Below are positions 1-37,993 of a stretch of 37,993 nucleotides of DNA, piece by piece. The position numbers and the translations under genes were made by a program. Below the pieces are notes generated by a model. It was not told where the DNA came from. It ran no database searches and saw only the letters and a list, made by a program, of their open reading frames with translations. The first letter of the stretch is position 1. Every line of letters begins with the position of its first letter. Origin of the DNA: a virus; IMG/VR virus record IMGVR_UViG_3300048625_000120, positions 1-37,993 of that record; one strand, given 5' to 3'.

Positions 1-21
1 TATCGGGTTCGGTCTTGCCAT

Positions 22-64
22 AGAAAAGCCCCTGGTTACGGTATTTAACTACCGCCCAGGGGCT
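22..64 (-). terminator. Intrinsic terminator after the lipoprotein operon
   Basis: Perfect 9-bp stem (AGCCCCTGG, 27-35, with CCAGGGGCT, 56-64). An inner CGGTA/TACCG stem lies in the loop. On the minus strand the hairpin is followed by TTTTC. It lies just beyond the stop of the lipoprotein gene ending at 80, so it should end minus-strand transcription. Confidence 0.8.
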
Positions 65-79
65 CGTAATCTACAGCGT

Positions 80-661
80 TTATTCTTTCTTTACTGTAGA
101 TACTGTTGCATCAAGCTCTTTGAACTCACGATCTGCTCGGGCCATTGCACCACGTGCTGCACGATCACGTTCTTTGGTACGGGCAATTACGTTGGCTTCA
201 CCCATGGGCAGCGCAACCAGTACATAAGCTCGGAATCGTCCTTGGCTTTCTACCACCTTGATCTCTCGGATTTCGGTACCAGTTACATCAACATCTGGGC
301 ACATGCTTTTAATGGCTGTGGTGTTGATTGCGTTGCTGGTGCTTTCAGTGTCTACCCGGAACACCTTTGTTTGGCTTCGCACAGTACCACCTGCTGCCAT
401 ACAGATTGAACGGAATGCGTTGGTTTCCGCAATGTCCTTGGCCATGTTAAAGTCGCCGCTAATTGCAGTACCCGACGCATACACTGCATCAGTGCTCTTA
501 GGCAACTTGGTCATCCATTCAGGAGCTTCGTTGATAGTTTGCTTGACCACACGTTCTTGGCGTTCGCGTACTTCTTCAGCACGGCGCTCGTAAGGATCAC
601 GGGTTGAGCTACAGCCTGTCATGATCAGGGCGATTGCGGCAATTGACAAAATACGTTTCAT
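80..661 (-). CDS. LPP20-like outer-membrane lipoprotein
   Basis: 193-residue protein with a lipoprotein signal (MKRILSIAAIALIMTGC, lipobox Cys at 17). A charged Glu/Arg-rich linker follows, then a domain resembling the LPP20 lipoprotein family (EWMTKLPKSTDAVYASGTA, with a later VALPMGEAN segment). The start at 661 is chosen over an upstream in-frame one because it begins the signal peptide and has a GAGGTG ribosome site. It is the last gene of a set of three phage lipoproteins and ends at a terminator. The likely place is the host envelope. Superinfection exclusion or envelope stabilisation is possible, but nothing in the sequence proves it. The family match is by eye. Confidence 0.72.
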   Translation of the reverse strand: MKRILSIAAIALIMTGCSSTRDPYERRAEEVRERQERVVKQTINEAPEWMTKLPKSTDAVYASGTAISGDFNMAKDIAETNAFRSICMAAGGTVRSQTKVFRVDTESTSNAINTTAIKSMCPDVDVTGTEIREIKVVESQGRFRAYVLVALPMGEANVIARTKERDRAARGAMARADREFKELDATVSTVKKE

Positions 662-690
662 TTCACACCTCTTGGTAGTTTCGATAACAC

Positions 691-719
691 AGTTTAACAC
701 ATATCCCATTACCGGTCAA
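691..719 (-). promoter_or_regulatory. Sigma70-like promoter for the lipoprotein at 80-661
   Basis: TTGACC (714-719), 17-bp spacer containing AATGG, and a weak -10 TAAACT (691-696). It overlaps the end of the upstream lipoprotein gene and leaves a leader of about 23 nt. It belongs to the same promoter class seen elsewhere in the window, with the poorest -10. Confidence 0.5.
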
Positions 720-1158
720 CAATGGCTTCCCAACGGTTGACAACTGGCTTTGGGTCATTTCCACGATAGCATTTTGTACCTTGGCCATTACCCGAAGGCA
801 ACTGCTCAGTTACTGTCACGCACCCTTGTGGACGGGCTACAGGAGCAGGACACCAATCATGGATAGTCCTGATCAAATTCTTAGCGATGTGTTCCTGCCT
901 GCGATCAAACATAGCACGTTCTTCGTAGTACGTGCCGTCTGACATTGACACAACAGTAGCCACAGGGCTAGTTATTCTTAATGCGTTTCTCCAGCGGTCA
1001 TTCACAGTAGGAATCTGACCTTGCAGAAATGCAATTTGTTCGTCTCGGTACTTGCAATCAATTTGAAAGCGATTCAAATCAACCACATCCATCTTGCTGG
1101 TAGTAGTTGTGCTACATCCGGCTAGGGCAAGTAAACTGATTGCAAGTACGAGTCTCAT
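709..1158 (-). CDS. Small lipoprotein, paralogue of the next upstream gene
   Basis: 149 residues. The signal peptide MRLVLAISLLALAGC has its lipobox Cys at 15, followed by a Thr-rich tether. The mature part contains DCKYRDEQIAFL and TIHDWC, which align with DCANRDARIRML and RLKHYC in the protein encoded at 1155-1391. The two therefore look like a tandem duplication. The C-terminal extension has two further Cys residues. Its start overlaps the upstream stop by 4 nt (ATGA), implying translational coupling. The function is unknown; it is probably anchored in the host inner or outer membrane. Confidence 0.7.
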   Translation of the reverse strand: MRLVLAISLLALAGCSTTTTSKMDVVDLNRFQIDCKYRDEQIAFLQGQIPTVNDRWRNALRITSPVATVVSMSDGTYYEERAMFDRRQEHIAKNLIRTIHDWCPAPVARPQGCVTVTEQLPSGNGQGTKCYRGNDPKPVVNRWEAIVDR

Positions 1159-1391
1159 TGGCAGTAGTGCTTTAAGCGTTCAATTTGAACATCAATGGTT
1201 TGATCATACTCGGACTGTGTAACAGTGCTGTTAGGGTCAAGCGGAAAACGTTTCCATTTAGTCAGCATCCTGATCCTGGCATCCCTGTTGGCACAGTCCG
1301 GGTTAAAATTAGTCACTGCACTATATGGAGGGCGATGCTGGCTAGCACAGCCTGCCAATGCAGCGACTAAGATCAAAGCAATGAGTTTCAA
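1155..1391 (-). CDS. Small lipoprotein with TTG start
   Basis: 78 residues, starting MKLIALILVAALAGC, a clear lipoprotein signal with Cys at 15. The only sensible start is TTG (1391-1389), which overlaps the TGA stop of the upstream small gene. No in-frame ATG precedes the signal peptide. It shares the DC-x2-RD-x2-I and terminal YC pattern with the downstream lipoprotein. No function is assigned. Two small neighbouring lipoproteins could suggest an Rz1-like role, but there is no adjacent Rz-type gene and no Pro-rich mature region. Confidence 0.65.
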   Translation of the reverse strand: MKLIALILVAALAGCASQHRPPYSAVTNFNPDCANRDARIRMLTKWKRFPLDPNSTVTQSEYDQTIDVQIERLKHYCQ

Positions 1392-1543
1392 TGCTTGTGG
1401 AAAGTTACTGCTGCCTTCAGCGCGGACTGCGCTGTTTTCTCATCAACTTGTGCGTTGCGCTGAATATAGCGCACAGCATCACGGCTGTTGAATTGAAGTT
1501 GAAACACTGCCTCATTGGCAAAACGCTCGGCTTGGTTAGACAT
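1388..1543 (-). CDS. Small hypothetical protein (51 aa)
   Basis: 51-residue reading frame starting MSNQAERFANEAVFQLQFNS and ending KAAVTFHKH. A strong AAGGAG site lies 6 nt before the chosen ATG. A second in-frame ATG lies directly upstream, but too close to that site. The stop overlaps the TTG start of the lipoprotein gene. The sequence is mainly helical and soluble-looking. Function unknown. Confidence 0.6.
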   Translation of the reverse strand: MSNQAERFANEAVFQLQFNSRDAVRYIQRNAQVDEKTAQSALKAAVTFHKH

Positions 1544-1572
1544 CATTTTCTCCTTGGTTACGATGTTTGGGT

Positions 1573-1899
1573 TTACGCTGAAACTTCTTCTTTGACTCGA
1601 CTACTTTTTGTCGAAACGGACTGTCTTGATGAAACAGTACCAGATGTGCTCTTGGATCTGGGTTTCTTGTTTTTCGTTGTCGCTGCTTTGTCATTTTTAA
1701 ACTCTTGCTCGATATACCAAGCTAACATTGTAGCATTGATATGGGCCAATAAATCTGTGTTTAAACTTTCTACCATGAATCGTACTGGACAATGGCCCCA
1801 CGATTGCGTCTCAATGAATTTTCTGTAATAGCGTCGATGCTCTGCATTGGTTGCATCAAACGCCACAATGGGCCTTGCACGGAGATACAGTAGACTCAT
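1573..1899 (-). CDS. Hypothetical protein with basic Ser/Thr/Lys tail
   Basis: 108 residues. The start MSLLYLRARPIVAFDATN is chosen because it abuts the upstream stop (TAATATG arrangement). The N-terminal part is folded-looking (AEHRRYYRKFIETQSWGHCP, then an ML-rich helix). The last 40 residues are low-complexity, Lys/Ser/Thr-rich and probably disordered. It is coupled to the gene at 1901-2323. Function unknown. Confidence 0.65.
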   Translation of the reverse strand: MSLLYLRARPIVAFDATNAEHRRYYRKFIETQSWGHCPVRFMVESLNTDLLAHINATMLAWYIEQEFKNDKAATTKNKKPRSKSTSGTVSSRQSVSTKSSRVKEEVSA

Positions 1900-1900
1900 A

Positions 1901-2323
1901 TTATTCCACTTCTGCTGCGATGGCGTCTGCCAACACTTGCAAAGGACCACCTGCCAAGCTAACGTACCACACGCCATCTTTCATGATGTATGTATACTGG
2001 TGTTGAGTATTAGCCAACATCTCTTCCAAGCTAAAAGAAACTTGAAAGTCCATGCCGGACTCATCTCGGTCACGCTTGTAAAAACGACATTGCTTGGCAA
2101 CGTGGTGCTCGTCGTACTCAAGACGATCACTGAAATCAATCTTCTCGCCAATGTCCTTGCCCAACATAGAGCAGTTACCTTGGGCAACTAAGAATTGAGC
2201 CTTTGCGCTGTTGTAATTTGCCAGCAACACCTTGCCAGCGTAGTCCAGGTAACCGTCACTGTGCAGGTAAATGTGTTTGCATTTGTCACCGTGCATAATT
2301 CCGATTGTTGCGTTTGTGCTCAT
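1901..2323 (-). CDS. Conserved phage protein of unknown function
   Basis: 140 residues. The opening MSTNATIGIMHGDKCKHIYL and the later segments HSDGYLDYAGKVLL and DGVWYV match a family recurring in many phages that I know only as hypothetical. It is predicted to be soluble. An SD-like site (GGAGTTGAG) precedes the start. A sigma70-like promoter lies 32 nt upstream, suggesting early expression. Function unknown. Confidence 0.75.
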   Translation of the reverse strand: MSTNATIGIMHGDKCKHIYLHSDGYLDYAGKVLLANYNSAKAQFLVAQGNCSMLGKDIGEKIDFSDRLEYDEHHVAKQCRFYKRDRDESGMDFQVSFSLEEMLANTQHQYTYIMKDGVWYVSLAGGPLQVLADAIAAEVE

Positions 2324-2354
2324 CTCAACTCCTGTTTTTGCTTGCTATGTATCT

Positions 2355-2383
2355 ATTATACAACCAAAATCATTAATGGACAA
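2355..2383 (-). promoter_or_regulatory. Sigma70-like early promoter, leadered
   Basis: TTGTCC (2378-2383), 17-bp spacer with AATGATTTTGG, TATAAT (2355-2360). The transcript should start near 2348, giving a leader of about 25 nt that begins around ACATAGCA, as at other leadered promoters here. It drives the gene at 1901-2323. Confidence 0.8.
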
Positions 2384-2386
2384 CCA

Positions 2387-2704
2387 TTATTTGCAGTTTT
2401 TGTCTTTGTTTTTATCGCAAGCGGCAGCGGGAGTGGAATGCCAAATGTTCCATGGCAAATAGAAGTACGAAGGACTGGTTACAGTGCTGGGACTTTCTGT
2501 AGTACTTTTGCTTGGCGAAGTAGTACTTTTTGCTGGTGCCGGTGCAGAACTTTTTGCTGGTGCTGCTGCGTGACCTGAGCTTGAATGCCCACTTGAGCTA
2601 GCATGTCCGCCGCCACCTCCGTGGCCACCGCCGCCACCACCGCCTTTAGCTTGGGCAGTGCCAGTGATTGCAAGAACGATACAGAGTGCAATAATTTGTT
2701 TCAT
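2387..2704 (-). CDS. Secreted Gly/Ser/His-rich small protein
   Basis: 105 residues. Sec signal peptide MKQIIALCIVLAITGTAQA, then a run of Gly broken by His, then Ser/Gly/His and Ala/Pro/Lys repeats, then a more ordered tail with two Cys (ACDKNKDKNCK). The low-complexity composition suggests a disordered periplasmic protein, possibly metal binding through His and Cys. The ATG lies 6 nt after TATAAT, so the mRNA appears leaderless. The gene is flanked by its own promoter and a terminator upstream. No family recognised. Confidence 0.7.
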   Translation of the reverse strand: MKQIIALCIVLAITGTAQAKGGGGGGGHGGGGGHASSSGHSSSGHAAAPAKSSAPAPAKSTTSPSKSTTESPSTVTSPSYFYLPWNIWHSTPAAACDKNKDKNCK

Positions 2705-2710
2705 GTGTGT

Positions 2711-2739
2711 ATTATATAACCAAAATCATTTCGAGTCAA
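2711..2739 (-). promoter_or_regulatory. Sigma70-like promoter, leaderless type
   Basis: TTGACT (2734-2739), 17-bp spacer (CGAAATGATTTTGGTTA), TATAAT (2711-2716). The start codon at 2704 lies 6 nt past the -10 box, at the expected transcription start. It follows directly after the terminator of the upstream gene. Confidence 0.85.
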
Positions 2740-2743
2740 CCAT

Positions 2744-2766
2744 AAAAAAGCCCCAATTAAGGGGCT
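2744..2766 (-). terminator. Intrinsic terminator of the phasin-like gene
   Basis: AGCCCC (2749-2754), AATTAA loop, GGGGCT (2761-2766). On the minus strand it is followed by a run of six T. It ends the transcript of the gene at 2789-3058 and lies 5 bp before the next promoter. Confidence 0.88.
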
Positions 2767-2788
2767 TGCGATTAGTAGTACTTGCGTA

Positions 2789-3058
2789 TTACTTGGTGTA
2801 GCTGAACTTCTTAGCAAAGTCTTCTGCTGCCTTGACATAGTTAAATTTGCCAGCTTCTGTAGCTGCTTTAACTGCTTCGCTAGTCAATTGAGCCACTGTG
2901 TCGGAACCGGCCTTAGCTGCCTTCTTTGTGTACTCAGCTTGCGCGTCAACAAAACCATTTAGCGCCTTGGCGATGTTTTGGTTGTTTGCAAATACTGTGT
3001 TAACGAATTGTTTTTTACCGTTAGATACGGCGTCGATGAATGTGTCTGTAATGAACAT
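2789..3058 (-). CDS. Phasin-like helical protein
   Basis: 89 residues, start MFITDTFIDAVSNGKKQFVN with TAGGAG ribosome site; the longer in-frame upstream extension lacks one. The whole protein is Ala/Lys/Asn-rich amphipathic helix without Pro (NIAKALNGFVDAQAEYTKKA, EAVKAATEAGKFNYVKAAED). This pattern resembles the phasin family that coats polyhydroxyalkanoate granules, but it could be any small coiled protein. It has its own promoter and terminator, so it forms a single-gene transcript. The phasin call is tentative. Confidence 0.6.
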   Translation of the reverse strand: MFITDTFIDAVSNGKKQFVNTVFANNQNIAKALNGFVDAQAEYTKKAAKAGSDTVAQLTSEAVKAATEAGKFNYVKAAEDFAKKFSYTK

Positions 3059-3130
3059 GTTGTTTCTCCTAAATAGACGAATACTTATTTTACGGCCCGC
3101 CCTATGCAGCACCGTACAAAGTATTTAGTT

Positions 3131-3160
3131 ATTATAATGCTGCACTGCCACAAAAGTCAA
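3131..3160 (-). promoter_or_regulatory. Sigma70-like promoter with adjacent late-type box
   Basis: TTGACT (3155-3160), 18-bp spacer, TATAAT (3131-3136). Immediately downstream is CTAAATAC (about 3121-3128), the late-type box used elsewhere in the window, so the gene at 2789-3058 may be transcribed both early and late. The leader is about 65 nt. Confidence 0.7.
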
Positions 3161-3226
3161 CAAATTTTCCTAGTGAGCTGTCACTAATTAAATACATATA
3201 CATTGAAACATGTTTAAGGAGATCCA

Positions 3227-3532
3227 ATGTTTAAAGCAATCAAAGAATTCTTTTTTGGAGCGCCAACTCCGGCACCAAAAGTAGAAGAATCAAAAGTAGA
3301 AGCGGTTAATGCAGCACCATACAAAATCGAAGCACCAGTTGCTCCAGCAGTAGAAGCCAAGCCTGTTAAGGCCAAAGCTGCACCTGCTAAGAAGCCAGCA
3401 CCTGCTAAGAAACCAGTTGCTAAAGCACCTGCCAAAAAGCCAGTTGTTAAGGCACCAGCTAAGAAAGCATTGGCCAAAGCCGGCGATCCAAAGCCTGCTA
3501 AGAAACCTGCCAAGAAACCTGCTAGCAAGTAA
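3227..3532 (+). CDS. Histone H1-like PAKK-repeat basic protein
   Basis: 101 residues. A short N-terminal MFKAIKEFFFGAPTPAP segment precedes an Ala/Pro/Lys-rich tail with many copies of (A/P)AKKP, like the C-terminal tail of histone H1 or AlgP. It is strongly basic and probably disordered, so it may bind nucleic acid. AAGGAG precedes the ATG, and a TTAAATAC late-type box lies near 3188-3195. Its stop overlaps the start of the next gene (TAATG). The real role (DNA condensation, packaged internal protein or host nucleoid effects) is not shown by sequence. Confidence 0.7.
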   Translation: MFKAIKEFFFGAPTPAPKVEESKVEAVNAAPYKIEAPVAPAVEAKPVKAKAAPAKKPAPAKKPVAKAPAKKPVVKAPAKKALAKAGDPKPAKKPAKKPASK

Positions 3533-4623
3533 TGTTTCTCAACGTCGGAGTTTTTCGCGATAATTCCGACACGGTTAGGTACCACCTAGATCATTTTGAA
3601 AAGCTCACTCCAAACGAATGGGCAGTTTACGATGATCTAGGTTACTACTTAAACAGTGGGCATCCACTGAACATCGCGTTTATTCACTTACCCTATCCAT
3701 TCAAGCCCGACACCCAAGCTAAACTGGATTCAGTTTATTCTCGTAGCGATTTTGTTTTTGTTATAGGCTCTGAACTACATGCTAGCACACTAGAGTTTAT
3801 ACTAAAGAACGATCGTCCCAACATTGCCTACTACCTTTGTGGGTACATCGAGCAACCATTGCAACATGCAACAGTCCACCAATACTTTGATTGGTTTGAG
3901 ACCAGCCGTTATTTTTATCGTGATTATCTACCCGAACTGCTAGGAAGAATCAATTATGTTCACAGCAAGGAATCGCACTTTGATATCCTACTAGGACGAA
4001 AGAAGCCGCACCGTGATGCTGTTTACCAATTCGTAAAAGCGAACCTAAGACAAGAAAATCGTGTGCTAACTTATTTCAACGAGCATCAAGTAGACTTCGC
4101 TACCGGAACTGAACAATGGATATGGGAGGATCGTGGTATGCAGTTTATCAACGATCCCAAATGGACAGTGGACTTTGTCAAGTACTACGGCCACTTGATG
4201 AGTATTAGTCAAGTTATACCAATTGATATTTACAATCGCACCGCCTACACTGTAGTTGCAGAAACCAACTACGATAATAGATACAGTTTTTACACAGAGA
4301 AAACTGCCAAGCCCATTATTGCTAGACGTTTGTTTATTATGTTTGCAGGACAACACTACCTGCGTAATTTACGCAAGATGGGGTTCCAAACGTTTGATAG
4401 CATCATTGATGAGAGCTATGATTCTATTGCCAATGATCAACAGCGTTGGGCCGCAGCATGTGAACAGATCAGTTGGCTATGCAAGCAAGACCAGAATCTA
4501 ATACTACAAAAAGCAAGGCCAATCGTTGAGCACAACTTTGCAGTTATGATGTCAACAGATTGGCACTTGTCTCTTGTGCGCGGACTAGAGTCTAAGATTG
4601 AAGAACTACTGTCGCGAACTTGA
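3532..4623 (+). CDS. Glycosyltransferase-like protein, copy 1
   Basis: 363 residues. The C-terminal region holds TEKTAKPIIARRLFIMFAG, then MGFQTFDSIIDESYDSI. The same block occurs in the protein at 10253-11371 (TEKIFKPIVAKMPFLLLAG, then YGFKTFGDFWDESYDDI), so the two are paralogues. The block (E-K, KP, AG, GF-x-TF, DESYD) resembles nucleotide-sugar-binding segments of GT10-like or other phage glycosyltransferases. Acceptor and sugar are unknown. It is translationally coupled to the PAKK gene and overlaps the convergent UV endonuclease gene by 32 bp. The family call is by eye. Confidence 0.6.
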   Translation: MFLNVGVFRDNSDTVRYHLDHFEKLTPNEWAVYDDLGYYLNSGHPLNIAFIHLPYPFKPDTQAKLDSVYSRSDFVFVIGSELHASTLEFILKNDRPNIAYYLCGYIEQPLQHATVHQYFDWFETSRYFYRDYLPELLGRINYVHSKESHFDILLGRKKPHRDAVYQFVKANLRQENRVLTYFNEHQVDFATGTEQWIWEDRGMQFINDPKWTVDFVKYYGHLMSISQVIPIDIYNRTAYTVVAETNYDNRYSFYTEKTAKPIIARRLFIMFAGQHYLRNLRKMGFQTFDSIIDESYDSIANDQQRWAAACEQISWLCKQDQNLILQKARPIVEHNFAVMMSTDWHLSLVRGLESKIEELLSRT

Positions 4624-5599
4624 TGCTAGCAAGATTTTTCGCCTTTGACTCGCACATGATGTCAAAGTCTTTAGTAAACGTAGCAGCCCACTCATTAACT
4701 GCGTTGTTCCAGTAGTAGTCACTGTGAGCACGGAGTTTTTGCTTTTTGTGTCCACTTACAAGCAATGCTGGGTGATCGGGCAAGGTGTTTGCACAGTGTC
4801 CAACAAGGACATCTTCGCGTGAAACACTGTAGTGTAAAGTAGGGCGCACACCGCGCCAGCTATCAATAACTGCTTTAACGCGATCGCTACTCGCATCAAT
4901 GTACTCGCCTTCGCGGATCCAATGATGATGTATATCGAGCACAGTAGGTACAAGATCGTGTAAAGACAAACAATCGTCCAAACCATGTGTGTATTCCTCG
5001 TTCTCTAGTGTTAGACAGTTACGTGCCTCAGGCGATAAACGGCCATATACATCTCTAATGCCCTGCGGACCCTTGCGTCCCGATATGTGTACGTTGATTT
5101 TGAAGTCTTGAAATTTTTGTCCATATCCCATCCAGCGTGTCATATCAGCATGGTATTCGAACTCAAGGATTGAACGTTCAACAACATCTCCAGTATCACT
5201 TGCGAGAACGCAGAATTGACCTGGGTGAAAACTAAGACGCACGTTGCTGCAACGAGCAACAGCGCCAACCTGCGCAAAGTGTTTTTCGCAATAAGCCCTA
5301 ACGTCAGGCTGACGCCAAAAGTAACTCCAAGAAGGCTCGGTATATACAGGAAGAAGGTCGCTGCTAAGGCGCACCATTCTGAGATGTTGTTCAAGGGTTC
5401 CTACTTTTTCTACCAGCTGCTTTGCTGATTCGATGTTGTGCTTCATGACATCCCAAAGACGTTCCTCTGCGATGTGCTTGCTCTGTCTATTTAGCCACGC
5501 CACAGTAGTGCCGCGTGTATTTAATTCTGGAACACTTTCGATGCCTTTAGGGGTAAGCTCACTGAACTTACAGGCAAACCCAATTCGTGGTGTAGTCAT
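4592..5599 (-). CDS. uvsE: UV-damage endonuclease (UvdE/UvsE family)
   Basis: 335 residues, full length for bacterial UvsE. A TIM-barrel metal-dependent endonuclease that nicks DNA 5' of UV photoproducts. Visible family segments are PRIGFACKF at the N-terminus, VRLSFHPGQFCVL, KINVHISGRKG, LTLENEEYTH, VPTVLDIHHHW and LHYSVSRED, which supply the His/Glu/Asp metal ligands. The C-terminal part (LLVSGHKKQKLRAHSDYYW) also fits. It probably repairs phage DNA under sunlight. The ATG lies 6 nt past TATAAT, so the mRNA is predicted leaderless. Confidence 0.92.
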   Translation of the reverse strand: MTTPRIGFACKFSELTPKGIESVPELNTRGTTVAWLNRQSKHIAEERLWDVMKHNIESAKQLVEKVGTLEQHLRMVRLSSDLLPVYTEPSWSYFWRQPDVRAYCEKHFAQVGAVARCSNVRLSFHPGQFCVLASDTGDVVERSILEFEYHADMTRWMGYGQKFQDFKINVHISGRKGPQGIRDVYGRLSPEARNCLTLENEEYTHGLDDCLSLHDLVPTVLDIHHHWIREGEYIDASSDRVKAVIDSWRGVRPTLHYSVSREDVLVGHCANTLPDHPALLVSGHKKQKLRAHSDYYWNNAVNEWAATFTKDFDIMCESKAKNLASIKFATVVLQS

Positions 5600-5605
5600 G
5601 CTGCT

Positions 5606-5634
5606 ATTATAGCATGTGACCCATTGTCAGTCAA
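5606..5634 (-). promoter_or_regulatory. Sigma70-like promoter, leaderless type, for uvsE
   Basis: TTGACT (5629-5634), 17-bp spacer containing AATGG, TATAAT (5606-5611). The uvsE ATG begins at 5599, 6 nt past the -10. The -35 overlaps the stop of the upstream tail-fibre-like gene. Confidence 0.85.
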
Positions 5635-6844
5635 CTATACCAAAATTAGCCCAATTTGCAGCACCCAGGCAAACCCAGCCTAGTGGACCACCTGCGTTGG
5701 GATTGGCATTAAACACAATATGACCCTTGGTACTAGAGAAATTAGGCGGCGTGTCGCTAGCGGACATCTTTACATTACCCATACGCAGATCGTTAATTTG
5801 AGTTGATCCGTCTGTGTTAAGAATAACGTTGCTGTGCTGGTTGCTGCCTAACACCAATGATTGGTTTCTGGGTGTGCCAATTCGGCCCTGACCGTTGCGT
5901 TCTTTGCTAACAGTAATTTCAATATCTTCGTCCCAAATGGCCAATGCTGCACTAGGTTCTAATGTGTTAATCCCGGTACGCTTATTACCTACATACAGTG
6001 TGTCTGCAAGTTGAGTTTCGCCCGACACTTGCAGTTCTTTTAGTAGGCCTAGTTTCTGTAAGTTACTTTCGGTAATAGTGTAACCAATGCGATCACCTTC
6101 GATCACTACATTTTCGTTTACAGTGATTTTGGATAAGTCTAGCCCATCTGTTTTAATCTTGTTAAAGATGGTATCGCTAAAGCCTGCAAACAATTCGTTA
6201 TCTAGGCCTTGTTGCACTGCTTCGGTAACAGAGTTGGCTAATTGTTTATAGAACGCACTGTCTTCATCGACCTTGCCTTTTACGTTAAGGTCTCCCTCAA
6301 CGGTTAGATCCATCGTTACTAGGTTATTCTCAACAACGACCGCAGCATCAAGGATAGTAACAACACACCCAGTGGACTGATCGTCGATACCGGTTGATGC
6401 AAAGTTTTTAATAATGCCGCCAGCAACTTGATCACCGCTAATAGCAAGGTCGCTTTGTTTGATGCTTTTGGCACTAACGCTGCCCTCTGGAAAATCAAGA
6501 TTGAAGATTTTGTCTTTAACTGCGGTTGTTAGTACCTGAGTAAATTGTTTATTAACGTCAAGGTCCTTGAGTTTCTTATAAACAAGGTCTGCAATCTCTG
6601 CTTCTAGTTGAGCTTGAATGTTAGTTACAACTGCGTTAACAGCCGAATTGATACGCTTCTGTAACGCTTCTGCGTCAGTGGTATCGAGTACTTGGTTTAA
6701 TTTGTGTACAGCTAGATCGTAATTATACGTGTCTAGTCGAGCTCTGAGCTCATCTTTAACAAGGTCAGTAATTTGATTACCAACCTTTGTTTGTACGTCT
6801 TCTAATATGTTAGCTACTAACGAGTCGAATTTTGATAGTTCCAT
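5627..6844 (-). CDS. Tail-fibre-like structural protein
   Basis: 405 residues. The N-terminal 120 residues are helical and coil-like (repeated Val/Leu heptads, KVGNQITDLVKDELRARL). The middle has beta-rich segments (TVEGDLNVKGKV, ITVNENVVIEGDRIGYTIT). The C-terminus resembles fibre-tip domains: a TGINTLEPSAALAIWDE segment, then GSNQHSNVILNTDGSTQIN, ending PNAGGPLGWVCLGAANWANF. This organisation fits a trimeric phage fibre or baseplate appendage. It overlaps the next gene by 28 nt. The receptor target is unknown. Confidence 0.7.
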   Translation of the reverse strand: MELSKFDSLVANILEDVQTKVGNQITDLVKDELRARLDTYNYDLAVHKLNQVLDTTDAEALQKRINSAVNAVVTNIQAQLEAEIADLVYKKLKDLDVNKQFTQVLTTAVKDKIFNLDFPEGSVSAKSIKQSDLAISGDQVAGGIIKNFASTGIDDQSTGCVVTILDAAVVVENNLVTMDLTVEGDLNVKGKVDEDSAFYKQLANSVTEAVQQGLDNELFAGFSDTIFNKIKTDGLDLSKITVNENVVIEGDRIGYTITESNLQKLGLLKELQVSGETQLADTLYVGNKRTGINTLEPSAALAIWDEDIEITVSKERNGQGRIGTPRNQSLVLGSNQHSNVILNTDGSTQINDLRMGNVKMSASDTPPNFSSTKGHIVFNANPNAGGPLGWVCLGAANWANFGIVD

Positions 6845-7578
6845 TGATCTTCAAATCTTATGCTGATAACGTGCTCATAATTTTTCTTAATCAATGACTT
6901 ATACATGAGATTTTTATGCACAATGAAATCGCTTGCGCCTGCATCCATACTAAACTTGGCCAACTGTTTGAAATACATGGTACGTCTATTAAACGGTCCA
7001 TAAGTTGTTAGTTCGTGTGCTGGATTTGAAATTTCATAAACGGTAGTAGTCCATGCGCTACGGTTTGCAAAGTCCCAATCATGAAACTCATTGTAAACAC
7101 AATTGGTCTTGCCATTTCGAATCACAGCCGGGATACTGAACTCACGATCTTTAAAGTCTTGATTCTTATAATCACGTAAAGTACTTACCACAAATTCACT
7201 GGCCAGGTTACAAATCTGTTTAACAATGTTTTGCTGATCTAACTCGTTATCAGCAAAGGTGAAGAATTCTTCCATTGCAACTACAACATCAAACTTCTTG
7301 CCGACTGTCTCAGACTCTGCCACATAGGTGTAGGCAACGCCCTTGCTGTCCAAGTAATCTCTTACTGTCTGACTAACACAGGTAACCGAAACATCACCGT
7401 TCTTAGTGGATAGCAATGCTGGGTTAAACCCAACAAATAGAGTTGTGTTAGGCACAAAATTGTGAAAGCCATAGATGCCGTCTAAAATCTCTTGCTTCTT
7501 AGTTACAATCTCTTGCTCTTTGCTCGAGTGTTTAAGTGCCGAAAGTACTGCATCTGAATATCTAGAAAAGTCTGTCAT
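6817..7578 (-). CDS. Methyltransferase-like (Rossmann) protein
   Basis: 253 residues. The first half reads like a class I methyltransferase fold: NTTLFVGFNPALL at the position of the nucleotide-binding loop, VSVTCVSQ as a second strand, and KFDVVVAMEEFFTFADN like motif IV. The canonical GxGxG is not present, so it may be catalytically degenerate. The ATG at 7578 is preferred to a TTG six codons upstream. A TATAAATAC late box lies 19 nt upstream, and the downstream neighbour is a fibre protein, so it may be a late or structural-associated protein. Confidence 0.5.
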   Translation of the reverse strand: MTDFSRYSDAVLSALKHSSKEQEIVTKKQEILDGIYGFHNFVPNTTLFVGFNPALLSTKNGDVSVTCVSQTVRDYLDSKGVAYTYVAESETVGKKFDVVVAMEEFFTFADNELDQQNIVKQICNLASEFVVSTLRDYKNQDFKDREFSIPAVIRNGKTNCVYNEFHDWDFANRSAWTTTVYEISNPAHELTTYGPFNRRTMYFKQLAKFSMDAGASDFIVHKNLMYKSLIKKNYEHVISIRFEDQWNYQNSTR

Positions 7579-7596
7579 AGTTGTTCTTATTATCAA

Positions 7597-7605
7597 GTAT
7601 TTATA
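7597..7605 (-). promoter_or_regulatory. T4-type late promoter box
   Basis: TATAAATAC on the minus strand, overlapping the TAA stop of the amidinotransferase gene and 19 nt before the ATG at 7578. It matches the T4 late consensus TATAAATA. It would drive the methyltransferase-like and tail-fibre genes. Confidence 0.65.
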
Positions 7606-8518
7606 TCGAACGAACTAAATCAAGTGTTACGCAATGAAAGCCTCCGCCTAGAGTGCGACTATGACGCAAAATCAAAGGGATAACTGTAAACTTCAAGGCC
7701 TCTAGAGTTTTAATTAGTAGGTCCTGTGCAGCATCAACAATAACTGTAGTGGGATTGATACTTAACATATTGAGACCAATCCACTTGCTGGCATAGGGGT
7801 ATTCGTGAAATCCTTGCGCCACTACATCGTTAACAAAGATCAGTTCTCGGTCTCGCAACATTTTAGGCAATGTGTCGTTAGTTACCCTGCTGCCATTGAT
7901 AACAAACGTGTCTGCGTTTAGTGCGGCAATGGTGCTGTCAATATGTACACCTGCATAGAAATTACACAGTTCGATTTCCACGTCGGGTACCTGTTTGCAC
8001 AGCCAATCATATGCTGCTCGATTGCCGCTGGCTGATTCTAAAAATAACCACTTGTCTTTAGCTACACGTAGAATGTTTGCGGCATCCAGTACCATGCCTT
8101 GATTTCGTGGCATGTGAATAATATGTTCTGCTTCGTCTAAGAAATCCATGTAGCATTGATATTCCATATCTCTGCATGGGTACATCATGGCTGTGTCAAT
8201 TATAATACCGCCATGCACAATGAAACGATCACGGGGGCAATAGTTGTAGAGCCCATCATGCACTTGGAAATTCATTGTAGACGGGCGCTCAACTTCTACA
8301 CCATGTACAGTAAGGATAGTGCAAAGACGTTGTAGGTCGCGATTGGTTTCGTCAATGATCCACTGTGGTACCGGTCCAGATGGCAGTGGAGTTTCCTTCC
8401 ACAAAGTGTTCTGTTCTTCTGCACGAAAGACTGGATCATGCACTGGCCAATTGGCGTGTGTAGCATCCCCAACAATAATACGCTTTAACGGATCGTATTC
8501 ATTCCAACTCGATATCAT
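7601..8518 (-). CDS. Amidinotransferase (glycine amidinotransferase-like)
   Basis: 305 residues. Member of the guanidine-modifying (amidinotransferase/deiminase) superfamily. Visible active-site features are CPRD (94-97), D145 in DAAN, H192 in GVHIDST, and the nucleophilic Cys296 in TLGGGFHCVTLD. The HSRTLGGGFHC ending and SINPTTVIVDA are characteristic of arginine:glycine or inosamine-phosphate amidinotransferases rather than arginine deiminases. The enzyme would transfer an amidino group from arginine to an amine acceptor. It shares 4 nt with the upstream oxygenase-like gene (ATGA coupling), next to a sugar dehydrogenase. The acceptor is unknown; glycine or an amino sugar are the obvious options. 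Confidence 0.85.
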   Translation of the reverse strand: MISSWNEYDPLKRIIVGDATHANWPVHDPVFRAEEQNTLWKETPLPSGPVPQWIIDETNRDLQRLCTILTVHGVEVERPSTMNFQVHDGLYNYCPRDRFIVHGGIIIDTAMMYPCRDMEYQCYMDFLDEAEHIIHMPRNQGMVLDAANILRVAKDKWLFLESASGNRAAYDWLCKQVPDVEIELCNFYAGVHIDSTIAALNADTFVINGSRVTNDTLPKMLRDRELIFVNDVVAQGFHEYPYASKWIGLNMLSINPTTVIVDAAQDLLIKTLEALKFTVIPLILRHSRTLGGGFHCVTLDLVRSI

Positions 8519-9033
8519 ACATGCCCTGTGATTTGTAGTGTGTAACGTGATTCAATGCCGATATTGGCTGCGGCATGCGGGGCATCATATTCCCATTCGA
8601 TAACTGTACCAGCTTCCCAATTAACTATACCCATGCCATTGATTTCACTATAGTGACCGGGCTTCCAATCTTCTAAGAACACCACGGCACGTCGGATAGT
8701 ATCTTCTCGACCTTGCAAGTTATGCAGTGTAACATATCTTGCGTATAAGTCAGCATGAGTTGGTAAGACTGTTCCGGTATCCATGCGGTAGTAACTGGTA
8801 CCAATGTCCTTCCATCCCAACTCTTGATAGATAGTGATGAACTTATCATTCCATGTGGGCTGAGGGCTGCGCATATCGCACATGGCTCCGGTAAACGGAC
8901 CAGTATAACCTTGGTGCTTCCAGATGCGCAAGCTCTCAGGATCATTGAACTCTTCTGTTACATAGTCCAACAGTTTATATTCAATGTCCCAAAACTTAGG
9001 GATTTTATACTTTGCGTGAACGTGTGTTGCCAT
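8515..9033 (-). CDS. 2OG-Fe(II) oxygenase-like (Asp/Asn hydroxylase type) protein
   Basis: 172 residues. A cupin-type jelly-roll is suggested by the motif set H93-x-D95 (LPTHADLY), distal His153 (DAPHAAANIG) and Arg163 (SRYTLQITG). That is the Fe(II) triad and 2-oxoglutarate-binding Arg of the aspartyl/asparaginyl hydroxylase-like branch. The start MATHVHAKYKIPKF follows an AAGG site; the frame extends upstream but lies inside the dehydrogenase gene. It overlaps neighbours on both sides. It probably hydroxylates a peptide or small molecule; the substrate is unknown. Confidence 0.7.
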   Translation of the reverse strand: MATHVHAKYKIPKFWDIEYKLLDYVTEEFNDPESLRIWKHQGYTGPFTGAMCDMRSPQPTWNDKFITIYQELGWKDIGTSYYRMDTGTVLPTHADLYARYVTLHNLQGREDTIRRAVVFLEDWKPGHYSEINGMGIVNWEAGTVIEWEYDAPHAAANIGIESRYTLQITGHV

Positions 9034-10252
9034 AGTGAATAACCTTAATGTCTGTGCGGCTAGTAGAATACTGGCGCCATGGGTCAATTATAACGCTGCC
9101 TGCATTGATCTTGCAGTAGAGTTCTTGCTCGTTCTCTTCGCCTGCATAACCATATGTAATGCGTCGATTGTGAGCCAACAGTACTACTCCAGTTACTGAC
9201 TTGGGGTTCATTTCCTCAGTAAGCGGGTCAATGTATGTGACCTTGGCACCCATTTGCTCTAGGTAGTGACCGATTAGCAAACTATAGCTGCCTTCAAGGT
9301 ATTCAACGTCGGGCTTGTATGCTTTACCGTGAATGTAAATTGGCGTTATACCATCTTCGGTAGTGGCTTCGCAGTAGACAAACCTAGCTAGATTTTCTGC
9401 TTGAATTTCTCGTGCATTCATAATAGCATCAAATAAGTCGTAACCTAGATCCAACTTCTCTGCCATGTAGCGTAATGCGATGTTGTCGCGTGGGTGGCAG
9501 GGTCCGGCATCACCCATACCTGCTGTCATGTATTTTGGCCCCATGATTCGCATACTAGATTTCGCTAGTGCATCAGTCACGACATCCACATTGATATTGC
9601 CTTGCTTGATAGCAACGTCCTGGATCATGTTAGCTAATCCAATCTTGGCACTAATAAATGTGTTGTAAAACACCTTGATACATTCCGCTTCGTCCCACGT
9701 ACCAACTTCATAGCGTGGATCATTTTTCATAATTGTTTTATAAAAATCAATTAACTCTTTGGCATCGGTTGTAACGTCACCATCTTCTGTGCCGATAATA
9801 ACCATCTCGGGATTAACCATGTCCCACTCAACGCTGCCCATTGCAATCAGGTAAGGGTTGTAAATGAACCGAGGATTGGTAATATGTTGTCGCAATCTGC
9901 CTCGCACTGTTCCTGGTAGCACAGTGCTGATTAGTACAACCATTTGATTAGGTCGTGCCCAACAGTTGATTTGTTTAAGCACATGCTCAACTGTGTCGTA
10001 GTTGAAGTCTACGTTTGGCAAGTGCGCGATTGGACTTGCGCCGCCGTATTTGGGGTCATGTGGTGTTTGCACTGCAACAAAAATAATGTCTTGCCCTAGT
10101 ACTGCATCTTTGAGCTGGTCTACGATTTTAATTTTGTCACTGGTTTTACGATAAATATCATAGCCGGTAACACTATGCTTTTCGGCCATCACTTCGGCAC
10201 ACGCCATTCCCAACTTGCCAATTCCAATAAATCCAATTTTCTTGCTTAACAT
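9005..10252 (-). CDS. UDP-glucose/GDP-mannose dehydrogenase family protein
   Basis: 415 residues, close to the usual 390-450. N-terminal NAD-binding loop IGFIGIGKLG (Gly10, 12, 15). Central domain with STVLPGTVRGRL, NPYLIAMGSVEWDMVNPEMV and K193/N197 in IKVFYNTF. Catalytic Cys252 lies in GPCHPRDN. The C-terminal UDP-binding domain has KAYKPDVEYLEGS and VIIDPWR. It would oxidise the C6 hydroxyl of an NDP-sugar to an acid using two NAD+. The ATG at 10252 abuts the divergent ATG at 10253. It probably feeds a sugar-modification pathway with the neighbouring glycosyltransferase. Confidence 0.85.
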   Translation of the reverse strand: MLSKKIGFIGIGKLGMACAEVMAEKHSVTGYDIYRKTSDKIKIVDQLKDAVLGQDIIFVAVQTPHDPKYGGASPIAHLPNVDFNYDTVEHVLKQINCWARPNQMVVLISTVLPGTVRGRLRQHITNPRFIYNPYLIAMGSVEWDMVNPEMVIIGTEDGDVTTDAKELIDFYKTIMKNDPRYEVGTWDEAECIKVFYNTFISAKIGLANMIQDVAIKQGNINVDVVTDALAKSSMRIMGPKYMTAGMGDAGPCHPRDNIALRYMAEKLDLGYDLFDAIMNAREIQAENLARFVYCEATTEDGITPIYIHGKAYKPDVEYLEGSYSLLIGHYLEQMGAKVTYIDPLTEEMNPKSVTGVVLLAHNRRITYGYAGEENEQELYCKINAGSVIIDPWRQYSTSRTDIKVIHYGNTRSRKV

Positions 10253-11371
10253 ATGATTCCTTTTGATTTTTTCTATGGTGTGTATGATAACCACTTTTTT
10301 AACAAACTTGGTGTTTCAATTCTAAATCCGGTGTTTAACGATAATAGACTAGAATTTGAGCATCAAATTATTATGCCTGATCCTACTAAAAAAGTGATTG
10401 TGTTCTATGACCAAGAGCCGATTGATGTTAACAAATTCTATAGTACCGTATATCGCAATCACAAGCTCACAAACGAGCAATGTAAAATAATAGTATCCAG
10501 TGAGTATAGCACAGAGAGTACGGTCATCTGCAAAGATTACGAACTAACTAGCGTTCAGTATTTCTACCATGCGTTGCTGTGTCATGAGTGGTACAGGAAT
10601 TATTGGTACAGTGGTATTAACGTTAACACCGATTTTGATCGAACATATATTACTTATAACAATCAAACATTATCCAAACGTTTGTACCGTGCAAACCTTG
10701 TCATTGAATTAACCAAGCGAGACCTACTAAGGAATGGATATGTTAGCTACAATAGCGCCCAATTCAAATCCATTGCGAACTCTTTAAAATTCTACACAAT
10801 GATTCCGGGGTCACACAAAGCAAATATAGTTGCTAACTTAGGAATGTTGCAAGACCAATTGGTCATTGATACTGAGACTCCACATGGCGAACTTAGTGCA
10901 GCCATTAATGTAGAAGGAATGCAACGAGCATTTGTTAACCTAGTAACTGAAACCATCTTTTACGAAAATAAGCAGCATCTGACAGAAAAGATTTTCAAGC
11001 CTATTGTTGCAAAAATGCCGTTCTTGTTATTAGCAGGGGCAGGTTGCTTGTCGTATTTACGTAGCTACGGATTCAAAACTTTTGGAGATTTTTGGGATGA
11101 AAGTTACGACGATATCACTAATAGTGCCGACAGATTTAGTGCAGTGCTAGCTATACTCGAAGATCTATGCAACAAGCCGCACGAAGAACTAGTGCAAATG
11201 AAATTGGCAATGGCAGAAATACTAGAATACAATTTTAATCACTTCTATACAACCATGCGGCCCATTGTCGTTGACGAGTTTACAACAAAATTAGGCGCAG
11301 CATTAACCAAATCCGGGATTGAATACAACGCAGACGATCTGGATAACCTAAACCGCATATTAACCTACTAA
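10253..11371 (+). CDS. Glycosyltransferase-like protein, copy 2
   Basis: 372 residues, paralogous to the protein at 3532-4623 over the C-terminal third (TEKIFKPIVAKMPFLLLAG, YGFKTFGDFWDESYDDI). The N-terminal half has PTKKVIVFYDQEPIDVN, where both copies diverge. The start MIPFDFFYGVYDNHF lies head-to-head with the sugar-dehydrogenase ATG with no base between them, so any promoter must lie inside the opposite gene. The next gene follows after 7 nt. Acceptor unknown; phage virion or host surface glycan are the likely options. Confidence 0.6.
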   Translation: MIPFDFFYGVYDNHFFNKLGVSILNPVFNDNRLEFEHQIIMPDPTKKVIVFYDQEPIDVNKFYSTVYRNHKLTNEQCKIIVSSEYSTESTVICKDYELTSVQYFYHALLCHEWYRNYWYSGINVNTDFDRTYITYNNQTLSKRLYRANLVIELTKRDLLRNGYVSYNSAQFKSIANSLKFYTMIPGSHKANIVANLGMLQDQLVIDTETPHGELSAAINVEGMQRAFVNLVTETIFYENKQHLTEKIFKPIVAKMPFLLLAGAGCLSYLRSYGFKTFGDFWDESYDDITNSADRFSAVLAILEDLCNKPHEELVQMKLAMAEILEYNFNHFYTTMRPIVVDEFTTKLGAALTKSGIEYNADDLDNLNRILTY

Positions 11372-11375
11372 ATAC
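11368..11375 (+). promoter_or_regulatory. Late-type box CTAAATAC before the GGCT-GH19 gene
   Basis: CTAAATAC overlaps the TAA stop of the glycosyltransferase gene and sits 3 nt before the ATG at 11379. It resembles the TATAAATAC boxes at 7597 and 14231, which also overlap TAA stops. The spacing to the ATG is very short, so a coincidence is possible. Confidence 0.4.
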
Positions 11376-11378
11376 AGT

Positions 11379-12536
11379 ATGAAAATTACAGATGTGCTAG
11401 ACGAAGCGGGCGCTGCCCCTATATATTATTTTGCCTATGGCATGCTAACTGATCCAGAATTGATGCCGGGTGCAGAATTTGTCGGACGTGCAGAGTTAAA
11501 GAACTTTGTATTTGAGATGTTTACTTATGCCAACGTATTCCCATATCCTGGCGCCAGGGTAATTGGCAGCTTGTGGGCAATCGATAGACAGCTATTGTCC
11601 CAGTTGGATCAAACCGAAGGTTACCCAACCTTATACGATCGCAAAACTGTTCCAGTATTTGCCAATGGTGAGCGTCATGAAGCAGCAATCTACACAATGA
11701 CTCCCGAAACTAGAGAGTATATGCAGGGCACAGAACCAAACGATGCGTATATTGCTCGTTTAGAGCGCGGCTATAACAATGCCGGTATTCCTTTGCGCCA
11801 ACTTGACGATGCGCTAGATGCAATTTACTCTGCACAAGACCTCGATGAGGGATGGAAAGAATGGGCTGCTACAGGCGCACTTGCTGCGGGAATGGCACTG
11901 GGCGGTGGCGCTGCTGATGCTAAATCTGTACCACATGCACAACCTAAAGCTGCTGCACACCACGTGGCCAAAGCTGCGCAACCAGTTGCAGCACAGTCTA
12001 AATTAGCACAACCTGAAACCTACGGTGTTAGTATGAACACCGGTCCCGAGCATACTCTACAACGTACTGCTCTTAGAGCCGGCATTAAAGGAGCAGAACT
12101 AGCACAATTCATGGCACAAACACGCCACGAAAGTGCAGATTTTACACGTATGAAGGAGATTGGCGGCGCCAAGTACTTCCACAAGCGTTACGACCCTAAG
12201 GCTGCACCAGTTATGGCTAAGACCTTGGGCAACACACATGCAGGTGACGGAGTTAGGTATCACGGTCGTGGCTTTATTCAAATCACCGGACGCGACAACT
12301 ATCGTATGGCAGGAAAAGCGTTAGGGTTGCCGTTAGAGCAAAAGCCAGAGCTTGCTGCTAACCCAGAAATTGCTGCCAAGATTGCAGTGTGGTATTGGCA
12401 AACTCGCGTTAGACCTAATGTACACAACTTCAGTGACACTGCTACGGTCACTAAATATATTAACCCTGCGCTCAGAGGACTGCAAGATCGCTTGCACAAC
12501 TTTAAAGAGTACACTGTAGCGATGAACATGCGATGA
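11379..12536 (+). CDS. GGCT-like domain fused to GH19 chitinase/lysozyme domain
   Basis: 385 residues in three parts. Residues 15-150 are gamma-glutamylcyclotransferase-like (BtrG/AIG2 type): IYYFAYGMLTDPELM substrate loop and catalytic-type Glu80 in DQTEGYPTLYDR. Residues 160-215 are an Ala-rich hinge with one hydrophobic stretch. Residues 220-385 are a GH19 domain with Glu251 in QTRHESADF and the GRGFIQITGRDNY signature (296-308), cleaving the glycan chain of peptidoglycan. The N-terminus MKITDVLDEA resembles the T4 capsid-targeting leader, with LDE before Ala. It shares ATGA with the next gene. It may act as an internal or late lytic enzyme. Confidence 0.85.
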   Translation: MKITDVLDEAGAAPIYYFAYGMLTDPELMPGAEFVGRAELKNFVFEMFTYANVFPYPGARVIGSLWAIDRQLLSQLDQTEGYPTLYDRKTVPVFANGERHEAAIYTMTPETREYMQGTEPNDAYIARLERGYNNAGIPLRQLDDALDAIYSAQDLDEGWKEWAATGALAAGMALGGGAADAKSVPHAQPKAAAHHVAKAAQPVAAQSKLAQPETYGVSMNTGPEHTLQRTALRAGIKGAELAQFMAQTRHESADFTRMKEIGGAKYFHKRYDPKAAPVMAKTLGNTHAGDGVRYHGRGFIQITGRDNYRMAGKALGLPLEQKPELAANPEIAAKIAVWYWQTRVRPNVHNFSDTATVTKYINPALRGLQDRLHNFKEYTVAMNMR

Positions 12537-12892
12537 AAATAAACGAAATTTTAACAGAAGCCCTAGTAGGTGAACTCAACTTTGGTCCATTGAAGATTAT
12601 GGTGGACCAACATACCATTGATAGATCCATTCAACGCTATGTTTCACCTTTTGGTGTAGACCGCGTACTAAAACAACTGCCTAATGTAATCGACGAATTG
12701 CGCGGTGTCGAACCCGGACAACAAGTTTGGGTATACGACCAAGCACAAAACATTGCTTTAGGTATGCGTAGACTTGGTACAGAGCAAAACCTGCGTTTCT
12801 TGTTTAAAACTGTAGTTGGTGATCGTCCCTATGACAGCGACATGCCTGTTATCCTATTAGGCGAGCCTCAAGAAGAGCTAGGCACAGTTTAA
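12533..12892 (+). CDS. Hypothetical protein with capsid-targeting-like leader
   Basis: 119 residues. The opening MKINEILTEALVGEL is strikingly like the previous protein's leader and the T4 internal-protein leader (MKTYQEFIAEA). The rest is a compact mixed domain (MVDQHTIDRSIQRYVSPFGV, GQQVWVYDQ) of no family I recognise. It is translationally coupled to the GGCT-GH19 gene (ATGA overlap) and overlaps the convergent peptidase gene by 4 bp. A likely virion-packaged protein if the leader call is right. Confidence 0.65.
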   Translation: MKINEILTEALVGELNFGPLKIMVDQHTIDRSIQRYVSPFGVDRVLKQLPNVIDELRGVEPGQQVWVYDQAQNIALGMRRLGTEQNLRFLFKTVVGDRPYDSDMPVILLGEPQEELGTV

Positions 12893-13644
12893 TCTACTTG
12901 CTTGTAGATAAACTCAGCTTCGGGTATACGGGTTCTACCGTTCTTACTACCTAACACAACAACGCGGCGCAGGCCGCGTTCTGTTTCTACTGTTAAAATA
13001 ATACATCCACCTGCTGCGTTAGTGGTGCCAGTCTTGCTAACAATGAACTTGTGCTTGTGCCCAATTAGGGGATTGGTTTGTTTAAAGATTAACCAACGCT
13101 TTTTGTTCTTAATTTCCACTTTGGTCTTGGTAGCAGCGTCCACAATAAGATAGTTCTTCTCTGCTACGTTTAATAATAACAGCAAGTCTTCTGCGGTACT
13201 GGTATTGTCTGCTAACAGTCCCGTGGCATCAACATAGTTGGTATGTCGCATACCGTACTTCATAGCGTTAGCATTCATGTCACTAATGCAATTACCGTAT
13301 CCGCCTATATAATGTCTGCATAGCAAGTCTGCTGCGTGGTTGTCGCTTTTGACCATTGCAAGATTGATAAGCTCTTGCCTAGTTAGTCGTAGGGTTTTGT
13401 TGTAAGCTATGGATTGATTTAGATCCTGCTTTGCTTCCATAACGGTTAGCACAGTCATTACCTTAGTAATGCTGGCCATTGGGCGTATGGTGCCAGTGTC
13501 TTTGCTGGCTAGGATTTGGTTTTGTTCGTCTGCAACGAGCCAGGACTTTGCAGTAAGGTCGCTAGTGTCGTCGATAGTTGTGGCAGGTTTCGCCCAGCTA
13601 ATGCTGCTGGCAAGTAATGCCAAAATAAGTATAGTGCTACGCAT
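12889..13644 (-). CDS. PBP7-like D-Ala-D-Ala endopeptidase (S11 family)
   Basis: 251 residues. Signal peptide MRSTILILALLASSISWA. All three serine penicillin-recognising motifs are visible: S58-I-T-K61 (nucleophile), S100-D-N102, and K204-T-G206 in VSKTGTTNAAGG. The size and lack of a C-terminal domain fit the PbpG (PBP7) endopeptidase group, which cuts peptide cross-links in the periplasm. A phage could use it for peptidoglycan remodelling or lysis. The intact motif set argues that it is active. No strong promoter is seen before it. Confidence 0.88.
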   Translation of the reverse strand: MRSTILILALLASSISWAKPATTIDDTSDLTAKSWLVADEQNQILASKDTGTIRPMASITKVMTVLTVMEAKQDLNQSIAYNKTLRLTRQELINLAMVKSDNHAADLLCRHYIGGYGNCISDMNANAMKYGMRHTNYVDATGLLADNTSTAEDLLLLLNVAEKNYLIVDAATKTKVEIKNKKRWLIFKQTNPLIGHKHKFIVSKTGTTNAAGGCIILTVETERGLRRVVVLGSKNGRTRIPEAEFIYKQVD

Positions 13645-13687
13645 TTGTCAAAGTAGTTTAGCATAGATGCCAATGATATTAAAGTGT

Positions 13688-14227
13688 TTAGGTTATTCGA
13701 GGATTTCCAAATACAGTTTCGATTGCCATGCCGTTGTGCAGCTTGCGTTGGTATGTTCCGTGATCTACCATCTTTAGATTTGGATCGTTAAATAGGAATT
13801 TCAGTAGATGCTCATTATCTACCATTGGTACAGGTAAACGCTTTAGGGTTGCCCGCATGGCATCACTGCTTTCAATCCAGAATCCTGGCTTGTTGAGCAA
13901 CTGAGTCACTTTGTTTATTACACGGTCTTTGCTTTGTTTTTGCCCATCGTGTCCGATGCCTTGGATTTTGTATCCAACCCAATGCTCATTTGCTCTAGGT
14001 CCACGATAAAATACACACGCATCGACGTCGGGGTCTGCGTCCCAATCAATGACATTCCAGTCGCTTGGGATAACATCTTTAATACTGGTAACGAAACTGC
14101 CGTGTGTAGTAGAACCGTATGCGTTGTTAACTAGATCGATTAAATTGTCCCCGAGCTCTTGTTTATCGGCATTGGATACAACTAATTCCCATAGATTTTT
14201 TGGTAGACTGACTTCTGTAATACGCAT
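13688..14227 (-). CDS. Hypothetical protein, possible GNAT-like
   Basis: 179 residues. It begins MRITEVSLPKNLWELV, a leader reminiscent of the MKIxE openings at 11379 and 12533 but lacking the LxEA cleavage-type site. The sequence ELGDNLIDLVNNAYG and the later FGNPRIT tail are like phage proteins annotated as acetyltransferase-like, but I see no acetyl-CoA loop (RxxGxG), so the function stays open. TATAAATAC lies 3 nt before the ATG. Confidence 0.65.
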   Translation of the reverse strand: MRITEVSLPKNLWELVVSNADKQELGDNLIDLVNNAYGSTTHGSFVTSIKDVIPSDWNVIDWDADPDVDACVFYRGPRANEHWVGYKIQGIGHDGQKQSKDRVINKVTQLLNKPGFWIESSDAMRATLKRLPVPMVDNEHLLKFLFNDPNLKMVDHGTYQRKLHNGMAIETVFGNPRIT

Positions 14228-14230
14228 TTA

Positions 14231-14239
14231 GTATTTATA
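14231..14239 (-). promoter_or_regulatory. T4-type late promoter box
   Basis: TATAAATAC on the minus strand, overlapping the TAA stop of the upstream secreted-protein gene and ending 3 nt before the ATG at 14227. At T4 spacing the transcript would start at or inside the start codon, so a leaderless or reinitiating message is possible. Confidence 0.5.
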
Positions 14240-14549
14240 GCATCGTTCCAGTCTTGGGAAAACGGTAACGTACATCCTTGCCTACGCTAATAACACACGC
14301 GGCTTCTGTGTCAAACTCAATAATAGTGTATGAGCCAGTTTCCTTATTAAGGTATAGAGCCATTGCAACTTCACTCATATTTGAAGTTGTGCCCATCACC
14401 ATTGGCTCTTCGCCGTACTTGTCTTTGAGATCCTTCATTAGGACTTTAACTGGAAAACACACAATCTTCTTGTTTGTTTCCACTGGCTTTTGTGCGTGGG
14501 TTACTGCGCACACTAGGGCAAGACTGAGAGCAATAAGGTATTTAAACAT
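14235..14549 (-). CDS. Small secreted protein
   Basis: 104 residues. Signal peptide MFKYLIALSLALVCAVTHA, then a domain with two Cys (IVCFPVK and EAACVISVG). The start is placed at the signal peptide; the frame extends upstream through a small membrane-protein gene without a good start. It probably has a periplasmic location. An ATAAGTATT box lies 8 nt before the ATG. Function unknown. Confidence 0.6.
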   Translation of the reverse strand: MFKYLIALSLALVCAVTHAQKPVETNKKIVCFPVKVLMKDLKDKYGEEPMVMGTTSNMSEVAMALYLNKETGSYTIIEFDTEAACVISVGKDVRYRFPKTGTML

Positions 14550-14557
14550 GCAAATAC

Positions 14558-14713
14558 TTATCGTATTCGTTCCCACCATGCAATTAAAAATAGAATTCCA
14601 ATGATAGCCCATTTAGTTAGTCCCACGGATAGGGCCAATAGTACAGTATATGCTGACCCTACACCTTGGTCTAGCAACCATGCTAGCATACTTTGTTTCT
14701 TCTTTTTCACCAT
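14558..14713 (-). CDS. Small membrane protein (51 aa)
   Basis: Starts MVKKKKQSMLAWLLDQGVGS and ends LIAWWERIR. A basic N-terminus is followed by one or two hydrophobic helices (YTVLLALSVGL, AIIGILFLIAWW). The ATG overlaps the upstream TAA (TAATG), a coupling pattern seen across this genome. Holin-like size, but there is no direct evidence for that role. Confidence 0.6.
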   Translation of the reverse strand: MVKKKKQSMLAWLLDQGVGSAYTVLLALSVGLTKWAIIGILFLIAWWERIR

Positions 14714-15495
14714 TATCGTCCAATATAGATACGGGGTTTCGCTTCTTCATCGCGTTGCTTTTGAGTCTTCGGAACCCACTCAGTACCATACTGTGGATAT
14801 TTTTGAATACGATCTTCTACCACATGCACCATAAGCATAATAGAAAATCCGATTGCAAATATCATACCGATGGCTCCCACACCCTCGATAAAGTATTTGT
14901 CAAGTAAGTCTTTTTTGCGTTTAGCTGCGAGCTCTTCGTCGCGCATTTTTCTGGCTATAAGCACACGCTGGGTTTGTCCCATGTGTTTCATCATAGCTTC
15001 TACTTCTGTGTATAGCGCACCTAGCTCGGGAGGGCTTTGGTATACCATTAGCTCACGTAGATCCACGCTCATTTGCTCTAGCTGCTTACGCATTAGAACA
15101 CGCTGTAGGGCACGTTTACCTAAACTAGCATCGCCGGTATATACTTCGTTCTCAGCACGGCGCTCTTCTTCTTCCATAATGGCCAAGCATTTATAGAAGT
15201 TGTCGTAGTACTCGCCTAACTTTTCCCCGATCTCTGTGTAAACGCCAGTATGTGCCCCTGCGTTTGCTTTTTTGTTTAGCTCAATAACTTCATTCTTTTG
15301 CTGAATATATTGATTACGCTGTTCTACAGTGGCAGGTTTTTCTGGTGGGTGAAGTTTCTTAAATTGATCGTCGAGATCTTTAAGTACGTCTTTAACTTCC
15401 CCTGCGGCACCCTTGATGTCCCTGTATAGTTTGCAGCCAGCCTTAACTGCGGAGACGGCTCCGTTGGCAAGTGCAAAGAGGGTTAATGGATCCAC
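14713..15495 (-). CDS. Coiled-coil protein with C-terminal membrane segment
   Basis: 260 residues. It starts at GTG with a GGAG site 6 nt away (MDPLTLFALANGAVSAVKAG); the nearby ATG is out of frame. Residues 20-190 are charged and helical (VKDVLKDLDDQFKKLHPPEK, EEEERRAENEVY). Around residue 205 is a single transmembrane segment (GVGAIGMIFAIGFSIMLMVHVV), followed by a basic tail. It resembles conserved hypothetical proteins of marine and freshwater T4-like phages. Function unknown. Confidence 0.7.
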   Translation of the reverse strand: MDPLTLFALANGAVSAVKAGCKLYRDIKGAAGEVKDVLKDLDDQFKKLHPPEKPATVEQRNQYIQQKNEVIELNKKANAGAHTGVYTEIGEKLGEYYDNFYKCLAIMEEEERRAENEVYTGDASLGKRALQRVLMRKQLEQMSVDLRELMVYQSPPELGALYTEVEAMMKHMGQTQRVLIARKMRDEELAAKRKKDLLDKYFIEGVGAIGMIFAIGFSIMLMVHVVEDRIQKYPQYGTEWVPKTQKQRDEEAKPRIYIGR

Positions 15496-15561
15496 CGCAT
15501 CTCCTGTTATTATTATTGTTAGAGGGTTACCCTAACTTATTTACAGGAGGTTTGCTCTAGA

Positions 15562-15870
15562 TTAAATGCTGCTAATACGTTTTAGGATTTCTTCGTAAAA
15601 ACTGTCAACTTCCCCGCCAAAACGTCCAATAAGGTGTACGCTTAGGTCTTGGCAAATCTTGTAGTCTTTGCGTTTAAGAGCATTAACAAATTCGTTGTGT
15701 AGTTTAGTTGAGTGCTCGATTGTAGTAATTTCTGTTAGCGCAATCTTCTCTGCAGGGACCACGCAAAACACTTCTAGCATTTTGCCTTCTACTTCAAGAG
15801 TTTCTAACTCTAGCACAGTGTAACGTTCTTGTAGCTTTTCGGCTACGTCTTTTCCAAAAATAAGTTGCAT
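15562..15870 (-). CDS. Conserved phage hypothetical protein
   Basis: 102 residues starting MQLIFGKDVAEKLQERYTVL. A short beta-rich N-terminus, then helices (STKLHNEFVNALKRKDY, GGEVDSFYEEILKRI). The start overlaps the exonuclease stop by one base (TAATG), so it is coupled to that gene. It looks like a small conserved T4-like phage protein of unknown role. Confidence 0.7.
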   Translation of the reverse strand: MQLIFGKDVAEKLQERYTVLELETLEVEGKMLEVFCVVPAEKIALTEITTIEHSTKLHNEFVNALKRKDYKICQDLSVHLIGRFGGEVDSFYEEILKRISSI

Positions 15871-16400
15871 TATCGTTTTTCTAATCCTAATTTGCAGAAC
15901 ACTTGCTGCACTGCGTTTGCTTGGCTTACGCAATCCTCAAGGGCATTATGCAAGCCCACTTTGCCTTTTACTCGTGGGTCGCCGTGTACTTTAAACAGTG
16001 TGCGGCTATCAGCAATTTGCCAAAACTGCCATGGTGTGGGCCAGCCATATTGCTCATATAAGTTTTCCAGGATAGCAATGTCAAACACAGGTCCCTGGCA
16101 CCAAATGTTTTCTACCCCTACTAAAAAGCGATTAAGCTCTCGGTACATCTGTTCTACAGGAATACGTCCTTCAGTACCTAGTGCTTCTTCACGCACATCC
16201 TCGGCTTGTCGCATCCACCATTGCAGCGTGTCTTCTTGTACAGTTCTGCCACGGGCAATTTGCTCGTCTGCATCCGGGCGGATATACAAGCCAGGGCCCG
16301 GGTCCTCCATTGTGTAGGGATTGAATTTAACTGCGCCAAGAGTGAGAATTACACACCCCGGGCGAGTACCTAAAGTTTCTAAATCGAGCATTACATCCAT
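15870..16400 (-). CDS. DEDDh 3'-5' exonuclease (DexA/Rv2179c-like)
   Basis: 176 residues. DEDDh motifs: Asp6 and Glu8 in MLDLETLGT, Asp107 in PVFDIAIL, His151 and Asp156 in LHNALEDC. The layout matches the Rv2179c-like exonuclease family that includes T4 DexA. It would degrade DNA or RNA from the 3' end in the cytoplasm. The ATG at 16400 is only 5 nt past a TATAAT, so a leaderless transcript is expected. An internal ATG three codons later is an alternative start, though Asp6 would remain. Confidence 0.85.
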   Translation of the reverse strand: MDVMLDLETLGTRPGCVILTLGAVKFNPYTMEDPGPGLYIRPDADEQIARGRTVQEDTLQWWMRQAEDVREEALGTEGRIPVEQMYRELNRFLVGVENIWCQGPVFDIAILENLYEQYGWPTPWQFWQIADSRTLFKVHGDPRVKGKVGLHNALEDCVSQANAVQQVFCKLGLEKR

Positions 16401-16405
16401 GCTAT

Positions 16406-16434
16406 ATTATATGCTGCTAGTTATAGATTGTCAA
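16406..16434 (-). promoter_or_regulatory. Sigma70-like promoter, leaderless type
   Basis: Perfect TTGACA (16429-16434), 17-bp spacer and TATAAT (16406-16411). The exonuclease ATG lies 5 nt past the -10. The spacer lacks the AATGG seen in the other promoters. It overlaps the end of the PP-loop gene. Confidence 0.82.
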
Positions 16435-17572
16435 TTGACTTGCCAACCAAATAGAATTTACTGTAGCAACCGATTAGTCCCTTGGTAAAATCGCCACCGT
16501 TGCACCAGCTGGTCGGGACTTGCTGTGACAAGTCACTTAGACCATTAAGCCATTTTGAGTACGCAGGGATAGCATCGCTTCTAAACCAATATTCGTTTTC
16601 CTGGAACATGGGATTGTACGGTTTCTTTACCTTAAACGCGATATCACCGTTGTGCGGATAGATCAGATCATTAACAATCGAGTAATATTGTTCCGGTACT
16701 AATGCGCCATACTTACTGTGATCAAGTTTATCCCTTAGGTCAGGGTGCATATCAAACCATGCACAGATAACTTGTGCTTGCTTTGCTAGCATTTCGGGTA
16801 AGTCGGGAGTCCAATAAAACAACTCGTCATTTTCCCAATAATGGTCGTTGGTTTGATTGAAGTCTCCTACACTAATGCTTAACTGTATGTCTAAGAAATA
16901 CAAGTAGTAGGCATTATCCTTATAGCAAATGCGTGGCTTGTCAATGCCATGAATAAACCCAACTTTACGACCTTTATCGTATTGTTGTAGATAATTCTTT
17001 GTGGCATTGTGCAGCAAGATATTCTTGGGCATTGACGAGTTATAACGCACACCTGGATTAAAGTCTTCAATCCAATTTGGGTTATTGTAGTAGTCCAGTA
17101 GGTCGTCAGTGTAATCGTACAAGGTTACTTTTGTTCTAGTATCTATGTTCAATTTTTTAAGCATTGGCAACGCCTGGAAATCAATTTCACTACGTAAATT
17201 CCACGCTTCGTCACTATCACTCTTAGTAGACTCAGTGCCTTTAAACGGACCAAAGATCAATATCTCGTCAATGAAGATGTTATTGTCGTGAAATGCACGT
17301 AAGATAGTATAGCTGTCAATGCCTCCGCTGAAGCAGAGCACAAGGTAATCATACTTGTCCCTAAGTTGCTGCGCCCTAATGCGATACAACTCACTTAGTG
17401 AAATATCAACGGGCTTGGTCCAGTTGTAGTTTGAAAAAGCCGACTCGTTAAAATTCCAATGCGGATGGATGCCAGATTTCGAGTGTTCCGAAATGGCATC
17501 AATTTTTCTGTAGAACTTTTTATTTCCTACTTGGTAGAATCCGCGTTTATCGTATTCAATCGAATTTGACAC
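16421..17572 (-). CDS. PP-loop (N-type) ATP pyrophosphatase
   Basis: 383 residues. A clear PP-loop, CFSGGIDSYTIL (80-91), as in asparagine synthetase, NAD synthetase and tRNA/queuosine-type ATP pyrophosphatases. It adenylates a substrate and releases pyrophosphate. No glutaminase domain precedes it, so it would use ammonia or a sulfur/amine donor, or act as an unlinked synthetase domain. It overlaps the TctC gene by 17 nt. The substrate cannot be told from sequence. T4-like phages encode related proteins of unknown role. Confidence 0.75.
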   Translation of the reverse strand: MSNSIEYDKRGFYQVGNKKFYRKIDAISEHSKSGIHPHWNFNESAFSNYNWTKPVDISLSELYRIRAQQLRDKYDYLVLCFSGGIDSYTILRAFHDNNIFIDEILIFGPFKGTESTKSDSDEAWNLRSEIDFQALPMLKKLNIDTRTKVTLYDYTDDLLDYYNNPNWIEDFNPGVRYNSSMPKNILLHNATKNYLQQYDKGRKVGFIHGIDKPRICYKDNAYYLYFLDIQLSISVGDFNQTNDHYWENDELFYWTPDLPEMLAKQAQVICAWFDMHPDLRDKLDHSKYGALVPEQYYSIVNDLIYPHNGDIAFKVKKPYNPMFQENEYWFRSDAIPAYSKWLNGLSDLSQQVPTSWCNGGDFTKGLIGCYSKFYLVGKSIDNL

Positions 17573-18443
17573 GTTGTTTTATTTTCCGAAAGTTTGCTGC
17601 TAGTTCTTCTAGCTGCTTGGGGGCAGTTTTTACTGGACGATGATCAAGTTCTAGTAAACGTTCTGCAACAACTGGTTGTGATACAATTTTTCGGATCTTG
17701 GCTATTACTACAGGATCGGCAGTTTTGTTAGCAATCAATATAGACCAACGTGTGTATCCGTAATCATTAATACCAAGTTCTCGTAATGTTGGTACATCAG
17801 GATTGCCGGCCAGCCGCTGCGGTGACATTACTGCCAGTGCTTTGAGTTTTCCCGATTTGATATATGGATCCACAATCGACTCAGCCTCCATAATGTAATC
17901 GATTTGACCACCGAGTACATCCACTAGAGCTTGTGCTTGACCTTTGTATGGCACGTTAGTAAAAGTACCTTGACCGTTGCCAACAATGGCTCCTGCAATG
18001 TGCGTCCCTGACCCGATGCCACTTGTGCCATAAGTAACAGGCCTAGAGCGTGAAATTTCAATCAGTTGCTTGAGAGTCTTTGCAGGATGGTTATTGCTCA
18101 CCACCAACATAGAAGCTGAATTTCCTAGATGCTTAATGACCACAAAGTCACTAAACTCGTATTCAACATTAGCCTCTCCAATGTTGTCAGTGAGTCCGTT
18201 GCTGGCAATCATAATAACAGTTTCGTTGGTTCTAACCTTAGCAAGATAGTTATATGCAATAAATCCGCCACCACCCAATTTGTATTCTAAGTTGGTTGCA
18301 ACACCGTTTTCTTCTAGTGCAGTTTGCACAGTCCTTGCCACACGATCACTAACGCCACCGGGTTGATACTGAACGATTATCTTAACTGGTTGGGCAAATA
18401 CGGTACTTGCAACCAACATCAATGCTGCTAGAATTAATTTCAT
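17556..18443 (-). CDS. TctC/Bug-type periplasmic solute-binding protein
   Basis: 295 residues. Signal peptide MKLILAALMLVASTVFA. Family signatures in order: YQPGGVSDRVAR (26-37), TSGIGSGTHIAGA, VPYKGQAQALVDVLGGQID, and LKALAVMSPQRLAGNPDVPT. These match tripartite tricarboxylate transporter substrate-binding proteins (Bug family) that capture carboxylates in the periplasm. It is slightly shorter than cellular members (about 320) but appears complete. No TctA/TctB membrane genes lie in the window, so it would need host partners or do something else. It directly abuts the cytidylyltransferase gene. Confidence 0.93.
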   Translation of the reverse strand: MKLILAALMLVASTVFAQPVKIIVQYQPGGVSDRVARTVQTALEENGVATNLEYKLGGGGFIAYNYLAKVRTNETVIMIASNGLTDNIGEANVEYEFSDFVVIKHLGNSASMLVVSNNHPAKTLKQLIEISRSRPVTYGTSGIGSGTHIAGAIVGNGQGTFTNVPYKGQAQALVDVLGGQIDYIMEAESIVDPYIKSGKLKALAVMSPQRLAGNPDVPTLRELGINDYGYTRWSILIANKTADPVVIAKIRKIVSQPVVAERLLELDHRPVKTAPKQLEELAANFRKIKQRVKFD

Positions 18444-18911
18444 TTATTTTGTCTTTTTGGTTTCAGCTTCGGCTACACGCTTGCGTAGACTGCTGCTAGA
18501 GAAACTGTGATCTCTACTGTTGAAGATATGCTTGATACCAATGTGCGAGCCTTCTGCACGACCTGTAAAGTCTTGACTTTCATACTCAACGCCCAAGATG
18601 CGTACATCAATTGGCAATATAAGAATCAAGTCACGTAGGTCTTGTTCAGTTTGATAAACAACAATCTCGTCAACAAAGCGACATGCACTTAGTTGGATTT
18701 GTCGTTCCACTACACTTTGAATAGGCTTGTTTTTGGTATCAGGACGATCGATTGTGGCGTCTGTTTGCAATCCTGCAATTAAGTAATCACAATGGTTCTT
18801 GGCTTCTGCCAACATGGCAATGTGTCCTGCATGTAGCAAGTCAAATTGACTAAAGGTAATGCCAATGACTTTACCTTCGTCTTTGAGTTGTTTAATCTTG
18901 TTAAATATCAT
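18444..18911 (-). CDS. Cytidylyltransferase-like nucleotidyltransferase
   Basis: 155 residues. HxGH motif at 27-30 in FDLLHAGHIAML, and an SSSSLRKRV C-terminal segment equivalent to ISSTxIR. This is the glycerol-3-phosphate/heptose-1-phosphate nucleotidyltransferase fold, which activates a phosphorylated substrate with CTP or ATP. It may prepare a nucleotide-activated sugar or polyol for surface modification. It overlaps the upstream small gene by 11 nt. The substrate is unknown. Confidence 0.85.
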   Translation of the reverse strand: MIFNKIKQLKDEGKVIGITFSQFDLLHAGHIAMLAEAKNHCDYLIAGLQTDATIDRPDTKNKPIQSVVERQIQLSACRFVDEIVVYQTEQDLRDLILILPIDVRILGVEYESQDFTGRAEGSHIGIKHIFNSRDHSFSSSSLRKRVAEAETKKTK

Positions 18912-19161
18912 CGTCGGTAGTTTCCGATAATTCGTCTATACCTTCACCTGTGGTGTGTTGGTATGTTTTGTCTCCTACTACCCATTCGTCAGTCCAAAAG
19001 CGTTGGCTGTTGCTAGATTCCGGTGGCGGAAGTAATGCAAGCATAGTGAATACTTGCTCACGCTCTTCACCTTCTAGAATTCGAGTAGTTTTAAGCAAGC
19101 CGCAACGTTTTAGAAACGCACGGGCTTCCTCTTTGGTCTTGAATTCTTTGGGTTTGATCAT
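18901..19161 (-). CDS. Hypothetical protein between clpS and the nucleotidyltransferase
   Basis: 86 residues. Charged N-terminus (MIKPKEFKTKEEARAFLKRC), a Pro-rich middle (LALLPPPESSN), and an acidic C-terminus (LSETTDDDI). It overlaps clpS by 4 nt (ATGA) and the next gene by 11 nt, so it is part of one operon. No family recognised. Confidence 0.65.
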   Translation of the reverse strand: MIKPKEFKTKEEARAFLKRCGLLKTTRILEGEEREQVFTMLALLPPPESSNSQRFWTDEWVVGDKTYQHTTGEGIDELSETTDDDI

Positions 19162-19469
19162 TGATCTGCTTCAAGTTTGACTTGAAGTGGGAATCCGTTG
19201 TTACGTGCAAGTAGCGTAACTTCGACACCTTTTTGTTCTGCAATCTCGTAGGGCAGAGTTGCAACCACTGCTGATCCTTCTTCGTGGATTCGAAGTGTCA
19301 GTTGCTCGGAGCTGTCATTGTCGTGATTGAAAATAGCCTTGAGCGTCTCAACAACAAATTCCATTGTAGTGGTGTTGTCATTAACGTAAATCACCTTGTA
19401 CAAACTTGGTGGCTTGACATCGAAACGAGGTTGGATTTTAATTTGTTGACGAGTTTTGGTATTTGCCAT
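19158..19469 (-). CDS. clpS: ClpS-like N-degron adaptor
   Basis: 103 residues, matching bacterial ClpS length. Core motif PPSLYKVIYVNDNTTTMEFV (20-39), His62 in RIHEEGSAVV, and EIAEQKG aligned to the family. ClpS binds proteins with bulky N-terminal residues and hands them to ClpA. The pocket residues equivalent to E. coli Asn34 and Asp35 are kept (N30, D31), His66 is kept as H62, but Asp36 is replaced by Asn (N32). That may alter N-degron binding. It is separated from hsp20 by a terminator-like hairpin. Confidence 0.92.
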   Translation of the reverse strand: MANTKTRQQIKIQPRFDVKPPSLYKVIYVNDNTTTMEFVVETLKAIFNHDNDSSEQLTLRIHEEGSAVVATLPYEIAEQKGVEVTLLARNNGFPLQVKLEADQ

Positions 19470-19480
19470 ATTTGAATTAA

Positions 19481-19509
19481 GTTAAACGTAGGGCGTCATT
19501 GCCCTACGT
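19481..19509 (-). terminator. Hairpin terminator after hsp20
   Basis: Perfect 9-bp stem ACGTAGGGC (19486-19494) and GCCCTACGT (19501-19509) with a 6-nt loop, followed on the minus strand by TTTAACTTAATT. It lies between hsp20 and clpS and should end hsp20 transcription. Confidence 0.7.
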
Positions 19510-19522
19510 ATATCACATTATA

Positions 19523-19972
19523 TTACTTTTTGAAAGTAATTGCAATGGATTTTGGTTTCTTTTCTTCCGGAACAACCAGTTCCAGTTGAACAGAAAGGAT
19601 ACCGTTTTCCACAGTGGCGCCGCGTACTTCTACGTTGTCGGCTAACGTAAAGTCACGAACGAAATTGCGGTTACTGATGCCTTGGTGCAGGTACTTTGGA
19701 TCACTTGGTGTAGTAAGATCCTTAACCTTCTCACCAGTTACGGTAAGCACATTGTCTGCTAGTTCTACCCCGATTTCGCTTTCTGCAAAGCCAGCAACTG
19801 CAACTTCGACCACAAAATTGGTTTCGTTAACTTGAACGATATTGTGTGGAGGGTAGTTGCCGCTTTTGCTGTTTGCAAATGTGCGATTCAATTCCTCAAA
19901 CATGCGGTCAAAGCCAATGGCTGAACGATGTAGGGAAGGTAGGTCTAGAGTACGGATGTTGAAAGTTGTCAT
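19523..19972 (-). CDS. Small heat-shock protein (Hsp20/IbpA family)
   Basis: 149 residues. N-terminal LDLPSLHRSAIGFDRMFEEL, an alpha-crystallin domain (EVAVAGFAESEIGVELADN, LTVTGEKV, LADNVEVRGATVENGIL), and an I-x-I tail motif (SIAITFKK). It would hold unfolding proteins in the cytoplasm as oligomers. T4-like cyanophages carry related Hsp20 genes. It is a single gene bounded by two hairpins. The ATG follows an AGGAG-type site (TAGGAGAATAAC). Confidence 0.93.
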   Translation of the reverse strand: MTTFNIRTLDLPSLHRSAIGFDRMFEELNRTFANSKSGNYPPHNIVQVNETNFVVEVAVAGFAESEIGVELADNVLTVTGEKVKDLTTPSDPKYLHQGISNRNFVRDFTLADNVEVRGATVENGILSVQLELVVPEEKKPKSIAITFKK

Positions 19973-20001
19973 GTTATTCTCCTATTAAGCAAGTATGACG
20001 T

Positions 20002-20031
20002 TTAAAATGTAGCCCGATTATCGGCACTACA
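20002..20031 (-). terminator. Terminator of the bS21/ClpX operon
   Basis: Stem TGTAG (20008-20012)/CTACA (20027-20031) with an inner CCGA/TCGG stem, followed on the minus strand by TTTTAAA. It lies beyond the stop at 20042 and before hsp20. Confidence 0.6.
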
Positions 20032-20041
20032 TGTTTATTTA

Positions 20042-20338
20042 TTATACAGACAAAAAGTCTGTAATCAAATTATTTTGGGCATCTACAACTTCGATGCGTT
20101 TTCTGCTGCTGCTGTGGTATTGTGGTTTGTAGGTTAGTAGAAAAAAGCTGATACTTGCTGTGTCTTCTAGTGTGAGGTACAAGTATCGTCCATCGTTTTT
20201 CAGCGTGTACTGTTGCTGATAACGATCTCCCCAACGCTGCATATCCCTTTCGATAAAGGATATTGCAGTTTGGTTAATTCCAACAGGGTTTCCTGGAAAA
20301 ATGGTTTCGTCAGCAGGTAATCGAAACCTAACTTGCAT
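20042..20338 (-). CDS. Hypothetical protein coupled to rpsU
   Basis: 98 residues, start MQVRFRLPADETIFPGNPVG, chosen because the ATG overlaps the bS21 stop (TGATG); the frame runs on upstream inside the bS21 gene. Mixed alpha/beta, with a basic tail region (SSSRKRIEVVD). Not recognised. The position suggests co-translation with bS21. Confidence 0.7.
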   Translation of the reverse strand: MQVRFRLPADETIFPGNPVGINQTAISFIERDMQRWGDRYQQQYTLKNDGRYLYLTLEDTASISFFLLTYKPQYHSSSRKRIEVVDAQNNLITDFLSV

Positions 20339-20571
20339 CAGTAGAGTTTCTTTGGCAAGCTCTCTGCTTGCAGTTTCTTTTGCCAACGTCGCTTGGCTTG
20401 TGCTGCTGCCTTCTTACGCTTGGTAGTTGGCTTTTCGTAAAACTCACGTTCGCGAAGTTCTTGTAACTTGCCGCTTTCCATGATTTTCTTTTTAAATTTG
20501 CGTAGGGCTTTTTCAACGTTGTCATTTTGCACGACTACGCTGCTGCCATATAATTTCATTCTTTCGTTCAT
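20338..20571 (-). CDS. rpsU: Phage ribosomal protein bS21
   Basis: 77 residues, normal bS21 length. The sequence VEKALRKFKKKIMESGKLQE followed by REREFYEKPTTKRKKAAAQ is the bS21 core; FYEKPTxxRK is the family hallmark. A basic C-terminus ends KKLY. bS21 sits on the 30S platform near the anti-Shine-Dalgarno end of 16S rRNA and affects initiation. Phage copies are thought to replace the host protein. AGGAT precedes the ATG; an internal ATG four codons on is an alternative. It is coupled to the gene downstream and lies 7 nt after clpX. Confidence 0.95.
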   Translation of the reverse strand: MNERMKLYGSSVVVQNDNVEKALRKFKKKIMESGKLQELREREFYEKPTTKRKKAAAQAKRRWQKKLQAESLPKKLY

Positions 20572-20578
20572 TTTTATC

Positions 20579-21781
20579 CTATTCTATAAAATTGGGTGGG
20601 TCGTTATATTTAACTACTTTGTCTGTAATCTCTATCTTTTTAAAACCCTGCTTTTTAATTTCAGTTAGGGTGTACATGTATGGAGTAAGAGTGCGCTCTA
20701 AAATGCTCTTTAGCCCACGTGCTCCAACCTTTTGATTGAATGCCAACTCTGCTACTGCTTCAATGGCTGCGTCAGTGAACAGCAACTCTACTTCATCCGA
20801 GGAGAAGTAAAACTTCATCTGTGCCAACAGGTTGTTCTTTGGTTCCGTTAAGATCTTGACAAAGTCGCTTTTGCTTAGTTCATCAATTTGTACAGAGATT
20901 GGGAAACGTCCTGTGAATTCTGGAATCATTCCAAACTTTTGGAAATCGTCTGGGGTAACTTCTGTAACATCAATTTTGTCATCATTACTTGAGTTAAACC
21001 CAATGCTGGTGCCGCGTTGTCTACGGTCAACAATCTTGGGTAGATTGGCAAATGCTCCACCAGCAATAAACAAGATCTTGCTGGTATCAATTTCCACTTG
21101 GTCCATTGATGGATGCTTCTTGCCGCCGTTTACACTGACCTTGCACTTGGTGCCTTCTACTAACTTGAGTAGAGCCTGTTGCACACCCTCTCCGCTAACG
21201 TCACGGGTAATGCTGGCGCCTTCGCTTTTACGTGCAATCTTGTCTACTTCGTCCAGGAAGATAATACCTTGCTCACAACGGGCAACATCGTATTCTGCTG
21301 CTGCCAACAATCCTGAGATGATGCTTTCCACATCGTCGCCTACGTAACCAGCTTCGGTCAGTGTAGTTGCATCAGCTACAACAAAGGGAACGTTTAGGTA
21401 ACGTGCAATGGTTTTGGCCAACAGTGTTTTACCTGAGCCAGTTGGGCCGTGAATTAGAATGTTTGACTTTTCCAGCTCCACTGCACTTTCAAAGAAGATG
21501 CGCTTGTAATGGTTAACCACGCCCACGCTGATTGCAATCTTTGCAGCATCTTGGCCAATAATGTACTCGTCCAAGTGCTGCTTGATCTTAATAGGATCTA
21601 GGGCCTTGCCAATTTTCTTGTCCTTGCGGATATGGTCGTTGGCTTCTTTGTTAATGATGTTGCTACAAAGCGTGATACATTCATTACAAATGCCAGCATC
21701 GTTTGCTACAATTAACTTTTCAACTTCATTACGGCTTTTGCCGCAGAAGTTACAATGGATCGGTTGAATGTTTTCGCTCAT
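20579..21781 (-). CDS. clpX: ClpX-like AAA+ unfoldase
   Basis: 400 residues (E. coli ClpX has 424). N-terminal zinc domain with Cys10, 13, 32, 35. Walker A GPTGSGKT (112-119), pore loop GYVG (145-148), Walker B IIFLDE (173-178). The small domain contains QKVGARGLKSILERTLTPYM. The ClpP-docking tripeptide IGF is kept at 260-262 (GTSIGFNSS), so it could dock on host ClpP; no clpP gene is in this window. It would unfold and thread substrates, possibly redirecting host proteolysis. The start overlaps the upstream gene by 32 nt. Confidence 0.96.
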   Translation of the reverse strand: MSENIQPIHCNFCGKSRNEVEKLIVANDAGICNECITLCSNIINKEANDHIRKDKKIGKALDPIKIKQHLDEYIIGQDAAKIAISVGVVNHYKRIFFESAVELEKSNILIHGPTGSGKTLLAKTIARYLNVPFVVADATTLTEAGYVGDDVESIISGLLAAAEYDVARCEQGIIFLDEVDKIARKSEGASITRDVSGEGVQQALLKLVEGTKCKVSVNGGKKHPSMDQVEIDTSKILFIAGGAFANLPKIVDRRQRGTSIGFNSSNDDKIDVTEVTPDDFQKFGMIPEFTGRFPISVQIDELSKSDFVKILTEPKNNLLAQMKFYFSSDEVELLFTDAAIEAVAELAFNQKVGARGLKSILERTLTPYMYTLTEIKKQGFKKIEITDKVVKYNDPPNFIE

Positions 21782-22130
21782 GGGCTCTATTGATAAAATA
21801 TTCTAATACGTTAGTGTATTTACGATCATTATTAAGAAAGTTCTTTGGCCCGTAATGGTATGTTTTTTCTGACCCAACGAATAGGTCTTTAATTGGACTT
21901 AGATCAGTGTTGGCAGTGTTTACTACGATTGCATCAACTTGTCCAGCTGCTTTAGTAAGCCAGTTAACGTCATCTAACTCTGCACTATAGAGGTACACGT
22001 TAAATGGTTCATCGTGTCCTGCACATAAAAATGCCAGCGTCTCGACGTCAACTGGATCGACATCAATCAACAAGATTGAATGATTGGGGTCTTCCACAAA
22101 GTCTGGTGGAGTAATAAAATTGGTTGTCAT
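21750..22130 (-). CDS. Hypothetical protein upstream of clpX
   Basis: 126 residues. SILLIDVDPVDVETLAFLCA looks like a receiver or Rossmann-type beta-alpha unit, and GQVDAIVVNTAN a second strand. A receiver-like fold is only suggested; the usual conserved Asp/Lys set is not clearly seen. It overlaps clpX by 32 nt and shares ATGA with the membrane-protein gene, so it is in one operon with both. Function unknown. Confidence 0.65.
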   Translation of the reverse strand: MTTNFITPPDFVEDPNHSILLIDVDPVDVETLAFLCAGHDEPFNVYLYSAELDDVNWLTKAAGQVDAIVVNTANTDLSPIKDLFVGSEKTYHYGPKNFLNNDRKYTNVLEYFINRAHERKHSTDPL

Positions 22131-23800
22131 TGTTTCTTTAGATATTCGCGAATTTGCTCTTGTTCGCTTTCGCTTAGTGTGTCAACATCATACTCGCCGC
22201 TGTTGATTTTATCAATTAGGTACTTGATGTATTCTTCATTGTAAGTGTAGCTATCAGTTGCTGCTTTGTCAACTTCAATCCATTTAACGCCATTAAACTT
22301 AAACAGTCTAGCTGGCAAGAAGTCTACACGCAAATACATGTCACCTTTGGTTGCAGATTCTGGAAACTTAGTTCCGAAGTCTGCATTAGCTGCTTTAGCA
22401 CGATCTATATTGTCTGCGTGTGCATCTAGGTCTGGTACCCATGAATGACTAAGAGTCTTGATGCGAGTATTTGGATCAATGTGTTCTTCGACTATTTCTT
22501 TCATTGGACCAGTGTACTCAGGAGGAGTAATGTAGTCACCTGGGCGTTCAATTTCGTCAATGCCTAGTGCCAGTATCTCTGGTGAAGATCGCTGAGTGCC
22601 TACCTCAGGCTCAATGGCTGTGTCATCTTCGGGTTCTCTGGCATCTGCTGCTGCTTTAAACGCTTCTACGGATTTGATAAGTTGTGCCACTTGTTCTTCA
22701 CTTAGTGGTCCATCATCCTCTTCGTAAGCTGGTGCCATTACTTCCTCTTCAGTTAGAGGGCGGGTGTTGTCTTCTTCATCAACAACTTCACGCTTATACA
22801 CCATTGGCGGCAAGTTTGAAAAATGCACAAATGGTTTCTTTAGATAAGCAAACAGATCCACATCCTCCGCAGTGGTAGACTCAGTAGAGACACTCTGAGC
22901 TGTGTGCTCAGCATCGACTACCGCGCATTCGTCTACTACGGTCTGTTCTTCTACAGGAGGTGTGGATTCGTGTGGTTCTCCAACCGTGTTATTGTCAACA
23001 ACAGTCTGCGTATGTTTGTTCACCTCGACAGGTGTTTGTTCCTCCCCACGTGCCCACTTAATGCTTTGCTGCGCTGCTAAAATCAACACCAGTGCCAGTG
23101 GATCAAATACTGCAACAATCAACATGATAACCAAACGCACTGCTTTTTCAAGTATGTTGGCATCAGGATTGTCACCGTAGATCAATGCTGCAATGTATTT
23201 GATTGGACCGACCTCATTTTCAATGCGCCGGAATTCAGCAGCGTAAGGAGCTCGCTCCTCGGATAATGCGGCCACCTTCTTTTGCTCAACTTCAATCTCT
23301 GCCAGAAGTCTAGTTCGTTCCTTAGATTGGCTTCTTCGAATACTAACTGCTTTGTCAGCACCCTTTTCATCATTGCTTCGGCCCATAACTTGATCAACGG
23401 CTGCATCCATTTGCTTGAGTGCAGTTCGGTTAGTATCAATGTTATCTTTTGCAGTCTTAATTTTCTCATCGTATATTGCTACCTTGGCCATTGAATCACC
23501 GGATACTAGGCTCTGATCACTGTGTGCTTTTGACAGATATCCGAAACACCCGAGGCTAGTTAACACCATAAGGAAAGCTACAGCCGGGACCAAGTATAAT
23601 TTATATGGCCACGAAGCCCGATCCCAATTTAATTTCAACCAAACTGCTGCGGTTAGCTTGCCTACACCCAAGGCGGCCCCCATAATAACCACTGGCCAAA
23701 ACGCCGCAGAAAAAATAGCTGTCAACCCAATGATGCTATAATACTCGGCTATTGCACTAATAACCAACGCCACAAACAGTGTAAAATACCCGTATATCAT
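22127..23800 (-). CDS. Large membrane protein with coiled coil and acidic domain
   Basis: 557 residues. Three hydrophobic helices lie in the first 90 residues (FTLFVALVISAIAEYYS, ILGL-like and PVVIMGAALGVG segments, LVPAVAFLMVLTSLGCF). A charged helical stretch (110-200) and a fourth hydrophobic segment (LVIMLIVAVFDPLALVLIL) follow, then a long acidic disordered region rich in Glu/Asp/Pro/Thr. A short ordered C-terminus ends the protein (DMYLRVDFLPARLFKFNGVK, then ESEQEQIREYLKKQ). Probably an inner-membrane protein with a cytoplasmic tail. Function unknown. Confidence 0.7.
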   Translation of the reverse strand: MIYGYFTLFVALVISAIAEYYSIIGLTAIFSAAFWPVVIMGAALGVGKLTAAVWLKLNWDRASWPYKLYLVPAVAFLMVLTSLGCFGYLSKAHSDQSLVSGDSMAKVAIYDEKIKTAKDNIDTNRTALKQMDAAVDQVMGRSNDEKGADKAVSIRRSQSKERTRLLAEIEVEQKKVAALSEERAPYAAEFRRIENEVGPIKYIAALIYGDNPDANILEKAVRLVIMLIVAVFDPLALVLILAAQQSIKWARGEEQTPVEVNKHTQTVVDNNTVGEPHESTPPVEEQTVVDECAVVDAEHTAQSVSTESTTAEDVDLFAYLKKPFVHFSNLPPMVYKREVVDEEDNTRPLTEEEVMAPAYEEDDGPLSEEQVAQLIKSVEAFKAAADAREPEDDTAIEPEVGTQRSSPEILALGIDEIERPGDYITPPEYTGPMKEIVEEHIDPNTRIKTLSHSWVPDLDAHADNIDRAKAANADFGTKFPESATKGDMYLRVDFLPARLFKFNGVKWIEVDKAATDSYTYNEEYIKYLIDKINSGEYDVDTLSESEQEQIREYLKKQ

Positions 23801-24486
23801 TTCTTTGCCTTACAATTATCAAAATGCCATCGTCTCATATTAGACCTACCTTCTAATCCACAATGTGGACAAGTAACCAATGGCAAAGTATGTTTTCCTT
23901 TTAATGCTTCTCTTATTGCTTCTTTTCTAATATCTGAACATGGCCCAGTTTTCTTACCACGTTTAGCGTCGGACATTGCTTTGCGATGCTTTTCGGATTT
24001 TTTCTTACCTTTAGTGGCTGCAGAAACTTTCTCACCATGCCCTAGTGGCTTTGGTTTGCGTAGTTTATTAAGATACTCGGGATCTTGTGCTTTTTTTTGA
24101 TTAGCACGTCTGTAGTTTTGTCGCGACTCTTCGCTTCTAACTTTACCTAAGTTACCTTTGCTTATCTTCTCTACCCACTCTGCTGGCATTTTTAATCCAG
24201 CAGTAGTAAACTTTCCGTCACCGTTCTGTAGATTGTAACTGTCTGCATTGTTTTTTGCATCCAGTTCGGTTAAAATACTAGTCTCAAGTTTCAGCATCGA
24301 TTCCGGTGTTCCGGTATGCAATATTTCTCTTTTCCACTCGCTAGGCGCTAATAGTATTAATGGTTTAACTATTTTGCTAGAACAGATGTATCCATCGTTG
24401 GGATGGCATCCAACTTTTGTTCGAACGCCAATATACCATTTTGATGTGGGGAGATGAGTCCATTTGTAAATGTATGCGATTGTCAT
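23797..24486 (-). CDS. GIY-YIG homing endonuclease with NUMOD3-type repeats
   Basis: 229 residues. N-terminal GIY-YIG domain: IAYIYKWTHLPTSKWYIGVR, with catalytic-type Arg and Glu further on (LETSIL). The middle has NUMOD3-like DNA-binding repeats (KMPAEWVEKISKGNLGKVRS, KKKSEKHRKAMSDAKRGKK). The C-terminus carries a zinc-finger CPHCG...HFDNC. This is the layout of SegA-like free-standing phage homing endonucleases. The start MTIAYIYKW is chosen over an upstream in-frame option. It lies between the tail fibre and the membrane protein, a typical insertion site. Confidence 0.87.
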   Translation of the reverse strand: MTIAYIYKWTHLPTSKWYIGVRTKVGCHPNDGYICSSKIVKPLILLAPSEWKREILHTGTPESMLKLETSILTELDAKNNADSYNLQNGDGKFTTAGLKMPAEWVEKISKGNLGKVRSEESRQNYRRANQKKAQDPEYLNKLRKPKPLGHGEKVSAATKGKKKSEKHRKAMSDAKRGKKTGPCSDIRKEAIREALKGKHTLPLVTCPHCGLEGRSNMRRWHFDNCKAKK

Positions 24487-24532
24487 ACATTTATTTATAC
24501 GATTTAAACAAAAAACCAAATATCATAACGTA

Positions 24533-24540
24533 TATTTATA
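24533..24540 (-). promoter_or_regulatory. T4-type late promoter box
   Basis: TATAAATA on the minus strand with ATATACG after it, 46 nt before the ATG at 24486. It is a perfect match to the T4 late consensus and lies in the 107-nt gap between the tail-fibre and endonuclease genes. Confidence 0.65.
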
Positions 24541-24593
24541 GGGGTTTATTCCTACACTATACGCTACGATATCTGTAAAGTCAAAAGTTTTGG

Positions 24594-26381
24594 TTAACTG
24601 ATCTTCATCACTGCAAAGTTGATGATAATGGTATCAGTTAATGGTCCAGTGCCATTGTTTGAAATAGTAATGTTAAAGCTACCAACTTGTACGCGAGTTA
24701 CTGATACCGCGTAACTGTTGGTCGAGGCGCCACCTTGGAATGCAACAATTGGCAAATCAGTTACTGCTGTAACATACGAGTTGTTAACCGTAAAGGTTAC
24801 GGCTGTTCCTTTTGCAATAGAACTTGCCGCTGTTGTGATTTGACCTGTACGACCGTTACAAGTAACTGCGGTAGACTTGTCAGTTAGCTGAGTTACTGTG
24901 CCATTGCCATAAGCGATATCATAACGCAAGTTGCCCTGTACAGTTAGTCCGGAGCCGCCACCTGCACCATCTACAGTCAAGTTAGCTAATGTACCGACAC
25001 TGGTAATGTTTGGCTGATAGGCAGTCATAATGGTACCGTTAACGTTACCAGTTAATGTACCTACTGTGTTGGCTATAACATTAGTTGCGGTTAAATTACC
25101 GGACACTGTTACACCAGTTGTTGCACTTACTGACATTACTTGAGTGACAACGTTTGATCCAATCGGCACTGTTAGGAAATCTAAGTGTCCGCCACGATTG
25201 GTTTGGGTTTGGTTTTCGTCTGCAATGAAACGAATTTGTGCCAATCCTGTTAATGGCCAGCCGCCGGTTGGATATCCTGTACCTGCTAAACGGAATACTT
25301 CATCACCAGTTACCGCTTGAGTTGGATTAGCAACTGTCCCGTTATATCTACGTCCAACAATGATAGAATATTGTCTATTAGAATCTACGTATGCTCTACC
25401 TGGTGTAGTTCCGTTGTCTTGCCCTGTGACATGCAACATTACACCAGGTAATGCCGGCGGCTGTACTAGTCCTTGAACGTTTCCGGTTATAGTTAATGCA
25501 CCGTAGTTTGATGCATCAGTTGAAACTATGTATTTTGAAACACCAGTCTGTATACTATTGCCAGTAATATTCACATTACCTGTAACAGTAGTCGGTCCTG
25601 TGACAAAGGTGTTACCTGTAATGTAACTGTTACCAGTTAATGTTGCAGTTCCTGTGACAAAGGTGTTACCAGTAATGTAACTGTTACCAGTAAGGGTAGC
25701 GATACCAGTAATGTTGGTGTTACCAGAAATAACTGCATTACCAGTTATGGCAATATTACCATTAAACACACTTAACCCATTATTAACTGTAACACCACGG
25801 ATTGTTAAGTTACCTGATTGTACAACATTACCAACAATGCTAGTATCTCCGGCGATGACCATAGCACCATTAAAGATACTAGGACCATTGTTGATGGCTT
25901 GTCCGGTAATAACAAGATTACCAACTTCGGTGATGTTACCGTAGAAGTAACTTGGCCCCACAACAATTAAGTTACCATTGGTGGTTACATTACCATTGAA
26001 TATACTGTTACCAAGACTTGTGCGTGTACCGACGCTGATAATAGGACCAGTGAAAGTTGTGGTTCCAACAAATTCTGTGTTGCCAGTAAATGATGCATTA
26101 CCTGTTACGCTCAATACACCGGTTACCGTTGTTTCATTGTTTGAAACAATGTTGTTGATTGTGGTACTTGTTCCGTTGACCACAATGTTATTAACAAATA
26201 CGTCAGCGGTACCATTAAGAAGATTTAGCGTGGTCTGCACAATGTGACCACCCGGTGTAGTGCCATCACTTACGCGAAATTGACCAGTATCTTCGTCATA
26301 GAAAACATCTCCGTGCTGCCCAACGAACTCGCTGGAAGTCACAGAATTTACTCGTGATGCACGGAATTTTCTAATAGGCAT
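24594..26381 (-). CDS. Tail-fibre protein with TGN repeats
   Basis: 595 residues. The N-terminal attachment-type segment contains SSEFVGQHGDVFYDEDTGQF and RVSDGTTPGG. Residues 65-290 are a long run of short beta repeats built on TGN and ITGN, including two nearly identical 18-residue copies (TLTGNSYITGNTFVTGTA). These suggest a beta-helical shaft. A globular middle has LHVTGQDNGTTPGRAYVDSN. A beta-rich C-terminus ends NTIIINFAV-like (LTDTIIINFAVMKIS). Fits a trimeric adhesion fibre. It follows two small genes with a late-type box upstream. Confidence 0.82.
   Translation of the reverse strand: MPIRKFRASRVNSVTSSEFVGQHGDVFYDEDTGQFRVSDGTTPGGHIVQTTLNLLNGTADVFVNNIVVNGTSTTINNIVSNNETTVTGVLSVTGNASFTGNTEFVGTTTFTGPIISVGTRTSLGNSIFNGNVTTNGNLIVVGPSYFYGNITEVGNLVITGQAINNGPSIFNGAMVIAGDTSIVGNVVQSGNLTIRGVTVNNGLSVFNGNIAITGNAVISGNTNITGIATLTGNSYITGNTFVTGTATLTGNSYITGNTFVTGPTTVTGNVNITGNSIQTGVSKYIVSTDASNYGALTITGNVQGLVQPPALPGVMLHVTGQDNGTTPGRAYVDSNRQYSIIVGRRYNGTVANPTQAVTGDEVFRLAGTGYPTGGWPLTGLAQIRFIADENQTQTNRGGHLDFLTVPIGSNVVTQVMSVSATTGVTVSGNLTATNVIANTVGTLTGNVNGTIMTAYQPNITSVGTLANLTVDGAGGGSGLTVQGNLRYDIAYGNGTVTQLTDKSTAVTCNGRTGQITTAASSIAKGTAVTFTVNNSYVTAVTDLPIVAFQGGASTNSYAVSVTRVQVGSFNITISNNGTGPLTDTIIINFAVMKIS
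25596..25692 (-). repeat. 54-bp tandem repeats in the tail-fibre gene
   Basis: Two copies (about 25596-25638 and 25650-25692) of a nearly identical stretch, with period 54 bp (18 residues). More diverged copies of the same TGN-based unit occur to about 26200. The DNA identity suggests recent duplication and could allow repeat-number change. Confidence 0.8.
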
Positions 26382-26386
26382 TGAGC

Positions 26387-26710
26387 TTATCCTTCGATGT
26401 CGTTATCTTCGGATGCTACCATCGCTGTCTGGAGACCGGCCATTTTCTTCATTTGATCCAATGGATCTGTATCGCCGCACTCTTCGTCGTATGCGCTTTC
26501 CACACCTGCTGCTTTTTTAAGTAGTTCTAACTTTTGCTGCAAGGGACTGGTCATAGTCGAATACGGCTCCCCTTGCTCAACGTTTGCTACTGCAACTTTG
26601 TGAAATTCGGGAGATTGGATTTGTTTTGGTACTTCAGCCGGCGCTTCACCGCCCGTTTCGTTACGTTCAATCATGTCCGCCAAATTGCGGAGTATTTCTG
26701 CCATTTTCAT
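26387..26710 (-). CDS. Hypothetical protein upstream of the tail fibre
   Basis: 107 residues, start MKMAEILRNLADMIERNETG with an AAGGA site 7 nt before; the longer frame runs into the upstream gene. Middle is Pro/Glu-rich (GEAPAEVPKQIQSPEF). The C-terminus is helical and acidic (GLQTAMVASEDNDIEG). It may be a virion or assembly protein, by location with the tail fibre. Confidence 0.65.
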   Translation of the reverse strand: MKMAEILRNLADMIERNETGGEAPAEVPKQIQSPEFHKVAVANVEQGEPYSTMTSPLQQKLELLKKAAGVESAYDEECGDTDPLDQMKKMAGLQTAMVASEDNDIEG

Positions 26711-26720
26711 AAATCTGTCC

Positions 26721-26918
26721 TTATAGTTTGGTCCACGGGCGACCCTCTGCTGGTGCAACAGTTCCCGGGCTAGTATATTGGTTGTACTCTCGGTAACTTG
26801 GTGTGCCCACTTGCTGTCTATCAACGGCCGCAATGTTTGCAAGTTTGTAGTCCCTGCGCTGATCTTTAGGAAGAGCGTTAAGTGTGGCGTTAAAGGATTG
26901 TTGGTAAGAGTAGCTCAT
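26721..26918 (-). CDS. Small hypothetical protein (65 aa)
   Basis: MSYSYQQSFNATLNALPKDQ followed by a basic helix and a Pro/Thr-rich C-terminus (SPGTVAPAEGRPWTKL). First gene of a tail-fibre operon, with a CATAAATAAC late-type box about 15 nt upstream. Function unknown. Confidence 0.6.
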   Translation of the reverse strand: MSYSYQQSFNATLNALPKDQRRDYKLANIAAVDRQQVGTPSYREYNQYTSPGTVAPAEGRPWTKL

Positions 26919-26932
26919 AGTTATGTCTTTTA

Positions 26933-26942
26933 GTTATTTATG
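26933..26942 (-). promoter_or_regulatory. Late-type box CATAAATAAC
   Basis: One mismatch to TATAAATA. It lies 15 nt before the ATG at 26918 and would start the operon of small protein, hypothetical and tail fibre. It is adjacent to the preceding terminator. Confidence 0.4.
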
Positions 26943-26947
26943 CGGCC

Positions 26948-26973
26948 AAAAGGAAACCCGCACAAAGGCGGGT
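26948..26973 (-). terminator. Intrinsic terminator of the 27-28 kb operon
   Basis: ACCCGC (26956-26961), 6-nt loop, GCGGGT (26968-26973), followed on the minus strand by TTTCCTTTT. It lies 23 bp beyond the stop at 26996. Confidence 0.8.
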
Positions 26974-26995
26974 CCATAATATACGTAGAGATTGG

Positions 26996-27178
26996 TTAAT
27001 GTACTGCTGCGGATTCGTAATCTTCGCCGGCTACTTTAACCATTGCAGCATGTAGCACTAGGCGTTCAAACTCCTTGATTTCGTCTAGTGTGGCTGCTGT
27101 AGTGGGCAGCACGCCGTGGCACACATCCCAAAGGCGCTGCACGTCTTCTTCCTCTAGCCAACTGTCAAATGTGCTCAC
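26996..27178 (-). CDS. Small hypothetical protein (60 aa)
   Basis: Starts MSTFDSWLEEEDVQRLWDVC; acidic, helical, with one Cys. It shares ATGA with the upstream gene (27175-27357), so it is coupled, and it is last in an operon ended by a hairpin. Unknown function. Confidence 0.65.
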   Translation of the reverse strand: MSTFDSWLEEEDVQRLWDVCHGVLPTTAATLDEIKEFERLVLHAAMVKVAGEDYESAAVH

Positions 27179-27357
27179 AGTTTAGCCTTGATATTTGCAA
27201 TGACTTCTTTGGCGTCTGCGTAGCCCATCATTTCCATGAAGTTGTCCTGCGCTTGCCCCTGGAACTCACCAAATTGCTTGCGGAAGTTTTCGAGATCACG
27301 CTTGGTCAATTCAATGCTGAATGTGTAACCGTTGATTTTCATCTGCTTGTCGTTCAT
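27175..27357 (-). CDS. Small hypothetical protein (60 aa)
   Basis: Begins MNDKQMKINGYTFSIELTKR, then helical (DLENFRKQFGEFQGQAQDNF). Overlaps both neighbours by 4 nt (ATGA). Not recognised. Confidence 0.65.
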   Translation of the reverse strand: MNDKQMKINGYTFSIELTKRDLENFRKQFGEFQGQAQDNFMEMMGYADAKEVIANIKAKL

Positions 27358-27731
27358 GATATTTTCCTTGGTGAATGGCGGCGATCGCTGTAGAGTTGGT
27401 CTCCACGATCCCTGATTAAGTCTGCTGCTGCTTGAGGGTCTTCCTCAAACATGCGAATCATGCTGTCTTTATCAATGCTGGTAGTGGTATTGATCTTGTA
27501 GATTTCGTAATTGCGCTGTGGATTGAAGCGAGCCCTCAACTGCATCATGTGAATCATTTTAGTGATTTTATTCAATGCTTCGTTGTGTGGCTCTACATTG
27601 GGATTCTTAATGCGCTCAAAAATACTTTCACGCTCAAAGTCATCGCAGCGCACGAGATCATCGGTGATGTCCACACAGGCTTCAAGGCCTTCGCAGTCCC
27701 AACTGAGGATGAAAGTATTTGTTTCGCTCAT
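27354..27731 (-). CDS. Hypothetical protein (125 aa)
   Basis: Starts MSETNTFILSWDCEGLEACV, with acidic helical segments (ERESIFERIKNPNVEPHNEA) and FEEDPQAAADLIRDRGDQLY. The first residues resemble small conserved phage proteins. Coupled to both neighbours. Function unknown. Confidence 0.7.
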   Translation of the reverse strand: MSETNTFILSWDCEGLEACVDITDDLVRCDDFERESIFERIKNPNVEPHNEALNKITKMIHMMQLRARFNPQRNYEIYKINTTTSIDKDSMIRMFEEDPQAAADLIRDRGDQLYSDRRHSPRKIS

Positions 27732-27732
27732 G

Positions 27733-28137
27733 TTACTTAACCAATGCGTAGGGCTTGTTCCAACGACCTACGTTTACATCCACGTACCAACCAACGTTGA
27801 AGTAGTCAGTTTGGACATCGCTTTTGTCCCAGTTGCCGTCATTCATGACTGCAAAGATTTTGCGCAAGAACACCAGTGCAACACCGTCAAAGTGTTCCTG
27901 GAACCAGTAAGGATTCACATCCAAGCTGTCTTTGGCCGCACGCCAGTCTCTGCCGTGCGCTTTGGCTTCGCTAACTTTGTTTGCGTTGCCAATGAAGTCG
28001 ATCTCACCTTGGCTAATGTTAAGCACAAGGGTAGAGTGATGGCGTACTGCAATGCTGGCCTTAACTTTGTACTCTTTGCAAATTGCACGAAGTTGTGGAG
28101 CCAATTTTGCTTTAAGTTCTTGACTAACGTATGCCAT
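27733..28137 (-). CDS. Conserved phage/bacterial hypothetical protein
   Basis: 134 residues. MAYVSQELKAKLAPQLRAIC, then SIAVRHHSTLVLNISQGEID and NVGWYVDVNVGRWNKPY. This pattern is a widespread conserved family that I cannot assign a function. First gene of an early operon. It has an AGGAG-like site and a leadered sigma70 promoter 32 nt before the ATG. Confidence 0.78.
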   Translation of the reverse strand: MAYVSQELKAKLAPQLRAICKEYKVKASIAVRHHSTLVLNISQGEIDFIGNANKVSEAKAHGRDWRAAKDSLDVNPYWFQEHFDGVALVFLRKIFAVMNDGNWDKSDVQTDYFNVGWYVDVNVGRWNKPYALVK

Positions 28138-28169
28138 CTTCTACTCCTGTTTTGCTTTGCTATGTAGTT

Positions 28170-28198
28170 ATTATAGCAAGAAATCCATTTCGGGTCAA
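28170..28198 (-). promoter_or_regulatory. Sigma70-like early promoter with palindromic -35 region
   Basis: TTGACC (28193-28198), 17-bp spacer (CGAAATGG in its first half), TATAAT (28170-28175). The dyad ATTTCGG-GTCAA-CCGAAAT at 28187-28205 is centred on the -35 and could be an operator. The transcript should start near 28163, with a leader of about 26 nt. Confidence 0.88.
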
Positions 28199-28207
28199 CC
28201 GAAATTC

Positions 28208-28225
28208 TAGTACTAAAAAGTACTA
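28208..28225 (-). terminator. TAGTACT hairpin, possible terminator
   Basis: Perfect 7-bp stem TAGTACT (28208-28214)/AGTACTA (28219-28225) with a 4-nt loop. It lies after the stop at 28228 and just before a promoter. There is no T run after it on the minus strand, so it is a weak terminator or an RNA-end structure. Similar hairpins occur at 30924 and 34220. Confidence 0.45.
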
Positions 28226-28227
28226 CT

Positions 28228-28506
28228 TTAGTTGTTTAATTGCAATAACACCAAAGTGGCATCTGCTTCGTTAATAAAGCTGATCCAATAAGGGCGGTAG
28301 CCGTTGTAGCCCCGCACAGGGGAACCAAAGTTGGATTTCCAAACTGGACTATGGCCGGAATAGGAATATTGACTGCCGAGAGTGTCGTGCATGATGCGTT
28401 CAATCTTTGGGCATTGTTTGCTATCGTAGCTGTCGAAACGAAACGCCCATTGGTGATGGTGTTCCTTGTACGCCTTATGCGTTTTGTTTAATTTTATCAA
28501 TCTCAT
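28228..28506 (-). CDS. Hypothetical protein (92 aa)
   Basis: MRLIKLNKTHKAYKEHHHQW, rich in His and Tyr, with SYDSKQCPKIERIM and YWISFINEADATLVLLQL. Predicted soluble. It follows the 28508-28795 gene by one base and is the last of the small-gene operon. Unknown. Confidence 0.68.
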   Translation of the reverse strand: MRLIKLNKTHKAYKEHHHQWAFRFDSYDSKQCPKIERIMHDTLGSQYSYSGHSPVWKSNFGSPVRGYNGYRPYWISFINEADATLVLLQLNN

Positions 28507-28507
28507 G

Positions 28508-28795
28508 CTAATGCCCCAATGTCAACATCACCATGGTGATGTAATGTTCTTCCCGCAGGTAAATGCGTCTACGTTTGGCCGGTACATTTACTTCAAACCG
28601 GTAGTGCTCATTGAACTTGCGGATGTTAAATCCATTTGGAGTGGCTATTCGATCAGTTGGCGGCCCGTACATTTCTGCAAATGCCGTGATCAACTTTTTA
28701 AATAACTCCCGTTCGCTGTTCCACATGAACTCGCAGATGTACACCAATCCTAAATTGTGGTGTTTGTACCTACCATCACTTTTGAACACTCTCAT
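28508..28795 (-). CDS. Hypothetical protein (95 aa)
   Basis: MRVFKSDGRYKHHNLGLVYI start. Helix SERELFKKLITAFAEMYGPP and a basic C-terminus (RRRIYLREEHYITM). Overlaps the upstream small gene by 20 nt. No family recognised. Confidence 0.65.
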   Translation of the reverse strand: MRVFKSDGRYKHHNLGLVYICEFMWNSERELFKKLITAFAEMYGPPTDRIATPNGFNIRKFNEHYRFEVNVPAKRRRIYLREEHYITMVMLTLGH

Positions 28796-28961
28796 ATCTT
28801 GTCACCAAATCTCGTGCATTTGCATCTAACTGTTTCATGTGATCATCTAGTTTCTTTTGAAACTTGTTACGATCTGCTTTGGCTTTTTGCCAATCTTCCC
28901 ATAGCTCCAGGGCTTGTGAGCCTTTGGCTAGGATGCTGCCTTTATACACTACCTGTTTCAT
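28776..28961 (-). CDS. Small helical protein (61 aa)
   Basis: MKQVVYKGSILAKGSQALEL followed by a charged amphipathic helix (ADRNKFQKKLDDHMKQLDAN) that may form a coiled coil. Overlaps genes on both sides by 20 nt. Function unknown. Confidence 0.65.
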   Translation of the reverse strand: MKQVVYKGSILAKGSQALELWEDWQKAKADRNKFQKKLDDHMKQLDANARDLVTRYESVQK

Positions 28962-29205
28962 TTGCTGCTTTCTTTGCTAGATTTGCTAGACGACGTGCTT
29001 CATTGCTTGCACGTTGCTCGGTCTTTTTCTGTGTGCGGCGAATATGCTCACTCCATGACACTTCTGCATTGATATCCTTGGCTACTTCTTCTTGCGTTTT
29101 GCCATAGGCTTCTGCTAGAAGAATGTATGCACACCACGCATTGTAGCGCAACCGGTCACTCATTTGATCCACTGTAAACTGGATCATTTCCTCGTAAGTT
29201 TTCAT
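28942..29205 (-). CDS. Hypothetical protein (87 aa)
   Basis: Start MKTYEEMIQFTVDQMSDRLR is preferred because its ATG overlaps the upstream stop (ATGA) and a GGAAA site precedes it; a start 5 codons upstream is less likely. Charged helical C-terminus (RRTQKKTEQRASNEARRLAN). Overlaps the downstream gene by 20 nt. Unknown. Confidence 0.68.
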   Translation of the reverse strand: MKTYEEMIQFTVDQMSDRLRYNAWCAYILLAEAYGKTQEEVAKDINAEVSWSEHIRRTQKKTEQRASNEARRLANLAKKAANETGSV

Positions 29206-29309
29206 TTTCCGAAGACCCATCTAAGCAAGTTTAACACGATAGCAATTGGTATCAGCAAGAATGATCCAACCCAATACTTAACATGATACCAAATGCCAAA
29301 CTCTTTCAT
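29202..29309 (-). CDS. Tiny membrane protein (35 aa)
   Basis: Begins MKEFGIWYHVKYWVGSFLLI and ends RWVFGK. One hydrophobic helix (VGSFLLIPIAIVLNLL) and basic ends. ATGA overlap with both neighbours (29306-29309 and 29202-29205) makes the frame credible even though it is very short. Function unknown. Confidence 0.6.
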   Translation of the reverse strand: MKEFGIWYHVKYWVGSFLLIPIAIVLNLLRWVFGK

Positions 29310-29572
29310 TGCCAACCCCTATTAGGATCAAGTTCCTCGACAGTAAAGCTACCACCTTGACGGTCTACTTCACCGACCCAACTGTTTGCATCTGCATGAT
29401 TCATACACAACTCTACGTCGGTTAAAATACGCTTGAGTTCGCCAATGTTATCTTCAAGCCAAGTCTTAATAATTTCATAGCCAGGCTTGTTGCTGGCAAT
29501 AAGACCATCGAGCATTGCCTGCTTGCCGGCGATTGTGTTACGCAGATTTTCTGCTACGATTTGGATGTTCAT
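29306..29572 (-). CDS. Hypothetical protein (88 aa)
   Basis: MNIQIVAENLRNTIAGKQAM start. Helical, ending in the compact VGEVDRQGGSFTVEELDPNR. Coupled on both sides. Not recognised. Confidence 0.65.
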   Translation of the reverse strand: MNIQIVAENLRNTIAGKQAMLDGLIASNKPGYEIIKTWLEDNIGELKRILTDVELCMNHADANSWVGEVDRQGGSFTVEELDPNRGWQ

Positions 29573-29573
29573 A

Positions 29574-29738
29574 TTAATACCTCATCTTACTTGCTTCTGC
29601 AATTTGTTTCTTCGCTTTGCTTTCTTCGTTTTCTTCTATCCATCCTCGCTCAATGAGCAACTCTGTAAAATTAGATACTGCATTGCAGATCCAATAAATG
29701 ATAAGCGGAACGCCAATTAAAAGAAACAAGACTGTCAT
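29574..29738 (-). CDS. Small membrane protein (54 aa)
   Basis: MTVLFLLIGVPLIIYWICNA: one N-terminal transmembrane helix, then a charged helix (ERGWIEENEESKAKKQIAEA). The start overlaps the upstream stop by 4 nt (ATGA). Unknown role. Confidence 0.6.
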   Translation of the reverse strand: MTVLFLLIGVPLIIYWICNAVSNFTELLIERGWIEENEESKAKKQIAEASKMRY

Positions 29739-29959
29739 TCTTCAACTCCGAAATGTTTCTTTGCCACCGTTACACCTTCGTCAACATCGGTATAGTGTAA
29801 CACAATATTGGTTACTTCTTTCACCAGCAATTCAGCGAACTTTTCTGGGTCAATCTGTCGTACGGTTTCGAGAGTAGTCCAGCCGTCAATGCCTTTGCAA
29901 GGAACATTTTTAACTTCAACCATACACTGGTCAGCAAGTTGTTTAATCAGTTTGTTCAT
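29735..29959 (-). CDS. Conserved phage protein, tandem copy 1
   Basis: 74 residues ending AKKHFGVEE. FAELLVKEVTNIV aligns with the equivalent segment of the neighbour at 29956-30183 (TEMVVRKCINIV), and both end in HFG(V/L)EE. The family with KFAELIVREC and terminal HFGVE recurs in many phages. Tandem duplication. Function unknown. Confidence 0.75.
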   Translation of the reverse strand: MNKLIKQLADQCMVEVKNVPCKGIDGWTTLETVRQIDPEKFAELLVKEVTNIVLHYTDVDEGVTVAKKHFGVEE

Positions 29960-30183
29960 TCTTCTAGTCCAAAATGTTCTTGCAATTTTTCAACCAACTT
30001 GGGACGACTTGCAAACTCGCCGCCATTGGCTACAATGTTGATACATTTGCGCACAACCATCTCAGTGTACTGTTGCAGTTCATAAGTGGTCATAGTAAAC
30101 ATGGGGTTACCACAAACATTCTTAACGACTTGACAACCTGTGAGTTTAGCCAGGTCATGTATTTGTTCACGATCGGTAATCAT
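29956..30183 (-). CDS. Conserved phage protein, tandem copy 2
   Basis: 75 residues (MITDREQIHDLAKLTGCQVV, TTYELQQYTEMVVRKCINIV, ending LQEHFGLEE). Paralogous to 29735-29959. Coupled by ATGA. Unknown function. Confidence 0.75.
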   Translation of the reverse strand: MITDREQIHDLAKLTGCQVVKNVCGNPMFTMTTYELQQYTEMVVRKCINIVANGGEFASRPKLVEKLQEHFGLEE

Positions 30184-30190
30184 ACTGCCC

Positions 30191-30391
30191 TTAGTCTTTC
30201 ATTACACGAGAACCAACATACTTGTCACCTGTGCAAGTTGGACGGAGTTGTGCAACCATGCCCTTGGCTTCATCTTCAGTCAAGCCTGCTTTGATCACAC
30301 GCTCGGAACTGTAACCACGACCGCCTGCAAGAGGAGCAAAAAATCGCTCAACGTAGACTTCGTAAAACTTTGGGTAGTAATCTTTTGGCAT
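30191..30391 (-). CDS. Hypothetical protein (66 aa)
   Basis: MPKDYYPKFYEVYVERFFAP start, then KAGLTEDEAKGMVAQLRPTC. First gene of the 28-30 kb small-gene operon; AAGGAG lies 7 nt upstream and a leadered sigma70-like promoter is at 30421-30449. Function unknown. Confidence 0.7.
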   Translation of the reverse strand: MPKDYYPKFYEVYVERFFAPLAGGRGYSSERVIKAGLTEDEAKGMVAQLRPTCTGDKYVGSRVMKD

Positions 30392-30420
30392 GACTGACTC
30401 CTTTTTGCTGCTATGTGTTT

Positions 30421-30449
30421 ATTATAGCAGGTTATCCATTTTCGGGCAA
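30421..30449 (-). promoter_or_regulatory. Sigma70-like promoter, leadered, for the small-gene operon
   Basis: TTGCCC (30444-30449), 17-bp spacer with AATGG, TATAAT (30421-30426). The leader begins near ACATAGCAGC, about 23 nt before the ATG. The -35 is weaker than at the sister promoters. Confidence 0.72.
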
Positions 30450-30450
30450 A

Positions 30451-30717
30451 TCAAACGTCACCTTTGAGTGTGTGCCAAACTTTGGGATCCATGCCCAAAT
30501 ACACACTGTATACTTTATAGTTACGCCAGCGGCTGTATCGTTCTGTGTAGCTGATCAGCTTGTCTAGGAACCATTCGCGGAACCACAAGGGGTTCAAAAA
30601 CCCAATGATCATAACTGCTACAACTACGGGCAGCATGGGCCAAGTGAGCAAGATGCTCAGTGACTGCGCCCGCCAAAAACGGCCACCATCGCGGGTCATT
30701 TTAATTGTTTTAGACAC
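30451..30717 (-). CDS. Small membrane protein (88 aa)
   Basis: MSKTIKMTRDGGRFWRAQSL basic N-terminus, one long hydrophobic segment (LSILLTWPMLPVVVAVMIIG), then a basic cytoplasmic or periplasmic tail. Not recognised. Confidence 0.62.
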   Translation of the reverse strand: MSKTIKMTRDGGRFWRAQSLSILLTWPMLPVVVAVMIIGFLNPLWFREWFLDKLISYTERYSRWRNYKVYSVYLGMDPKVWHTLKGDV

Positions 30718-30726
30718 TGTTGTTCC

Positions 30727-30879
30727 TTAGATAAAAATTACCAACATGACCAAGCCCATTACAACAAACAAGCCAATGGTGTCAGCAATATCTTCGCCTT
30801 GTCCATATTTGTAGTTGTCCGATGGACGAATACAGTCTTGAAATTCTTTTGAATTTAAGTAAGCGATTAATTTCTTCAT
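30727..30879 (-). CDS. Small membrane protein (50 aa), leaderless
   Basis: MKKLIAYLNSKEFQDCIRPS with a C-terminal hydrophobic helix (IGLFVVMGLVMLVIFI). The ATG lies 6 nt after TATAAT. A longer frame extends upstream across the promoter but is rejected because it would run through it. Confidence 0.62.
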   Translation of the reverse strand: MKKLIAYLNSKEFQDCIRPSDNYKYGQGEDIADTIGLFVVMGLVMLVIFI

Positions 30880-30885
30880 GTATGT

Positions 30886-30914
30886 ATTATAGCCGAGAAA
30901 CCATTGTGTGTCAA
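30886..30914 (-). promoter_or_regulatory. Sigma70-like promoter, leaderless type
   Basis: TTGACA (30909-30914), 17-bp spacer with AATGG, TATAAT (30886-30891). It starts right where the T run of the upstream terminator ends, and the ATG at 30879 is 6 nt past the -10. Confidence 0.88.
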
Positions 30915-30915
30915 C

Positions 30916-30942
30916 CAAAAAAAAGTAGTACTTAGTACTACT
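30916..30942 (-). terminator. Intrinsic terminator of the RNA-repair operon
   Basis: AGTAGTAC (30924-30931), TTA, GTACTACT (30935-30942), followed on the minus strand by eight T. The hairpin overlaps the last codons of the gene ending at 30938. It is fused end to end with the next promoter. Confidence 0.88.
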
Positions 30943-31141
30943 CTTTTAGTGCGTCAAAGATGTTGCCGTATTCGTAACGTTCCCAGTCGTTGTGGTCTAC
31001 GTAGGTGTTAATACATCGGCGGAGTATAGTTTTAAACCATACCCGTTCGCCGTGTACTTTAACTGGACGCCATGCAAACCATTCCTGCCAGGGCCCTACT
31101 TGAATCTTTCTGGGCACATCCTCAAACGAGGAATACCCCAT
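30938..31141 (-). CDS. Hypothetical protein (67 aa)
   Basis: MGYSSFEDVPRKIQVGPWQE start; Trp- and Arg-rich (FAWRPVKVHGERVWFKTIL). Follows the RNA ligase gene by 10 nt and ends inside the operon terminator. Function unknown. Confidence 0.65.
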   Translation of the reverse strand: MGYSSFEDVPRKIQVGPWQEWFAWRPVKVHGERVWFKTILRRCINTYVDHNDWERYEYGNIFDALKE

Positions 31142-31151
31142 CCACTCATCC

Positions 31152-32057
31152 TTAGGCCACCTCCAAATAGTTGCGTACCCATGCTAGACGAGCTTGCTCA
31201 TCCATTGCTGTATAAGCCTCAATGTTGGCACGGATAGCGTCTACTAGTGGGTAGTACTCTTCGTCTAACTGCTTCTTAATGTCAGCTTGCATGTTAACTA
31301 ACTTGTCTGTGCGTGGGTTCCGAGAAACCCACTTGCTAGTCAAGTAGTATGGCGACTTGATTTTGGCACTTACGCCTTCATCGGTGTAGAATACAAAACC
31401 TTCGTGCTTGCATTCCTTTGACATTTGCACAAGGCGTTCCATGTTAGTTGTTACACTTTCTGGACAATGGCACTTGAACATTTCAGCCAGTTCTTTAAGC
31501 ATGAAAGGATCGTGACCTACTTTAGAACCCCATTCGTTCTCACGGTAACCCAAAATGTACATACCAGCCTTTTCAGGAATGATATGTGGGTCAATTGGAT
31601 GCACACATTCAAACATGTAAGTCATACCACGTGAGTCGTCTGTGCCCATTGCCATTTGCCAGTCTGTCCAAGGCATGTGCTTCTGCATCATTTCCTTAGC
31701 GTACTCAACATAGTCGTTGGCAGTTGAACCAGTAGTTGACACCAACACGTCACCATTGTACCAAGTACATGCAACCATGAAGCCGTTAATCTTACGGAAT
31801 GCAGTAACTTTGGTATCACCAGACAGCACAGGGGCTTCCTTTTCGATACCGTAGTTGTAGATTTTTGTGAAAGGGTAAGTAACAAGATTGAAATCCTTGT
31901 CCACAATGCTTCCACGGCATTCAGCAATGTACTCGTTCCACAGGTTGTCGTAGAACACTTTCTTCTTGTACTTGAGCACATAAATGTCTGGGCCACACTC
32001 TTTCATGTTAACTAGGCCCGACGAGTTTACGTACTCTTTTAGCTTGTCCTTAAACAT
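31152..32057 (-). CDS. T4 Rnl1-like RNA ligase
   Basis: 301 residues. The nucleotidyl-acceptor lysine is Lys89 in the motif K-x-N-G (AFRKINGFMVA). Upstream AECRGSIVD (Arg ligand) and PFTKIYNYGIE match Rnl1-type ligases. Motifs IV and V appear as EGFVFYT and SAKIKSPYY. It seals 5'-phosphate/3'-OH RNA ends using ATP. The ATG at 32057 is preferred because AAGGAA precedes it, and it overlaps the kinase stop by 8 nt. With the kinase it would repair RNAs cut by host tRNA-cleaving nucleases. Confidence 0.88.
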   Translation of the reverse strand: MFKDKLKEYVNSSGLVNMKECGPDIYVLKYKKKVFYDNLWNEYIAECRGSIVDKDFNLVTYPFTKIYNYGIEKEAPVLSGDTKVTAFRKINGFMVACTWYNGDVLVSTTGSTANDYVEYAKEMMQKHMPWTDWQMAMGTDDSRGMTYMFECVHPIDPHIIPEKAGMYILGYRENEWGSKVGHDPFMLKELAEMFKCHCPESVTTNMERLVQMSKECKHEGFVFYTDEGVSAKIKSPYYLTSKWVSRNPRTDKLVNMQADIKKQLDEEYYPLVDAIRANIEAYTAMDEQARLAWVRNYLEVA

Positions 32058-32511
32058 ACCAGATTTCCTTAAAGCCTTCTTCTTCAGATGGCATTTCCAA
32101 ATTATCAATCATGCTGCGCATAACGTGCTCGGGGATGTTTTTACCTGGGCGACTTGCTAAACGACGAGCATGTTCTTCGGGTTCAGGAGTCTTAAACACC
32201 ACTGCAATCTTTTCGTACTTGGGCAACATGGCCAACTTCTTTGCACGACTTTTTGCTGAGGTGTTGGTTTGGTCCCAAATCACGTCTGTGCTGTTTGCCT
32301 GACAGATCAACACTTGGTTGTCCATCAAACGCATGGCAATGGGCGCATACTCTTTGAACACTTCGTTGTAAGTCTTGCCTGATTTTTCAGCATACTCGTC
32401 AATGAAGCGATCACTAGACACCACAGGAATATCCTGGGTCCAGTCTTGCGACTTAACCCAAGTGCTCTTGCCGCTAGCAGGAACTCCGATTAACATATAC
32501 AACTTGTTCAT
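32050..32511 (-). CDS. Polynucleotide kinase, kinase domain only
   Basis: 153 residues. Walker A GVPASGKST (9-17), SSDRF near residue 33, and Arg-rich lid with RRLASRP. Matches the N-terminal 5'-kinase domain of T4 Pnkp, but the C-terminal 3'-phosphatase domain (DxDxT) is absent. It should phosphorylate 5'-OH RNA or DNA ends. The ATG is 6 nt past TATAAT, so it is predicted to be a leaderless message. Coupled to the ligase. Confidence 0.85.
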   Translation of the reverse strand: MNKLYMLIGVPASGKSTWVKSQDWTQDIPVVSSDRFIDEYAEKSGKTYNEVFKEYAPIAMRLMDNQVLICQANSTDVIWDQTNTSAKSRAKKLAMLPKYEKIAVVFKTPEPEEHARRLASRPGKNIPEHVMRSMIDNLEMPSEEEGFKEIWYV

Positions 32512-32517
32512 GTGTGT

Positions 32518-32546
32518 ATTATAGCAGGCTATCCATTTTGGGTCAA
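32518..32546 (-). promoter_or_regulatory. Sigma70-like promoter, leaderless type, for RNA repair
   Basis: TTGACC (32541-32546), 17-bp spacer with AATGG, TATAAT (32518-32523). A dyad ATTTTGG-GTCAA-CCGAAAT (32535-32553) overlaps the -35, as at 28187 and 34198, with one mismatch. Confidence 0.88.
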
Positions 32547-32552
32547 CCGAAA

Positions 32553-32726
32553 TTATTCGTCGTAATTGCTGTTTACAATGCGTAAACGTTCAATCTCATT
32601 TGCTGCTTCTTCAAGAATGTCAGCAATGCGATCCGGAGTTCCTTCTTCTACGCTTTTACGTCCTGGAATTTGTCTCCGGATCTCTGCACGTTTTCGCAAA
32701 CGATAGACTAAGTCTTGTTCATCCAT
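32553..32726 (-). CDS. Small hypothetical protein (57 aa)
   Basis: MDEQDLVYRLRKRAEIRRQI, then IADILEEAANEIERLRIVNS. Charged helix, typical of a small phage early protein family with a DRIADxLEEAAxEIExLR pattern. The ATG overlaps the phosphoesterase stop by one base (TAATG). Function unknown. Confidence 0.7.
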   Translation of the reverse strand: MDEQDLVYRLRKRAEIRRQIPGRKSVEEGTPDRIADILEEAANEIERLRIVNSNYDE

Positions 32727-33274
32727 TAGTGATGTGCCTTTACTTCGCCCTTCATAGCGGATGCAATGGCTTCCTCCATGCTAATAGCAATCTTGCCAGT
32801 GGCGTCCATGCCCATGTCTCGGCAGCGATACTTTTCCATACCGCTGACACCGCCATGCAAGTGACCATGCAAGTGAACTGAGCCACGGTGCATTTGATCC
32901 CATTCTGCAATAGGGTAGTGAAACATCACAACCATTGTGCCGTTGTATTGGATAGTCAAGTACTTGTGAACTTCTTCAAATGCTTCAAAGAAGTGCTTGT
33001 CCATCAATGTTTTACGGTCATGGTTGCCTTCAACCAAGATCTTTTTGCCGTTCAACCGGTTCATGATCTTGCTTGCGTCATATCCACCCATAAATGCCAC
33101 GTCACCCAAGATGTAGGTTGTGTCTTCTGGACCGATCAACTCGTTCCATTCTTTGATCATTGCCTCAGTCATGTAGGCAACGTCATTGCCAAATCGTGCG
33201 CGAGTCACTGGACAGAACTTTGTGATGTTTCTGTGCCCAAAGTGCAAATCGCTTGTTATCCATGTTTTTGTCAT
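32726..33274 (-). CDS. Calcineurin-like metallophosphoesterase
   Basis: 182 residues. Metal-site motifs in order: SDLHFGHRN (Asp9, His11), LGDVAFMGG (Asp58), EGNHDR (Asn84, His85, Asp86), FHYPI, and HLHGHLHGG. A two-metal phosphoesterase of the YfcE-like branch. It could be a phosphodiesterase or phosphatase. It lies upstream of the kinase-ligase pair, so an RNA end-healing role is possible but not shown. Confidence 0.88.
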   Translation of the reverse strand: MTKTWITSDLHFGHRNITKFCPVTRARFGNDVAYMTEAMIKEWNELIGPEDTTYILGDVAFMGGYDASKIMNRLNGKKILVEGNHDRKTLMDKHFFEAFEEVHKYLTIQYNGTMVVMFHYPIAEWDQMHRGSVHLHGHLHGGVSGMEKYRCRDMGMDATGKIAISMEEAIASAMKGEVKAHH

Positions 33275-33294
33275 ATTTGTATTTTACTTGATTA

Positions 33295-33501
33295 TTAGTT
33301 AGGTGTCAACTGTGCAGTTTGTTTAAGCAGGATAGCAATGTACTCGCCGGGCTGCTCGGGGTTACCATAACTGTCATGCGACACTTTGTCATAGCATGAA
33401 CCACAGAAGTAGCCGCTGATGTTATGGTAGTTCTTTAGACTCCAAAACCCGAGGCTAACGCTTGATTTGTATCCACAATTGGTGCAAGTTGCATGAACCA
33501 T
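33295..33501 (-). CDS. Zinc-ribbon protein (68 aa)
   Basis: MVHATCTNCGYKSSVSLGFW with CxxC at 6-9 and YFCGSC with CxxC at 33-36, a treble-clef or zinc-ribbon pair. GGAGAATAAC precedes the ATG. The frame extends upstream into the neighbouring gene, but that is not supported. Could bind nucleic acid. One base separates it from the upstream gene. Confidence 0.72.
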   Translation of the reverse strand: MVHATCTNCGYKSSVSLGFWSLKNYHNISGYFCGSCYDKVSHDSYGNPEQPGEYIAILLKQTAQLTPN

Positions 33502-33502
33502 G

Positions 33503-33700
33503 TTATTCTCCAATGTACTCACGCACCCACTCAAAGCGAGTATCTGCAGGAATCCATTTGACTTGCTCACGGCGTCTGTTTTGCTTGTCAAAGTCAAAGC
33601 AGATACAGAACCAACCCCGTTCGTCACTGAAGCCTACGCGGTCAGCATAGCGCACAATTTGAACAATCTTGTCCTTCATTTTTGCTACCATAACCATCAT
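33503..33700 (-). CDS. Hypothetical protein (65 aa)
   Basis: MMVMVAKMKDKIVQIVRYAD, then DERGWFCICFDFDKQNRRRE and KWIPADTRFEWVREYIGE. GAGGAG is 6 nt before the first ATG. Unknown function. Confidence 0.68.
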   Translation of the reverse strand: MMVMVAKMKDKIVQIVRYADRVGFSDERGWFCICFDFDKQNRRREQVKWIPADTRFEWVREYIGE

Positions 33701-33838
33701 TTAAGACTCCTCTACTTCTGTTGCATAACCTTCTGACTCAAGCTCGTCAACTACTTCTTGCACTTCAGATTCTTCAATTGAACACTCCTCAACGTGGAGC
33801 TCGCCTTTCCAGTAACCCTTAACTGTGTAAGTTTTCAT
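33701..33838 (-). CDS. Small acidic protein (45 aa)
   Basis: MKTYTVKGYWKGELHVEECS followed by a Glu-rich tail (IEESEVQEVVDELESEGYAT). TAAGGAG is 6 nt before the ATG. The stop overlaps nothing but abuts the next gene (TAAATG). Unknown; similar very small acidic proteins are frequent in phages. Confidence 0.65.
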   Translation of the reverse strand: MKTYTVKGYWKGELHVEECSIEESEVQEVVDELESEGYATEVEES

Positions 33839-33847
33839 GCTAACTCC

Positions 33848-34174
33848 TTAGTGAGTATTCAATGCAGGCTTGTTACCGTTAATCAATTCACGCTCAACGC
33901 TGTGAGCCGGCTTGCGACCACGCACAACATCAACCAACAACACTGCAAACGCTTCTGCACCGTGTTCACGAATGCTTTCGCACAATGCCCAGTCTTTGTT
34001 TTCAGTAAGTGCGCGGCGCACATGCTTTTGGAAACGAACTTTAAGGGCTTTGCGAACTTGGTTACCGCAAACAGTAATACCAATGTAGCTTTCATTTGTG
34101 TTAGTGTTCACTAACATATAGACAGCATGTTTGGTATCTTGTCTGCGTTTACGGGTAACTGTTGTTTTCTGCAT
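33848..34174 (-). CDS. GIY-YIG-like nuclease domain protein
   Basis: 108 residues. HAVYMLVNTNTNESYIGITV provides the two conserved Tyr/Gly motifs (VYM and YIG). Arg in ALKVRFQKHVRRAL and Glu in VERELINGNKPALN complete the usual catalytic set. No NUMOD or zinc finger, so it is a minimal standalone domain. Its ATG lies 6 nt past TATAAT, so a leaderless message is expected. Role uncertain: nuclease, or a degraded homing endonuclease. Confidence 0.75.
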   Translation of the reverse strand: MQKTTVTRKRRQDTKHAVYMLVNTNTNESYIGITVCGNQVRKALKVRFQKHVRRALTENKDWALCESIREHGAEAFAVLLVDVVRGRKPAHSVERELINGNKPALNTH

Positions 34175-34180
34175 GTATGT

Positions 34181-34209
34181 ATTATAGCAAGAAAACCATT
34201 TCGGGTCAA
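34181..34209 (-). promoter_or_regulatory. Sigma70-like promoter, leaderless type, with palindrome
   Basis: TTGACC (34204-34209), 17-bp spacer (CGAAATGG at its start), TATAAT (34181-34186). ATTTCGG-GTCAA-CCGAAAT at 34198-34216 forms a perfect dyad over the -35. Nearly identical to the promoter at 28170-28198. Confidence 0.9.
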
Positions 34210-34219
34210 CCGAAATTTC

Positions 34220-34235
34220 TAGTACTTGAGTACTA
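34220..34235 (-). terminator. TAGTACT hairpin, possible terminator
   Basis: TAGTACT (34220-34226), 2-nt spacer, AGTACTA (34229-34235), just after the stop at 34239 and before a promoter. It lacks a T run on the minus strand. Same arrangement as 28208-28225 and 30924-30942. Confidence 0.45.
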
Positions 34236-34238
34236 CTT

Positions 34239-34427
34239 TTACATCAGCGTAGAAGCGTCATTAAGCTCAGAGTTGGCTTTTTCTAAAGCAACATCAACTG
34301 CTTGTAATACCGAAGTACTACCATTTGCCTTGACCAAATTTTCCCGGGCTTTTTCCAAGTCCCAAACTGCATTTTGCAGATAATGAATTTGATCACGTTG
34401 TTTTTGTGTGTAATCTCGAGCGTTCAT
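34239..34427 (-). CDS. Small helical protein (62 aa)
   Basis: MNARDYTQKQRDQIHYLQNA then helical (VWDLEKARENLVKANGSTSV and ALEKANSELNDAST). AAGGA is the ribosome site and TTGACC/TACAAT is the promoter. Probably coiled coil. Unknown. Confidence 0.65.
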   Translation of the reverse strand: MNARDYTQKQRDQIHYLQNAVWDLEKARENLVKANGSTSVLQAVDVALEKANSELNDASTLM

Positions 34428-34444
34428 TTTGCTTCCTTTGAACT

Positions 34445-34473
34445 ATTGTAACACCAATCCCGTTATGGGTCAA
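34445..34473 (-). promoter_or_regulatory. Sigma70-like promoter, leadered
   Basis: TTGACC (34468-34473), 17-bp spacer, TACAAT (34445-34450). Here the spacer has AACGG instead of AATGG. It gives a leader of about 12 nt to the ATG at 34427. Confidence 0.72.
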
Positions 34474-34682
34474 TGGATTGTTGGACTAACTGCTAAACTC
34501 TCAACGTCATTGACATTGAATACTGCTAACACTTTGTTGACATTTTCCGGCAACTCAAACGGAATTTCATCTGGCAAAAGTATCTGCTTTAGATTTCCGT
34601 CTGGTCCAATAATGAACACATAATCATCATCTGCTATGTCTGCGTCAACTACATCAATGTCGTCGTCTTCGGTGTTGCTCAT
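34470..34682 (-). CDS. Acidic small protein (70 aa)
   Basis: MSNTEDDDIDVVDADIADDD, strongly acidic at the N-terminus, then a beta-rich segment (YVFIIGPDGNLKQILLPDEI). Its end overlaps the downstream promoter. Function unknown. Confidence 0.65.
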   Translation of the reverse strand: MSNTEDDDIDVVDADIADDDYVFIIGPDGNLKQILLPDEIPFELPENVNKVLAVFNVNDVESLAVSPTIH

Positions 34683-34683
34683 A

Positions 34684-35001
34684 TTATTTAAAAAGAATGA
34701 ATGCCATAATTACTGCTTGGGTAATAAAGCCCATGCCGTTTGTGATGATGTTTAAACTGTTCTTCAGTAAAATGGCACGGAAGAACAGCAACACTAGACC
34801 GCCCCATGCAAACAATACCACATCAAGGCTTGGTGCGCGGTCACTAAGTGCAGTTACCATTGCCAGCAAAGTGGGAATGGTTGCACAGTGAATAATGATA
34901 ATTGCCAACCACTCTAAGCTGTCTGCTGAAATTTTATGAAAGTGATTTTCGAAGTAACTCACAACAGATGCCTTAACTGCATTGATATCGAATTTTTTCA
35001 T
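34684..35001 (-). CDS. Membrane protein, holin-like candidate
   Basis: 105 residues, start MKKFDINAVKASVVSYFENH (the frame extends upstream but through the hydrolase gene). Three hydrophobic segments: LEWLAIIIIHCATIPTLLAM, VVLFAWGGLVLLFFRAILL and GFITQAVIMAFILF. One base separates it from the SleB hydrolase gene. Size, topology and position fit a holin, but nothing in the sequence is diagnostic. Confidence 0.65.
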   Translation of the reverse strand: MKKFDINAVKASVVSYFENHFHKISADSLEWLAIIIIHCATIPTLLAMVTALSDRAPSLDVVLFAWGGLVLLFFRAILLKNSLNIITNGMGFITQAVIMAFILFK

Positions 35002-35002
35002 T

Positions 35003-35578
35003 TTAGTCCTTGTAGAAAATGTGGTGGCCAATTTGTGTAATTTTTGGCTTGCCCCACTTAGGGTTGACATAGTCTGCGTGATAATACATGGCGTCTTTCA
35101 TGCCCGGCAAACGGAAATTCTCCAATAGAACTTTCTTTGCCACCTCTTCGCTCTCTTTATAGAGTGCAGGATAGACTACCTTCTTGCCAGCGTTGGGAAT
35201 ACATGCCCAACTGAATTGGCAAATGACTTTTTCGTAGATTATGTTTTTCTGATACACCACACCACAAACGCCGTGACCGAATCGGCCGTTGTCTACGCGA
35301 TTCATAGTTACTTGTGCTACTGCAACCTTGCCCTCAAATGGCTCAGTTGCTGCTTCGTGATAGATATTGCGAGTTAGGCATTCAAGTTGCTGAGTGCGAT
35401 CTGCGGTGCTAATAAAGCCCTGTCTATACGCCTCGCTACCTTCCCTCAAGGTGTTAAATTTTGCTGTGGTTACATTCCATACCAGGAATACAACTGCAAC
35501 TAGTGCTAGAAATTGGACAACATTTCTAGAAAGAGCAATCCAAGAATCTGGTTTGCTGTTTGACGTTTTAAGTGTCAT
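35003..35578 (-). CDS. SleB-like cell-wall hydrolase (endolysin)
   Basis: 191 residues. N-terminal transmembrane anchor (VVQFLALVAVVFLVWNVTTA, 20-39), then the hydrolase_2 domain: LTRNIYHEAATEPFEGKVAV with putative catalytic Glu75, VTMNRVDNGRFG, and YYHADYVNPKWG. The family cleaves peptidoglycan (SleB lytic transglycosylase-like). AAAGGAG precedes the ATG. The signal-anchor layout fits SAR-type or periplasm-facing lysins. The neighbour is a holin-like protein. Confidence 0.9.
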   Translation of the reverse strand: MTLKTSNSKPDSWIALSRNVVQFLALVAVVFLVWNVTTAKFNTLREGSEAYRQGFISTADRTQQLECLTRNIYHEAATEPFEGKVAVAQVTMNRVDNGRFGHGVCGVVYQKNIIYEKVICQFSWACIPNAGKKVVYPALYKESEEVAKKVLLENFRLPGMKDAMYYHADYVNPKWGKPKITQIGHHIFYKD

Positions 35579-35600
35579 ACTTTCTCCTTTGTTTCTGTCT

Positions 35601-35670
35601 GTTGTTTATATAACCCTATAGGATCAAAGTAAACAACTGCTATAACCCATTAACTGGTACTATTATAGCA
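35601..35670. repeat. Paired inverted repeats in the SleB upstream gap
   Basis: The 130-nt gap (35579-35708) holds two contiguous perfect 8-bp inverted repeats: GTTGTTTA (35601-35608)/TAAACAAC (35630-35637), then TGCTATAA (35638-35645)/TTATAGCA (35663-35670). The first could enclose a weak promoter (minus-strand TTATAT near 35605-35612, TTGTTT near 35630). The second may be a terminator stem for the gene at 35709. No gene lies here. Confidence 0.55.
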
Positions 35671-35708
35671 ATTAGTTTGCCGAAAAGCGAGTAATATGGT
35701 AAGTTAAC

Positions 35709-37289
35709 TCACCCGTTTTGGATCTTAGCTAACACTGCCATTGGATCAATTTTGGTTGTGTTAGCGATGCCAGCGGCTGCTGATTTGGCAATGTTTTGCC
35801 CTTCTGCTAGTGCTGCTTTGATTGCATCGCCGTACTGGTCGTCAGTGGCCATGCTGCTGAATAGGAAGTTGTATCCTACTTGTTGTTTATCAAGACCCAT
35901 GTCATGCAACTTGTTTGCAAATCCTAGCAGTGCTGGCGCCGCTGGAACAGTGGCTGCACTTGGTACAAAACCTGCTTTGGATTGATTAGTAGCTTCATTA
36001 GTCAACTGAGTTTGACTTGCAGTGATAGAAGTGCTGCTGTCACTGATCAACTTAGCTAATACAGGACTAGTTGCTCCGGTAACTGCTGATTGTGCGGAAA
36101 CAAAGGCACTTAACGTAGACGGGTTTGATGGATCTGCGATCAGTGCGTTTGCTGCGGACTGTAGCGATTGTCCTTCTGCGGTTGCAAGGATTGCAGTATG
36201 TGCGCTCACTAAGGTAGTAAAGCCTTCGGTATGTTTGTAGCCGGCCGCAGTGCCAATGATATCATTGATAGTGGGATTGCCAAATGGTCCACCACCTGAG
36301 CCTAATTTGCTGGATAGCGCAGATGAGATGCTAGCAGGCATTGGCGAACTTAGTGCATCTAAATGTTTAAGTGACGGGATTTTAGTTGCTGCTAAACTTG
36401 CTGCCATCGCTGCGGCTGTTTTAAATTTGCCACCCATGTTAGTTAGGGCATTGCCGAGACCATCTAAGCTACCACCCGGCAGTGCCGCAAGCTCACTGGC
36501 GCTCACAATCTTTTTAGCATTAAGTAGATCAGCTGCTGAAGATATCATAGTGTTAGCTGGCACGATCATTTTTGTTTGACTAATGATCTTTGCTACGTCT
36601 AATCCTGTGATCGTTTCCAACACCTGTTTAATAACTTCGGGATTTGCCGAATCCAAATTGGTTGGATCAAGGCCAGCTTCAGACAGTTTGTCCCCTAGTC
36701 CGCCCACATCACCAAGGCCTTGCTTTTGCAGGTTCTTCACAAAGCCAGCTGGATCAAACATCTTTTGTGGATTACTAGAATCGAATGCTGAGCCAAATTT
36801 AGTTATGGTACTTGACAGTGCTGTGAAGTCTGCTGCTGCGCCATTGGCGCCTGCCATAATGGTACCAACACCGCCAGACACCATCTGACTAAAATTAGAA
36901 ATGCCAAGACCAAAACTGTCAAAGCTAGCAGATGCTGCGCCAGTTAATGCGCCAGACCAAGTAAAGCTAGTTTGTGCAAAGGTGCTAGCACTATTGAAGT
37001 TGCTGATAAACTTTTGCGTGTTTGGGGCGATTGCTGTTGCCGCAGTTCTAATACTGTTGGTAATGCTTGTACCGGTTTCACCACCAGACAAACCTGTGAA
37101 GTAACTTGGCATAGTTGGCAATGCAACGTTTGCTCCGTTTAATGCAGAGATGACGTTGGTATACAATGTAACCACTGGGCTGTTGTCAAAATTGGTCAGT
37201 GCTGTCAACATCGCACTGCTCACGCCTAAACCCTGGTTATTAGTAAAACCAGTAGCGGCGATCATCATTGTTGGACTAATTCCACTCAT
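35709..37289 (-). CDS. Large baseplate/tail-associated structural protein
   Basis: 526 residues, Ala/Ser/Gly/Thr-rich and low in aromatic residues, with many short repeats (SISSALSSKLGSGGG, LSAFVSAQSAVTG). Opens MSGISPTMMIAATGFTNNQG. It lies immediately downstream of a PAAR spike gene, which suggests a structural, tail or baseplate role. No domain recognised. It is the first gene after the PAAR gene, 21 nt away. Confidence 0.65.
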   Translation of the reverse strand: MSGISPTMMIAATGFTNNQGLGVSSAMLTALTNFDNSPVVTLYTNVISALNGANVALPTMPSYFTGLSGGETGTSITNSIRTAATAIAPNTQKFISNFNSASTFAQTSFTWSGALTGAASASFDSFGLGISNFSQMVSGGVGTIMAGANGAAADFTALSSTITKFGSAFDSSNPQKMFDPAGFVKNLQKQGLGDVGGLGDKLSEAGLDPTNLDSANPEVIKQVLETITGLDVAKIISQTKMIVPANTMISSAADLLNAKKIVSASELAALPGGSLDGLGNALTNMGGKFKTAAAMAASLAATKIPSLKHLDALSSPMPASISSALSSKLGSGGGPFGNPTINDIIGTAAGYKHTEGFTTLVSAHTAILATAEGQSLQSAANALIADPSNPSTLSAFVSAQSAVTGATSPVLAKLISDSSTSITASQTQLTNEATNQSKAGFVPSAATVPAAPALLGFANKLHDMGLDKQQVGYNFLFSSMATDDQYGDAIKAALAEGQNIAKSAAAGIANTTKIDPMAVLAKIQNG

Positions 37290-37310
37290 AAAAGTATCCT
37301 ATTATAATAC

Positions 37311-37598
37311 TTATGACCCGATTTCTACGTCGGGACTACCTGCTGCAATGGCATGACCGCAACTGAGATCACTGCCAACAAAGGCAATGCCTTTACCATT
37401 GGCAATTACTGTGCTGCTAGCGGTGGTAACTGTTGCTGCTTGGTGCGGAGGATGGGCGCCGCCATATGGAGCGTGGCTGCTGTCTAAGCTACCCTCTAAT
37501 GCAGCACCTTGCCCGTTGATAATAACATCAGTACTAACGTCGCCTGTGATTTGACCGTCGCTAGTGTCTGCATCATTTAGGCGTGCTGCTGCTGGCAT
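37311..37598 (-). CDS. PAAR-domain baseplate spike tip
   Basis: 95 residues. The opening MPAAARLNDADTSDGQITGD and the repeats VIINGQGAALEGSLDSSHAP, VIANGKGIAFVGSDLSCGHA are the PAAR pattern (metal-binding His/Cys near the tip, SxxCGHAIAAGSP). PAAR proteins cap the spike of contractile tails. The ATG overlaps the upstream stop (TAATG). An ATAAGTATT late-type box overlaps its stop. Confidence 0.9.
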   Translation of the reverse strand: MPAAARLNDADTSDGQITGDVSTDVIINGQGAALEGSLDSSHAPYGGAHPPHQAATVTTASSTVIANGKGIAFVGSDLSCGHAIAAGSPDVEIGS

Positions 37599-37909
37599 TA
37601 GAGAATGATTCCGGGTTTGGCAATTACGTCAACACCTGTTGTGGTCTTGACATAATGCACACGCATTTGTTCCAACGACTCAGCGTGAAACATAACGTGT
37701 TGCTTGCTAATGAAAACTTTGCAGTCTTCTTTGGCGCTGAATAAACTCTGCATCAGACCAAGGCCTTGTTGGCTTGGCATGACTGTGCAAGGACTTGCGA
37801 CCTTCCATCCGTCGTCTGTTGACTCCAGTACCTTGGCAACGACCTCATCGCCGTTGACCATTTTGAAACTCACTACATCACCTGATGCGTATTGTTGACT
37901 TACTAGCAT
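37598..37909 (-). CDS. LSM-like small structural-neighbourhood protein
   Basis: 103 residues. MLVSQQYASGDVVSFKMVNG, DEVVAKVLES and KVFISKQHVMF form the strand pattern of an Sm/LSM-like small barrel, seen in conserved T4-like phage proteins. AAAGGAT is the ribosome site. Coupled to the PAAR gene by TAATG. Function unknown. Confidence 0.7.
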   Translation of the reverse strand: MLVSQQYASGDVVSFKMVNGDEVVAKVLESTDDGWKVASPCTVMPSQQGLGLMQSLFSAKEDCKVFISKQHVMFHAESLEQMRVHYVKTTTGVDVIAKPGIIL

Positions 37910-37910
37910 G

Positions 37911-37993
37911 TTATCCTTTTAATGTTGTCCAGAAGGCTTCGTCTTTACCTGCGATGCCTTGGTAGCCACCGGGGATAATTGTTGTGCCTGTAA
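37911..37993 (-). CDS. C-terminal end of an upstream gene, cut by the window edge
   Basis: Last 26 codons plus stop of a minus-strand frame reading ...GTTIIPGGYQGIAGKDEAFW then TTLKG. It abuts the next gene by one base gap, so it belongs to the same structural operon. Too short to identify. Confidence 0.6.
   Translation of the reverse strand, partial: TGTTIIPGGYQGIAGKDEAFWTTLKG

Follow-up and report, generated by a model that had tools for sequence, protein, structure and literature searches.

The question raised by this locus is which peptidase a viral ClpX would serve when no clpP gene accompanies it. The window, that is, the whole stretch of DNA analysed, is a linear viral record of 37,993 bp and represents a fragment of a larger genome. 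Family searches agree with the preliminary description in assigning four genes on the minus strand to ClpX, the ribosomal protein bS21, Hsp20 and ClpS. They belong to an operon-like run of minus-strand genes that lie close together or overlap, ordered ORF557, ORF126, clpX, rpsU, a 114-aa ORF, hsp20, clpS, ORF86 and a nucleotidyltransferase gene. ORF557 (22127..23800; 557 aa) has a hydrophobic N-terminus, lies upstream of clpX in most relatives and weakly matches a virion structural protein in PHROG. ORF126 (21750..22130; 126 aa) overlaps the start of clpX, and its upstream position is kept in near relatives. clpX itself (20579..21781; 400 aa) is followed after 7 nt by rpsU (20338..20571; 77 aa), which encodes bS21. 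The 114-aa ORF (20042..20386) between bS21 and hsp20, which the preliminary description passes over, uses a TTG start overlapping bS21, and family searches returned no match for it. A small ORF, gp227, sits at the equivalent place in Pseudomonas phage vB_PaeM_PA5oct (PA5oct); similarity between the two is not shown. The run continues with hsp20 (19523..19972; 149 aa), for an IbpA-like small heat-shock protein, clpS (19158..19469; 103 aa) and ORF86 (18901..19161; 86 aa), whose start overlaps the clpS stop and which is kept in near relatives. Promoter and terminator scans gave no clear excess over shuffled sequences.

ClpX contains a zf-C4_ClpX domain (PF06689, E 1.3e-12) and an AAA_2 domain (E 3.9e-30) according to Pfam, and scores above both NCBIfam equivalog cut-offs for ClpX (522.5 against 359 bits and 484.4 against 370.75). 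The motifs previously read from the sequence were all found, namely the four zinc cysteines, the Walker A motif GPTGSGKT alongside Walker B, the GYVG pore-1 loop and the ClpP-docking tripeptide IGF at residues 260–262. The pore-1 Y/V and pore-2 T/V residues are retained, and the RKH loop of the E. coli enzyme is replaced by KKH; the E. coli protein has been found to bind the ssrA tag through these loop positions (PMC7652416). IGF or MGF is present in all phage ClpX sequences compared. A high-scoring ClpX from 'Acinetobacter phage MD-2021a' was excluded from the comparison, as this record is a piece of host chromosome (tig-clpP-clpX). Because the window ClpX retains IGF and all pore-loop residues, its docking on a host ClpP is chemically plausible, a point in favour of the view that phage ClpX, and ClpS, use the ClpP and ClpA of the host.

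ClpS is recognized by Pfam (PF02617, E 7.7e-26). Residues N30, D31, T34, M36 and H62 correspond to N34, D35, T38, M40 and H66 of E. coli ClpS, which we take to form the N-degron pocket, and E75 and K80 correspond to E79 and K84, presumably the ClpA-docking residues. A PP junction at positions 20–21 matches the proline junction described for ClpS (PMC9663308); the domain, the pocket and docking residues and the junction that characterize the N-degron adaptor family are all present. The score lies below the NCBIfam ClpS equivalog cut-off (80 bits against 143), and the protein is a divergent relative, placed in the wider family by Pfam and by these residues. The bS21 protein is matched by Ribosomal_S21 (PF01165, E 7.2e-17), passes the TIGR00030 cut-off and is 100% identical to bS21 of the relatives G001 and G003 discussed below. 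It was also considered as a guide to the host, but its matches reach only 45–50% and are mostly gammaproteobacterial, and no host was called. Hsp20 is matched by HSP20 (PF00011, E 1.7e-19; 70.3 bits against a cut-off of 20.8) and does not reach the IbpA equivalog cut-off (138.5 of 212).

The preliminary description proposed that this ClpX commandeers host ClpP, on the grounds that the window lacks a clpP. That absence is real, but it carries little weight in a linear fragment of 37,993 bp. ClpX at 96% identity is found on three contigs of 240, 354 and 321 kb (G001, G002 and G003), and the whole window aligns with all three with small gaps, mostly at 85–90% DNA identity. Base 1 of the window corresponds to G001:108681, G002:189903 and G003:172274, and the 53 bases at its left end are identical in these relatives, which were also the only three returned by an exact left-end match to extend the contig. 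Each of them contains one ClpP gene. In G001 the ClpP domain starts at position 109243, 562 bp past base 1, and the offset is the same in G002 and G003; in G001, the first gene beyond the window edge encodes a protein of 164 aa containing an HExxH motif and is followed by clpP. The more distant G004 also carries clpP. As G001 cannot be told apart from G002 here, the relatives amount to about two independent collinear witnesses. The window ends one gene short of clpP, and the missing gene is therefore most simply explained as a truncation artefact. At the left edge of the fragment (1..79, minus strand), clpP would lie just outside, and collinearity with the relatives predicts that the genome from which the window comes holds both clpP and clpA, beyond the record itself. 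The suggested check for clpP elsewhere in the genome thus found none in the window record and found it in collinear relatives.

The ClpP of G001 consists of 207 aa with an intact S99/H124/D185 triad, and its unfoldase-binding hydrophobic cleft is conserved at most positions. It matches solved ClpP with an E value of 4e-60. An AlphaFold2 model has a mean pLDDT of 83.7, with residues 128–142 poorly defined, and solved ClpP structures, some of them from ClpXP complexes, match it best (TM 0.84–0.85). The handle region contains an insertion of approximately 10–12 aa, placed after the active-site His. The scores of the relatives' ClpP fall below the NCBIfam cut-offs (238.7 of 249 and 225 of 308.6). 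A ClpA-sized protein is encoded in G001–G003, G007 and G014; in G001–G003 it is full-length, with 763 aa. The G001 protein aligns end to end with E. coli ClpA (E 2e-182, 611 bits), which it matches more closely than ClpB or ClpC, and displays the N-domain, two AAA modules, the Walker motifs and both pore-1 loops. In G001–G003, IGF at residues 610–612 occupies the docking-loop place of IGL. The NCBIfam ClpA equivalog cut-off is missed (814 of 993 bits). Since phage ClpP, ClpA, ClpS and Hsp20 all fall below NCBIfam cut-offs, they are divergent and their activity is not assured.

Nine of the ten ClpX-positive contigs above 200 kb (G001, G002, G003, G007, G014, G024, G025, G028 and G029) encode ClpX, ClpA, ClpP and ClpS together; because the panel was picked via ClpX, ClpA or ClpP, the numbers describe co-occurrence and not how frequent the set is among phages. 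Four other records (G021, G022, G026 and G030) have ClpA, ClpP and ClpS but lack the ClpX zinc finger. The exception among the ten, G013, has ClpX without ClpP, ClpA or ClpS in 309 kb; phage ClpX can therefore exist alone, a point in favour of the use of a host peptidase. Iyer et al. 2021 suggested that phage ClpS feeds host ClpAP (PMC7824862). However, the presence of clpA, and of clpP with an intact triad 562 bp past the window edge, in the collinear relatives, together with the pattern in the large contigs, goes against commandeering, which we regard as the weaker alternative and improbable. Because close relatives bring a complete Clp machine, the virus is probably independent of host ClpP. 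Mixed complexes with host ClpP alongside phage ClpP are possible, and any preference of phage ClpX for phage over host ClpP is conjectural.

Of the 40 viral loci that encode a ClpX relative, 27 share the order clpX, hsp20, clpS, even where ClpX identity has dropped to 45%, and the cluster is for this reason not a chance arrangement. bS21 was detected in 12 of the 40 and is absent from G007, G014 and G025 by Pfam as well. Against relatives at approximately 87% DNA identity, omega is about 0.03 for ClpX, 0.02 for bS21 and 0.02 for ClpS (range 0.02–0.04), and 0.05–0.17 for Hsp20. The four genes are under strong purifying selection. Every family in the cluster is an ordinary bacterial one, as would be expected if the cluster were passive cargo of recent host origin. 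Such an origin is contradicted by the conserved order, by the low omega of three of the genes and by the occurrence of the block in cultured Pseudomonas phages, and we consider it extremely improbable.

A role of the cluster in building the virion is a real alternative, in which ClpP would be a maturation protease, ClpX, ClpA and Hsp20 would be assembly chaperones, and the set would serve capsid and tail construction rather than protein turnover. PHROGs and RefSeq label such ClpP proteins 'head maturation protease', and ORF557, upstream in the run, gives the weak virion-protein match. In addition, Chen et al. 2022 report that bS21 is expressed late with structural genes (PMC9723584), and the PA5oct record flags ClpP as seen by mass spectrometry, although the same flag is found on enzymes such as ribonucleotide reductase. 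The relatives' ClpP is nonetheless nearer to housekeeping ClpP (239 and 225 bits) than to the head-maturation family NF045542 (74 bits), retains the unfoldase-docking clefts and accompanies two unfoldases and ClpS. A dedicated assembly function is, on this evidence, unlikely.

A permuted tmRNA lies approximately 9 kb beyond clpP in G001–G003 (RF01850, 110–116 bits; gathering score 84). Its tags in the window's clade are ANDSQFLMVA and ANDEQFLMVA, with a silent change within the LMVA codons separating two members of the clade; the tag ends in ALAA in G004, G021, G022, G024, G025, G027 and G028. The betaproteobacterial type of the tmRNA offers only a hint of the host. tmRNAs are found in about 2% of phage genomes (PMC9004378), including those of Bacillus phage G and mycobacteriophages (PMC4131195). 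A coordinated change of tag and ClpX was considered and rejected: KKH occurs in the window's clade, with the LMVA tag, and also in the clade of G004, with the ALAA tag, so there is no simple co-change. The LMVA end is a candidate degron. It is doubtful that it belongs to a private trans-translation loop, in which the tag would be read better by phage ClpX, ClpA and ClpP than by those of the host; if true, turnover of phage proteins would be kept apart from that of the host.

The tmRNA bears on a further proposal, that the genes serve mainly as a stress and quality-control kit for replication in hosts that are starved or slow, in which stalled products would be tagged by the phage tmRNA and passed to phage ClpXP. 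A permuted tmRNA above the cut-off is present in 12 of the 13 records larger than 200 kb with both ClpP and ClpS, but this association is not independent, since the records share ancestry. Paride, which is related to PA5oct and encodes ClpP, ClpA and ClpS, replicates on dormant P. aeruginosa, although Clp goes unmentioned in the paper describing it (PMC10761892). Moreover, a search for SmpB in G002 gave no credible match, and the 40 kb of PA5oct that were examined revealed no tmRNA. This proposal, a narrower version of the explanation that we favour, is put forward tentatively.

The explanation that we favour, and hold with considerable confidence, is that the window is part of the genome of a jumbo phage equipped with a Clp protease system of its own; relatives reach 354 kb. 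The virus would then probably not need the ClpP of its host. ClpX from the window and ClpA, encoded elsewhere in the relatives, would dock through their IGF loops on the phage ClpP encoded past the left end. ClpS would deliver proteins with N-terminal Leu, Phe, Tyr or Trp to ClpA, probably acting through phage ClpA, either alongside host ClpA or in its place. Hsp20 would serve as a holdase for unfolding proteins, and bS21 would join the host ribosome. We infer that the phage Clp proteins assemble with one another, and their substrates and timing are conjectured in the same way. Most likely, the phage uses the system to keep protein quality control and selective proteolysis in its own hands while it goes through a long programme of heavy expression, and it may also clear host or early phage proteins. 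Candidate substrates may include host, defence, stalled or early phage proteins, and candidate roles may include takeover, quality control and assembly. Of the takeover module envisaged earlier, the conserved protein-turnover and translation set stands, whereas the commandeering deduced from the missing clpP does not; post-translational takeover may be one among several roles. The reading consequently shifts from a phage that hijacks host ClpP to one that supplies two unfoldases, a peptidase and an N-degron adaptor and, if these are active, a virus with an independent system of regulated proteolysis. The case also illustrates that a gene missing from a fragment can mislead.

Comparison with phage records revealed no match to the window at the DNA level. 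The closest arrangement is that of PA5oct (Arenbergviridae, Wroclawvirus; relatives Callisto, MIJ3 and Paride), in which clpX-S21-gp227-queD-hsp20-clpS, followed by clpP and clpA, lie on one strand in an order like that of the window. ClpX, ClpS and Hsp20 are 41%, 39% and 26% identical, respectively, and the ClpP of the PA5oct group is 60% identical to that of G001; unlike the window, PA5oct has queD inserted and FtsH after the block. Because these cultured Pseudomonas phages carry the same gene block, the favoured explanation is directly testable. ClpX, ClpA, ClpB, ClpP and ClpS were reported in a single phage, Agrobacterium phage Atu_ph07, in 2018 (PMC6102473), and ClpP, ClpS, ClpA, ClpX and Hsp20 are listed in jumbo phages by Iyer et al. 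2021 (PMC7824862). Sinorhizobium phage Phosso resembles G001–G003 in having ClpX, ClpA, ClpP and ClpS. Both Phosso and Sinorhizobium phage AP-J-162 also encode S21 and a small heat-shock protein, and AP-J-162 has a tmRNA (PMC11242549). In Atu_ph07, AP-J-162 and Phosso, by contrast, the Clp genes are scattered, with clpX of Phosso approximately 15 kb from its small heat-shock gene and clpS. According to Chen et al. 2022, Hsp20 (n=127) and ATP-dependent Clp genes (n=50, 47) are among the ten-gene neighbours of bS21 in 900 published phages, and the freshwater phages described there form five bS21 clades with predicted Bacteroidetes hosts and bS21 on the strand opposite to the capsid genes (PMC9723584); in the window, unlike those clades, bS21 follows the direction of clpX and hsp20. 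The relevant portions of Iyer 2021, the Atu_ph07 report and Chen 2022 contain no test of the activity of phage Clp proteins (PMC7824862, PMC6102473, PMC9723584). Compared with ClpXP and ClpAP-ClpS of E. coli, the phage proteins have the same catalytic, docking-loop and adaptor residues where checked, at 43–53% identity over the aligned parts, and differ in the 10–12-aa insertion of ClpP and in that clpX does not adjoin clpP. Jumbo-phage Clp gene sets are thus already known from a few cultured giant phages, and the window adds another.

The relatives of 240, 354 and 321 kb that are collinear with the window (G001, G002 and G003) each carry a permuted tmRNA of the betaproteobacterial type, located at G001:118603-119001 (L277), G002:179583-179981 (L278) and G003:180876-181270 (L274). 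The encoded tag is ANDSQFLMVA or ANDEQFLMVA and ends in LMVA, whereas the tags of other jumbo contigs end in ALAA. Placed from these three relatives, a corresponding tmRNA would be expected about 10 kb beyond the left end of the window.

Unusually long tags of 26-29 residues were called by ARAGORN in three jumbo contigs, G030 (L271), G026 (L280) and G007 (L281), with the endings AVAA, AVLA and SLAV; these may represent mis-set coding parts or genuine long tags. A lone tRNA with the anticodon CTA, a possible UAG suppressor, lies a few kb from the tmRNA in both G002 (L067 392-466, ~174.4 kb) and the viral contig G004 (L279 3071-3145). G002 also contains a GOLLD RNA (RF02032, 196 bits; L265 7440-7905, ~281.4-281.9 kb), situated within an array of 48 tRNA genes across ~23 kb.

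A second, divergent ClpP-like protein of ~190-200 aa, with Ser/His/Asp apparently retained, was found in viral contigs other than these three (L084 1657-2232, L085 1295-1900 and L083 1519-2097), with none in G001-G003. Its gene is positioned within a few kb of clpP in G007 and G009, and stands by itself, close to a contig end, in G018.

Upstream of clpX, the window encodes a 557-aa ORF with a hydrophobic N-terminus (22127-23800), which occupies this upstream position in most relatives as far as 45% ClpX identity. A solute-binding protein of the TctC type (17556-18443), apparently carrying a signal peptide, has no adjoining transporter gene in the window, and a D-alanyl-D-alanine carboxypeptidase (Peptidase_S11; 12889-13644) is strongly conserved (omega 0.03-0.04).

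Host DNA is a concern for L089 and for phage-collection matches, H7-H16 and H88-H98 among them: 'Acinetobacter phage MD-2021a' contains a piece of host chromosome (tig-clpP-clpX, leuA, metX), and several 'phage' records from Listeria, Staphylococcus and Enterococcus that carry clpX, clpP and clpA may be host contamination as well. In the cultured Pseudomonas phage PA5oct, ClpX and ClpA (L250 9743-10969 and 33624-35843) bear the RefSeq product 'porphyrin biosynthesis' and ClpP that of 'head maturation protease', which look like PHROG labels carried over.
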